Part shown: one piece after another, positions 1 through 64,000 of the stretch
Numbering within the stretch: the first letter of the stretch is position 1
How the letters are laid out: each line of letters opens with the position of its first letter
NCBI RefSeq assembly: GCF_000001735.4
Contig: NC_003070.9
Coordinates: 22,305,971 to 22,369,970 of the forward strand
Source of the DNA: Arabidopsis thaliana
Taxonomy: Eukaryota; Streptophyta; Magnoliopsida; Brassicales; Brassicaceae
Direction: 5' to 3'
DNA length: 64,000 nucleotides
The notes under the pieces: model-generated
The model's input: the letters and a program-made list of their open reading frames with translations, nothing else
What the model was told of the DNA's origin: nothing
Databases searched by the model: none
Position numbers and translations under genes: made by a program

Positions 1-17
1 CAGAGCTAGAAATGTGT

Positions 18-2122
18 TTAAGGTCGCCGGTGAAATTTAGAGAAGTCCGGTGGTCGGCGGTGCATATAAGCAGTTCTCCCTTCAGTAGCTTCTTCGGTTC
101 CATAGAATAAGAGTGTCGCATCACCACCGAGTCCCTGCAGCAAGAAAAGTTTGTAAATCCGTTAAAAAACTGTGTGCTAGTGGGTTGCATAAGAACTGAA
201 CCTATCCAAATTGTGATTTTGTGACTTAGATTGCAAATTTGACTAATAGGATTTTGTTCCTTTAGAACGGAAAAAGACTAAGCAAGTTGATTGAAGGAGG
301 TACCTGAAGGCCGGCATGGCCATCATCAACTGCATTAAGTGCTGCCTTAAGTACTCGGATTGCAGTTGGACTGTTCCGTAAGATTTCTCTGCACCATTTC
401 ACAGTTTCTTTCTCCAAATCCTCTAGCTGGAACAGAAAAATAGGTCTCAGTGAAGGAACAAAACAATTACCAACAAATAGACTGATTTTTTTGTGTATCT
501 GTGACAACACTATGGGGTTTACTGGTAAAATTTACCGGTACAACTGTATTGATAAGTCCCATTTTCTCTGCTTCAGAAGCTGTGTAGAACCTCGTCATAA
601 ACCACATTTCTCGTGCCTTTTTAGGACCAACCTGTATACATTCATACACTTTGATTAGCCTATGTTTGTTAGATTTTGGATATTGCATTGCAGTAATAGT
701 GAGTTCAATTACCAGACGAGACATGATGGAACTTCCATAACCAGCATCAAAACTTCCAACCTGCAGACATCAAGTCAATCCACATAATCAGTGGGGATTA
801 GTAATAACTCTAGTACTTACTTCACTTACACAGTCAATTCAAGGCTGAAACAGAAGCTAGAGGGAAAACCTTAGGACCCGTTTGACCAAAAATCGCATTA
901 TCAGCTGCAATTGTTAGATCGCAGACCATGTGCAAAATGTGTCCTCCTCCAACAGCATAACCAGCTACCTGACTCAGTCCAAAATCAAACAGATCAACCT
1001 CAGGAACTAGCTAATCCAGGATTAGTACAAAGATGCATACAGTAAACGAGCAGTTGTTTGAAGGTACTTACCATTGCAATAACTGGCTTTGGCAATCTGC
1101 GGATTTGAACCTGAGTAGAAACAGAAGAAGGAAGGTGGAAAATACATGAGCCCGATAAGGATGAGGAAACCCAAACTTTTTATTGTCTTGTCCATCAAGG
1201 ACATACCTGAAGATCAAGAACATTAAGGCGGCCAACGTCATTGGGATCAGCATACCCGTCTTGTGTTCTCAAAGCCTGATCACCACCACTGCAAAATGCT
1301 TTTGTTCCCTAAACCATCAATATCACTATTCAGAACAATCGTTTCACAAACAAATTAAAAACAAAAAAATAGGAATACAATCGAACTCTTTGTCAACAGT
1401 CATCAACTCAAATGTAGGATTTGATCTTGGCACTTATGAGACTCAACACAAAGCTCATAGCTAGACACACTGACTTAAGTAAAATAACCTAAATCCATAT
1501 TTTTCTTCCTAGACTCCATCTTCAATGTTCATACACATACGCAAATTAACTCTGATATAGTTCTTCTATTACATTTTAATGCTTCATAGCATTTAACTAG
1601 CAGATATCAATTCAAATACCAAGAGCTTTACCTTGCCGGTGAGTATGATGACTCCTACAGAGCTATCATCTCTAGCATCATTAAACGCACGCATAAGCTC
1701 CTTCACAGTCTGAGGCCGGAACGCATTTCTTCTCTCTGGCCGGTTTATAGTAATCTACATAAACCCCAGAAACCAAAAACTATGCAATTCAAAACCCACT
1801 TCACCAAATACATAACTCTCTCAGGAATATCATCAAACACTTTACAAGCACAAACCTTTGCAATGCCTTCATCAAGGGCTTTCTCATAAATAATATCAAC
1901 AAACTCCTTGTTATCTCCTTCACCAAAGAAATCAGTTTTTTTCCAAACGACTTCGTGGGTCGGAACTTCACCGTGAACCTTATGGAATCTATCATCCATC
2001 GACGAAGCACTACAGAGTTCCACTGAGTCAGCACGAGCTGGACTGAATCCGATAGGGATGAGATGATTGGTGACGACGGAGAGTCGTCGGCTCGCCGAGC
2101 CAAGCTCATTGGAATCCGCCAT
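18..2122 (-). CDS. ECHID: 1,4-dihydroxy-2-naphthoyl-CoA synthase (naphthoate synthase, MenB), 9 exons, 337 aa
   Basis: It closes the naphthalene ring of o-succinylbenzoyl-CoA in phylloquinone (vitamin K1) synthesis. Exons, read on the minus strand: 2122-1856, 1754-1632, 1308-1207, 1110-1072, 968-870, 760-713, 631-536, 426-304 and 134-18. All introns are GT-AG and phase 0, and the total is 337 codons plus TAA. The start is the ATG at 2122; the frame is open further upstream but has no better ATG. Residues 13-21 (RLSVVTNHL) fit the peroxisomal PTS2 pattern R-L-x5-H-L. The crotonase fold shows in the oxyanion-hole segment SGGDQAL (about 137-143), the AGYAVGGGH loop, and [14 protein letters not shown]. 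Glycine in QTGP is typical of bicarbonate-dependent MenB enzymes. Identity is firm; peroxisomal location follows from the PTS2 and published work on this family. Confidence 0.96.
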
Positions 2123-2820
2123 TGGATAGGATGACGAGAGATAGAGAAAGATGATGAAGACTACCAAAGATTCTAGAGCATGGGCTTTGACAATGGTGGT
2201 GATAATACATTTTTCAATTGAAAAAAGACAACAAAATTAATTAAAAATTTCCTAAAAGAAGGTTCAAGCTTTGCAGAATCAGAGGAAGTGGACAGAATTG
2301 CTTCGCGCTCTGTCTCTTTCCATAAAAACGTTTTTGACGATGAGATAAGATAAGGCAAAACGCAAGAAAACGTGCGTTTCAATTGTAGTTATTTCCATAA
2401 ATACCCTTTTATGCGCATAATACTCAAAATCAATCAAAAGTTTAAGATTTGACTGTAATACGCCCAGCTTCTTCGTTATATGAAAAGAGTTGTTTCATTC
2501 CTCTTGAAGTTATTTTCCATTCAAAATAACCTCTGATGTATCTACTAAATAAACTCTGTTTACAGTTATTAATGTTAACCACACACAAAAAAAATCCTTT
2601 TGTCCCAAAAACTTGAATATATTGCAATGAAATTATCAAATTAACCTAGAGGATTTACACTTAGAAAAAGCAACGGAGAAAGTAATGGCTGCTATCAAGA
2701 ACCTATAACTATAGCTAACCGTCTATGAATTCTCTAACTCTGAAGCTACGCAACAACCTGCCGTGTTCTTGTAAGCCAATACAAGTGATCTATGCTACCA
2801 CTTCTCATCTCATCTCTGAC
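2123..2820. other. Intergenic: ECHID upstream region and 3' flank of the SWIM gene
   Basis: AT-rich sequence between two minus-strand genes, with no supportable gene. The ECHID promoter and leader lie at about 2123-2450. The short open frames at 2173-2639 have no codon or family signal. Confidence 0.6.
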
Positions 2821-5307
2821 TTATCGCTTTCTTTTCTGGCTTCTTTTCTTTGTAAAGGCAGCAATAGATGCAGGAATGCCTATGGTTGTTCGGCCTTTCT
2901 TACAACCCCATTTCACTGGCAAATCATTGACTATATTGCTGATATCATTTGTTCCGCTTAATCGCACCAACTGCTTTATCTGATCAAACATCTGCAGCGT
3001 CAATGCCATCGACAGATCCAAAGCTATCGAGTCATCCATAGGTTTCATCTTAATGTTTCTCAGTTTCTCTTTGAAGGAACGCAAGGACATTGAGTCACCA
3101 TATCCTTCGCGGTTTTCACACATTGTATTTACCTTTATGATGTGTTTGCATAGATTTCCTTGCAAAGACCAAGTGCAATCACAGAAAGCAAACTCCGAAC
3201 CTGGGTTCCACACGACTCGTGTTACATCGCTATCTCTCTGAGACTGAACCTTCGCTAGAAGGATATTGTTTTCGTCTAGTGTAACAGCAGAGTCAGGAAT
3301 CTCCATCGCTCGGTACCATGATGTTGAAGCAATGTATTCTTCTTTAACATTCTGGAAAGAATCACTTTCATCAGCATACCGATCAAGCCAATAACTAGAA
3401 TGAAGTTCAGTCGTCAGCTTGTGTACCAACCAATCTACTCTCTGAAGGGCACCGAGGTGTGTATCGTCAAACAATTTTACTTTCAGCTTTATATGGTAAG
3501 CTTCTATCGCACCACATGCTTCTTGGCTTGCAAGCGGAAGACTTTTCATAGTTGAAAGCCACATTCCTGCAATAATTGAAGAAGATATGAGGCACTAAGA
3601 CCGAGTACATGTGAACTTGATTGCGGTGTTCCCAAAGGTTCTATATAATAAGGATGAGAAGGTGAAAAGTTAAGGCCCTAACCTATTTTAGGCAACCAAG
3701 TGGATGTGAAATACTGCATGAACGCGGTTTGATCAACAAAATCCTGCGTTAACTTTTCTAAAGCCTTTGTTGTATCTACTCCATCCCAAATACTGTACAC
3801 GAGTTCTCCTAGACATTTGAATAAATCTCTTTGAACCTCAATGCTATCGCACTTCTTCACAACATTTCGAAGCCATGATCTACGAACACGCCAGAGAGAG
3901 AAAAGGATGGGGCAACAAAATGTGTCCCTGGAAACACAAAAAATGAATCCAGTCAGTTCACAATAGACTGTTTATCCTATTTTCGAAGCTTTCTACAAAG
4001 TTGAAGAACCATCATTCATGCCTTATGGGATCAGTCTCCGTTGCAGCATCGTCAATGATAAAGCCATTGATTTTGAAACCAGGCTCAACACTCTGGGCGC
4101 GTTGGAGTAGTATTTTCATCCACTTCTCAACATCAGATTTCAAATAGCTACGCGAGATAATCCAAGCGACAGGGAGAGCATGATGTCTTGAATCAAATAC
4201 AAGAAGCGTGCACAGAGGATACTGCCACAATGTTTAGGAGATCAGGATAAAGCACATAAATTTCACAAAAGCAGAGACAGACATAAGAACAAGATCCATT
4301 TTACCTTAAGTCTTTTTATCCCAAAAGTCGAATCAGCTGCAACAAGACTACAATGCCCAAAACGCACAAGCTGCTGCAACTGCCACTCCGTTTGAATCCC
4401 CAACATAAACTGATCCGTCTCCGAAGATTCCTGATAAAAGAAGATGGATTTCTTGTTGCGCTCAGCCCAAATCTTGATACTAGCTTGATCATCTAAATCC
4501 AGCTCATGAGTGGAACGTTTGATAATCATCCCAAGTTTATGAACATACTGAGAGGCAAGACTATCAACAGTTGCATCAGAACCACAATACCTCTGAATCC
4601 CTTCAATATGTTTCTCCAAAACGTTTTCTTCAGGAATCCCAAGATAGATCATAGACATAGTTTGCTGCTGAATCTCATTACATATATAAGGAATCTTCTT
4701 AGCACCAGGACCAATCGCATCTCTATCAAGAGGTCCATGACAAACGAACCCAGCTTTGTTGACATGTCGTCTCTCATTGTATATAAGAAGCGCAAGTGAA
4801 GGACGAGCATAGAGTCGTTTAACCACAAAATGACATGTACATCCTCTCATAGATTGAGGTCTCGCAGCTCGATTTCTAGTGTTGAGACGATATTTCCTAC
4901 TGGGTAACACACCACCACCTTCTCCATAGTTCTCAGGACCAAATGAACACCAATACCTTCAATAAGAAGTAAAACAAATGAAAACCACAAGTGAAAAATG
5001 AGATCTTTGAGTACTTTGAAACTGAAATGGAAACTTACAGTCTATATTCCAAATACTCGTCGCTCTTGTACTCTTTGAGACTGCCTCGAGAGCGTTTTCT
5101 TCCTCTTTCGATGTGGAATCGTGTAGGGCACTCTGCGTTTGAGCATTCTCCGATGATGAATTCGTCGACTCTTGCGTATGGAACTAATGCTACTTGGTCG
5201 TGATGCTCTGATGTTCCGAATTTGGTCCAGGTCAAATCAGCCCATGAAAAGTCTTCTACTTGTGGGTTTTGCACTGGAATCTCTTCTAATGATTCGACTA
5301 TTTCCAT
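2821..5307 (-). CDS. SWIM zinc-finger protein with MULE-transposase-like core, 5 exons, 703 aa
   Basis: Exons: 5307-5039, 4956-4305, 4221-4022, 3927-3683 and 3566-2821, which sum to 704 codons with TAA. The start is the ATG at 5307 (MEIVESLEE). The longer frame to 5337 begins with GTG and is not needed. The middle of the protein (AADSTFGIKRLKYPLC, then GFIIDDAATETDP) resembles a MULE transposase catalytic domain. Near residue 590, FCDCTWSLQGNLCKHIIKV fits the SWIM pattern CxCx(n)CxH. The C-terminus is basic (KKRSQKRKR) and may be a nuclear signal. Intron 3 must use a GC donor (4020-4021), since only that keeps the frame into GGACACATTT. The family is plant nuclear proteins thought to derive from transposases; molecular function is unknown. 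Known as At1g60560, from memory. Confidence 0.92.
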
Positions 5308-5865
5308 CTCTGTTTTGAGTGAGCTGTGCGACTGCACAGGTCCCAGAAATTAGGTTTTTTTTAAGAGAGGAATTGAATTTGGAAGAAGAAGATGAATATT
5401 GGAGAGGAAATGAGAAATGTTATTACAAACAAGTCCACGTATTATTATTTATTTTAACAGTCGCCCTTATATTTCTAATTTGTTAATTTTGTCCTAAATA
5501 TTTAAAATGAGCCTCGGGGAACCATTGTTTTTGCTTTTTCGTCCCCAGCAAAATGGCTATATGTTTGATAAAAAAAAAAAGACATGAGTATAAGGATGAA
5601 AATAAAACAGATCTTTCATATGTTAATCATTTTTTGGTGATTACTTCAATATACTGTACAAAATGTATCTGATTTTGTGGAAAAAAAATTCAGAATGATA
5701 CGAAAAAAGTAAACAATATGTGGAACTACGTATGGGCTTGATTACTGGGGCAGATCTTTTGATTCGGCCCATACATTATGCAGTGCAAATCCTAACACCT
5801 GAGCCATGAACTACATACGTTTGCCAAGTTGGGAAAATTCATTTGAAAACCCTAACACCTGAGCC
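5308..5865. promoter_or_regulatory. Shared head-to-head upstream region (SWIM gene / F-box gene)
   Basis: 558 bp separate the two divergent start codons. At 5730-5774 there is an inverted pair, GTATGGGC then GCCCATAC, built on TGGGC (site II / TCP-type) cores. A telo-box-like AAACCCTAA lies at 5847-5855 and overlaps the second copy of a 19-bp direct repeat. Bidirectional use is an inference from the layout. Confidence 0.5.
5806..5862 (+). CDS. Upstream ORF of the F-box gene, 18 codons
   Basis: An ATG at 5806 opens an 18-codon frame (MNYIRLPSWENSFENPNT) that stops with TGA at 5860-5862, three bases before the main ATG at 5866. The ATG sits in a 19-bp sequence (5791-5809) repeated exactly 60 bp later around the main start (5851-5869). 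Translation is unproven and depends on the transcript starting upstream of 5806. Confidence 0.35.
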   Translation: MNYIRLPSWENSFENPNT

Positions 5866-7011
5866 ATGAGCGACGATGAAGAGCCACCGCTGAAGAAGAA
5901 TAAGCTGCCAGTAGAAGAACCAACCTTGATTCCTTCACTTCCAGAGGAGTTGATATTGAGTATCTTAGCCCGCGTCTCGAGATTGTCTTATCGATCTCTC
6001 TCCTTAGTCTGCAAGCGCTTCCACTCGCTCCTTACTTCAGGAGAGATTTACCGGTTCCGGTCACTATCAGGTTATACCGAGAATTGTCTCTATGTGTGCT
6101 TACGTTTCTCTCATACTGGCCGTAGCCATCGCTGGTTCATGCTTCGTGAGAAGAACAAGTCAAGTGGGTATGTTTTGGCACCAATCCCAATTTCCCATTC
6201 TCCTTCTTTGCACGCGTCGAGTATCGTGGCGGTTGGTTCTAAAATCTACAAAATTGGCGGAGTCATGGATGGATCTAGTGTTTCAATCCTAGACTGCTGG
6301 TCTCACAGGTGGCTCGAAGCTCCAAGCATGCAGATGGAACGGGACCGCCCATCAGCCAATTTAATTGATGGAAAGATATACGTAACAGGAGGCTGTCACA
6401 GAGGCTCCTACAATCCATCAAAGTGGATGGAGGTTTTCGATCTAAAAACCGAAACTTGGGAGCCTGTATTGTGCCGTTCAGATAGATTGACGTTCGAGAG
6501 TTATCATGAACGAACTAATAACTTATTGGTTGATGGAAAGCTATACATTTTTTGGGCTGATAAGGGTGTGGTTTACAATCCCAAGGATGATACATGGGAT
6601 AGTTTAGAAGTACCGGAGATGGATATGTGTTTGACATTGTTTTATTGTTGTGTGATAGAGAACGTGCTTTATGATTTTTTTTACGAAGAACTTGATATCA
6701 AATGGTATGACACTAAGGCAAGAACTTGGAGAAGTTTGTTGAATGGTATGAGAGAACTGCATAAGTTTGTTCGTCATGCCAGTGTTACGTTGGCGGATTA
6801 TGGTGGGAAAATGGTAATGTTTTGGGATAAGTTTGTGGCTTCTGGTGATGGTCTTGGCTTTCATAAAACGATGATGTGGTGTGCGATGATTGCACTTGAA
6901 AGAAGTGATAGTGGAGAGATTTGGGGGAAGGTCGAGTGGTTTGGTCCAGTGCTTCCAAATCAAATTCCCCTGGAATATGCATTTGAGTATGTCGGTTCTG
7001 TCAAAGTTTGA
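5866..7011 (+). CDS. F-box / kelch-repeat protein, intronless, 381 aa
   Basis: Substrate-recognition subunit expected to bind SKP1 and CUL1 in an SCF ubiquitin ligase; the target is unknown. The F-box spans about residues 22-67 (PSLPEELILSILARV, then SLVCKRFHSLL). It is followed by kelch-type repeats with GG and W landmarks: VGSKIYKIGG, LIDGKIYVTGG, DLKTETWEPV, NPKDDTWDSL and DTKARTWRSL. The single exon and the length near 380 aa are normal for the large Arabidopsis F-box/kelch family. The N-terminus MSDDEEPPLKKNK is acidic then basic. The gene diverges from the SWIM gene. A family label is safe; a specific function is not. At1g60570 from memory. Confidence 0.93.
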   Translation: MSDDEEPPLKKNKLPVEEPTLIPSLPEELILSILARVSRLSYRSLSLVCKRFHSLLTSGEIYRFRSLSGYTENCLYVCLRFSHTGRSHRWFMLREKNKSSGYVLAPIPISHSPSLHASSIVAVGSKIYKIGGVMDGSSVSILDCWSHRWLEAPSMQMERDRPSANLIDGKIYVTGGCHRGSYNPSKWMEVFDLKTETWEPVLCRSDRLTFESYHERTNNLLVDGKLYIFWADKGVVYNPKDDTWDSLEVPEMDMCLTLFYCCVIENVLYDFFYEELDIKWYDTKARTWRSLLNGMRELHKFVRHASVTLADYGGKMVMFWDKFVASGDGLGFHKTMMWCAMIALERSDSGEIWGKVEWFGPVLPNQIPLEYAFEYVGSVKV

Positions 7012-8455
7012 TGAATGCCATAAGAGTCACACTTAAATGTGGTGAATCTTTAGTGTGAGTCATGCGGGTGTTATATCATATTGTTGGAGGATTGTCTTTC
7101 TTGTTTCAAGTTTTCTGCAAAAACATCATTTCATTTGTAACGCTTTGATGGTTTCTTTTTTTGTTTTGTAGTGCTAAAGGCTGTCATGATTCAACCATAT
7201 GTTGTGATTATGATACATTTCATCAAATTTATTGTTAATTTCATGATCGAAGTAAAGAAAGCCTGTAATGAAACTAAAAACTTCGTTCACATGTCTTTAA
7301 AACATTAATTAACGACATGATTCATCTTTTGGGGAAAAAAAAGAAAATAAAAAGAGCTCAGTACAAGGCTTATATAACATCCGAAAGTTCAGATGTGTTC
7401 AATGGACCCAACCATTGCAGAAACCTAAATCCTCACAGCTCAATGCACCAGCCGGGAATCGAACCCGGGTCTGTACCGTGGCAGGGTACTATTCTACCAC
7501 TAGACCACTGGTGCTACTTGCCTATGTTGTTTATTTTAGTTCATCTTGTAATTTGTAAAATAGCCCTAGCGAACGTTGTTTTGAGTCTTTTGACTTTGCT
7601 ACAACGATTTATTTTAGTTTAGCTCATTCTTATACAATATAGCTATTCAAAAGACTTAAAAGGTGATTGTGGTGTCAATTAGCATTGTCTTTAGCAATGT
7701 TGGTGCAAATTCAACTCTCTTTTATTAATTCCAATAATAAATCCAAAAAATATCTACCGACGTAAATGAATTGAAACAAAAACAAAAGATAGTATAAAAC
7801 AAAAACATCAGGTCCTGCACAAATCTCTTCCACATAAACTCCTAAAGCACTGACTTCATTACATGCCTCTCCAAAAAATCCCGTATAAAAGAAAAAAATA
7901 ATGCAATTCCTATATAGACAAATCGGTCTGTAAAAAAAAATACTTGATTTAATTCAGGTTGGATAAAGAAGATCCAAAACCAACAATACTTGCATATATA
8001 CTGTATATGATGAGTTAAAGGAATGCATTATAGTTCATAGAAATTACACTAGTTAATCAATTAATAGTGATTAGTGCATCATAAACCTCTAATCCAAACA
8101 CTGACAAGATTTAGTCGCGCGGTAACAAATTTCTAGTTGCACCTTCTTACTTACAATTTCTGTTTTCAAGAAACATAAACCAAAACAATTTGGACCATTA
8201 TGATATATGTGAAACAATCAAACTATATGTTATACAAACAATATACATATACTGCTTCAACAAAGCAATTAGGCAGTTCTTGTTTTTGATTTCTCTCTTA
8301 AGAGTCTGTCTTAATTACTTTAGAGAAGGAAAAAAAAAGCACTTTCTAATCTTCTAAACAGTCCACAACACTTTCACACAAACGGGACAAATCAATAGAG
8401 TCCGTATGAAGTACTAATATTATTTTTTCCTAATGATTTTGCATTCCCCTGTAGG
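7012..8455. other. Intergenic with one tRNA gene
   Basis: 3' flank of the F-box gene, then tRNA-Gly, then about 900 bp of AT-rich sequence up to the stop of the convergent polygalacturonase gene. I see no other gene here. Confidence 0.6.
7444..7514 (-). tRNA. tRNA-Gly (anticodon GCC)
   Basis: 71 nt, reading GCACCAGTGGTCTAGTGGTA at the 5' end on the minus strand. The acceptor stem GCACCAG pairs with CTGGTGC, with discriminator A. The D-arm carries the A-box TGGTCTAGTGG. The anticodon loop CTGCCAC gives anticodon GCC. The T-arm contains the B-box GGTTCGATTCC. There is no intron, and no encoded CCA. No TTTT run is visible within about 25 bp downstream, so the Pol III stop is unclear. Confidence 0.96.
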
Positions 8456-10897
8456 TCATAAACATATATCATGATCTGAATGGACTCCATTTCGCGCTGG
8501 CTTTCCGATCTGTAAGCAATCAATCGGTGGAACGGTTGCGGAATTGAGCTCTCCAAATGTTTTCCAACAAAATGGATCGTACATGTGGTATTGTAGTTGC
8601 ACTGGTTTTAGCTCTATGCCTGATAATTGCACGTCTATGCAAGGGAAACTGTCACTGCAAGCAAAATGCACAGGCTTCACGGTGTAAGTGCCTCGTATCT
8701 TCTCATATGTGACTCCTTCTACGGACACTGCTGAAGTATGGTTCATGCATTTGCTGTGATCACAGTAGAATTGATCGATCACTATCGGTAGCTGAACCTC
8801 TGTGAGTTGAATATTTGAGAAAAGTATTCCTTTCACTGACCCTATACCTCCCTGTATTCACATTGAAGCTGTTAAGTTTCATGAGCTTCCAAACCAAATC
8901 ACTCATTCGTTTTTTTTATGAAAGTGTTAATCATTACCTGCCAAGTCTTGATCCGGACACCGGTCATTGTGTTGTGCATAACGACATCTCGGACTGTTAT
9001 GTTGGAGACACAGGCTTTGGTACTGTCTTTACCAAGGCTACCAATGCTGATTCCATGCCCTGGTCCACAATTCACATTGTGAACATACACATTGGAGCAA
9101 CCGGTTTGAATCGAAATACAATCGTCTCCTGGAAAAACAGAGGGAAATCAACGATATTAAGACCCGATATTTACGAGTTTTATAACGATTTTTTCGATTA
9201 CAATTAGTTCGTACCGCAAGCTAGTGTGGTGGTGTGAATCATGACATCTCTGGTGTTCTGAAGATGAATCCCATCTGTGTTTGGACTGTCTCCGGGAGAA
9301 GACACATTCACGTCATGAACTAAAACCTTGACACAGTTATCAAATTTGAGGTGACATTGAGGACTGTTCTGTATAGTTATACCCGTCACAGTCACATCGA
9401 TACTGCCATAAAACCTCAGCGCCTATACCGTAAAACGCAAGCTAAGGTAAGCAAAAGAATTCACTGAGTTGTAAAAACATGTAGCGACTACTAAATCATT
9501 TATATTTCTCACCGTTGGTTTAATACTTGGCATTCTCCAATTAAGTTCACTTCTTATCTGTCATGTGACAAAAATACAAAAACAGAGTTTGGTGTTAGAT
9601 AAAGAAACTTGAGTAGATTTTATAGAATGAGATGATGAAGAAGTTTTTTACCGGCATTGGAGGACGTTCTTGGACCGAGTTGTTCAACGGGACAATGAGC
9701 TTAAAGTCATCGTCGATAGGATAATCGGAAAGGTAATCTTGTTGCCACCAAACAGTGCCTCTTCCATCAATAACACCATTACCTTGTATTGTAATTCCGC
9801 TAAGCTTCGTGAACTCAATCCACCACATTAACCCTCCTCCCCACGATTCAGTATCGGTAGGAGCTACAATCATCCCCTCCAGCTGCAAGCAATAAATATC
9901 TCACATCTTTCAATCCAAAAGGTTCATTTTTGTTTTAAAATCTTGCAAATGTCATAAATTTTCTCACTTGGAATACAATGTTTGCTTGACAATAAGGACC
10001 CGAGAATGAAATCGGGCCAACGAGGAAGATGTAGTCAGGCGGTATGATCATCGTTGAGGCCTCGACTTTGCAGGCAGATGCCCATGCAGCTTCAAACGCC
10101 TGCAGAATTGTTACCACTCGTCATTGTTTGGTTTAAGACTAAAACACAATTACGGAGGAAAAAAACAGAGAATATGGTCCACTCTTAAATCGGGTATTTT
10201 TGTTGTTATTTCTCTCTATGCTCGTTTGTTAGTTTATTGGGGAATTTAATTAAAACATTGAGAGGAAAAAAGAAAAAAGTTATGACTTTACAGAACAGAG
10301 AGAAAACTTTTTTTATGCTCTGTTTCTTGTTCTGTCTCGTGTTACCTTCTCAACTGTAATTCACATTATGGTTATTTTTTAGAAACAATTCTCATGAAAG
10401 CGAGATTAAAATTCTTGATTAGTCAAGAACAACTAGATTGAATTTTGTAACGGATTATGAATCTTTTGAGTCTGTACCTGAGTGTCATCACTCATTCCAT
10501 CACCCTTAGCTCCAAAATCAAGCACATTGAATTGTTGAGAGTCCTCAACTGGCTGCAGCGGAAGAGGTGTTGGTGGTGGTTGGACATGTGGTGGTGGTGG
10601 TTGTTGAACTTGTGGTGGCTGTGACACAACAGGTGAACCGTCGTTGGATTTTGGCGGCTGAGTTTTCATCTTCGGTTTTGGTTTTGACTTATGGGACATG
10701 TGGTGGTGGTTGTTCTCATGGCTTTTTGGTTTCTTGCTGGACAAGGAATCAGACAAAGAGGAGGAGCTCCTATGGTGGTGTCTCCAATGTCTTCCTCTTC
10801 TGGCAATGCAGGTCTCTAGAGTTGCAGACCAGACCAGGATTGTCACTAAAGTCATCATTGTGATGCTTCTCAGCGTTAAACTCTCTCTCGTTATCAT
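8456..10897 (-). CDS. Polygalacturonase (GH28, pectin-lyase-like fold), 7 exons, 540 aa
   Basis: Predicted secreted or wall-acting enzyme that hydrolyses homogalacturonan. Exons: 10897-10478, 10099-9968, 9882-9652, 9557-9513, 9422-9215, 9128-8938 and 8851-8456. All are GT-AG, giving 540 codons plus TGA. The GH28 landmarks are all present: NTDG (324-327), GDDC (346-349), GPGHGISIG (367-375) and RIK (404-406). So it should be active. The N-terminus has a hydrophobic stretch (about 15-32), then an unusual 90-residue linker rich in His, Ser, Lys and Pro (about 37-120) before the catalytic domain starts at [12 protein letters not shown]. That linker suggests wall tethering or a membrane-anchored form (inference). 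At1g60590 from memory. Confidence 0.94.
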
Positions 10898-13440
10898 GTC
10901 TTTTTGTTGTTTTTTCTTTACTAAACAAAAAATGTTCTCTTTGTAATGGTTTGAGACAAAAGCAGAAGAAGAAGAAGAGAGTTTGGTTTATTTGTTGTTG
11001 TTATAGAATGAATAAAAAGATAAAGGAATTTGTGGGGGTTTATATAAGGAATCGGTCCAAGAATATAGAACGACTCACGGGAGCCTAAAATGGAATTTTA
11101 TGACGAAAGTTTTTTTAAAAATATTGTTTTCTCATAAACTTAGAAATATTGCACTAGATATATACGATAGTAATTTAGAAAATGACAATGGAACTTCTTT
11201 GCCCAAGAAACAAAATGGAATAATCTTGTACGGTTTTACTGATATGTGGTTCTTTCTGTAACATGTTATTTTCTATGATCCACTAAAATATTAGTATGTT
11301 TTTAATGATTCACTAAAATATGAGGCTTGTATTCATCCCAATTTTTGGCCTTCTTTTGTTATCTTGGAAAAGTAACTTATGAAATTTTCAGTTTCAACAT
11401 AGAAATCATGAGATATATAATGGGAATCATTTCTAGTAATACAAAATTCTGATCTATTGTCATTTACCAAATTAAGCCATAAACTTAAAAATCCTAAGCG
11501 TTGACAGTACTGTAAGCTTAAAACCCCAAGGTTACTACTATCGTATTATTACATATCCACATTAAATTTTGTTTTGTGTGATTACTGATTTGGATCCAAT
11601 TTTTTAATAAGTTTCATTATAATATAGCACGTAATCTTAGTATCCTAATCATTATTATTCAGTAAAACTATTATTGAAAACAACCCTCTATGAACTTTTT
11701 TTACAGTGTTTTTTTCTTAACTGCAGTAAACTGTCCTGGAATATATTCCCTACACAAACTAAAATACAAGTTGATGCCAAAATTCAGGACTGTCTATTTC
11801 GGGTAAGAAGTGATACATATTGGACAAGTAATTTGAGTATCTAAAATTATCATCGAACTATACCCTTCAAGAATGGTTCGTATAATTCTGAGTACTGGAT
11901 AGGGTTCATAAAAATAGTTTGGGTACGTAGTTCCTTCTAATCACTATCCAACTCTTATTAATTGGAATAATCGTTGGAGTTGTGTTTTGATATTTTCAGA
12001 TATTTCAAGCAACCTTTAAATAATTATTAGAGATTTTGGACAGTTTAGGCTTAAAGTCCATGCATTTATCCGAGGAAACAAGTTATACTAATCCTAACGA
12101 GTAATTTCAACAATCTAATTAACTCAAAAGTTGGTGTTATTCAGGATTAACCAATAGAATCAGTTTTTCGGACGCAAAATAAACACATATCTACATATTA
12201 ATAGTTGTTATCATAAATGTGATAGTGTAACGCCCCGATTTTGAACTTTCCGTATGTAGCGAATTGGCCGTCGTATGAGATTAGACCCATGAGTCGAAAA
12301 ATGACATGGAACCCATTAAAAGTTGCGGTCAGGATTTTACAAATAGCATTGGAGATGATTAGGTTTCTCTTTATCTGTTTTTTTGGAGATTATTAGTTTA
12401 TAAATTAGGATATATAATTTCAGGGGATATGTGTGCGCCACGTGTATACTAAAGGTTGGTTGAGACTCATCCACTATGGTTGGCTGAAACATACACTAGA
12501 GCAAGCCAAGACAAACATACCACAAAGAGGCACCTGTTCAGACAAACACATATACCTTTCCTGTTGCAAAACCTCATCTAGTAACATACAAATACATATA
12601 TACTCACTTATATATGACAATAATATAGGCATATGATGCACCATAGAGTGGGGCTACGTGAAAATGAGGTGGTTTTTTTTTAATGTATACATATAGGGAT
12701 AAACATTTTTGTATAGATGTGTTTGTTGATGTGCCATCGTGGTGATCAGATAAGTGTCTTATGGTCTCTATATTTACTATAGGATATTGAATTATCACGA
12801 ATTCGTTTCATCATGTGTAAATTATCTTCATTTACAAGTGTGTTGAGTGACTTTTTTGAGTTAAATATACACCTTATCATTATTTTTGAATCATAAATTT
12901 AATTCATAATATAAGAACTTTGAACAGAATGGTTATAAAGTTAGTTTTTTTTTTTAGTACGGACCAATAAACTTTAAAATATTTACATGTTACAAACCAG
13001 TTGCGGTTTTCTAGCACTCTATAATCAGACCAACAATTACAGAATTTTTGCAATTTATCAGTGATGAAAAATGTAAGAAATCTATACGTGCAATTTGCCA
13101 TTTGCATCGATAGATTTTTTTTTTTCATTTAAAGAAATGTTTTTCGTTGATGAAAATATTGTATCTAATGTTTAACTAGATTAAGAATATTATTGATTTA
13201 AACCTTTTAATATGTTAACTTAAAGGAAAAAAAACTGCATGTTTCCATTCAATTTGCTTTCATCGTAAAATGTGTCTATTAAGACCCTATTAGTTGATAT
13301 TCAATGAATCCAAAGTTATTTTCTTTTAATGATGAGCTCACCTTGACAGTTTCTTAAGAGGTAATTTTGTCGTATTTAGTTTCTTCCAAGAGAAACATTG
13401 CACACCTGCATATATATGTAATATATATGTGTGTGTGCAT
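10898..13440. other. Gene-poor AT-rich region, part 1
   Basis: Promoter of the polygalacturonase gene, then long AT-rich sequence. No open frame shows homology. A GC-richer patch at about 12230-12660 (starting with TGTAACGCCCCGATTTTG) stands out in composition and may be an old repeat remnant, but I could not find paired ends. Confidence 0.5.
11038..11047 (-). promoter_or_regulatory. TATA box of the polygalacturonase gene
   Basis: Minus strand reads TTATATAAAC, about 145 bp upstream of the ATG at 10897. It is preceded by AT-rich promoter sequence. The start-site distance is plausible for a leader of about 110 nt. Confidence 0.5.
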
Positions 13441-16400
13441 GTAAAAATGGATGAGACATGTGATTGGGTCTATATTTTTGTCAATGGGCAGTTGATTATA
13501 ACATCTCTTTTAGTGATCACATGCACCACTTCACGGGCTTTGCTATTGTCTCCACAACTCCTCCAACTTTTCTTTTAAAAACTTTTCTTATCTTCTTTCT
13601 TTGTCTTATATGAAAATGCATATTTAACAGTTCTTCTTTTCTTTTTTTTTCTTGTCGCACTTAATAATTCATTAGTTATGATGTGAAGAAATCAACCTTC
13701 TAAATAAGTTGTATTAAATCGCAAGTCACGATTTCTCTCTATCTCTATTTCTCGCACTTGCACGCTGTCGAATGCTGAGAAGTGATTGGAAGAAACAATT
13801 TTTACAAGTTTCTCACTTCTCGTGAGTACATTTCGATATATATGATCTTGTATCCTAGAATCTCTACTTAAATAGCTTAGTTCTCTTATATTGAAGGTTG
13901 GCTATGTTACATAACAAGTTGTCTAGTGATTACGGAGTTCGCTCGTTTCTGCTCCTAGGCATGGTAGGCAAATGCCAATGGTCCAATATTAGTTTTGAAA
14001 AATCTTAAGAAAAAAGGCCCAAAGTTTTCATTTTTTTCTTTGACTAAGAGAGTTTAATTTTTGTTTGGTTTTGCTATATGTCTCACCGTCTCAGTATATA
14101 TTGAGATGGGCGGGAGATTGCTTTTCGCAAGGTTGGTTGCGAGTTTGAAATCCACATGTCACTTCATGATTGATGAATATATGATAACTGAAAATTACCA
14201 TCAACACACACATAATCAAAAAATATTTGGTTGATATTTGACAAAAAGAGAGTATAAATCAAATAATATATCTATTATATATGCAAAAGAGATAAAAAAA
14301 AAAATTTAGCTATTTATACCCGTATACTTATTAAAGAAAAAGGTTGGCTTAGTAGTTTGTTCTATATTTAATTTGTGAGAATCTGTATTATAATTTTGTA
14401 GTTAATTAGCTCTTCAAAATATAAGATCATATATCCAGAAGTTGATAATTATATGATAAAGATTATGACTGGCGAATCATGATATGGAAAGAGATGAAAG
14501 TAATTTCTCACATCTCTATTATACAGAATAATGTTTTCAAAAAATTATACTTTTATTTGTGGGACTAGAAAATTTCCTCCCTTGCATTCCAACCAAATAG
14601 AAAAGTAATTTATGATTCAATGTTGCAAATTGTAAAAGAAATTCTATTATACTGATAACATTTTAGAGTATACATTCTATAATAAATTTAGATGTAACCA
14701 TAAATTTAAATAAATGTATGGAAGCACATTAAATATGATACAGAAACGTTTCTGGTGACAAAAGACGACACAAACGCTATTGATAGAAACGATCACCAGT
14801 TATATCATATGATTAAACACTATACTAATAATTAAGAAGAATATAAAAAATTGAACTTTAGTCCATGTGTGTGAATATGAGTGAGGGGAGAGATCCCATG
14901 GGCATTATGACAAATTTGTGTGTGTCTGTATATGTACACAAATCAAGATGCTTTCATAACTTTCTAATGTTCTTGTCATAAAATGTTCCTTTCTCATTAA
15001 ATTCATAAAATGTCACTGTTCATTGCTACACGAGACGTATTAGTAATTAAGTATAAGAAACAATAACCCTTTTCATTTCATTTATTCTTGAAGGATCTTG
15101 AAGAATCGGGAGTTTTTGTCATAAAACCATTTACTATCCCTGTTTTTTTCTTCAATAATACCACCACAATCTGCATATGTTTGATAAATTTATTGGTTAG
15201 CTATATTTTTAATAAATATATAGGTTAGTTTTGTCGTGCAACCATTTAGTACGTAGCACTGGCTTTTCTTGAAACAGAGAAGTATTTCCACCACCACAAT
15301 GCATATGTTCAAAATTCAATGAAATTCCAAGTAGATTGTTTTTAGCTAGATGTAGATATGAGACACGGATTTTACTGTGAGCTATATTTAATTAGTGATG
15401 ATCGTTTCTATCAATAGCGTTTGTGTTTTCTTTCATAGCTAGATTATATTGATTGGTTATCTTCATTTTTTGTGTGGAATTAATTGAATTTTCGTTCCAC
15501 ACTCCTAATTGGTGGTTTCATTGAAAGTTGATAAAAAAGATAATAATTGGATAATATATAAAGGAATACAATATTATTACAAGCCCTCCTTTGACTTCAG
15601 AGCTCGACTCTTTGTGGTATTGGGCAATCTTCTTGATCATGTGAAAAATATATGTGGACCGTACCTCTTTCTTGATACGCCAAAAGAAGTAATCTGTTAT
15701 ATATGCCAATATGTGTTACCTGTCTTCGAGGTTTTCATATAAATTCCAACATTTATAGTAATATATTCTATCTATGCGTATATGATAAACTACACGTAAC
15801 TGCATGTGTGCACATTTGTTGATATACACGGTGTATACTTTATTATCGTTTATACCAAAAAGAAAAAAAAAAAACAATCATCACTTCACCGTTTATTGTT
15901 TTGCTCTAAATTAATTAATAGTTTTCTATGTATTTTTTAACAGAATCTTTATTTCACAACTTTCAAAAAGATGTATAGTTTGTGATAAAAATAATGTATT
16001 ATAACTTAATTTATAACAGTTTTTTGTTTAGGTATTATAATAGTTTGGATATTAAAATTTACAAACTTAATTAATAGTTGGAGTCTTTTTATTTATTTAT
16101 TATCATTCATTTTAAAACATCAAATTATAAAGTAATAAAACTATAACTTTAACAACAAAAAAAAGTAATAAAACTATACGAATACGAGACATAGAAACGA
16201 TAATCTGCAGATTTTTTTCTTTTTCATGTGGCTATTATTTTTCTGACTTTCTGGGAGACTTTATTTAATTGTCTTTTGTTTTCTCGTATGGTTTTACAAA
16301 ATTAAGTACACTGCGTTCTTATATTTCTATATGCCGTCTTTTAACTAAGACATTCTCGTGATTATTTATTTATTTGTTGTGTTTCGTTTTTATTCTAACT

Positions 16401-16750
16401 TTCCCGTGAGACGTGAAGTGAAGTCCATTGTCTATTCGTTGGTTGGAGAATGACCATGCGTCCATGCCCTTAATTTGTTCCATCTTCACTTTCTGTATAA
16501 TCAGTTTATTTTGGTTTGATAAATGTCCTGATCCAGCCAAATCATTGATGTCCAATTCCTGGTAAAAGATCTAATAAGTTCAACATTGGAGCATGATTAA
16601 GACTAATATTTAAAAATAACTGTGTCATACAATATATATATGAAGGATGTATTAATATATGTGCATGTACATTTCTTTGATACATGTAATTGATTAGGTT
16701 AATCATATACATCCAATTTGACGGAGATAAAAAATCATAAAACATGCCAT
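13441..16750. other. Gene-poor AT-rich region, part 2
   Basis: No supportable gene. It contains a short bulged hairpin (13777-13821) and a 28-bp perfect inverted repeat whose arms lie at 14768-14795 and 15399-15426. Open frames around 15509-15742 overlap on both strands and lack any family signal. Confidence 0.5.
14768..15426. repeat. 28-bp perfect inverted repeat pair enclosing about 600 bp
   Basis: The arm at 14768-14795 contains CGCTATTGATAGAAACGATC. Its reverse complement occurs at 15399-15426. All 28 bases match. The enclosed 603 bp are AT-rich and non-coding. I see no clear target-site duplication outside the arms, so it may be a decayed inverted-repeat element or an inverted local duplication. 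Confidence 0.7.
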
Positions 16751-18100
16751 CCCATTATAGTATAGGCACCCATAAATTATACTAGCTATTTTATTGATTT
16801 TATATTTGATTGTATATATGATTTCAACTATATTAATATTACTTCTTATATCTGATATCAAAGATATATTCTCATATTTATTTCAGTCATACTAGCAATA
16901 TTCCACTATATCCTTAAACCAACAAGGTTAGTGGTGCTACACAAAAAATTTTGAGGATACATTTTTCAATACAATGTTATTTTTATAGGATCTTGAAAGT
17001 CCTTTGCCGAAGACGCCGAAAAGAGATTAGTGAGCTACCAAATAGATATGGTTTATATCACTCTGAACCAAAAACAAAAAATCGCATTAGAGGAAAATAT
17101 ATGAACAGAAACAATTTGAAAATTTACAAAAATAGTTTATTTTTGAAGGCTGGTAATTTATTGCTAGTCTAAATTTTTATATTGAAAACTATGGAAGTAT
17201 GTTTTACCTACTGTGACGGTAGGTAGGAAAAACGAATGGTGGTAAGCTTTGAAATGTGTCAGCAATGATAGATTGGGTTTGCTGGTTGCTAGATGTAGCA
17301 AAAAATTGGTGAGTCGGCGCAGTAGAACAATCCTGTACAAATATAGTTTAAAAATTGAAACAAGTATATATAGACTATATAGAGGAACACCTTTTGTATG
17401 AATAATTTGCTTAGAAGGCTGATAAGTTAAAACTATTCAAAAATAATCTACCTTGCTTGTATAGAAAACTATAGAACTTTACTTTACCTATTGTAATTGG
17501 TTATAAATCGTGTCACATGAACTAAATGTTATCAATAACTTCATATCAGTCTCCAATGAGTCAAAGTTAATAACATCATTGTTGATATGCTTCGAATCTT
17601 ACCATAATTCACTTTTCCTCATATACATGTAAAACATAATTACTTAGTCTTCTATACAAGAAGTTTATATTAGTTTTGAATTACCAACCTTCAAAAGCAA
17701 ACTATTGAACAATTGTCTCTATTCATTTATTCTCCTCTAATGACACTTTTTGATTTCTTGTAGATTGATCCTCCTTTAAGAGGTTAATTTTTGTTACCAA
17801 ATTTTGTATTGACCAATATGTCTTTTGCGATTTTGTGTTAGACTTGTACAAATTGACAATTTTGATACTTTTGGTTTTTTGAACGATTTTGATATTCTTT
17901 GTATATTCTTTAGTTTTTTAATGTTTAGTTAGAATAATTAGAAGATGACACATATATATATATATAAAACAACAATATATACATTTCGTTAAGATTTTTA
18001 ATGTTTTATATTAGTACTATATAAGTAATATTGAGATCCAAGTAATATATAATAATTTGTTGAGAAAATTAATAAAATGTAAAAAGCTTAAGAAAAATTA
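16751..18100. other. Gene-poor AT-rich region, part 3
   Basis: No supportable gene. A diverged direct repeat of about 100 bp is visible (about 17125-17225 versus 17400-17505; both carry an AAGGCTG core and later a GAAAACTAT...TTTACCTA core). A short TA run lies at 17952-17966. Confidence 0.45.
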
Positions 18101-18635
18101 CTAGCTTGTGGATTCTTTAGAGGATGTGAAAAGATTAGAATGAACTAGGCTTCTCGGCCATGAAGGTAATTCATAAAGCAACAACAGATCACGAGGAATC
18201 AAATTGCAATCAACAATGTCCACAATCTTCAACTTGGTCAATACCGTCAACTCATTACCATCAAAGTTATTAGAGCACACATAAAGCCTAATATATTATC
18301 ATTTGAGCAGCCCATCTAAACCCGCTAATGATTTTGCTATAAAACCTAATAACATAGGCTGAATAGGCTTCTCAAATGATAATATTTTGGGGTTTTATGT
18401 GTTCTCTAATATAAATCTGGATCTCACCTTCTAATGATTTTCTTAAATGCACATGGGATCCAACTTCAGTGGTTTGGGATGGATTCAAGAATTGGAGAAA
18501 GGTCCATATCGAGAAACAATTATGTCCTACAAACACAAGCATAACCTCTTTGTTGGGCCATCTTGTGTGTTGGAAATCTGAATTACCTAACACAAACGCC
18601 GTCAACGGGCTTGCACTAAATCCGACATGGCCCAT
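18101..18635 (-). pseudogene. Open frame of unknown origin split by a MITE
   Basis: On the minus strand an open frame runs from ATG at 18635 to 18412, is interrupted by the 140-bp MITE, and continues from 18267 to a TAG at 18101-18103. If the MITE and one TA copy are removed, the frame is continuous for 131 codons including the stop. I do not recognise the protein: the segment around LEGEIQIY before the MITE continues as NFDGNELTVLTKLKIVD after it. It could be a gene fragment or a chance open frame, and no intron or promoter signal supports it. Confidence 0.25.
18270..18409. mobile_element. Non-autonomous DNA transposon (MITE), 140 bp, TA target site
   Basis: Terminal inverted repeats: left 18270-18307 (TTAGAGCACACATAAAGC...) and right 18371-18409, whose reverse complement begins TTAGAGAACACATAAAAC. 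They differ by about five substitutions and one indel over about 39 bp. A TA dinucleotide flanks both sides (18268-18269 and 18410-18411), as for Tc1/mariner (Stowaway-type) elements. The 63-bp interior has no coding capacity. The family name is not certain. Confidence 0.8.
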
Positions 18636-18836
18636 GTTTCAACATATCCATGGTGGCACCCGTCACTTTAACAATTGAGGATACAATCGCTCACCATGCT
18701 TGTGATTAATTTGAGACCTTTCACAACTGTTGTAAGTTCGAATGTTTCCTTTTAGCTACAGCATACTGTAGTGGCTAAACGTTTAGGTAGATACAACGAA
18801 GGCTAAAGAGAGAAACAAATGTTTGGTGACTGATTT

Positions 18837-20789
18837 CTAGCGCGCGATAACTAGCCCCAACGACAATGCGGCTCCAAGCAAGGCGTGGAGTCTCACACAG
18901 TAATACTTGGCCATGAATATCTTCCCATTATCCTGCATTAAAAGAATAGATTAGCAAAACTTTGAGTATTACAAATTTCAATTCTAAATATCTTACCTTG
19001 TGGTGCTTTTCAACGTAGCTTGAAACCAAATTCCCAACTGGTAATGTCAGGAAGCACATCAACTGAAACACCAACAACAAAAAGGAGGTTTTAATATATG
19101 TTCTTATATTTCAGTCATGTTCTCAAATCTGTTAACTTACGGTGCAAGGTAGTGGCAAAATCCTGGTTAAACCAAGAACAAGAAGCATTGAATATAGTAA
19201 ACGAATAGTCCATCTCACAACAAAAGCTCCTTTTTCAGTCCCTAACCGAACCTGTGTCAACCAAAAAAAAACTCTAATCATAAACACAATCACCATATTC
19301 ATATTAAACCTTGTTGAGTTTTTTTCACATTTGTACCAGAGGTGAATATTTCCCCACAGCTAAATCTCCATCCACCTATAGAATGTAAATGTAGTCAGTA
19401 CTGTGTTTGTCATTTCAGGACTCATTAGACCACTTTTTCATTAACCAACCTGATGAAAGTGGCTGCAGAAAAGGATAAGAGATGTAGTAAAACCAACAAG
19501 GACAGATGATGAAAGGACCCTACCGCTTAGCGGAAGATGCCTCATCTCGCTGCCAAAACCGATTAACAAGCTTCCATTATTAACACCTCATGGAAACACG
19601 AATGGATTAGGCTTAAAACAAAATTTTGATATTACCTTGAGCTACCAAGAAGTAGATAAAAAGCAGTAGTAGCAAATGGACCAAATGCTGCAAAGCATAG
19701 AGGCTCTCCTAATCCTTGGTAACTTAACCGAAATGGCGGACACTAGTCACAAAGTATTACTCTAAGTTAGAAATCTCCTAGATTAGTATCAAATTGTCAT
19801 CTAGGAAGTAACGTTCACCTGGTATACGTAGCCACAGAGTATTGCTGAGGCTAGCAATAGTATTGCACGGATATTACTTGCATTTAACGATGTCCAAACT
19901 AGACCAGAAACACCAAGCGCTAGCGATGTGATTGCAGCGGCTAAGGTTCCTGTCCGGCTTTTCCAAGTAAAACACAGTTTATTAGGATGGAACTCAAAAA
20001 CATAAACTTCAAAGTTGCAAACTCTATCCTTTGATAATACTTTACCTTCCAACCAGATTTACTACTGATTCCATTTTGTTCTTATCAGCTCCGGTATCAA
20101 AATCATAAACATCATTGCTGCAAACATAAAACCATGTTTGGAAAGAGTAAATACATGAAAGAGTAAATACAGTCAACGAAAATGTTAAAAGGAATCAATC
20201 AATTAATCACCTTAGGTTGAGCCAAGTAATGATAAGAATTGATGAGAGCAATAGAGTAACATAACGTCTAGCTAAGAACAAACCCGTCTCTAAATAGGCC
20301 GCTGAAGCGCCAACCTGTGTGACATTTGAACAGTGAATATTCCCTAGCAGATAAAGGCAATGGAGGACATAGAAAGGTTTCTTGAGGAAACATACGGTAA
20401 GAGGAACTAAAGCGACAGAGTACATTGGTAGTTTGATTGCTCTCCATATCAATTTTGCTCTGGGAATCTCCTCTTCTTGGTAAACCTTTGCTGCATCTCC
20501 ATAACTCTTACAAAAGATTGGCCTAACTCTAAGGTTTCTTCTTGGTTTAGCATTCAGATTCTCTCGTGCATTCGAACCAAACACCGGTAATCTAGTGATT
20601 ACATCTCCTCTGCTGGGAAGCTAAGCTAAGTAATTTTAGTGACAGTACAAAGTAGATTATTGTCAAAGAACAAAGCTTTGGATGAAGTGCTAAGCCTACC
20701 TTGTGAATTTTCCGTTTCACAAACAAATCAGTTGAATTTTTGGGCACAAACCCATACTTTATGTCACAGAGAGAAACAAAATTCACCAT
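18837..20789 (-). CDS. ABC4: 1,4-dihydroxy-2-naphthoate phytyltransferase (MenA), 11 exons, 382 aa
   Basis: Plastid membrane UbiA-type prenyltransferase that adds the phytyl chain to DHNA in phylloquinone synthesis. Exons: 20789-20700, 20620-20396, 20314-20211, 20117-20046, 19957-19819, 19742-19636, 19549-19450, 19375-19337, 19251-19141, 19062-18997 and 18932-18837. They sum to 382 codons plus TAG. The start is the ATG at 20789; exon 1 joins exon 2 at LPSRGDVITRL, because the second exon has no ATG in frame. The Mg-diphosphate motif NDVYDFD starts at residue 141. A second acidic motif DGDLAVGK starts at 281. Multiple hydrophobic helices and a basic, Ser-poor N-terminus before about residue 70 fit a transit peptide plus membrane domain. 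At1g60600 from memory. Confidence 0.95.
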
Positions 20790-22028
20790 TTTCAGGTTTC
20801 TGCATAAAACAAAAGAAAGAATTTCAGTTAACAGAGGAAGAACACTACTTCCGAGTTAAAGTCCGAGATTCTGGAACCCTATAACTAAAATCTTTGTTCT
20901 GGCATGAATCAGAGACAATGGAAAATGAGTAAGATGAAGTAAAAAAAGTATGAAGTTTGGAACTTTACCTTTTTTAACACGAATCTTTCGAAGAGAGTTA
21001 GCGACGGAAGTGGAGTCAGATCAAAACCACGACGTGATCATAACAAAATTCACTTGAGGAAAAATATTTCAACTTGGCTCGTCTACAACGAGATTTTCAT
21101 GAACCCACGAATCTGGAATCTTAATTTGGAGAAGATAACGCACACAGAAGTACAGAACAAACTCATTGAACCTTATACAAAAACTGAGAGAAAAGTGCCC
21201 GAATTATGCCAATAAACAGGCAAAATTGAGTGACCAGAATCAGAATCAGAGGATTTGTGAAGGAATCTATGCAATGCAAATGTTGGGATTTCGTTATTCA
21301 GACAAGAATTTGAATGTTGGGTTTTGCGGAAGAGACGTGAATGATGAAGTGGATAACAGAAGCTCCCTCGTTGGAAGATAAAATCACGTGAGGTTCACGT
21401 GTCTTTGACCAATTTTAAATACAAGTAGAAAGGTGGGCCTTTAAGGCCCATTACTTTCGAGCCTTTGAGGGTTTGGTTGGTACAAACTACTACAAGTAAA
21501 CTAGATTTGCATGATTTACAAATTAAACAATGTTGACATAATTTATAATTAAACCAAATTAATATTAATGCCAAAAATTAATATTCAGATGGGGAAATTA
21601 ACTGCGTCTTTTTTATTTTTGCAAACGTAATATGATGTATATTAATATCAACTTTATTAGTATTTTTCTAACGGAAATATTGATCAAAATCCTTTACATT
21701 AAAAAAATATTGTTTTAGTACATAAATAACCTTACTTGGGAAACAAGTTTTGCAGCAAAAATATTAAGAAGAAAAAAATCAGCCAAAACAAGTTTAATAA
21801 TTTCTTCTAACAATGTAATCCACAGCTTGACATATCGCACACGACACGGAACTCAATTATTATCTCGTGTTCAAAGAACGGCTGCTTAATAACTACGAAA
21901 TAGCAGAATCATGCTATATAGGTTTAATGGCAAAAGCAAAGAAAGACTCGACCAAGTTTTCATTCATCACCACCATCACATACAAATATGTTCATCCACC
22001 ATTTACTTTTCAAGAGTATGAAGACAAC
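20790..22028. other. Intergenic: ABC4 leader/promoter and 3' flank of the RING gene
   Basis: About 20790-21370 is moderately balanced in base composition and probably holds the ABC4 5' leader. Minus-strand GTAAAG near 20967 could be a leader-intron donor. From 21451 to 22028 the sequence is AT-rich with no gene. Confidence 0.5.
21385..21450 (-). promoter_or_regulatory. Paired G-boxes and paired TGGGCC (site II) motifs upstream of ABC4
   Basis: Two CACGTG G-boxes lie at 21385-21390 and 21396-21401. An inverted TGGGCC/GGCCCA pair follows at 21434-21439 and 21445-21450. They sit about 600-660 bp upstream of the ABC4 ATG, in an otherwise AT-rich region. G-boxes bind light-related bHLH and bZIP factors; TGGGCC cores bind TCP factors. 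The link to light control of a photosynthesis cofactor gene is inference. Confidence 0.5.
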
Positions 22029-23216
22029 TCAGAAGAAGAAGACCTGAACGCTAGAAGTTTTCAAAGACTGGCAAACAGGACAAACACCAGTAAACACATC
22101 ACAATCTTTACACAAACTCAAGTGCCTACATGGCACGAGCAAGACCGAAACATTCTTTACGTTACACAACTTACATCTCATCCCAGTACTTGGCATCCCC
22201 GGGATGTTCAAGTAATTGTAAGAAGCTGCTTCGTCATCAATCTCACTATCCCCAAACCCTTCTTTCATTTGATGATGATCAGCAACTCCTCCTCCTACTG
22301 CATTGTTGTCGTTTCCATGTGACATCACTTGTTGCAAATTTACCTTTAAGGCATTAACCACAGATTCATTGTATTTTGCTTTGTAATGCCAGTTCTGAGC
22401 TTCCACTGCCACTTGTTTTATCTTATCCACGAGTTCCCGGTTCTTCTTGTTCATGCTTTCAATCTCATGGTCTTTCTCTTGAAGCTTCTTACTCACATCC
22501 TTCTCTAAGGCCGTGACAAAGGACGTGACATGTCTCTGTTTAATATCTCTCACACCTTTCGCCATTTGATCTGCCTGTTCCAAGAGAGAACAATTTCAAC
22601 GACATGGGATATGTAAGCAAAAACATACGCTTTGTAGATAAAATTAATACCCGGAATTTGATAAACTGATCAAGCTCGTCGTTCTGTCTATTGAGGTCCA
22701 ATCTGATATTGTCACCGAGTGACTGATAGACTGGAGTTGTTATGCTTCCATTTGCTGAAGTTACAGAAGAGTTGCGCTCATCATCATCATAAGATAGTCT
22801 CAGACCAGTTGACACTAAGTTCTGCTTTGGGACTTCATCTTGAACAACAGTATTATTGTTGTTGTAGTTATAATTCAAAGAGATCTGCAGCTTCTGCTGT
22901 CTCTGCATAATATTGTTGTTTTCAGTTTCCCTTCCGCGTGTGCTATTAAGCCGCATCATAGGAGCAAGGTTATCATTAGCAAAGTAGTTTACAGGATCAA
23001 TAGTACAACCAGCTCTCACTGCAACCACATACAAAGGAACAAGCTTTTAGCTCTATAAAGTTCTAACAACATTCAAACCAAATGAATAACAAAATTCAGA
23101 AACTTACTCGTCCCAAGCAAGTGAAGCTGATTCAACGATGTGTTTGATTGATACCGAAACTGGCTGTCGTTCATTAGAACCTGCGGCACAGGGTTATCAT
23201 TGTTGCCTCCCAACAT
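22029..23216 (-). CDS. RING-finger protein of the S-ribonuclease-binding / BOI type, 3 exons, 340 aa
   Basis: Predicted E3 ubiquitin ligase. Exons: 23216-23108, 23018-22651 and 22574-22029, giving 340 codons plus TGA. The start ATG at 23216 opens MLGGNNDNPVPQVLMNDSQF. Intron 1 splits an ATG codon (LLGT/MRAG). Residues about 135-235 are predicted coiled coil (QFIKFRADQMAKGVRDIKQ, then many K/E heptads), as in the BOI family. The C-terminal RING is CKLCNVKNVSVLLVPCRHLSL followed by CKDCDVFTGVCPVC, a C3HC4 pattern. BOI relatives restrain cell death and stress signalling; the role of this member is not visible. At1g60610 from memory. Confidence 0.92.
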
Positions 23217-25254
23217 CTTCTCTAGAGCTTAACCGTTTTATGTGTATATATATACCCGTAAAGAACTGAAACAGAAAAATTACAGTAAGAAACCTGTAGA
23301 CATACGAAACTAATTAGTTGTAAGATATGAAAGCTCAAATATCTTCAGCTTTTGACATGACGAGCCAAGATGTAATAAGATTTAACTGTCCTAAGCAATA
23401 CAGATTACAATCCAACTAGAGACAAAGTTGAGATCTTTGAGGAAACTATGGTTCATGATCAACTCCTATGTGATGAACTTTCTTTGATCTTGCCTAGGAA
23501 CCAAATTTAGAGATCATGGTCAAAGATTCATCTGAATATTAAACCAAGTAACAAAAAACAGGCAAAATAAATTATTATGTCAAAAGTGATAAAATAAGGC
23601 AAACCTCTGGAACATGGAAGAAAGATAGCAACTCCAAAGAACAAGACATAACCTAAAGATCTTGTAAGAGAGAAGCTAAGAGAAGATTTGTACCTGTTAG
23701 AGATTGCCCATAAAAAAAAATAAACCGTAGCTTCCTTCAGATCCTACAAACCTAAAAGAAATCATTATCACAGGCTCACAGCGATCCAAGTTTGCTTATT
23801 TGCATCAATTAAAGTTTAAAAAACAAAAAAAACTGTAAAATTAAGAAGTCGAAGAGAAGCTAAATCAATCAATGAATGATTCAGAATCTTAAGAAGAAGA
23901 AGATGGGTTTTGATGATAGAAACGCTTTGAAACAATAAAATCCAATAATTTAATTCAAAGATTTTAAATTTAAGGAGAAAGAAGAATAAAAGAAACGGAT
24001 GGGAAAAAAGAAAGAATGAAATGAATGATGGAAAGGTGAGAAATCAGCAGAGGACAGGACACAGTTGTGAAGGAGTGGGAGGAGTTGGGTGGCAAAGTCG
24101 AGATATTAAAAACAAAACAAAAACTTGAAAAATAGACTCGAAAATAATACTAACATTTTTTTTTTGGGAGATGATGATAACAAGAATAGTAATAGTAACC
24201 GGTGGCGGTGGTATTGGTTCTGCTGATTTCCCCGTGAGTTGTGCCTTCTCTCTGGTGTGACGCCATTTTACTCTACTTTTCTCCATTTTCCCTCTGTCCT
24301 TTTTCTCCTTTTCTATTTTTTTCTTCCTGACCAGTTCAATTCTTCTTCTTCTTTTTTTAAATAAAGAAGAGTTCAAACTTTTAAAATGGGCAACACTAAT
24401 TTGTTTGCTAATTTACGATAGGGACCCAATGTATGGTCGTCCGGTTTAGTCTTTTTGTTTTTTATTAGACTAAACTAAATTTGAAATCACATGTGGTTTG
24501 TTATTTATCTACTTTCGTGTTTGAGTTGATTGGAACTAGTTTTGGTTTTAGTTTTGTTTAGTTTCTTGGCTCATTCTTCTGGTTATCTTGGTATGCTATA
24601 ATAAAAAAAATACTGGAGTGAGAACCTTCACCATTATGGGTTTGAACTGCCATAACTAAATTTGGAGAATATGATTATTCAGATCGGGTTTGTTTAGAAA
24701 TCGACATTTCTACTTATATTTGGAAAAGTTATATAGTAGAAAATCAAACAAAATGTCGAATGTTATATTTCTCGTTTCATGATTTTCTATATATCTCATT
24801 TGTTTAATTATAAGACAGATTGTTTAGTTCGTTCTTTTCGTTTACTGTTTTCTCAAATTTGTTTTGTAGATTTTTTTTCCATATTCGGCGACCAATCATA
24901 TAATTATCTTTTAACTAATATGTGGTTAATTAAAAAATAAAAAAATGTCGATTTGGTTCGGACTTAAGATTAGAATTTCGGTTTGGTGGTAACGAAAATT
25001 TTAAAAGTCAGAAATCAACCAAACTCCGGTTGGACGGTTCAGCCGCTTCGGTTCGGACTTAAGCCATGCCGCTATTAGAAAAATGGATGTTTTTTTTTCT
25101 AGTATTCACACGTGTCCATAAACCCTAATTTTCCAGTTTTATGAAATTGAAGAACGAAATTGAAGTGAAAAGTGAAATCGTGCAATTTTCATCTTCCTCT
25201 TCTCCTTAAACCCTGATTTCGGATTCTCACAATCGAACTTGGCTGCAGAGAAGG
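23217..25254. other. Divergent region between the RING gene and RPAC43
   Basis: About 2 kb. The RING-gene leader, probably with introns, seems to reach about 24370: purine-rich stretches on the minus strand, and a CT-rich tract on the plus strand at about 24240-24360. Just before RPAC43, AAACCCTAA at 25120-25128 is a telo-box, common in ribosome-biogenesis genes. A 14-bp GGTTCGGACTTAAG repeats at about 24955 and 25052. Confidence 0.5.
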
Positions 25255-27400
25255 ATGGGGACTAACGAAGTAACAAGGATTGTGACTGATGAAGAAAAGA
25301 GAGAAGCGAAGAACTTCAACATATTTGATCTCCCTGACGTTCCTACCGGACTTCCTCCGCATCTTGAGCTCCAGCGAACTCGCGTTGTCTGTAAGAAGGA
25401 TTCTAATATTCATGTAAGTACTATTCTCGATCAAAATTTACACTCTTTTTAAGCTATGTATAAGTTCAGCTAACTAGAAATTTATTGGCTTTTCTCAGTG
25501 TGTCCCATGTGGGTTTGCTATGTTCATCGATTTCGTGTAGATTTACAGAGTAAAGTTTAAAACTTGCTTGTAGAAAGCTGTGAATTTACTGAGTTTGGTC
25601 TTAGCAATTTAAGAAGATTACACTGTGGGTTTGTCGAAATCCGAATGATATTGAGTGATGATTGTTTGAAATTTGAAGTCTTTAATGTTCTTCCCTTTCT
25701 TTTTGTGTTTTATTGTAGCCTACGGCTATCACTTTCTCGGGTGCCTATTCCTCTATGGGAGTGGACAACAGTGTGAGACTAGAAAACTTCTCTGAGGATT
25801 TCAAAGTTGATGTGATTAGTCTCACAGAGACAGATATGGTATTCGATATGATCGGTGTCCATGCAGGAATCGCTAATGCTTTCCGAAGAATCCTCTTAGC
25901 TGAGGTCTGCCCACTGTCTCACTACCTCTGATGAATCTCTGATTATTAGAATCTTTGGTTAATAGTGTTTCTTTGATTACAGCTTCCTTCAATGGCTATT
26001 GAAAAAGTGTATGTAGCAAACAACACATCGGTTATTCAAGACGAAGTTCTTGCTCACAGGTTGGGTCTTATTCCAATTGCCGCAGATCCGAGACTCTTTG
26101 AATATTTATCTGGTAAGAAATATTCTGTGGAATGTGATCCATCTCATTAAGCATATAAACTCTTTGTGTCACGCTTAGTTTTGTTGTTGTTTATCTTTGT
26201 GTCATAGAAAACGATCAGCCAAATGAAAAGAACACCATTGTTTTCAAACTCCATGTGAAATGTCTAAAAGGTGACCCGCGTCGTAAAGGTAATATATGTT
26301 CTTTGGTTTGCTCAAGAAGAGTCTTTGTTTTATTGTTAGCTCGAGATCTCATGAGAGGTATCATTTTTTTATTTCTTGAAGTCTTAACAAGCGAATTGAA
26401 ATGGTTACCAAATGGAAGTGAGCTTATCAAAGAATCTGGAGGTTCAACCACAACGCCAAAAACTTACACTTCATTCAACCATAGCCAAGATTCCTTCCCT
26501 GAATTTGCTGAAAATCCTATCAGGCCAACCTTAAAAGATATCTTGATAGCAAAACTTGGCCCTGGCCAGGTACTGTTTCTATTTATACTCTTCCCCTTAA
26601 TTGTGACATTTTTGAGGACTTAATTCCGTTGAGAGATGAAAGACTTGCATCTTCTTCTTGCAGGAAATCGAGCTTGAGGCTCATGCCGTTAAGGGCATTG
26701 GTAAAACACATGCAAAGTGGTCCCCAGTAGCAACGGCTTGGTATCGAATGCTTCCTGAGGTGAGAAGTTCACCATAAGCCTTCTGGGAAAAGGACTTAAT
26801 TAATTTCTTCTTGACTCGTCCTAGGCTTTTCCGGTAATGCTTTTTGTTTATAATATCTTAGGTGGTTCTACTAAAGGAATTCGAGGGTAAACATGCCGAA
26901 GAACTCGTAAAAGTCTGCCCCAAGAAAGTTTTTGACATTGAAGACATGGGCCAAGGTGAAGTAAAAGCCTTCCCAAGTTTCCTTCAAATGTCTTTACTTG
27001 CTTTTGAGTAACAATAAGAGATTCTGATGAAACCTGAGAACTTTGGCGGCAAATTAATTTGACTTGCAAACGTGGAAAACAGGTAGGAAGAGGGCAACAG
27101 TAGCTCGGCCGCGTGATTGTTCGTTGTGTAGAGAATGCATAAGAGATGGAGTGGAATGGGAGGACCAAGTGGATCTGCGCCGTGTCAAGAACCATTTTAT
27201 ATGTAAGAAAAGAAAAAGAAAAACACAGTTCCTTCAACCTGGCAATTCCATGGTACTGAAAGAGATTCTAATTGAGTTTCTTATCATCTTTCGCAGTTAC
27301 AATTGAGTCCACGGGATCACAGCCTCCGGAGGTTCTTTTCAACGAAGCAGTGAAGATATTGGAAGATAAATGTGAAAGAGTAATCTCTGAACTCTCCTGA
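25255..27400 (+). CDS. RPAC43: DNA-directed RNA polymerase I/III subunit AC40-type (RPAC43), 9 exons, 385 aa
   Basis: Alpha-like assembly subunit shared by RNA polymerases I and III, pairing with the AC19-type subunit. Exons: 25255-25413, 25719-25904, 25983-26112, 26208-26288, 26382-26569, 26664-26759, 26862-26955, 27083-27202 and 27297-27400, giving 385 codons plus TGA. The D-domain reads [21 protein letters not shown], then [10 protein letters not shown] and HRLGLIPI, the conserved alpha/RPB3 core. Near residue 310 the segment [14 protein letters not shown] keeps the clustered cysteines seen in the family. The start ATG at 25255 is the first in the exon and is preceded by a telo-box region. 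At1g60620 from memory. Confidence 0.95.
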
Positions 27401-27945
27401 AAAGAGATTAAATTGGTTTAGCTCTACCGGCTTGGTTCCGGTTTAGTTCAGTTTTGGGTTTTGTATCGAAGTTAATACAAAGAACATTGAAATTTATATA
27501 TACTTGGTTTCGGCTCGGTTCAAATTTAGAATATACATGTGAACGTTGAAGAGTAGATGGATGTACGTACGTACACATTCATCAAGCACTGAACAGAGTG
27601 AAGAAACAACAGAACAGATCAATTTTTACAACAACGAAACAAACAAACACTAACGACAACACAGATATTCACGAAAGTCTTGTTGTGGCCGATAAATTTG
27701 CTGCCATGCTAGAAACCAACCGAACATATTAACCGAAAAAACTGTAAATGACATATAAATAGCCACGAAACTCTATCAGCACATACATTATGCACTGGCC
27801 GTCTTTTTTTTAGAATCATCCTTCTCATTATAAATCAAAGAAACACAAATTAATAATTAATCACGTATTCAAACTACAAAAATATAATAACACAGAAAAA
27901 TATCAAGAAGTTTCAATTACATTGTTTTTGTTTTCTCAAAAAACA
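27401..27945. other. Intergenic between RPAC43 and RALFL6
   Basis: 3' flank of RPAC43 and promoter of RALFL6. The only motif I trust is the TATA box at 27754-27761. No gene. Confidence 0.6.
27754..27761 (+). promoter_or_regulatory. TATA box of RALFL6
   Basis: TATAAATA lies 185 bp upstream of the ATG at 27946, in a suitable A/C-rich context. Confidence 0.55.
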
Positions 27946-28191
27946 ATGGCTGCACACAAAAAGAGTCATATCCGCATTTTCTTTGTTTCAGTAATGATTA
28001 TATTATCATTGTTCAGCGGATTTGGAGAAGGACAAACATATATAAACTATAATGGTATGAAAGGAGACATAATTCCAGGTTGCAGCAGTAAGAATCCCAA
28101 AGAATGTGTCAAAATTCCAGCATACTCTTACAATCGTGGTTGTGAAATCTCTACACGTTGTCAACGTCAACAGCATTCGAGTTCGAGTTAA
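27946..28191 (+). CDS. RALFL6: Rapid alkalinization factor-like secreted peptide, 81 aa
   Basis: Small secreted peptide hormone of the RALF class, whose members bind CrRLK1L receptors such as FERONIA and LLG co-receptors. There is one exon. The start is the ATG at 27946 (MAAHKKSHIRIFFVSVMIIL); the frame upstream has no better ATG. A signal peptide covers about residues 1-29, with a hydrophobic core and likely cleavage after GFGEG. The mature part begins QTYINYNGMKGD, matching the YI-x-Y motif, and holds four cysteines in the RALF order (PGCSSKNPKEC and GCEISTRC). There is no RRxL pro-region or S1P site, so it is a short-type RALF. The tail HSSSS is serine-rich. At1g60625 from memory. Confidence 0.93.
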   Translation: MAAHKKSHIRIFFVSVMIILSLFSGFGEGQTYINYNGMKGDIIPGCSSKNPKECVKIPAYSYNRGCEISTRCQRQQHSSSS

Positions 28192-28783
28192 TTGATGTAT
28201 GATATGTTTAAATCATTTTCGAATATGAAGTTTTTTATTATTAAAGTGATATTACTAACTCAAATTTTAATTATGGTAAGGTTCTTTCCATTTTTCTTTG
28301 TAACCTGGATTTATTTATTATATGTTTTAATAATTGATTTCTTTACCCCTACGATTAAAGCCCAAGTTAAGTGTATCTTTCCCCCAAATAGTTTAATTGG
28401 AAGCCCTAATTTAGGAAGGAAATTTCTGCTTTTGCTTTAGACGCAAGGAGCTGTTTAGGGTTTTGGTGGGGAAACAAGATTTGTCCAGATGTTAAGAGGA
28501 AATAATGTGCATATGAACTAGGTCATAACTTATACGATCATTTTAGAGACAGTGCTAGTGAAATATGAGCTCATAGTGAATGTCGCGGTCTAAGGAAAAT
28601 ATATTTGTAACTGTGAAAGAGGGCATGTAAGCCTCTCCTTATTTAAAGAGACTCAGTTTTGTTAAGCAACCCATTGTGATCATGTAATTATGGGTATTAT
28701 CCAATTTAGGAAGCATATATTATATTTTGAACCCCTAGCTACTTCAAAAACCAAAACAATAGAGAAAGCTACAACAACTTGAA
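28192..28783. other. Intergenic between RALFL6 and the LRR kinase gene
   Basis: Convergent 3' flanks. The 82-codon open frame at 28192-28440 is hydrophobic by AT-richness only and is not supported. Confidence 0.6.
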
Positions 28784-30815
28784 TCAGATGCTCATATGAT
28801 CCTCCCTTGGCAAGCTCTGAATCGTATCCGACCATCTCCCAGGCGAATGATCACTGCTGTTAAATGAGAAAAGAGCTGCTTCAGCCCTTGCATCTTTCAC
28901 CATCTTCAATACCTCTCTCATCGCAGGACGGTTTTCCGGCTTAACAGCCACGCAAGCTGTCGCGATGGTCAAAAGAGCTTGAAGTTTCTCCTCAGAAGCA
29001 TTCAGCTCCTCACTTACTTCAGTCTCTTCCTCTCTCACCGCACGCACCCATGTGGAGATATCAGACCCGTATTTATGAACAAGGTCCTTGAATGAAGTTC
29101 TACCTGTTAGAAGCTCTAGAAGGAGGACTCCAAAGCTATAAACATCAGCTGGTTGTGTTGAAGCCTTGCGTAAGTCTCTGCATTCAGGAGCTTTGTAAAA
29201 GAGAGAAGCTGCACTTGTGTCTTCAATCGAGTAAGGATCATGGAGATCGCTGAGACCGTAGTCCGTGAGACAGGACTCGAAGTCCGGACCTAACAAAACA
29301 TTAGATGATTTCAAGTTCCCATGCGTTAAGCCAGGATTCTGATGAATGTAGACCAGACCCATTGCCAAGTCCTCTGCTATTTTCAAACATGATGTCCAGT
29401 GAAGAGGCTTCCCACTCCCAGAGACCTTACTTCCTACGAATAAGACACATATCAAACAGATTAACACAAGTGCTGAATCAGAGAAGAGTGTGTGTGCAAT
29501 ACATACCATGGATAAGAGAGAAGAGACTTCCATTGGGGAAGTAATCGTAGACGAGCAAGCATTCTTCTTTGGCTTGGAAATAAGCTCTGAGTGGCACCAG
29601 ATTAGGGTGCTTGAGTCTGCCAAGGATCTCAATATGTCTCTTGAATTCATCCATTCGAGGAAACCCTGCGTCCTTGAGCCTCTTAACAGTGATGATGAAT
29701 CCAGACTCCATCACTGCCTTGTAAGTGCTCCCTAACGTTCCTCTTCCCAACGTTTCTGCTGAAGCTTTGAGTAGATCATCCATGGTGTATCTCACCACCG
29801 TGATGTCTCTTCCCAAGAAAACCAGAGTCCCTACTGATCCTTCTTCGCTTTCTTTCTCCCAAGAGAACCTTTTGTTTTTCTGGTCACTCGTACCTTCCTC
29901 TGTTTCAGCCGTCTTTGCTTCTTTTGACTCTGCCACGCGTTTGCTTCTCCTCTCTTCTCTTTTGGATTTGCTTCGCTTCCGTCTCCAAAGAAGACATATG
30001 AGAAGAAATGTCAGCAGAAGTATCAATATTCCGCCACAAATGCTTCCGGAAATGATTCCGATGAGCTTCGTTCTGCTACGTGTTTTGGCTACAGGGATAG
30101 CTGGTTTTGCTGATGGAGTTGAAGTGATTCCAGTGGTGTCATTGCATGAGTTTTGAATCTGATCACCGCAGAGAGCAATGTTGTCAGTAAACGACGACTC
30201 ATTGAACCGATTCAGAGCTTGTGTTGGTGGGATATGACCAGAGAGTTGATTATTCGAGACATTAAAGAATCTGAGAGTTGCTTGGTTGAGAGGAGGAATG
30301 GAACCAGAGAAGAGATTGTCTTGAACGTAAAACGTGTAAAGGCGGGAGAGTCGGAGCAACGAGCTAGGAATCTTGCCGGAAAACCGATTCCTGGAAAGAA
30401 CAACCGTTTTCAATCGGTGTAGAGACGTCAGTGATTCAGGGAACTCACCGGAGAAGTTATTATCGTTGAGATAAAGAGATTTGAGGTTGACTAAACCAGA
30501 TAGGTTAGGGATTGAGCCAGAGAGAGAGTTTCCTTTGAAACTAAGAACTCTAAGTTGATCCAATTGGTTCAAACTCTTGCCGTTGAGTGAGCCACTGAGG
30601 TTCAAATTCTCAAGAACAAGCTTTGAGACTCTTCCTTTCATGCATTTCTTGACTCCTTCCCAGTTGCAAGGATCTGTTCCTCGCCATGGAATCGAATTTG
30701 AAGGATCAATGGATGATTTCAAACTCAGTAGAGCTTCAACATCGCTTGATCTCACCGGAGAAATCAAAAAGAAAGCAAACACCAAGAAGAACATACAAGA
30801 AGAAGAAGAGATCAT
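28784..30815 (-). CDS. LRR receptor-like kinase, probable pseudokinase, 2 exons, 652 aa
   Basis: Plasma-membrane receptor of LRR class III type. Exons: 30815-29507 and 29433-28784, giving 652 codons plus TGA. The start is the ATG at 30815 ([16 protein letters not shown]); the longer frame starts with TTG. Order: signal peptide (1-22), LRRNT with paired Cys ([15 protein letters not shown]), about five LRRs (64-200, each with L..N.LSG.IP), a transmembrane helix (251-277) followed by [13 protein letters not shown], and the kinase domain (about 350-630). The Gly loop [11 protein letters not shown] and Lys378 are kept. HRD is replaced by HGN (474-476) and DFG by DYG (494-496), so phosphotransfer is doubtful. 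At1g60630 from memory. Confidence 0.94.
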
Positions 30816-31563
30816 AATGGAATTCAAGAGATTTTTTACCAAGTCATGATAGAATCAGCAGTTGTAAGTGGCATCGATGAAGAAGCTCGATCACGGACAT
30901 GACAGCGAAGATGTCACGTGAAGCCAATGCTTCTTGATACTTTAAGAGCAGTAGGAGAAGTTAATCAAATCTCACTTGTCTCACTTGTTTCCTTTTTCAA
31001 TGCATTCATAAAAATATTATTTCGTGTGTACACTTCCACTGTTTTACACAGATATGTAGATCAATAATTGTTTATGGTGGAGACCAAGATTAAAAGAAGA
31101 GAAGAAAATATTAAAGTTTTTGTCTTTTTCACTCAAGTCTTTGAACTTTCTCAAGACAAGTGCTGAGTGCTGACTTGGGAAGAGAAAACGACAGAAATTG
31201 GAGGGAAATGCCAGAGATCATTGATGGTATTGGAGGAACATAGTTTCAAGTAAACATATTTTTAATTCAACTAATCTGTTATTCGATTTTCTGCTTCAAG
31301 CAATTATTTCCCAATCTCTCTCGTTGAGTAAGAGGGGGATGGTTCGAAATGAAAAAAGGATACAACTTGTAAAAAAGAATTGTATAACTCAATTATCAAA
31401 ATCATATCAGTTATAACAAGCACCGTATTTGGTAGACAAAACTTGAAGTTTAAAAAGCACATAATTAACTCACTCTCAACCTATGTTTCTTCATCTATTC
31501 ATCGACATCCAAGTAAAAAAAGATGAATCTTTCTGGCTAACCATATTGGGCAATACAGCAGTT
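30816..31563. other. Intergenic upstream of the LRR kinase gene
   Basis: Promoter of the LRR kinase gene and 3' flank of the exon-array gene, both on the minus strand. AT-rich; I see no gene or repeat. Confidence 0.55.
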
Positions 31564-33543
31564 TCAATCCTTAGTTTGACGCCTTTTCTTTCTAGATTTT
31601 TGTGATGCATCTTCGTTTTCTCCTTCCTTAGTCGATGGAATCTGGATATTGGTAAGAAAGAATGAATCGATTAGGGGTTTTGACAGACCAACAATGGTTA
31701 CAAGGATACAATTATGAGCAGGCTATTTACCTTTTCCTGTTTTTCTGATCTCTTAAGCTGTCTTCGTGAGCTACTGTTTCCTTTTATCTGCTTCTCCTAA
31801 AATTAAGATTTTTGAAACAATTTGTTAGGTCTCAGCGGAAGAATAACAAAGCACTTGTTTGCATTTGCTAGAATTCAAAAAGAAAACCTGTGATGGTGTC
31901 TCTGGATTGTCAACTTCTTCGTTTTCTCCATGTTTGGTTAATGAACCCTGGATGTTCATATTAAAAAGACGAATCAATAAGGTTTCAGACAAACCATCCA
32001 TCGTCACAAGGTTACAGTAATGAGCAGGCTACTTTTACCTTTCCCTGTTTTTCTAATCTCTTACGCTGTCTTCGTGCTCTACTGTTTTCTTTTATCTGCT
32101 TCCCCTACATTTAGTAGTTTTGCAAGAATTTGGTTGAGTAAATGACTCATGGGAAGAACACAAAGCACTTGTTGACATTTGCTCGAACGTCAAAAAGAAA
32201 AACCTGAGATGGCGTCCCTGAATTGTCAACCTCTTCGTTTTCTCCATGTTTGGTCGATGAATCCTGGATGTTCATATTAAGAAACGAATAGATAAGGTTT
32301 TTGACAGGTCAACCATGGTCACAGGGTTATAGAGCAGGCAAATTTTACCTTTTCCTGTTTTTGTGATCTCCTAAGCTCTCTCCGAGCTCTTCTGTTTCCT
32401 TTTATCTGCTTCTCCTACATTTAGGATATTTGCAAGACTTTGGTTAGGACTCATTGGACTAACACAAGCATTTGATGGCATTGTCTTAAATCTCACCTGA
32501 GATGGCGTCTCTGGATCTTCAACTTCTTCGTTTTCTCCATTTTTGGTCAATGAATCCTAGACGTTTATATTGAAAACACGAATCAATTAGGTTTCCAACA
32601 AACCAACCATGGTCACAATGCTTCAGTATTGAGCAAGCTACATTTACCTTTTCCTGTTTTTGAGATCTCTTTCCCTGTCTTTGTGATCTTCTGTTTCCTT
32701 TTTTCTCCTTCTCCTACATTTAAGATTTGTGCAAGAATTTGGTTAGGACTCATTGACAAAACAAAAAGCACTCGTTGGCAAATTCTCTAATGTAACCTGA
32801 GATGCTGTCTCTAGATCGTCAACTTCTTCGTCATCAGTTCTAATCTTTCCTTCTTTCACTAATTTCTCCATACGAGCATGCTTCTGAAATGAGTCAAACG
32901 ACAAAAAATACTATCTCATCAACTACAAGACTGATGAGGAAAAGCTCAAAACTAATCCCGTGCTTATCATCTACTACTTGATTCCAAAAAGGACCAAACA
33001 CTCAAATGCTAATTCAAAGCTACCTAATTTACCTTTGATGAAACATGTGCTTGCATTGTGTTCTCATTCAAGCAAACAACGGTTGGACAATATCTGCATT
33101 TATAAACCGATTTGGATTGTATCATACAACCGAGAATATAGTTCTCTTCCTCTTCTTCGGGTGGTTCTTCTAAAAAACGATTCATTGACATCTTCTCCAA
33201 TGTCCCACCATAGTCATCAGCATCAGAGTTATCATCACCATCATCAACATCAGCGTCTTCGCCAGCAGCTATAACAGAGAATAAGCAAAGATTTTACCAA
33301 AGGTTCTCTGAGAGTACAATCACAAGAGAACTAAAAGAGATAATTGCTCAATTGAAGAAGCAAACCTGGGGATTCATCATCTCCTGAATCATCACCGTCC
33401 TCGGAAACTTCTGCAACAGAGTCTTCTTCTTCAGATTGTTCTGATTCTTCCGTCTCAGGATCAGAGTCAGAAGAGAAGCACGATGAATCGGATCCACTGT
33501 CTTTATCACCATGCTCAAGCTTGTAAAATCGTCTCTTTATCAT
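31564..33543 (-). CDS. Acidic zinc-finger protein with tandemly repeated small exons, 11 exons, about 340 aa
   Basis: Exons: 33543-33366, 33268-33033, 32883-32797, 32713-32648, 32556-32497, 32414-32349, 32263-32204, 32104-32039, 31947-31888, 31796-31731 and 31641-31564 (TGA). The start is the ATG at 33541-33543 (MIKRRFYKLEHG). Residues 15-90 are very acidic (E/D/S). A C2H2 finger, YKCRYC then QAHVSSKKH, is split by intron 2. The rest alternates 22-codon exons (EKQIKGNRRARRELRRSQKQ type, basic) and 20-codon exons (DSLTKHGENEEVDNPETPSQ type, acidic). There are four of the former and three of the latter, plus degenerate end copies. All introns after exon 2 are phase 0. Function is unknown; nuclear location is likely from the basic clusters. 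At1g60640 from memory. The exon model is my own reading. Confidence 0.82.
31731..32713 (-). repeat. Tandem intragenic duplication, four units of about 300-310 bp
   Basis: Each unit holds one 66-bp exon, an intron, one 60-bp exon and an intron. The right borders of the 66-bp exons (32713, 32414, 32104, 31796) are spaced 299, 310 and 308 bp. Introns as well as exons are alike between units (for example GCACTTGTT...ATTTGCT and ACAAACC...GGTCAC...GAGCAGGC recur), so whole genomic segments were duplicated, not only exons. Confidence 0.88.
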
Positions 33544-34118
33544 TTTTACTTCGTGTTTACTCTACAGAGACAAAACCCAAATTTAGAATTCGAAATTCTC
33601 CAACAAATCAAAAGTAAAGGAGCAAACTTCGGATTAAAGTAAATAGAAAAGAGGAGACTTTCGTACCGTGAGTTCCGCAGAAGAGAGCTTGGAGACTGAA
33701 AAGGGGAAAGCTTTGCTAAAGAGAAGGGTTTTAGGGTTTTTAGGTTATTTTTGTAAATTAAGTAACTTTTATAAGGGTGTTTTAGTCATTGAGTGGACAA
33801 CATTTTATCCCAATAAATATACTTATTGAGTTGAAGTTAATCCTCTGCAGTTATTTCATTGTCCATCACCAATCGCCAAAACCGCAGAAAGGTCTGACCT
33901 TTGGATTAGCGGTGAGTAATTAGGGTTTATCATATCGAAATTTCTAGGGTTTCTTTTTCTTACTTCGGATTTCAGCAAGTTTATTGACCCGAATCTTTGT
34001 TTCAATAGAATTTTTTTGAGTTGTTTAAGTAAGAGTTGGAGTTTCGCTTTGATTTTTCGAGTTTGATTTTGTGGGCTAACTATGTTTATGCGTTTTTGGT
34101 TTCAGTGAGAGTTTCACA
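33544..34118. promoter_or_regulatory. Head-to-head promoter of the exon-array gene and RZ-1b, with telo-boxes
   Basis: 575 bp lie between divergent ATGs. TTAGGGTTT occurs at about 33729-33737 and at about 33919-33927, and CTAGGGTTT at about 33951-33959. Telo-boxes (AAACCCTA) are typical of translation and RNA-processing genes. Shared regulation is inferred from layout only. Confidence 0.5.
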
Positions 34119-36178
34119 ATGAAAGATAGAGAAAACGATGGAAATCTTGAGAGCAGAATCTTCGTGGGAGGGTTATCGTGGGATGTCACAGAGAGACAGC
34201 TTGAGAGTACCTTTGACCGCTACGGGAAAATCACTGAGTGTCAGGTCTTGTATCGATTCTCGTACTTTATGATCAGAAGTCTCAGAGACTCGTTTTGAAA
34301 CCTGTGTTTAGTGAATGATACCTCTGAGATTGTAGGATAGTTTTGTTTGATGAACCTAAGACTCATCTATTCTGTAGAAGAGCACACACAGATATTGAGG
34401 TTTATTGACTTGTTGAAGGATGCAGTCGAGGAATTAGTAGAGCTTTCTTAGGAAGTAAACATGCATCTCAACCTCCTCTTGATCTGAAAATCTGTTTGAG
34501 AGCCGTATGTTTAGAAATGCAAGAGTTTTGAGATAGATCATGGCTCTTGTCTCAGCATCAGTGCAGTAATTTTGGTTTGACGTCACTGTGTTTTGTTGGA
34601 TATTATGATTAAATTGCAGCTGAGCTCTCTTTTCAGTGGTTTTGACACCAATCAGGACTAACCATCTTTTATTCTCTTGCCTGTGGTATCTGCTTTAGTA
34701 GTCACTGAGATGGTTTTCTTGTACTCATTCATCATGAGCCACTAGTTGTTGTAATTGTAAAAGTACAGTTATTGGCACATGTAAGCATCTCTAAGTAGTC
34801 TATCAATACACCAAGATGATAAGTTTCTGGTCAAAAATGGTCTTGATCAGAATATTAGTCTTCTTTTTTAGGTCTTGATCAGAATATTAGTCTTCTTTTT
34901 TAGTGGAATTAGCATGGAAAACGCATTCCTGTGGATTTGTTGTGGGAAACTGATTTGAGGTAACAGGTCTGTTGTAAGGGTTAAAAGTATGGTTGGCTAG
35001 AGGCTAATCTCCAACATCGTTTTGCTAGGATTATTGTTGTGGTGATACTTCTTGTGGATTAGTATTTCTACAAGTATGCAGCTGTAGTTTGACTTTGTGT
35101 TGTGTGATTCTAAGGACTTGAAATGAAGTAAATTTGTGAATCTTGCTACCGTCTTCTGTTTGCTTGTAAATGTTCTGAGTTTGCCACTTCTAGGACATGC
35201 TATATGAGAGATAGGAATGTAATACATCTGCTTATTTCTTAACTCTAATGTAACATCTGGTTCTTAGTAATATATCTTGTTCCTGGCTCAATATGCATTT
35301 TAATAACATTATTGGTCTTCTTTGCGTACTTGTAGATTATGGTGGGGAGAGATACTGGGCGTCCACGTGGTTTTGGGTTTATTACATTCACTGATCGCAG
35401 AGGAGCTGATGATGCAATTAAGCACATGCATGGAAGGGAGTTGGGCAATAAGGTCATCTCCGTGAACAAAGCTGAGCCCAAAGTTGGTGGAGAAGATGTA
35501 GACCAATTAAAGAAAGGTGGAGGCTATTCATCTCGAGGGAAGGGAACCGAGGATGAGTGCTTTAAATGCAGACGCCCTGGTCATTGGGCTCGAGATTGCC
35601 CATCAACTGGTGACGATCGAGAACGGTTCAGAGTTCCCCTTGCGATGCGCTCTCGTATTGGAGACATAGATGGACACCGAGATCGCTATGGAGATCGTGA
35701 TCTGGAGAGGGAGCGGGAGCGGGAGCGTGAGTTTGACCGCTACATGGATGGACGCCGTGACCGAGATGGGGGACGATATAGCTACAGGGACCGCTTCGAC
35801 AGTGGAGACAAGTATGAGCCTCGTGATCACTATCCATTTGAGAGGTTTGTAGCTCTTGTCCTCAGGTCTAAATAAATGTTCCAACATGTGTTCTTTTAGG
35901 AAAGTCATGACCTTTTGATGTATTAACAATGTAGATACGCACCACCAGGAGACCGTTTTGTGAGTGATAGGTATGGGATGCCTGAACATCATCTTGAGAA
36001 TGAATATCGCGGGAGAGAGAGAAGCTATGACAGGGACAGATACGCAAGGGATACAAGTGACAGATATGGAGATATGGGACCGATACGCGATGAGGGAAGA
36101 CCCTACAGAAGCAGACCAGGTCCTTATGACCGTCCTAGCCGTCCTGGAGGCAGACCTTCATCATATGAACGTTGGTAG
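34119..36178 (+). CDS. RZ1B: Glycine/RNA-binding protein with RRM and zinc knuckle (RZ-1b), 3 exons, 292 aa
   Basis: Nuclear RNA-binding protein; the RZ-1 group acts in splicing and RNA metabolism and binds SR proteins. Exons: 34119-34244, 35336-35844 and 35935-36178, giving 292 codons plus TAG. The RRM spans about residues 12-90, with RNP2 IFVGGL and RNP1 RGFGFITF. The CCHC knuckle CFKCRRPGHWARDC lies at about 119-132. After that the chain is dominated by R/D/E dipeptides (DLERERERERE, DRYMDGRRDRDGG) and ends PGGRPSSYERW. Intron 1 is long (1,091 bp) and splits the RRM just after its second strand. It carries a 32-bp tandem repeat. At1g60650 from memory. Confidence 0.95.
34839..34902. repeat. 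32-bp perfect tandem duplication in RZ-1b intron 1
   Basis: Two adjacent identical copies (34839-34870 and 34871-34902) beginning GGTCTTGATCAGAATATTAG. It ends in a T-run and AG, so each copy carries a possible 3' splice site. Identity suggests a recent event. Confidence 0.9.
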
Positions 36179-36618
36179 TTTGTTTTGGTTAACCAGATGT
36201 CAATGCTTATGCTTTGGGATTTAGGTCTATATCAGAGATAGAACTCGAACTCGAGATCTCTGTTATGCTTTTTTGTCGAATATTATGATTCTTCATCGCA
36301 GTAAAAAAGTTATGTTCTTATGATCCTATTGATTCCCATAAAGCAATTCAATAGATTAAACTCAAAATTGATGGATTTAAAACACTTGAGACAGAGTTAA
36401 GCATAGAACACTTGAAACAGAGCATAGCTTCACCATGAAAATTAAGAGAAAGGAGGAAACTTTGGCAATACAATGGAAGAAGAAGTGTTACACTAGCAAG
36501 ACAAAAAGGTAATGCAATCTCAAATCTTCAATGAGAAGAGAATTAAAAAAGCCATCTTTAAGCTTACTTAAGAAGAAATCTCAAATCTTCAATCAAATCT
36601 CAAATCTTTAAGCTTTTA
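36179..36618. other. Convergent 3' flanks of RZ-1b and CB5LP
   Basis: No gene. A short phrase close to AATCTCAAATCTTCAATCA repeats three times at about 36517-36607, a small tandem-like cluster. Confidence 0.55.
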
Positions 36619-36984
36619 CTAATGAAGTTCCCCGATGTAGAAATCTTCAATCATGTCGAAAACACGAGTGGCGTGTTGAGGTCCGAAGAAGCCATCAGTA
36701 GAATCATCACCAGCATGATCAAGAATAGCGTCACCACCAGGATGTTCTTCAACATAAGAAGTAATATCATAGACTTTATCTTTGATTATGATCCAACAAT
36801 CGTTCCTTTTGTTATGTACTGCGACTTCACTCTTGCTGTAACTTTTTGGTCTTACCACATCTTCTACAGGCTCACTGCTAGATCTCTTCTTCTCTTGATT
36901 GTCGTTTGTTCTTCTTCGCTTTCCTTGGATTAAGAACAATGCTGATACTAGAAAACCCAGAAGCAATCCGATCACAGCTATCAT
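36619..36984 (-). CDS. CB5LP: Cytochrome b5-like protein with N-terminal anchor, 121 aa
   Basis: Haem-binding electron carrier. It has one exon with ATG at 36984 and TAG at 36619-36621. The N-terminus IAVIGLLLGFLVSALFLIQ (2-20) is a membrane anchor, followed by GKRRRTNDNQEKKR. The cytochrome b5 domain (about 48-120) has WIIIKDKVYDIT, the haem-ligand motif EEHPGGDAIL and a second His region GPQHATRVFDMI. Canonical plant b5 proteins carry the anchor at the C-terminus, so the reversed layout marks the CB5LP type. Experimental work places CB5LP in plastids (family knowledge); the sequence alone does not prove this. At1g60660 from memory. Confidence 0.94.
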   Translation of the reverse strand: MIAVIGLLLGFLVSALFLIQGKRRRTNDNQEKKRSSSEPVEDVVRPKSYSKSEVAVHNKRNDCWIIIKDKVYDITSYVEEHPGGDAILDHAGDDSTDGFFGPQHATRVFDMIEDFYIGELH

Positions 36985-38128
36985 CTTTCTCTCCTTGGAA
37001 ATAGCAAAACCGGAGTGAATGACAATTGGAGAGAGTGGTGGATTAGATCCAGCTTGCTGACGAGTGACGACCCAAATTATTGAATTTAGGGTTTAGAGGG
37101 GCATAAAAGTCAAAACACAACGTTTTCATTGTCCTCATCTTCGTTAGTGGTTGTCGAGGTTTCTAACCAAAAAGCATCTCCACGTCTATGCAAAAATGAA
37201 GTTGTAGTTATTTTGGTTATTACTCGAACCTGAGACCCATGCATCTAATTTTTTTTCTCCTTCTCCCCGGCGAATCCTACTATTATCGATTAACTAATTT
37301 GATGTCTCATTTTTGTCTATGCACAAATTCAACTTGATTATTTAGGTATATAAGTAAATAAAAGATTTATCATAAAATTACACATGTAAAAGTTTGAAAC
37401 AAATTTAATTATTCATAACTCACATAAGACATGTAAAAAAAAACAAAAAAAACAAATGTCACTTAGTGAAATGGATACCAAACTTTATGATTTATAATAC
37501 CTTGTTGTAATTTAAATATCTGAATTTCCAAAGTGTAGGTGACTGTGTAATTCACAAAAATTGAGTAAAAGTTTAAAAAAATAAGGAGGAACAAACCATC
37601 TTTCTTCAAAGAGTGGACTAGACAAAAACAAAAAAGCAAAACCACCACAATGGAATAAAAAGTGGTTCTGTTTCTTAATAGAATAAAAACCATTACAAAA
37701 CAAAACCACCATTTTCTCTCTCTCTCTCCTCGCCAGCTTCTGCAATTCGAAAGTTCTTCGCATCATCTTGCTGTCACCACTCTCTCGCGAATCGAATCAC
37801 GATTCTTCAATCTTCTTCTTCTCTATTGCGATCTCTCTGAATTTTGTAGCTTCACGATTTCAGTATCTCTACTTTCATCACCAATCGTTGGGGGTTTAGG
37901 GTTTTTGCATCGACGCCATCTATCGAGCTACGGAGAAGCATACTCATCTTCTATTTTGGCTAAATCCGAGGTGGGTTTTGCTCAGGTTTTGCTCTTTTAG
38001 GTTTCTGTTGGGTTTTAATCGGATTTTTTTCCGTATGATTCTGAAATTGCTAAAACCCTAAATTGAACATGTTTTTGGGCGTGCTTCGTTGTAGGTCAAC
38101 TTAATCTCTACGAAATAGCTTTTGAGTG
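36985..38128. promoter_or_regulatory. Divergent region between CB5LP and the DUF3755 gene
   Basis: About 1.1 kb. It includes TTTAGGGTTT near CB5LP (about 37086) and a CT-rich leader with GTTTAGGGTTT at about 37894, inside the likely 5' leader of the plus-strand gene. A leader intron is likely from about 37971 (GGTGGG...) or 38000 to about 38093 (TTGTAG before GTCAAC). Confidence 0.45.
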
Positions 38129-41100
38129 ATGATTCCGATGGATAATTATTGCGTACCGAGTACTAGCACGACCGGTTTAGTGTTTTCGGCGACTTCGAGC
38201 ATGAATGCTTCTTCTGGATTTCATCTTACTGTAAATTCTCCGACTTCGGTTACTGGACTCAAACATGAAGCTTCTTTGGCTGTTGATTGGTCTGTTGAGG
38301 AACAATATATATTGGAGAAAGGTCTTTCAAAGTAAGTATTTTTGTTATTCTCCATTGTTCTTCGTTCTCTGCAAATTTTCTCACTTCGTAGCTATTATAC
38401 AATGTTAGAGTAGATAAATTTTTATATGTAGATGAAGGAAAAGGTTTTGCATTTATGTTTCATATGAACTGTTATAGCTCGTGTTGTTATCTGGAATCAT
38501 AAGCTGATTCAGATTCTTATAGATGTATTTTGTATCAGAAAATTTCTACGAAAGATGGCTGAGTTTTTCTCTGTGTTAGTTTCTTACCTTGCGCTGTTTT
38601 ATGTTGTTTCGAGTTTGTCTTTTATTGTTTTGTTTGCCTAAAACCTTTGTCATGTCTTTTGTAGATTTAAAGATGAACCACAAGTTACAAAGTATGTAAA
38701 GATCGCAGCAACTCTACCAGATAAAAGTGTACGGGATGTAGCAATGAGATGTAAATGGATGACGGTAAGTTCCCAATGCATTGTCATTAAGTTTCATAAG
38801 TGGCTTGCAGACTTCTTATTAGTTGTTATTCAAAGAGATCTTGGTAACGTCATTTAGCTTGGGAGATGAAAAAAGGAGGAAAAACATAGTGACGCTACTT
38901 TGGGTGTATGCTTTGTTAAAGATAAAGTCCTATGGGAAAAGTTCTTTTATATTTTTTTGGCTATAAGGTAGGCTTAAAGTTCTATTGCTATATTGATGAA
39001 AAGACACCTTACCATATCATAAAGGTTGTTTAAAGTATGGTTAAGAGTGTGCAAGGAGAGTAATAACAAGTATTGCTGACGATAGATCTGGCTTTCTGTT
39101 AGCTCTGGAGTCATGTTGGAACTTGATTTGACCCTAAAGCTTGATTTGATTTCTGTAGTTACCCTGAAACTAATATCGCCAAACGAGTGATGTCAGATAG
39201 CCTTGGGCTTTTTTCGACTTTCTGAAGTTTATTTTGATATGTTACTTTTTATGAAGGATAAGATTTCTATGAGCGATGGTTAAACATTGGTTATATCCTC
39301 TGCAGTATGGCCTACACTGTAGTGTTAAGATTCATATAATAAATGGGGGAAAAAAGTTGACAGATTATAGTGCCAAATATTACCTTATTGGCTTATCCAT
39401 ACTATCTATCCTGTCATATTTTTTTTATGAAGTTGGGCTGAAGAAATAGATAGATTTTTTATGACTTGAGTTGTACAAGCAGATATATGACTCATACAAA
39501 CATAAGTCTTGACACGGGGCCTTTTTAACATTAATAATAACTGCCAGTTTGCTATCTAATATCTTTCAACTATTTAAATTCATGACTTTTGAGTTTGTCT
39601 GGGCTAAGATTGAAATCCTTTTTTTCAGCAAAAGCGAAGAAAAGGGGAAGAACATAGTACTGGCACGAAGGTTAGTTATAGAAAGGTATGTAATGTTAGT
39701 AAATAACCAGATAACGGTTGGTGGCCTAGGTTATAGTTCGCTTTACAAGAGGTTATTGGCTACAAATGGTTTTTTGTTCAAAACAGCTACAAATTTGTTC
39801 TCCTTGAGATACCCAACACACAAGTAACTGATTTCTCCTTGATTTAGGTAGTGGATTTACCCCCAAAACTGAACATGTTCTCAACTGAGCCACAACAAAA
39901 TGCTACATATGCCATGAACCATATGTGCCAGAGTGCACGCATGCCTTTTGAAGGTTAGTACTATTTGGGTAACACCGTAACAGTATTGTCGGTATTATTT
40001 CCTTCCCTCTCCTGCAAAGGTTGTAACTGTAAAGAAAGATTATTTTAGAAAGACAAACTGCATCTTGTTTGAAATCTCAATCAAATGTACTAGGCAATTT
40101 GTTGTTCATCTTGTTCATGCCTGAATATAGGCATTATCGATGTTGGAGAGTTCCTGGACTCTCTCAGTTATTGTCTCATCTCCTTAGTTGTGCCAAGAAA
40201 ACTCAATCTTGTTAGCTTGATACCTTTTTCTCACCTGTCACATTTTTACGGTCTCATATATATTTTCCAAACTTTTATTCTCCTAGGTCTAAGTGATGCG
40301 GTTATGGAGCGTCTACGGCAGAATGCTCAAGCTTTCAGTCAAATCTCCTCAAACCTTTCTGTGTGCAAGGTAATTGATTTGTATCTGATCCAAATGCTAG
40401 CTGGTAGAAAAAGATTGCATTAGCAGAAAATTGACTTTAAAAAGATCGTAGAATGTATTTTTCACATGCACAATGTTTTATTCAATGCAACTTATTGTTT
40501 GGTTGGGATACATGCTGTTGTCCTTTCGTAATGGAATTCCCATCCTGACATCCTATTTTCTGCATACAGCCACAGGATAACGTCAGTCTGTTTTATATGG
40601 CAAGAAATAACATCAGTGCCATCTTGAATGAGTATGTGGATCTAATAGCATGGTTGAATCACTAATGATACATTTCCTCTGTTGTCCTTCACCTTCTCGT
40701 CTATGAAAGCTTGATTTACTATACTCTTTACTTATTATTACTGCAGCATGAAGGAGATGCCTGGGATCATCAGCCGGATGCCGCCTCTGCCTGTCTCAAT
40801 TAACAATGATCTTGCAAGCAGTTTAGTGACAAGTGCCACACAGGTAAGCAATCTTGCATTTTCTCTGAACGTGGATATTCCTGAATATGTAAGGGATTAA
40901 AAACCTCAAATGCTTCCCTTACCAAATTTGCCTCTGTTTCATGAAAAAATGTCTAATCGCTTCAAATCATAGGACTTCCATAACCCCTAAAAATCGGCTT
41001 CTAGTATTTTAGGGAACTATGATCTTGTACAAGAACATTGCTTTAAATCTGGTGAATGATGGAAACACAATGTTTGATGGTAAAATATAATTTTTTATCT

Positions 41101-41170
41101 GTCTGTCTCTCAGCCGAGATCTTATACCATTCCCTCGAGCATCTATCTGAAGCAGGAGCCAAGAAACTGA
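38129..41170 (+). CDS. DUF3755-type plant protein with Myb/SANT-like N-half, 8 exons, about 254 aa
   Basis: Exons: 38129-38331, 38665-38764, 39629-39685, 39848-39953, 40287-40369, 40570-40631, 40747-40843 and 41114-41170 (TGA). The start is the ATG at 38129, since the track of codons upstream has only GTG. The N-half WSVEEQYILEKGLSKFKDEP, then KIAATLPDKSVRDVAMRCKWM, looks like a SANT/Myb-like helix set. The basic QKRRKGEEHSTGTK stretch follows. The conserved C-half (LSDAVMERLRQNAQAFSQI, then NISAILNDMKEMPGIISRMP) is the DUF3755 part. Exon 3 could also end at 39670, five codons shorter; both keep frame. Function unknown. At1g60670 from memory. Confidence 0.85.
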
Positions 41171-41853
41171 TGGGGGAGGAAACTGGATTTTGACCAATGC
41201 TAAAGGAACTAGCACAAGAAACCTCTGGTAAATGGCAGCTGTTCACCGTGACCCACATGAAAGATGATGGTTTTGTCAACTGCTAAACCTCTTGCAAAAC
41301 ACAGGATTGAAGAAGATGGGATCTTGTGGAACCCTTTGTGCTGTCGGCTAATATTAACAATGAACCGCAGGCTAGCCAAAAACCCCTTTTACAAATCCTT
41401 TCACGTCTCCATAACTGATTATTTTTCCGTTGCCAAAATGCTTTGGCGGTCAATCCAAGATATGAATTCGTTGCACAGATCCATGTTAAAAGTTGGTTGT
41501 ATAGATTAGCTGTTTCTGTAAGGTTTTAAATGAGAGTTACTTTAAAGTTTGTATCAAGAACACATCTTTGTAAGGTTTGGTTTTCAGAGGCATTTTCATT
41601 CTTCAAATCTTATCTTCAAATCAGCTACCATATGGTATGGCTCCTCTTTTTCCATGTATTAAATTTTTCTAAATGGTTGAAAAGGTGATGTTTTAGATTT
41701 AGAGGTTGGTCGCAGTATATGAAATGCATAGAAAATTATACATTGAACACTCTGAACATCAACACAAACTCTTACATATTATTTTTGTGGGCTTACACAA
41801 GCCCTTAGCATATTAATTTTAGTAGGTTTAGCTAGAGAAACTCTCATGCGGTT
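41171..41853. other. Convergent 3' flanks of the DUF3755 gene and the first AKR gene
   Basis: No supportable gene; open frames at 41009-41509 are shadows or chance. Confidence 0.55.
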
Positions 41854-43266
41854 TTAAGTGGCTTTCCAGGAAGACAACGGTGGAGTGTTGGAGTTCTTGA
41901 AGGTGGACATTGAGGCCATGTATCTTTCTCCTTTCACAGACTCTGGTTTGGCAAGGGAGTCGAGCTCAGATATTTCTTCAGGAGTGAGTTTTACTGACAA
42001 AGCTCTAATGTTCTGGTTGAGGTTTTCAATCTTAGTGGTTCCTGGAATGGGGCAAACATCATCTCCCTGGTGATGAACCCATGCTAAGGCTAGTTGTGCT
42101 GGAGTGCACCCTTTCTTCTCAGCCATTGCAGAAACTTTCTCAAAGAGAATCTTGTTGTGGTCTACGTTTTCTTGTTGGAATCTTGGTAGAGTCTGCAATA
42201 AAGAAACACAAATTAGTACAGTATATTAATCATGTGTTTTAATGCAAATAACAGTAGTTGCCTTTCTGAAGTCATCGTTTTCCAGATTCTCAGCAAGTTT
42301 GGGTCCTGCTGCTAAGAAGCCTCTTCCTAGAGGGCTATAAGCTACGATTCCAATCCCAAGTTCCCTGGTGAAGCATAAACGAAATGTTAACCAAACATGT
42401 AAACAAAGAGGAAAGTTATATCTGATTTTGATTCTTCACACCTGCAGATAGGAATGATATCTTCTTCCGCGTCTCTCGACCATAAGGACCATTCTATTTG
42501 CACCGCAGTTATCGGGTGAACAGCATGTGCTCTTCTGATAGTTGAAGCTGAAGCTTCTGACAGACCAATATACTTTATCTTACCCTCTTCAACTAGCTTC
42601 TTCAGTTCTCTCATCTTGGAATTCAGAGACAAAGAATCATTTTCAGAGCCAACTTGGAAACATTGAAACCATGACATGAAGCAGGATTGTGGAGGAGGCT
42701 TACAGTGATTTCGATAGGGACACGAGTATCGATTCGATGCTGATAATAAAGATCAATGCAGGCAATATCTAGCCTCTTTAAACTAGCCTCACACGCTGCC
42801 CTTACATACTCAGGATCTCCTCTTACCTCAGAAATTTCCCCCTCTACTATAAAGAATCCAAATTTGGTCGCAAGCTCCACTTTCTCCTTCACCCCATCTT
42901 TCAGAGCCTGACAAGAAAATGAATTGCAACAAACTTTCTCATACAAAATCTTGTTGTGGTCTAAGTTAGTACCATAGAATCAAGAAACAGAACAAACTAA
43001 AGTATCTTGATCACTCTTTCGAACAAAACAAGATAAACTCGAACCTTTCCGAGGAGCAACTCGTTGGTTTCAGGACCATACATGTCAGAGGTGTCAAAGA
43101 AAGTAACACCGGAGTTAATAGCATGGTGGAGGAGAGCGATGGCGTCAGTTTCCGGCTTGGGAGCACCGTATCGAGCGGAGAGGGCCATGCAGCCAAGGCC
43201 TTGCGCAGATACCTCAAGGCCTTGGCTTCCTAGCTTCATCCTCCTAACTCTGCAAGCTTCAGCCAT
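41854..43266 (-). CDS. Aldo-keto reductase, ATB2 group, copy 1, 5 exons, 346 aa
   Basis: NADPH-dependent reductase of carbonyl compounds, AKR13-like. Exons: 43266-43045, 42907-42704, 42614-42442, 42364-42262 and 42192-41854, giving 346 codons plus TAA. Catalytic residues in family order: Asp58 and Tyr63 (FFDTSDMYG), Lys89 (ELATKFG) and His131 (DLYYQHR). The cofactor loop PLGRGF and GTTKIENL follow. Intron 4 (after FRK) begins GCAACT at 42261-42260, a GC-AG intron shared in position with the paralogues. This copy differs in MALSARYG (others MGLS) and in the insertion-bearing EGEISEVRG. At1g60680 from memory. Substrate is not predictable from sequence. Confidence 0.93.
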
Positions 43267-43921
43267 GGATTTTATGTCACAACTCGCTTTCTCTCTTTCT
43301 CTCTTTTGTAGAGTTTAGAACTGAGTGGAGTAGTTGTTGAAGTTGGGTTGATGAGTGGTGTGATTAAAAAAACTCTCAAATTGCCTATGTCTTTTACAAA
43401 AGTGCTTTTACAAAATATCTTTCTTACATGAGATTTAACCAAAAACAAAAAACTACGTACGTGTTTAAGTGATATTTCTTCAAAGATGTGTCATCAATTT
43501 GTGTTCAGTAGTCTTCACGTAATCGATATTTGTTTTCTTTCATGGTCTTGAGTCAATGAGTAATGTCGATCTTCTTGAGTAGGCAAGGTTTGTCTTATTA
43601 GGTAGTGTTTGGTCTTCATGTTTCTATCTACAATTTGTGTCACCTATAGTTTGTCTCATTGGAAGCTTGTAGGCAGGTTCCAGATCATTGGCTCTAACTA
43701 ATGGTAAAATGTTCAAATATGATGGGAGGACTCATCATTGGCATTAGCCATTAGGTGCCTAAACTCTAAACCTAAGTCAGCTGGGACGCTTAACTCATGC
43801 TGATGGCGATAGGTCACTAAGACTATACAGAGAATGGTCACCGTATATATAAGATGGGTAGAAGAAAATAACATATTCTATACATAAATCATCCTTTGGC
43901 CAGAGAAACTCTCAGACAGTT
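43267..43921. other. Intergenic between AKR copies 1 and 2, with a duplicated segment
   Basis: Promoter of copy 1 and 3' flank of copy 2. The stretch 43731-43840 is homologous to 45938-46045, the upstream flank of copy 2. Confidence 0.6.
43731..43840. repeat. Flanking direct repeat, copy A (tandem-duplication junction)
   Basis: About 110 bp aligning with 45938-46045. Both carry CCATT(A/G)G...TAGGTG, then CTAA(A/C)CCTAAG, GGGAC, TCATGC and GGTCACTAAGACTAT. Divergence is about 20 percent with small indels. The two copies bracket AKR copy 2, giving a 2.2-kb duplication unit. Confidence 0.8.
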
Positions 43922-45698
<1,777 letters not shown>

Positions 45699-46065
45699 GG
45701 ATTTCTCTCACACAAATCTCTCTCTCTATCTCTCGTGTATCAATGGCGAGTTTTGAATTGGAGTGGTCGAGTGGAGTGGTTTAATTTGACAGATGAGTGA
45801 TGATGATGATTGAACAAAAAAGCCAATAGGTGGCGCAGTTTTAATTTTAACGCTCAAATCCTGGTTTGACTAAACCATCACTTTTAAACCGAAAAATATC
45901 AATTACGTTTTAATTAAACCGAAAATAAGATAATCGATGGGATCATTCATCCATTGGTATTAGGTGTTTAAACTCCTAACCCTAAGCCAGGTGGGACATT
46001 TAAATCATGCGGATGGGTCACTAAGACTATGAAGAGAGTGGTATAGCTAAAGGTATTCACAGAAT
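45699..46065. other. Intergenic upstream of AKR copy 2, with duplicated segment copy B
   Basis: Promoter and leader of copy 2. The segment 45938-46045 is the second copy of the flanking repeat at 43731-43840. No gene. Confidence 0.6.
45938..46045. repeat. Flanking direct repeat, copy B (tandem-duplication junction)
   Basis: Homologous to 43731-43840, as described there. It lies between AKR copy 2 and the FHA gene, so it may mark the outer edge of the duplicated block. Confidence 0.8.
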
Positions 46066-48402
46066 CTATTCACACCATCTGAATTTATTGTCGTCCTCGC
46101 TCTTCCTCCGTGTGTTGTTCTTCAAGAATTGTCCCACTGCTTCTTTGTTAATCTTGAACACAAAGGTTATTCCTCTAATCTGCAAAATTTGGGCGGTTCT
46201 AGTTATAGATAGAAAGATGCAGAAACACACTTGTACAAAGCATAAGCTGGTGCTTACATTGATTGAACTACACGATGTGAGGGTTACAATCTGGCCTCTA
46301 TCGAGTTTTCCGCCATTTACAAGGATATGTTGCTTTCCAAGGTTCTTTAGAGAGAATGATCCGTAGTTCTCTAGCTTAACCAATGCCTTGTTCAAAACAT
46401 GGAGACAGAAAAGTATAGCACATTAGCAACTAATTAGCAAGGAGGTAAACTAAATTTAATTTGGGAAAGGGGAAGAGGATCACCTGACGCCGAGATATCT
46501 TGCTCCCATAATTATATTTACCCAAGTCAATGTCAACATTCAGGCCACCAGATGATCTCCCAATAATTACCTATGACAAATAAATGATCATCTGCCATGT
46601 AACTAAGAGGATTTGATATGACATGAAAACATCCAGGCAGAAGAAAATGATTTTTCTTAACATACCTCGCGTTTTCTGACAAAATGCTTTGAATCAGGAC
46701 AATGCAGGACGGCAATTGCCCCATGAAACATAATTGCTCTTTGCATTGAAGTTCTTGTGCATTGTTCCAATCCAATTAATGCATGTCTTGGGTGCTTAGA
46801 CATGTTCCATTCTAGGTATCAGGAAGCGAACCATAGTTGAGACAACCATAGTTTGAGAGAGACATAACTATTTTTTAGCATGCAACAGTGTGAACTAGTT
46901 ACATGATTGGTTGAAAATCAACAGCCATATGGCTTACCTTCCCTGTTGAAGCATGAATCTGAATCATCTGGGACTAGATTCAATTTGCGGATCTGGAGAT
47001 ATTTTCATGTGATATCTATCAGAAATCAGAAAAACACATTGAATGATAATGTGCGTAAAGAGTAATCAGGGTTTACCATTGCATCAATGTCAATCTCTTC
47101 TTCACCATCCACTTCTTCCTGATATAGAGTTGATGGGGGTTGAGAAAGTTCTGCGTCCCTATCCTCAGAGGTAGTAGCATTTGCATATAATTGTTCATCC
47201 AAAGAAGTACAAGCACCTGAGCTATCTTCCATTAGAGGTAAGTTTCTGAGTGCAGCTATAGAGCAACAAACTGACCATGGCCTTCTAGGTCTTTCAAGAG
47301 TTTTTGTTAAAGGTATTGGAGAGATTTCAAGACCAATATTATCCTCATGAACGTTGTATTCATTTATACATCTGTCGATCTGATGACGTGAACACGTTTC
47401 TAGCAATAAGCTTTCGCAGCCATTAGGAGGAACAATGCTGATCGGTATTGGTTCATCGTCTTTATTCCACAGTCTATGATCATCATTGATGCACATTATC
47501 TCCATAGACCCCTGCATGTTGATTTCATCTCCACATCTAACTTCAATTGCAGATGATTTGTCGCCATCATTCTTGAAAATATCAGAATTGCTTGGGACAC
47601 CTGAATCTTCTTTAGACCTTACATCATTCTTCTCGTTATGAGTTTCTGAAGACCACTTACTAACCAGAGTTCCATCATCCTCACTGGACCATATAGACAA
47701 AGATTTCGATCCGGTTATCAAATCATTGTCTTCAGGAACATGCTCTGATATAACATCAAACTCTGAAGATTCAGATATGTCTGTGTCACTGCCACTTGCG
47801 TCTACAATTGAACCCTCATCCAGAGGATCATAAGGATTATCCATAAGATTTTTAAACCAGAAATCACTTTCAGGTCTCAGACAATTTCGTATATCCTCAT
47901 CACCATCACCAATATCTGCATTATTATCTAAATCCGGAAACATATCATCATCAACAGACTTGTGCCTACATGTTCTCTTTCTCATGACAGAGAATAGACT
48001 TTCAACTTTCCTTTTGACATTGGAACTCTCTGATGTATCTTCTTCACCAGAAATTTTGACATCACCACCCTGTCATGTGACAAAAGACTAAAATCAGAAA
48101 AAGGCTTGTGCAAATTGCTCCATTGAGAACTAAAAATCTGGGATCTAATGCAAATAGTGGGCAAAAAAAAAGCCATTTCAACCATGGAGATTCTTAAGCT
48201 ACTTAAGAGGATCGATCATTTAGTGTAAGTGTAGCAGATAAAAACGCGAAATTCATGAAATGAGATGATCACGTCATTTCCTTTATATATGGTTCAATGT
48301 CTGCAATACTGATGAGAAAGATATATAGATGAATAGAGAGAGACGCACGAAGAGATCCTTATTGACGAAGAGATGCTCAGATACTCGAAGACCTTCTTCC
48401 AT
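46066..48402 (-). CDS. FHA-domain protein, MCRS1-like, 7 exons, 525 aa
   Basis: Exons: 48402-48349, 48069-47077, 46992-46938, 46811-46666, 46570-46484, 46386-46258 and 46179-46066 (TAG), giving 525 codons. The start is the ATG at 48402 (MEEGLRVSEHLFVNKD). Most of the protein is acidic and low in order (exon 2, about 330 codons, many D/E/S). The C-terminal FHA domain (about 395-525) contains LIGLEQCTRTSMQRAIM, VIIGRSSGGLNVDIDLG, KISRRQALVKLE and ILVNGGKL; the GR, S-R-Q and NG positions match phosphothreonine-binding FHA sites. Layout resembles animal MCRS1 of INO80/NSL chromatin complexes (inference). The gene sits inside the AKR array on the same strand. At1g60700 from memory. Confidence 0.9.
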
Positions 48403-49102
48403 TTTCACATTTAGTTGAGGAATTGAACGACCCAACTCGGTTCCAAGCAACGGTGGTGACTGTTTCTGCCCAAAATTTATCGAAGAGAAGAGCTGAGACT
48501 GCAATCAGCTGAGTGAAGTTGGGTTGATGAAGATGAACACACACAAAAAAACACAATTGGGTCGCTTAACCGTGTTGGACCAAAAATAACACTCGAATCC
48601 TGGTTTAAGTCCTAAACAAAACCGAAAATAACATAATGAATGATTTTACCATTTGAAACTCTAGAATTGGTAAAGAATCGAAAGATGATCAGAAGTTATT
48701 AGTTGAATCTGATAGAGAAGAAGCTGAATTGAGTAGAAGTTTATAGAGGACAAGCTGGTTATCACCATTGAGACTCTGAATTGGTAAGAGAAGCACAAGT
48801 TATTGAGTAGAAGATGAATTTTACAATATAGATAGCCTTTTTTGGTAAGGTATGTATCACAACACTTTATTTATAGAGTTTGGTTACAATGTATGGAAAT
48901 GTAAAATTGAAGTTTTCACTTGGGGAACTCTACATTATTTATTCTTCAAGGCATTAACCATGATACTTGGGTTTCCGTGGGAATGATACTCTACTCTCGA
49001 AGACGCACCATTATTCCCCAACACACTGATCTAGCTGACAGAAAGTTAAGACCACTTCAATGTCATGATGCACCACCACAACCGTAGAAACTTCAGCCGG
49101 TT
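48403..49102. other. Intergenic between the FHA gene and ATB2
   Basis: From about 48816 the sequence is homologous to the flank of AKR copy 4 (50964-51030 joined to 52114-52330), so it is part of the duplicated AKR block. At about 48640-48800 the phrases CCATT(T)GA..CTCT(A)GAATTGGTAA and GAAGCTGAATTGAGTAGAAG recur in part, a small local repeat. No gene. Confidence 0.6.
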
Positions 49103-50657
<1,555 letters not shown>

Positions 50658-51041
50658 GAATCTCTCTGTCACAACTATCTCTGTCTCTTCACTTCTCTAT
50701 GAGGTGACTCTTGTAGAGCTATGAATTTTTTAGTGGAGTTGTTGTTGTTGGTGGTGATGGTGTGAATGTGATGATGAAGAAAAAGCCGTGTGGTCGCTTT
50801 TGTCTGGTTGGTACATGTCTCACTTGTGATTTGGTCGGGGGAAAAAATAAAATAATAATAAATAACATGTCTCACTTGTGAGAAACTATAAACCTCCAAA
50901 AAAAAAAAATTCAAGAACGAAAGAGAAGGAACCGATACAATTAGTCGCACATATCCTTCATAGAGTTGGGTGACGATATAGATAGTCTTTTTTGACGATA
51001 TAGAGTTGGGTTATTTAAGTTTGTATCAGTAGTCTAAACAT
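50658..51041. other. Intergenic between ATB2 and the LINE
   Basis: ATB2 promoter and leader (CACTTGTGA repeats at about 50820 and 50873), then AKR-block flanking sequence from about 50964. The last 11 bp (51031-51041) are the left target-site copy of the LINE. Confidence 0.6.
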
Positions 51042-52113
51042 CTTAGAAGCAGGTCTTTTTGGGATGTGGCTCCTTCCCCATCAGATCCTTGGTCTTGGCG
51101 TATGCTCTTGTTCCTTAGACCTTTGGCGGAGCAATTTGTTAAATGCAACTTGGGTAATGGCCGCATAGCTCACTTCTGGCATGACAGTTGGACTTCCCTT
51201 GGCCCGCTGATAAAGGTTATGGGTGATTATGGCTCCAGATCACTTCGCATCCCTCTTAACGCTAGGGTGGTTGAGGCTCTTGGGGTTAATGGCTGGAAGC
51301 TCCCCCTTTCTCGGTCTGCTCCAGCTCAAGCCATCCATGACCACATCTCTACCATCACGACCCCCTCTCCTGCTACAATTGAAGACTCCTTTGATTGGGT
51401 TGTTGGTGGTGTTGTTTGTCAAGGTTTCTCTTCGGCAAGGACTTGGGATGCTATTAGACCAAGAGCACCGGAATTGGACTGGGCAAAGGCTGTTTGGTTC
51501 AAGGGTGCTGTTCCTAAGCATGCCTTCAACATGTGGATTAGTCAGTTGGATAGACTCCCAACTCGTCAAAGGCTAGCCTCTTGGGGCCATATCCAGTCTT
51601 TCGATTGTTGCTTATGCACTATTGAGACTGAATCCAGAGACCATCTCCTTTTTTCCTGTGAATTTGCGGCTCAAGTTTGGAGATTAGCGTTTTCTCGCTT
51701 ATGTCCGCGTCAGAGGCTGTTTTGCTCTTGGGCAGAGCTCCTCTCTTGGATGCGTTCTTCCTCTTCTTCGGCGCCTTCCCTCCTCAGAAAAGTCTCAGCC
51801 CATGCTATCATCTACAACATTTGGCGTCAGCGCAACAATGTCCTCCATAACAATCTTAGGATCGCTCCTATTATCATCTTCAAGATTGTCGACCGCGAGA
51901 TTCGTAACATCATCTCCTCTCGTTACCACAGAAAGAGATGGCGCAACCTCATGGTGCTTTGGATTCGCTAACCTTATATCTTCCCTAAATCTCTATTGTA
52001 GCCTTGTTTTATTTTTTGCCTCGGCTACTCTTGTATAGGCCTTTCGTTTTTGTAAAAGCCTCTTATTCATATAATGAAAATTAACATTTTTAGCAAAAAA
52101 AAAGTCTAAACAT
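51031..52113 (+). mobile_element. 5'-truncated LINE (non-LTR retrotransposon, L1-like) with target-site duplication
   Basis: The insert (51042-52102) is the 3' end of a plant L1-type LINE. It is flanked by the direct repeat AGTCTAAACAT at 51031-51041 and 52103-52113, and ends in a short A-run (52095-52103). The 3' untranslated part (51972-52094) ends in ATAATGAAAATTAACATTTTTAG-like sequence before the A-run. The 5' end falls within ORF2, so the copy was dead on arrival. The matching target flank exists uninterrupted downstream of ATB2. Confidence 0.9.
51042..51971 (+). pseudogene. C-terminal fragment of LINE ORF2 (reverse transcriptase zinc-binding region)
   Basis: The frame is open from the first base of the insert (LRSRSFWDVAPSPSDPW...) to TAA at 51969-51971, 309 codons with no stop. 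It contains the usual plant LINE sequence CNLGNGRIAHFWHDSWTSLG and the zf-RVT region: VWFKGAVPKHAFNMWISQLD, RLPTRQRLASWG, CCLCTIETESRDHLLFSCEF. The reverse transcriptase catalytic motifs and endonuclease are missing because the copy is truncated. It is often annotated as a gene (At1g60720 from memory), but it has no start of its own: the first ATG in another frame is at 51064. Confidence 0.9.
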
Positions 52114-52356
52114 AACTTTCTTTATAGAGTTTGGTCAAAATGTATGAAATGTAAATTGAAGTTCTCACTTGGGGAACTCTATACATTATTTACTCTTAAA
52201 GGCATCAACCCTTGATAGTTTTGGCTTTCCCTGGGAATGAACCTACCATAATCCACTCTCGAAGACACAGCACTTTTATTACCTTGATCTAGCTGACATA
52301 ACTTAGACCACTTAAATGACATGAACCCCACAACAATCAGAGAAACTCAGACGATT
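52114..52356. other. 3' flank of AKR copy 4
   Basis: Homologous to the 3' flank of ATB2 at about 48858-49080 (shared TTTATAGAGTTTGGT, CACTTGGGGAACTCTA, and AAGGCAT(C/T)AACC). It is probably the 3' untranslated region. Confidence 0.65.
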
Positions 52357-54112
<1,756 letters not shown>

Positions 54113-55156
54113 GAGTCTCTGTCAGAAGTCAGAACTATCTCTCTCTCTTGACTTGTCTAGGTGACTCTTATAGAGCTGTGAATTTAAATGGAGTTGGATT
54201 GGTGTGATGGTGAAGATAAATTCAGTGTCAATTTTGGATGGCTGGTGCAGTTTTTTTTTTCCCTCTTAACGAAAACAAAATTGAATTTGTTAACCAAATA
54301 AAGTAATGGAATCTTCATAAGTCAAACTCATTTTTGATGTAGTTAACCAAATAATGTCTTCACTTTCTTTCTCAATCAATTATTAACTTCTTGTGAGAAA
54401 TAAACTTTCCTAATAATTTGTTCACGTATAAATGTTTTTTTAGGTTGAAAATTTGAAGTACAATTTTCTCTTATTAGTTTTTGTTTTCAAGATATATCTT
54501 TGAATTAATATTATATAAAAACGCAGCATGTAGTAGTATAACATTTTGATCTTGAAAATAAAAAAATATCAATTTCAAAGTCTTGAAAATAACCTTTTTT
54601 TTTTTTGGCTATGAGTCTTGTGAAGTTAACTTGGTGAACTCTCGACTCACGATGCATATCTTAATTGAGCAACATGATTCATAATTCATCTTTTCATGTC
54701 TCTTGCCAACTTCCAATAGAGTGCATTGACATTATTTTTTTAATACATTATACATATATCATGCATGTTTGTTTCTCATCCATGGAGAATCATTTTTGAA
54801 ATTTTTGGATTTTTGAAATTGCTTAAAAAGAAAGAAAAAAACTCAATTTTTATTGTCATACAATGTTTTCCAAAATATGTGTACATGTTCTTGCATATGA
54901 GTTAATTAGTGAGGGTTTCCTCAAAAAGATTGTTGTATTTTTGGAAAACAAAGTTTATTTTTGGATATTGGTTCTGCATTTTACATCTAATTTGTTTTTT
55001 AAATCATAATTTTAGAAAATCTATTACTAAATTAAGAAATCTATGAATGGTTTACTTCATTCCGTAAAACACTATAAATTGTCCTAAACTCATATTCGCT
55101 CTCAAGTCAAAACTCTTCTATTTTCCCCTGTCTTCATATCCAACAGAGATCTCTTC
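54113..55156. other. AT-rich divergent region between AKR copy 4 and peroxiredoxin IID
   Basis: No gene. The far end holds the peroxiredoxin promoter with TATAAAT at 55073-55079. Confidence 0.6.
55073..55079 (+). promoter_or_regulatory. TATA box of the peroxiredoxin gene
   Basis: TATAAAT lies 78 bp upstream of the ATG at 55157, giving a leader of about 50 nt. Confidence 0.6.
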
Positions 55157-55847
55157 ATGGCTCCAATTACTGTCGGCGATGTTGTACCAGACGGAACTAT
55201 CTCTTTCTTCGATGAAAATGATCAGCTTCAGACCGTCTCTGTTCACTCTATCGCCGCCGGTAAAAAAGTCATTCTCTTTGGTGTTCCTGGTGCTTTCACT
55301 CCCACATGCAGGTACAAAGTTTCAAACGCTTTTTCAGATTTATCCTTTGATGCTAAGCTGATGGATTCTTAGATTTTGATTTGAGAATTGGCGTTTTTGG
55401 TTTTTCTGAGGTTAGCATGAGCCATGTGCCTGGATTCATTGGGAAAGCAGAGGAGCTGAAGTCAAAGGGTATCGATGAGATCATTTGCTTTAGTGGTAAG
55501 TATGAATATTGATATGTTTTGGATCTCTACTCTATTCTTGCCTCTATGAGTTTGTGTATAGTGACCAAAAAATGTTGAATGCATTTGTTGCAGTGAATGA
55601 TCCATTTGTGATGAAGGCATGGGGAAAGACATACCAAGAGAACAAGCATGTGAAGTTTGTAGCAGATGGGTCTGGAGAATACACACATCTTCTTGGACTT
55701 GAGCTTGATCTCAAGGACAAGGGTCTTGGTATTAGGTCAAGGAGATTTGCTCTGTTGCTTGATAACCTTAAGGTAACTGTAGCCAATGTCGAAAATGGTG
55801 GCGAGTTCACGGTTTCCAGCGCAGAGGATATCCTTAAGGCTCTCTAA
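55157..55847 (+). CDS. PRXIID: Type II peroxiredoxin, cytosolic form, 3 exons, 162 aa
   Basis: Thioredoxin/glutaredoxin-dependent peroxidase. Exons: 55157-55311, 55416-55495 and 55594-55847, giving 162 codons plus TAA. The peroxidatic Cys51 lies in [10 protein letters not shown] and the resolving Cys76 in DEIICFS, the typical atypical-2-Cys layout. The [19 protein letters not shown] and [13 protein letters not shown] stretches are standard. There is no transit peptide, so it is cytosolic; closely related genes encode PrxII B and C. It is the only plus-strand protein gene within the AKR block, flanked by AKR copies 4 and 5. At1g60740 from memory. Confidence 0.94.
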
Positions 55848-56322
55848 GAAACATTATCATTCGCTTGTTGTATTGTGAATCTAAACCGCTGTATGTGAAG
55901 AAGAGAATTATATAGCCTGATTTCAATCAACAAGCAAGTGTATTGACTTGCTTGGCATAATAAAGTATTTGGTTTTAATGTTTTTCTTTGCGTTGATTCA
56001 TGAAAGATATGAGTACTTAAAATGAGTTGCAACCTTATAGAAATCCACAATAACTGGCTCAAATAGAGATACGAACACAGAAACGCAAAGTCCTCACAAG
56101 TACCTCTTTAATATAGAGTCTTTATTAACAAACAAACACAAAGTAAACTTGCTTTGTACAAAACCTTTATTCTTTCTAAGGCATTATTGGCTCTTTCTTA
56201 TTGCAAACTCGCACACCTATATACTTAACTTATTTCACACACACAGAGATACATCTTCAGCACAATTTTACCGCGATTTGGCGAATGCGGTATACCCTCA
56301 AAACAGTTTCCAAACATGTATT
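55848..56322. other. Convergent 3' flanks of peroxiredoxin and AKR copy 5
   Basis: AATAAA at 55959-55964 is the likely poly(A) signal of the peroxiredoxin gene. No other gene. Confidence 0.6.
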
Positions 56323-57884
56323 TTATCTTGCTTTCCAAGAAGACAATGGTGGAGTCTCTGAGTCTTTGTAAGTAACCATGTTGTTGTCATACCGTTCACC
56401 TTTCACGAAATCCGGTTGAGCAATGGCTTCAAGCTCAACCATCTCTTCAGGAGTGAGCTTCACGGATAAAGCTCCAATGTTTTGGTTGAGGTTTTGGATC
56501 TTGGAGGTTCCTGGAATTGGACATACATCATCTCCTTGATGGTGAACCCACGCTAGAGCTAGTTGTGCAGGAGTGCAACTTTTCTTTGTCGCCATCGCTT
56601 GGACTTTCTCGTAGAGAATCTTGTTGTTTTCTAGATTCTCCTGTTGGAATCTTGGTAAACCCTGTGACAGAGTAGTATCAAGAAGCATGAGATGACTCCA
56701 AATCTTGAAATATGCTTTAAAGAACTCATATACAATGTATGTATACGGAAACAGAGAACTGAATCAATCATGCACTTGGCTTTCGATAATCATCTTGCTC
56801 TAGATTCTCAACAATCTTGGTCCGGATGCTAAGAAGCCTCTTCCTAGAGGGCTATAAGCTACAATTCCAATCCCAAGTTCCCTAGAGAATTCAAAAGAGA
56901 CTTGTTATGAATTAAACATGTTAACAAAGACGAAACTTATGGCTGATTCTGATTCCTCACACCTGCAGGTTGGAATGATATCTTCTTCCACGTCTCTCGA
57001 CCATAAGGACCATTCTATTTGCACAGCGGTTATCGGGTGAACAGCATGTGCTCTTCTTATAGTTGAAGCCGAAGCTTCTGACAAACCGATGTACTTTATT
57101 TTGCCTTCTTCAACTAGCTTCTTCAGCTCTCCAATCTTTGAAAATAGATTCAATGAAAACCATAAGTTCAACAACAACTACAAGATAACAAATTATAAAG
57201 CAACAAGAATCAGCACAAGTAACAGAGTATTGCATGCATATCTCTAACTATCCCTAGTTGGTTCTCTATGAGTAACATTTAACACATATTGAAACAGATT
57301 AAAAGCAAGAAGCCATACCGTGATTTCGATGGGCAGAGTGGTATCAATTCGATGCTGGTAATAAAGATCAATGCAGGTTACACCAAGACGCTTTAAGCTT
57401 GCTTCACAAGCAATCCTTACATACTCTGGATCTCCCCTGAAACCAAATTTTCCATCTTCAGAAGCAGTGATCCCAAACTTTGTCGCTAATTCCACTTTAT
57501 CTCTCAAACCATCTTTCAAAGCCTGCCACCAAAAAGAACACAAAAATGATACTTGGAATGAACCCTAAAAGCCTAAAATCCTAAACCCTAGATCACAGCC
57601 TAAAACCCTAATTCCAAAAATCAAATCCACGAGCGGTCATCAGTCACCAAATTTGTTACCTTTCCAAGAAGCAGCTCGTTTGTCTCGGGACCGTAGATGT
57701 CGGAGGTATCGAGAAATGTGACCCCAGCGTTGATGGCGTGACGGAGGAGAGCGACGGCGTTAGTCTCAGGTGTCGGAGCACCGTAAAAGTCGGAGAGACC
57801 CATGCAGCCAAGTCCCTGAGCCGAAACCTCAAGACCTTGACTCCCTAACTTCATCCTACGCACTTGACAAGCTTCCTCTGCCAT
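56323..57884 (-). pseudogene. Aldo-keto reductase, ATB2 group, copy 5, with damaged exon 4
   Basis: Exons by family alignment: 57884-57660, 57522-57319, 57135-56963, 56881-56780 and 56661-56323. Exons 1-3 and 5 are intact; tetrad residues Asp, Tyr (FLDTSDIYG), Lys and His (YYQHR) are present. Exon 4 has 102 instead of 103 bases: GGACCAAGATT replaces GGACCCAAGCT near 56819-56821. This shifts frame and brings a TAG within a few codons. The intron-4 donor, GC in all four paralogues, is CC here (56779-56778). So the usual product cannot form. It is annotated as a gene (At1g60750 from memory), presumably with altered splicing. It is also the most diverged copy ([25 protein letters not shown]). Confidence 0.7.
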
Positions 57885-57967
57885 TGATGTATCAATCTTT
57901 AGAAGATAAAAAAAAAGAAATACAAAGACTATGTGTTTTTGTGAAATCAGAAACAGATTCGAGTGGG

Positions 57968-57974
57968 ATTTATA
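57968..57974 (-). promoter_or_regulatory. TATA box of AKR copy 5
   Basis: Minus strand TATAAAT, about 84 bp upstream of the ATG at 57884. The promoter core therefore looks intact even though the coding part is damaged. Confidence 0.5.
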
Positions 57975-58240
57975 GGAGTGGAGTTGAGTGGAAGATAAAG
58001 CAATTAATGATCACCGCCTCGCCATTAGTGACAATGTTCTAGAGTGTTTTTTATAATTAAGAGGACAAAAACAAAATTGTATTCTTCTTCATTTGTTAGT
58101 ATTACTTCAAAATTGTTATTATATGATCGAAAAGAATATATAAGTTCTATAAACTTTGACGTCGTCATTGATGATTTCATATCAGCATTCATCATTTGAT
58201 TTCCAAAACCTTTTTAGAGTATTTGGAATTTTAAATTTCG

Positions 58241-58440
58241 ACCTCTTGCAAGAAGATTCTAAAAAAGACATTAGTTGGAATAACAATTAATAATAATATA
58301 AAATTTGTTGTTTTTATAGAAAAGTATACATCTAAGATAACCTCTTGCAAGAAGATTCTAAAAAGACTGTAGTTGGAATAACCAATTAATAACAGTATAA
58401 AATTCGTTGTTTTTTATAGAATAGTATACATCTAAGATAA
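58241..58440. repeat. Tandem duplication, two units of about 99 bp
   Basis: Unit 1 starts at 58241 and unit 2 at 58340, both with ACCTCTTGCAAGAAGATTCT and ending AGTATACATCTAAGATAAC. A few substitutions and 1-2-bp indels separate them (roughly 90 percent identity). They are non-coding and AT-rich. Confidence 0.9.
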
Positions 58441-59813
58441 CTAGATAAGGTGAATCCGATCATCAAATGTTTTGCTTTTTCCAAATACTAATTAATATTC
58501 AATCGGATGAAAGAAATAAAAAATGATAGTGTTTGAAATTAACCAAAACTACTACATGAGTTAAGTTGTTTGAACAGATGATATCTTCACCATAAAGGCT
58601 AATCAAACGAGGTTTAGAGATGTTAAAAGGGATAAGTTAGGCTTACTTGATCTGCAAGTCATCATCTTTCAAGAACTTTTTCTAACCATTATTCCCTTAT
58701 TAATATGGTTCCCCTTAAGAAAACAATATATGCTGCTGGGTCATGTGTGTCGTATCTCACATCCTAAAATGGGATAACCTCGGACCACAATATGTCTAAG
58801 TGAGACTAACCTAAACGACTTGACGTTGTTATATAGGCTTCTCAATTAGTCTCTTATATATTTCTTGAGTTTTCGTTTTTGTTTATCTCTGATATATACA
58901 TTGTTATATAGCATAGGCTTCTCAATTTGTTTTTAAGAGCTGTTACTTATAGAGTAAAATCAATATAAACTAATATTTAATTATACAGTAAAATCTTTAT
59001 AATTTTTTTTTTGATAAATTTAATAAATAGTATAAATTAGCAAAACTCCCTATTCCCAAATCAGGACAAAGTAGAAACGAACAAAAATTGATAAAATAAT
59101 AAGACAATATTTTTAAAATAATATCAATGTAAATATATGGTCCCGTCAAATAAAATAAATTTCTAATCATGTAAAGATAATTTTTAGTATGTTTTTTATT
59201 TAAATGAAATTCTATTAGATCTCACCAATAAATTTTCTTATATAAGTAAAAGTTATGTTGTGATTTTTAAACTAGGTTATTGTTTTATCGTCTATAATAG
59301 TTTCATAAAAATAATCAAAAATGTTTGTCAGTTTTTAAATTTTAAATATGCAGATTTTCATTTCAATAGTCATACATGCTGTTCAAATACAATAATTGAT
59401 GTCATTATTCACACAATTTTAAATTTATTGATATCGATTGTATTTGTGAGTTCATATATTATCTTTGTTATTTATTGCAAAAAAAAAAATTCTCCTAAAT
59501 ATTAATGGTTCAATTCTAAAACAACAAAATTTATAACATCCAAAACACTTAACAATGAAAACAAATTCTCTATAAATTAACAAATATTACAATAAATTAA
59601 CAGCCCATAAGTCTTTTTGGGCTTGTGTGCCTCTTGATCTGTGCGCCGGCTCTGTTTATATGTATAAAGTGTTCAGAGAGTAGATTCTCCTACAAATAAG
59701 TTAAACCTCCAACTAATCAATTTATAATTACCAATGAAAAAAAATATCAGAAAACTCCCATTACCAATAATTAAGACACCAACAAAAAGGTTTCTATATT
59801 TAGAAGGAGAAAT

Positions 59814-60353
59814 ATGATTAGAAGATTACCCGCCATCATTCCTTCCAACTTTTTTACGAAAATGGCGAGTCGCAACACAATCCAGATGTACCTCACGACT
59901 GTTGTCGCAATCGTGATCCTCCTGGCGGCAAGCCAAGCCACGGAAGCTCGTTTCACGAGCCTATGCGCTCAAACCGCATACCCAACCTTGTGTCGACCGC
60001 TGGTGAAAGGGCCAAACCCGAGACGAGCCACACACAGCACGATCCGAGCCTTGGAGGCTAAGACGAAATTGGCAATTACAGACTCTGCGAGATTCAAGAG
60101 CGGAAATCCAACTGTTGCAATTTGCTATGCGACTCTTGTGGATGCATCCTTCAATCTTAGGAGGGCAAGGACTAGCATTAGGAAAAGAAATGTTATGATG
60201 CTAAAAATGTTTTTGACCGCGGCTGTGTCAGATTATGGTGTTTGTGTCAACGGGTTCATAGATTCACATCAAGTCAACACTCTTCAGAACGATGTAGATG
60301 AGCTCAGGAAGATGGGAACTAACTGCTTGTTGCTTGCTACATTGATAAGATGA
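59814..60353 (+). CDS. Plant invertase / pectin methylesterase inhibitor-like protein, 179 aa
   Basis: Secreted four-helix inhibitor-fold protein. It has one exon and ends with TGA at 60351-60353. Two possible starts: ATG 59814 (MIRRLPAIIP) or ATG 59862 (MASRNTIQMYLTTVVAIVIL). The second gives a textbook signal peptide ending near SQATEA, so I favour it for the working protein. The PMEI pattern shows in the first Cys pair, SLCAQTAYPTLCRPL, followed by a third Cys (AICYATLVDA) and a fourth (DYGVCVNGF), and in the final NCLLLATLIR. Net charge is strongly positive (many R/K). Target enzyme, PME or invertase, cannot be told. At1g60760 from memory. Confidence 0.85.
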   Translation: MIRRLPAIIPSNFFTKMASRNTIQMYLTTVVAIVILLAASQATEARFTSLCAQTAYPTLCRPLVKGPNPRRATHSTIRALEAKTKLAITDSARFKSGNPTVAICYATLVDASFNLRRARTSIRKRNVMMLKMFLTAAVSDYGVCVNGFIDSHQVNTLQNDVDELRKMGTNCLLLATLIR

Positions 60354-60988
60354 TCGAGCCTATAGAAGAAGAAAACACTAAAACTAATTCCTGTAAAACT
60401 GACCAGACGAAGCTTATTCTTAATTATGTTTATGTAAATGTTCATTTTTAGATTTCAGAGGGTGTTCTTGGTCAACTTCAATCGGGTAAATGTAACTATA
60501 ATAGAAAGTTTTAGCCATTTCCAAATTTTTCCGAGCCCATGAGTTTTTTGTGGTATCTTTTTCCCCAGAATTTCTTGACAAATCACTTTTAACGGACTTA
60601 ACAGAAAAACGGCTCTTCGCAGATTTAATTAGTGCATTTTCGAACACAATACGCAAACATTTGTTCCTCATTAACAATGATGAGCATTATATCGTATTCT
60701 TGACACTGTTTCTGTCTTGAACCAAAATAAGATCTCCAAAAAAAGGGATTACATTGTGAGAGCTGTCTCAACTGTAAATCCAAGCTAAACCAAAAACAAT
60801 TCACAAAAACATGAACAAACAGTCTACGGTGAAAGTAAAACAGACCCATACAATTGATTTTGCCGATTCAGAGCCTATTTTTTTATTACCAATAAGAGAC
60901 AGAGCTGTGAGAATGCAAGTGACCCTATCACGACTAATGATGTCTTTGTCTGAAGTGAATAATGAAGGAGAAAGAGATGGAACAGACC
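60354..60988. other. Convergent 3' flanks of the PMEI and PPR genes
   Basis: No gene. The sequence is moderately AT-rich. Confidence 0.6.
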
Positions 60989-62678
60989 TCACACATCCTG
61001 AGATACTTCATCGAGTAGCTTCTTTGTCGCTTCATTAACCTCCACGTTTTCCATCTTCAGGCGCCGTCGCATAGCAGGGTGACTCTTTCCCGCTGCTGCA
61101 TATGTTCTTATCAATGGTTCAAATATTTCTGCGCCTATGTTGTCTGTTCCATTCTTTAAAATCTCCAACAAATTCTCAGCTCCATTAACATCTTTCTTTT
61201 GCTCGAAATAGCTCATCAAAGCTCTGACTGTTTCAGGTGACGGTAGCCACTTGCCACCATCTCCTTTGCCGATGGAGACTGCCTTTGACATGCATTCGAG
61301 TGCTCGAGCCATATCACCGCTCTTTACATAGTAATCCATGAAGATCTCCCATGTTTTAGCATTGAGCTTTCCACCTCTTCTGGGAGCTTTCTCCTTGAGC
61401 TCATTTGCTTTCTGGATTAGACCCTCTTGAGCATAAGCTCCAATCAACACATTCACAATCCTGATGTCATAAGTAGAACAGTTAGCTTGCCATTCCTTGA
61501 ACAATGTCTCTGCACCAGGTAAATCATTCAACTTGACCAGCACTTGTATCATGTTTAGATAAGCTACATTTGAGGTTTTCGGAATAGCCAGCCTCAACGA
61601 ACGCCAAATTCTGTAAACTTCAGTCAGCTTCCCCAGACGTCCATACAAAGTAATAAGAAACTGATATGCCGTAAAATCCCGTTGCGTGTTTTTCATCTCC
61701 AGTTCCTGAAGAGCCTTCTCAGCTTTCTGAGACAGTCCAGCATCAACATATATCGATGCCATATTGCTATACGTAGTCCAATCCGGAGCAACTCTACCAT
61801 CTCTATTCATCTCTTCAATGACTCTCTCAACACCAGAAATATCATTAGTAGCAGCCAAAGCCCTCATCCAGACATTATAAGTGTACGAATCCGGCATCAC
61901 ATTCTCCGCCTTCAATTCTTGAATCATCGCCGGAACTTTCTCAGTCTCACCTGTCTTGGTGTAAAGAGTCATGAGGCTGTTATAAGACATGGAACTAGGA
62001 GTAATGTTGAGCTCTTTCATCTTATTCAGCAAACCTTCCGCTTTCTCTGTCAACAACTCCTTGCAGTAACAGTTCAAAAGAGACCCATACGTGAGTTCCG
62101 TCTTAGATGTTTCCGGAAGATCAACAAAATAATTCTCCCCAGCAGTAATTTCACGAGCTTTAGCAACAAGATCAAGATGGATTGCTTGATCACTCACTGT
62201 CTTGTTCATACCTCTCTCTTCCATAACTTCAGATAGCTACAAACCAAAAAAACAACTCCACAATATGAAATCTAAAGACACAATCATCACACAGTGAAAA
62301 AATTATTCAACAATTACTAAATTGTTCATAATGAGCATCAAAATACCACTTAAGAATCTACATTTCTATATGTATTCAACAGATTTGAAGCAAATGCTTA
62401 TTGTGAAGCTAATCCTAGAGAATCGAAAATGCAATTTGGATTTATGAAACCTTGAGAGCTGGGTAATAGAGGCCGCGATTTCGGAGTTTCTTGATCGTAT
62501 CGCCGACCTCCCATTTGAAGACGTGTTTAGTGCCTTTGAGGAACTGATTAAGCTGCTGTCGAACTTTGACCTCTGTACCACCATCTTTGAAGAGGCGATT
62601 GTACAGAGGTTCTTCGATGTACTTCTTTGTCGATCTCTTTGTAACGTCTCTCGATCGGCTCAAATGTCGCATCGCCAT
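60989..62678 (-). CDS. P-type pentatricopeptide repeat protein, 2 exons, 491 aa
   Basis: Organelle RNA-binding protein, probably mitochondrial. Exons: 62678-62451 and 62236-60989, giving 491 codons plus TGA. The start is the ATG at 62678 (MAMRHLSRSRDVTKR), whose basic, Ser/Arg-rich beginning fits a mitochondrial presequence; the frame upstream has no ATG. About ten PPR/TPR-like helix pairs follow, for example TYGSLLNCYCKELLTEKAE, SYNSLMTLYTKTGETEKV, TYNVWMRALAATNDISGVE and TWEIFMDYYVKSGDMARALE. No PLS, E or DYW motifs appear at the C-terminus, so RNA editing is unlikely. At1g60770 from memory. Confidence 0.93.
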
Positions 62679-63318
62679 TTTCTCGTCGGAGCAGTAAACA
62701 ACGACAACGAGAAGGTTTTTTGAGTAAAACCCTAATTCACTGTCACTTCCCAAGCTCGAAACAGAATTGGAGGAGAAAGTATGGTGATTATGGGCTTTTT
62801 AATGGGCCTGACGATTATTTCATTTCGGCCCATACTATATCAGTTAAACAATATGAGAAACACCAAAATATACGTTCTCTCTATTGTAAGGCTCTCTCAC
62901 CTCACTCTATTGAAGCATAATTTGTTTATGTAGTTTCATTTTGATCATAACTCGAGAGAAACCTATGTAAACATAGACGAATGCCCCAAAAAACAAAACC
63001 AAAACCTCAACGTTTAACAATTTTGATCGCAGAACGAACACATAGACAGAAATGTAGCAGTCTAAAGGAAAATAATGAACCATGTCGTGAAAGGTTACAG
63101 AGAGCCTCATGTAAAATAAAATAGAATCACCATAAAGACAAATTCACAAGAATATGGCTTCTAAAACAAATTAAAGGAAAATTTGATCAGCTAAAATGTT
63201 TCAAAACGTTTTCTTTTCCCTCTACTTTTGTCCTGTTTCGTTTTGCTTCTTTGATTCAGGCAATTCCTTGAGGGATGTGGGAATCACAATTGACATAGAC
63301 GATGAAACTAAATGTGCA
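62679..63318. promoter_or_regulatory. Promoter of the PPR gene and 3' flank of the AP-1 mu gene
   Basis: TGGGCC at 62802-62807 and GGCCCA at 62828-62833, with TGGGCT at 62789-62794, form a cluster of site II elements about 110-155 bp upstream of the PPR ATG. Such clusters are common in nuclear genes for mitochondrial proteins. AAACCCTAA lies at about 62727-62735. No gene from 62840 to 63318. Confidence 0.55.
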
Positions 63319-64000
63319 TTACACGAGTCTTAGTTCGTACTCACCAGCCATGGTTATGTATCTCACCCATGGAAGTGCTTGGTACCCACTCTTCTCAATA
63401 ATCTTTAGGTACCGAACCTACACACCAAAGAACATATATATTATATATATGACATTGTGGAAGAGACAGTAACCATTTATTATTAAGCACAAGCTTACCT
63501 GAATCCCTGAAACAGTGAAATAAGGGATCTCAAATTTGACACGGATAGGAGCCTTTCGCTCAGGAGTTGCTTCCTCTGCAGTGATACTTGGAAGATGGAA
63601 CTCTGCCCTTAACATGTACTCCTATATTGGTTTTCTGAAGGTTAGCATTGATACTACATAGTCTACATTGCTGACTGTTTCAACTGAATTTAAGAGTTTA
63701 TTGAACCTTGTTAGTGTTATACCTTGTTCCCCGGGAAAGATTTGATTTTCCAGACTAACGCATCTTTTTCAGGAGCATAAGAGGCAGACCCTAGAGATGT
63801 CCTAACGGTGGGGTTAGATGCATCGGTTGGTACAGGCAACTCAATCTCAACGTTCGTTGCGGTGCTACAAAAAGAATGTTCGTGATCAAAGGTTTAAAGA
63901 ATCTGATCAATCAGGATCTTTGCATGACAGTAAGACAGAAAAGGAAAGTGGCACAAATACCATAGAATATATTTACCTTCGTTCCTTGAACTGACTTCTA
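63319..64000 (-). CDS. HAP13: AP-1 complex medium (mu) subunit, C-terminal part, cut by the window edge
   Basis: Clathrin adaptor mu subunit for cargo binding at the trans-Golgi network. Visible exons: 64000-63977 (partial), 63864-63723, 63621-63499 and 63417-63319, with TAA at 63319-63321. They encode the end of the mu-homology (MHD) domain: TATNVEIELPVPTDASNPTV, YAPEKDALVWKIKSFPGNKE, FEIPYFTVSGIQVRYLKI and YQALPWVRYITMAGEYELRLV. The Trp and Phe landmarks of the tyrosine-signal pocket (KFEIPYFTVSGIQVRYLK) are present. Homology to AP-1 rather than AP-2 mu is from memory of the Arabidopsis sequence (AP1M2/HAP13, At1g60780). The rest lies beyond the window. Confidence 0.92.

Follow-up and report, generated by a model that had tools for sequence, protein, structure and literature searches.

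Fibrillar collagens, with their 54- and 108-bp exons, and haptoglobin Hp2 are cases of in-frame exons that were multiplied or fused by intragenic crossover. Head-to-tail exon copies inside one gene are likewise described for tandem exon duplication of the Dscam type (Dscam, PMC1397879; passages of PMC2674458). Finally, acidic and basic units alternate in treacle (TCOF1) and Nopp140, a passage of PMC9133508 placing the 11 central repeats of treacle in exons 6A-16. The Arabidopsis thaliana locus studied here, located in a stretch of 64,000 nucleotides analysed as a whole (the window), resembles each of these systems in part. It shares head-to-tail exon copies with the Dscam type, but the repeated element is a pair of exons, this gene is not known to use mutually exclusive splicing, and the acidic exon of the pair would itself be a fusion of two exons. 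It shares alternating acidic and basic units with treacle and Nopp140, but without a LisH domain (Pfam) or serine clusters (by eye), and without support for selection on the alternation (simulation, dN/dS). In contrast to collagen and Hp2, each breakpoint would fall within a separate coding exon, and a 7-bp match would mark the join.

We consider the best explanation, with a probability of about 0.8, to be a fusion between the last exon and exon 3, followed by amplification of the resulting exon pair, which lengthened the charged, low-complexity tail encoded by an apparently single-copy gene. Growth of a gene by internal duplication is an already known and fairly ordinary kind of event. What the locus would add is a readable record of how one duplication, with both breakpoints in exons, can give rise to a frame-neutral exon whose later multiplication is unhindered, and a comparison of this locus among Brassicaceae would give each step in order.

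The predicted gene lies on the minus strand (33543..31564) and comprises 11 exons (Table 1) with an open frame of 340 codons, all 10 introns being of the GT-AG type. In this gene model, exons 3 to 10 start and finish in phase 0, in agreement with the frame symmetry proposed in the preliminary description of this DNA. Any of these exons could thus be removed or added without a frameshift.

Table 1. Exons of the predicted gene, with their positions in the window.
Feature	Position	Strand	Content	Evidence
Exon 1	33366..33543	-	start codon and acidic, serine-rich head	open frame, GT-AG boundary
Exon 2	33033..33268	-	remainder of the acidic head, followed by the greater part of the C2H2-like finger	
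Exon 3	32797..32883	-	end of the finger; last 36 nt resemble the second half of the acidic exons (putative parental half 1)	
Basic exon B1	32648..32713	-	66 bp	
Acidic exon A2 (putative mosaic)	32497..32556	-	60 bp	
Basic exon B2	32349..32414	-	66 bp	
Acidic exon A3 (putative mosaic)	32204..32263	-	60 bp	
Basic exon B3	32039..32104	-	66 bp	
Acidic exon A4 (putative mosaic)	31888..31947	-	60 bp	
Basic exon B4	31731..31796	-	66 bp	
Last exon	31564..31641	-	first 32 nt resemble the first half of the acidic exons (putative parental half 2)	

The existence of four tandem units of about 300 bp, derived from duplication of an exon pair, had been proposed beforehand and is borne out by all approaches used, namely a direct-repeat search, TRF, the gene model and exon comparisons. 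A 140-nt core occurs in four copies spaced by 308, 310, and 299 bp, and TRF returns a single array of 3.8 copies with a period of 299 (31610-32780, score 1250), which has the top score of the three TRF arrays with a score of at least 100 within the window. None of 200 dinucleotide shuffles of the region 31500-32900 yielded an array with a period of at least 100. The array had been described as containing four 66-bp basic exons and four 60-bp acidic exons; the lengths are exact and the first count holds, but there are just three 60-bp exons, the fourth acidic element being formed by the opening 32 nt of the last exon. Two kinds of introns separate these exons, one of 82-99 bp and the other of 85-91 bp. 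With neighbouring exons homologous to one another, their introns homologous too, and all copies running head to tail, the locus has the arrangement of intragenic tandem exon duplication, and the symmetric phases of the predicted gene model conform to this as well. The intragenic duplication of the exon pair is real and old.

The composition of the acidic exon bears on how the array began. Using the consensus of the three 60-bp acidic exons as a reference, the last exon matches 24 of its first 32 nt and then only 5 of 28, as expected by chance; past nt 32 it encodes a unique basic C-terminus, followed by the stop. Conversely, exon 3 matches the consensus at 31 of its last 36 nt and at a chance level (6 of 24) just upstream. 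Exon 3 and the last exon had each been read as carrying a degenerate 20-codon copy of the acidic exon, and they prove instead to hold complementary halves of it. A mosaic of the last exon followed by exon 3 accounts for 48 of the 60 consensus nucleotides, versus 37 when exon 3 is taken by itself, 29 when the last exon is, and 37 when the order is reversed, and none of 20,000 codon-order permutations equalled it. The breakpoint may be placed anywhere in nt 25-32, over a 7-bp ACGAAGA common to both sources. The resemblance extends to the introns, as the intron after exon 3 shows 68-77% identity to its three counterparts, and that before the last exon 67-76% identity to its own. Judged from these alignments, the acidic exon bears a clear signature of fusion between pieces of two neighbouring exons, and the simplest history would make the flanking pieces its two parents rather than worn copies.

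Under this reading, the ancestral gene would have had a single unit, in the order exon 3, basic exon, last exon. A single in-frame tandem duplication, with one end within the last exon and the other within exon 3, would then have joined the two at the ACGAAGA match. The product would have been a novel acidic exon of 60 bp, in phase 0 at both ends. Unequal crossing-over among the resulting units of about 300 bp may subsequently have raised their number to four. As the exons are symmetric, each extra unit would have lengthened the tail by 42 residues with the frame intact.

The units have since diverged. Between-unit intron identity is 64-81%, Jukes-Cantor intron distances range from 0.22 to 0.49 over the six pairs of units, and the longest stretch of exact identity within a pair spans 14-26 bp. 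The three possible unit topologies receive 5, 4, and 3 supporting sites. Assuming 7e-9 to 1.5e-8 substitutions per site per year, the array would be very roughly 7-35 million years old, and it probably dates from about the time of the split from A. lyrata or from before it. Because the diverged units are poor substrates for unequal crossover, copy number is not expected to change easily at present. Variation in unit number among accessions is possible, but it is not predicted, contrary to what had been suggested.

Constraint on the repeated exons is weak. They vary somewhat less than the introns, variable columns amounting to 19/66 in basic exons versus 74/164 in introns (Fisher p 0.026) and to 11/60 in acidic exons versus 55/166 in introns (p 0.032), although these tests are weak since they assume independent columns. 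The dN/dS ratio of the repeats is 0.80 (bootstrap 0.46-1.82, a range that spans 1), with 0.44 for acidic and 1.05 for basic exons. Frame and splicing appear to have been kept; exact residues do not.

These results bear directly on the proposal that the tail is a charge-pattern scaffold, selected for its charge blocks like the acidic and basic repeats of treacle or Nopp140. Net charge does alternate along the repeats (+7 -6 +7 -4 +8 -4 +5) and at their flanks (-6 before them, where exon 3 ends; after them, -3 followed by +6 within the last exon), and each repeat block corresponds to one exon. However, charge and amino acids are retained no better than in stop-free neutral simulations: basic exons exhibit 15 charge-class changes versus a simulated mean of 9.7 and 19 amino-acid changes versus a mean of 15.8, if anything an excess of change, while acidic exons are average (3 charge-class changes versus 3.5). 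The dN/dS ratio does not differ from 1, and the serine clusters reported for treacle in a passage of PMC7957619 are absent here by eye. The scaffold interpretation is thus unlikely, and the tail most likely serves as a spacer or for nuclear targeting, under loose constraint, rather than as a precisely selected charge pattern.

Alternatively, the tandem exons might act as an isoform generator, phase-0 cassettes being skipped in different numbers to vary the length of the tail. The symmetry of exons 3 to 10 would allow this, and three of the four acidic elements are followed by donors (GTTACA, GTTTTT, and GTTTTC) that are far from the donor consensus, GTAAGT. On the other hand, intron retention, which is common in plants, would meet a stop in six of the eight introns of the array, and the lengths of the remaining two are not divisible by three. 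We hold such a role to be improbable.

The flanking pieces themselves could have begun as whole copies of an older acidic exon and have decayed since, in which case five complete acidic elements were once present in the array. Each flank does resemble the acidic exon, but the similarity ends at the same unit position on both, and the halves that are missing complement each other and show no more than chance identity (the 6/24 and 5/28 given above). As gradual decay predicts neither feature, we find this history quite improbable and retain the fusion of the last exon with exon 3. A more elaborate scenario, in which a microhomology-joined fusion made the symmetric exon pair and this pair now lets the plant adjust the length of a charged nuclear tail through splicing, strikes us as highly doubtful. 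Lastly, it is most unlikely that the 3' part is a non-coding or pseudogenic repeat whose exons are chance open frames: dN/dS is indistinguishable from 1 and 10% of neutral simulations give stop-free exons (so that open frames alone are not striking), but the introns of every unit retain GT and AG, exon lengths are exactly 60 and 66, and the exons, besides being less variable, contain 0 gap intervals versus 10 in the introns.

Upstream of the repeats, the protein starts with an acidic head (net charge -33 over 105 residues), and it ends with a basic stretch. The head had been credited with a C2H2 finger, which is upheld as to the Cys/His pattern (C-x2-C-x13-H-x5-H, the second His being encoded in exon 3) but falls short on the Pfam score, with 18.7 bits for zf-C2H2_jaz (PF12171) versus a gathering cut-off of 22.6 bits. 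With its two Cys and two His, the finger may plausibly be called C2H2/JAZ-like, and no more. None of the five Pfam families matched (E up to 10) is a domain of the treacle/Nopp140 group. The protein is probably nuclear, and a nuclear or nucleolar role may be suggested.

Telo-box and TGGGCY-type promoter words are linked to ribosome-related genes. A telo-box-like AAACCCTA lies upstream of the gene, on its strand, at 33732-33739, and the window contains 12 AAACCCTA words versus 2.1 expected; TGGGCY words show no enrichment in the window (29 versus 27.6 expected). The head-to-head intergenic region (33544-34119), shared with an RRM/zinc-knuckle gene, carries three AAACCCTA on the minus strand (33732, 33921, and 33945).

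The window spans positions 22305971-22369970 of what is probably chromosome 1. The gene is probably AT1G60640 on the basis of the gene order at this locus and of its position, since it is flanked by an RRM/zinc-knuckle gene and an LRR receptor kinase gene. The former is the head-to-head neighbour (open frame 35339-35875, with a start read near 34120), and RRM plus zinc knuckle is the architecture given for RZ-1B, AT1G60650, in a passage of PMC11477454; the latter adjoins the predicted gene on the other side. According to a passage of PMC6502316, Brassica rapa Bra031491, 'corresponding to AT1G60640', responds to 24 h of salt with an induction of more than 40-fold, and At1g60640 serves as a COSII marker in a passage of PMC3426812. 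The passages of these two papers that name the gene do not mention the repeats. Similarly, no paper on these repeats appears among the matches listed, as judged by titles and the openings of abstracts, which is not thorough proof of absence.

Searches for relatives point to an apparently single-copy gene in the genome containing the window (119.66 Mb, seven contigs). At E up to 1, the three matches are all inside this gene, and at E up to 10, eight of nine are; these searches score the best candidates exon by exon and could miss a distant paralogue. The ninth match was considered as a second copy and is unconvincing (E 0.03, 27% identity, three stops). A query of 82 of the 340 residues gave 32 pattern matches in bacterial and archaeal contigs and 6 in viral contigs, with no relative among them. 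Among solved structures, the whole protein gave one match (E 0.38) and a 71-residue part three (best E 0.25), all unconvincing.

An Rfam scan of the window produced no match in this gene; its sole match is a tRNA gene at 7444-7514 on the minus strand (62.5 bits). Two other tandem repeats were also observed in the window: a 32-bp unit in two tandem copies (100% matches) at 34839-34903, apparently intronic in the neighbouring RNA-binding protein gene, and a 99-bp unit in two tandem copies (91% matches) at 58241-58441.
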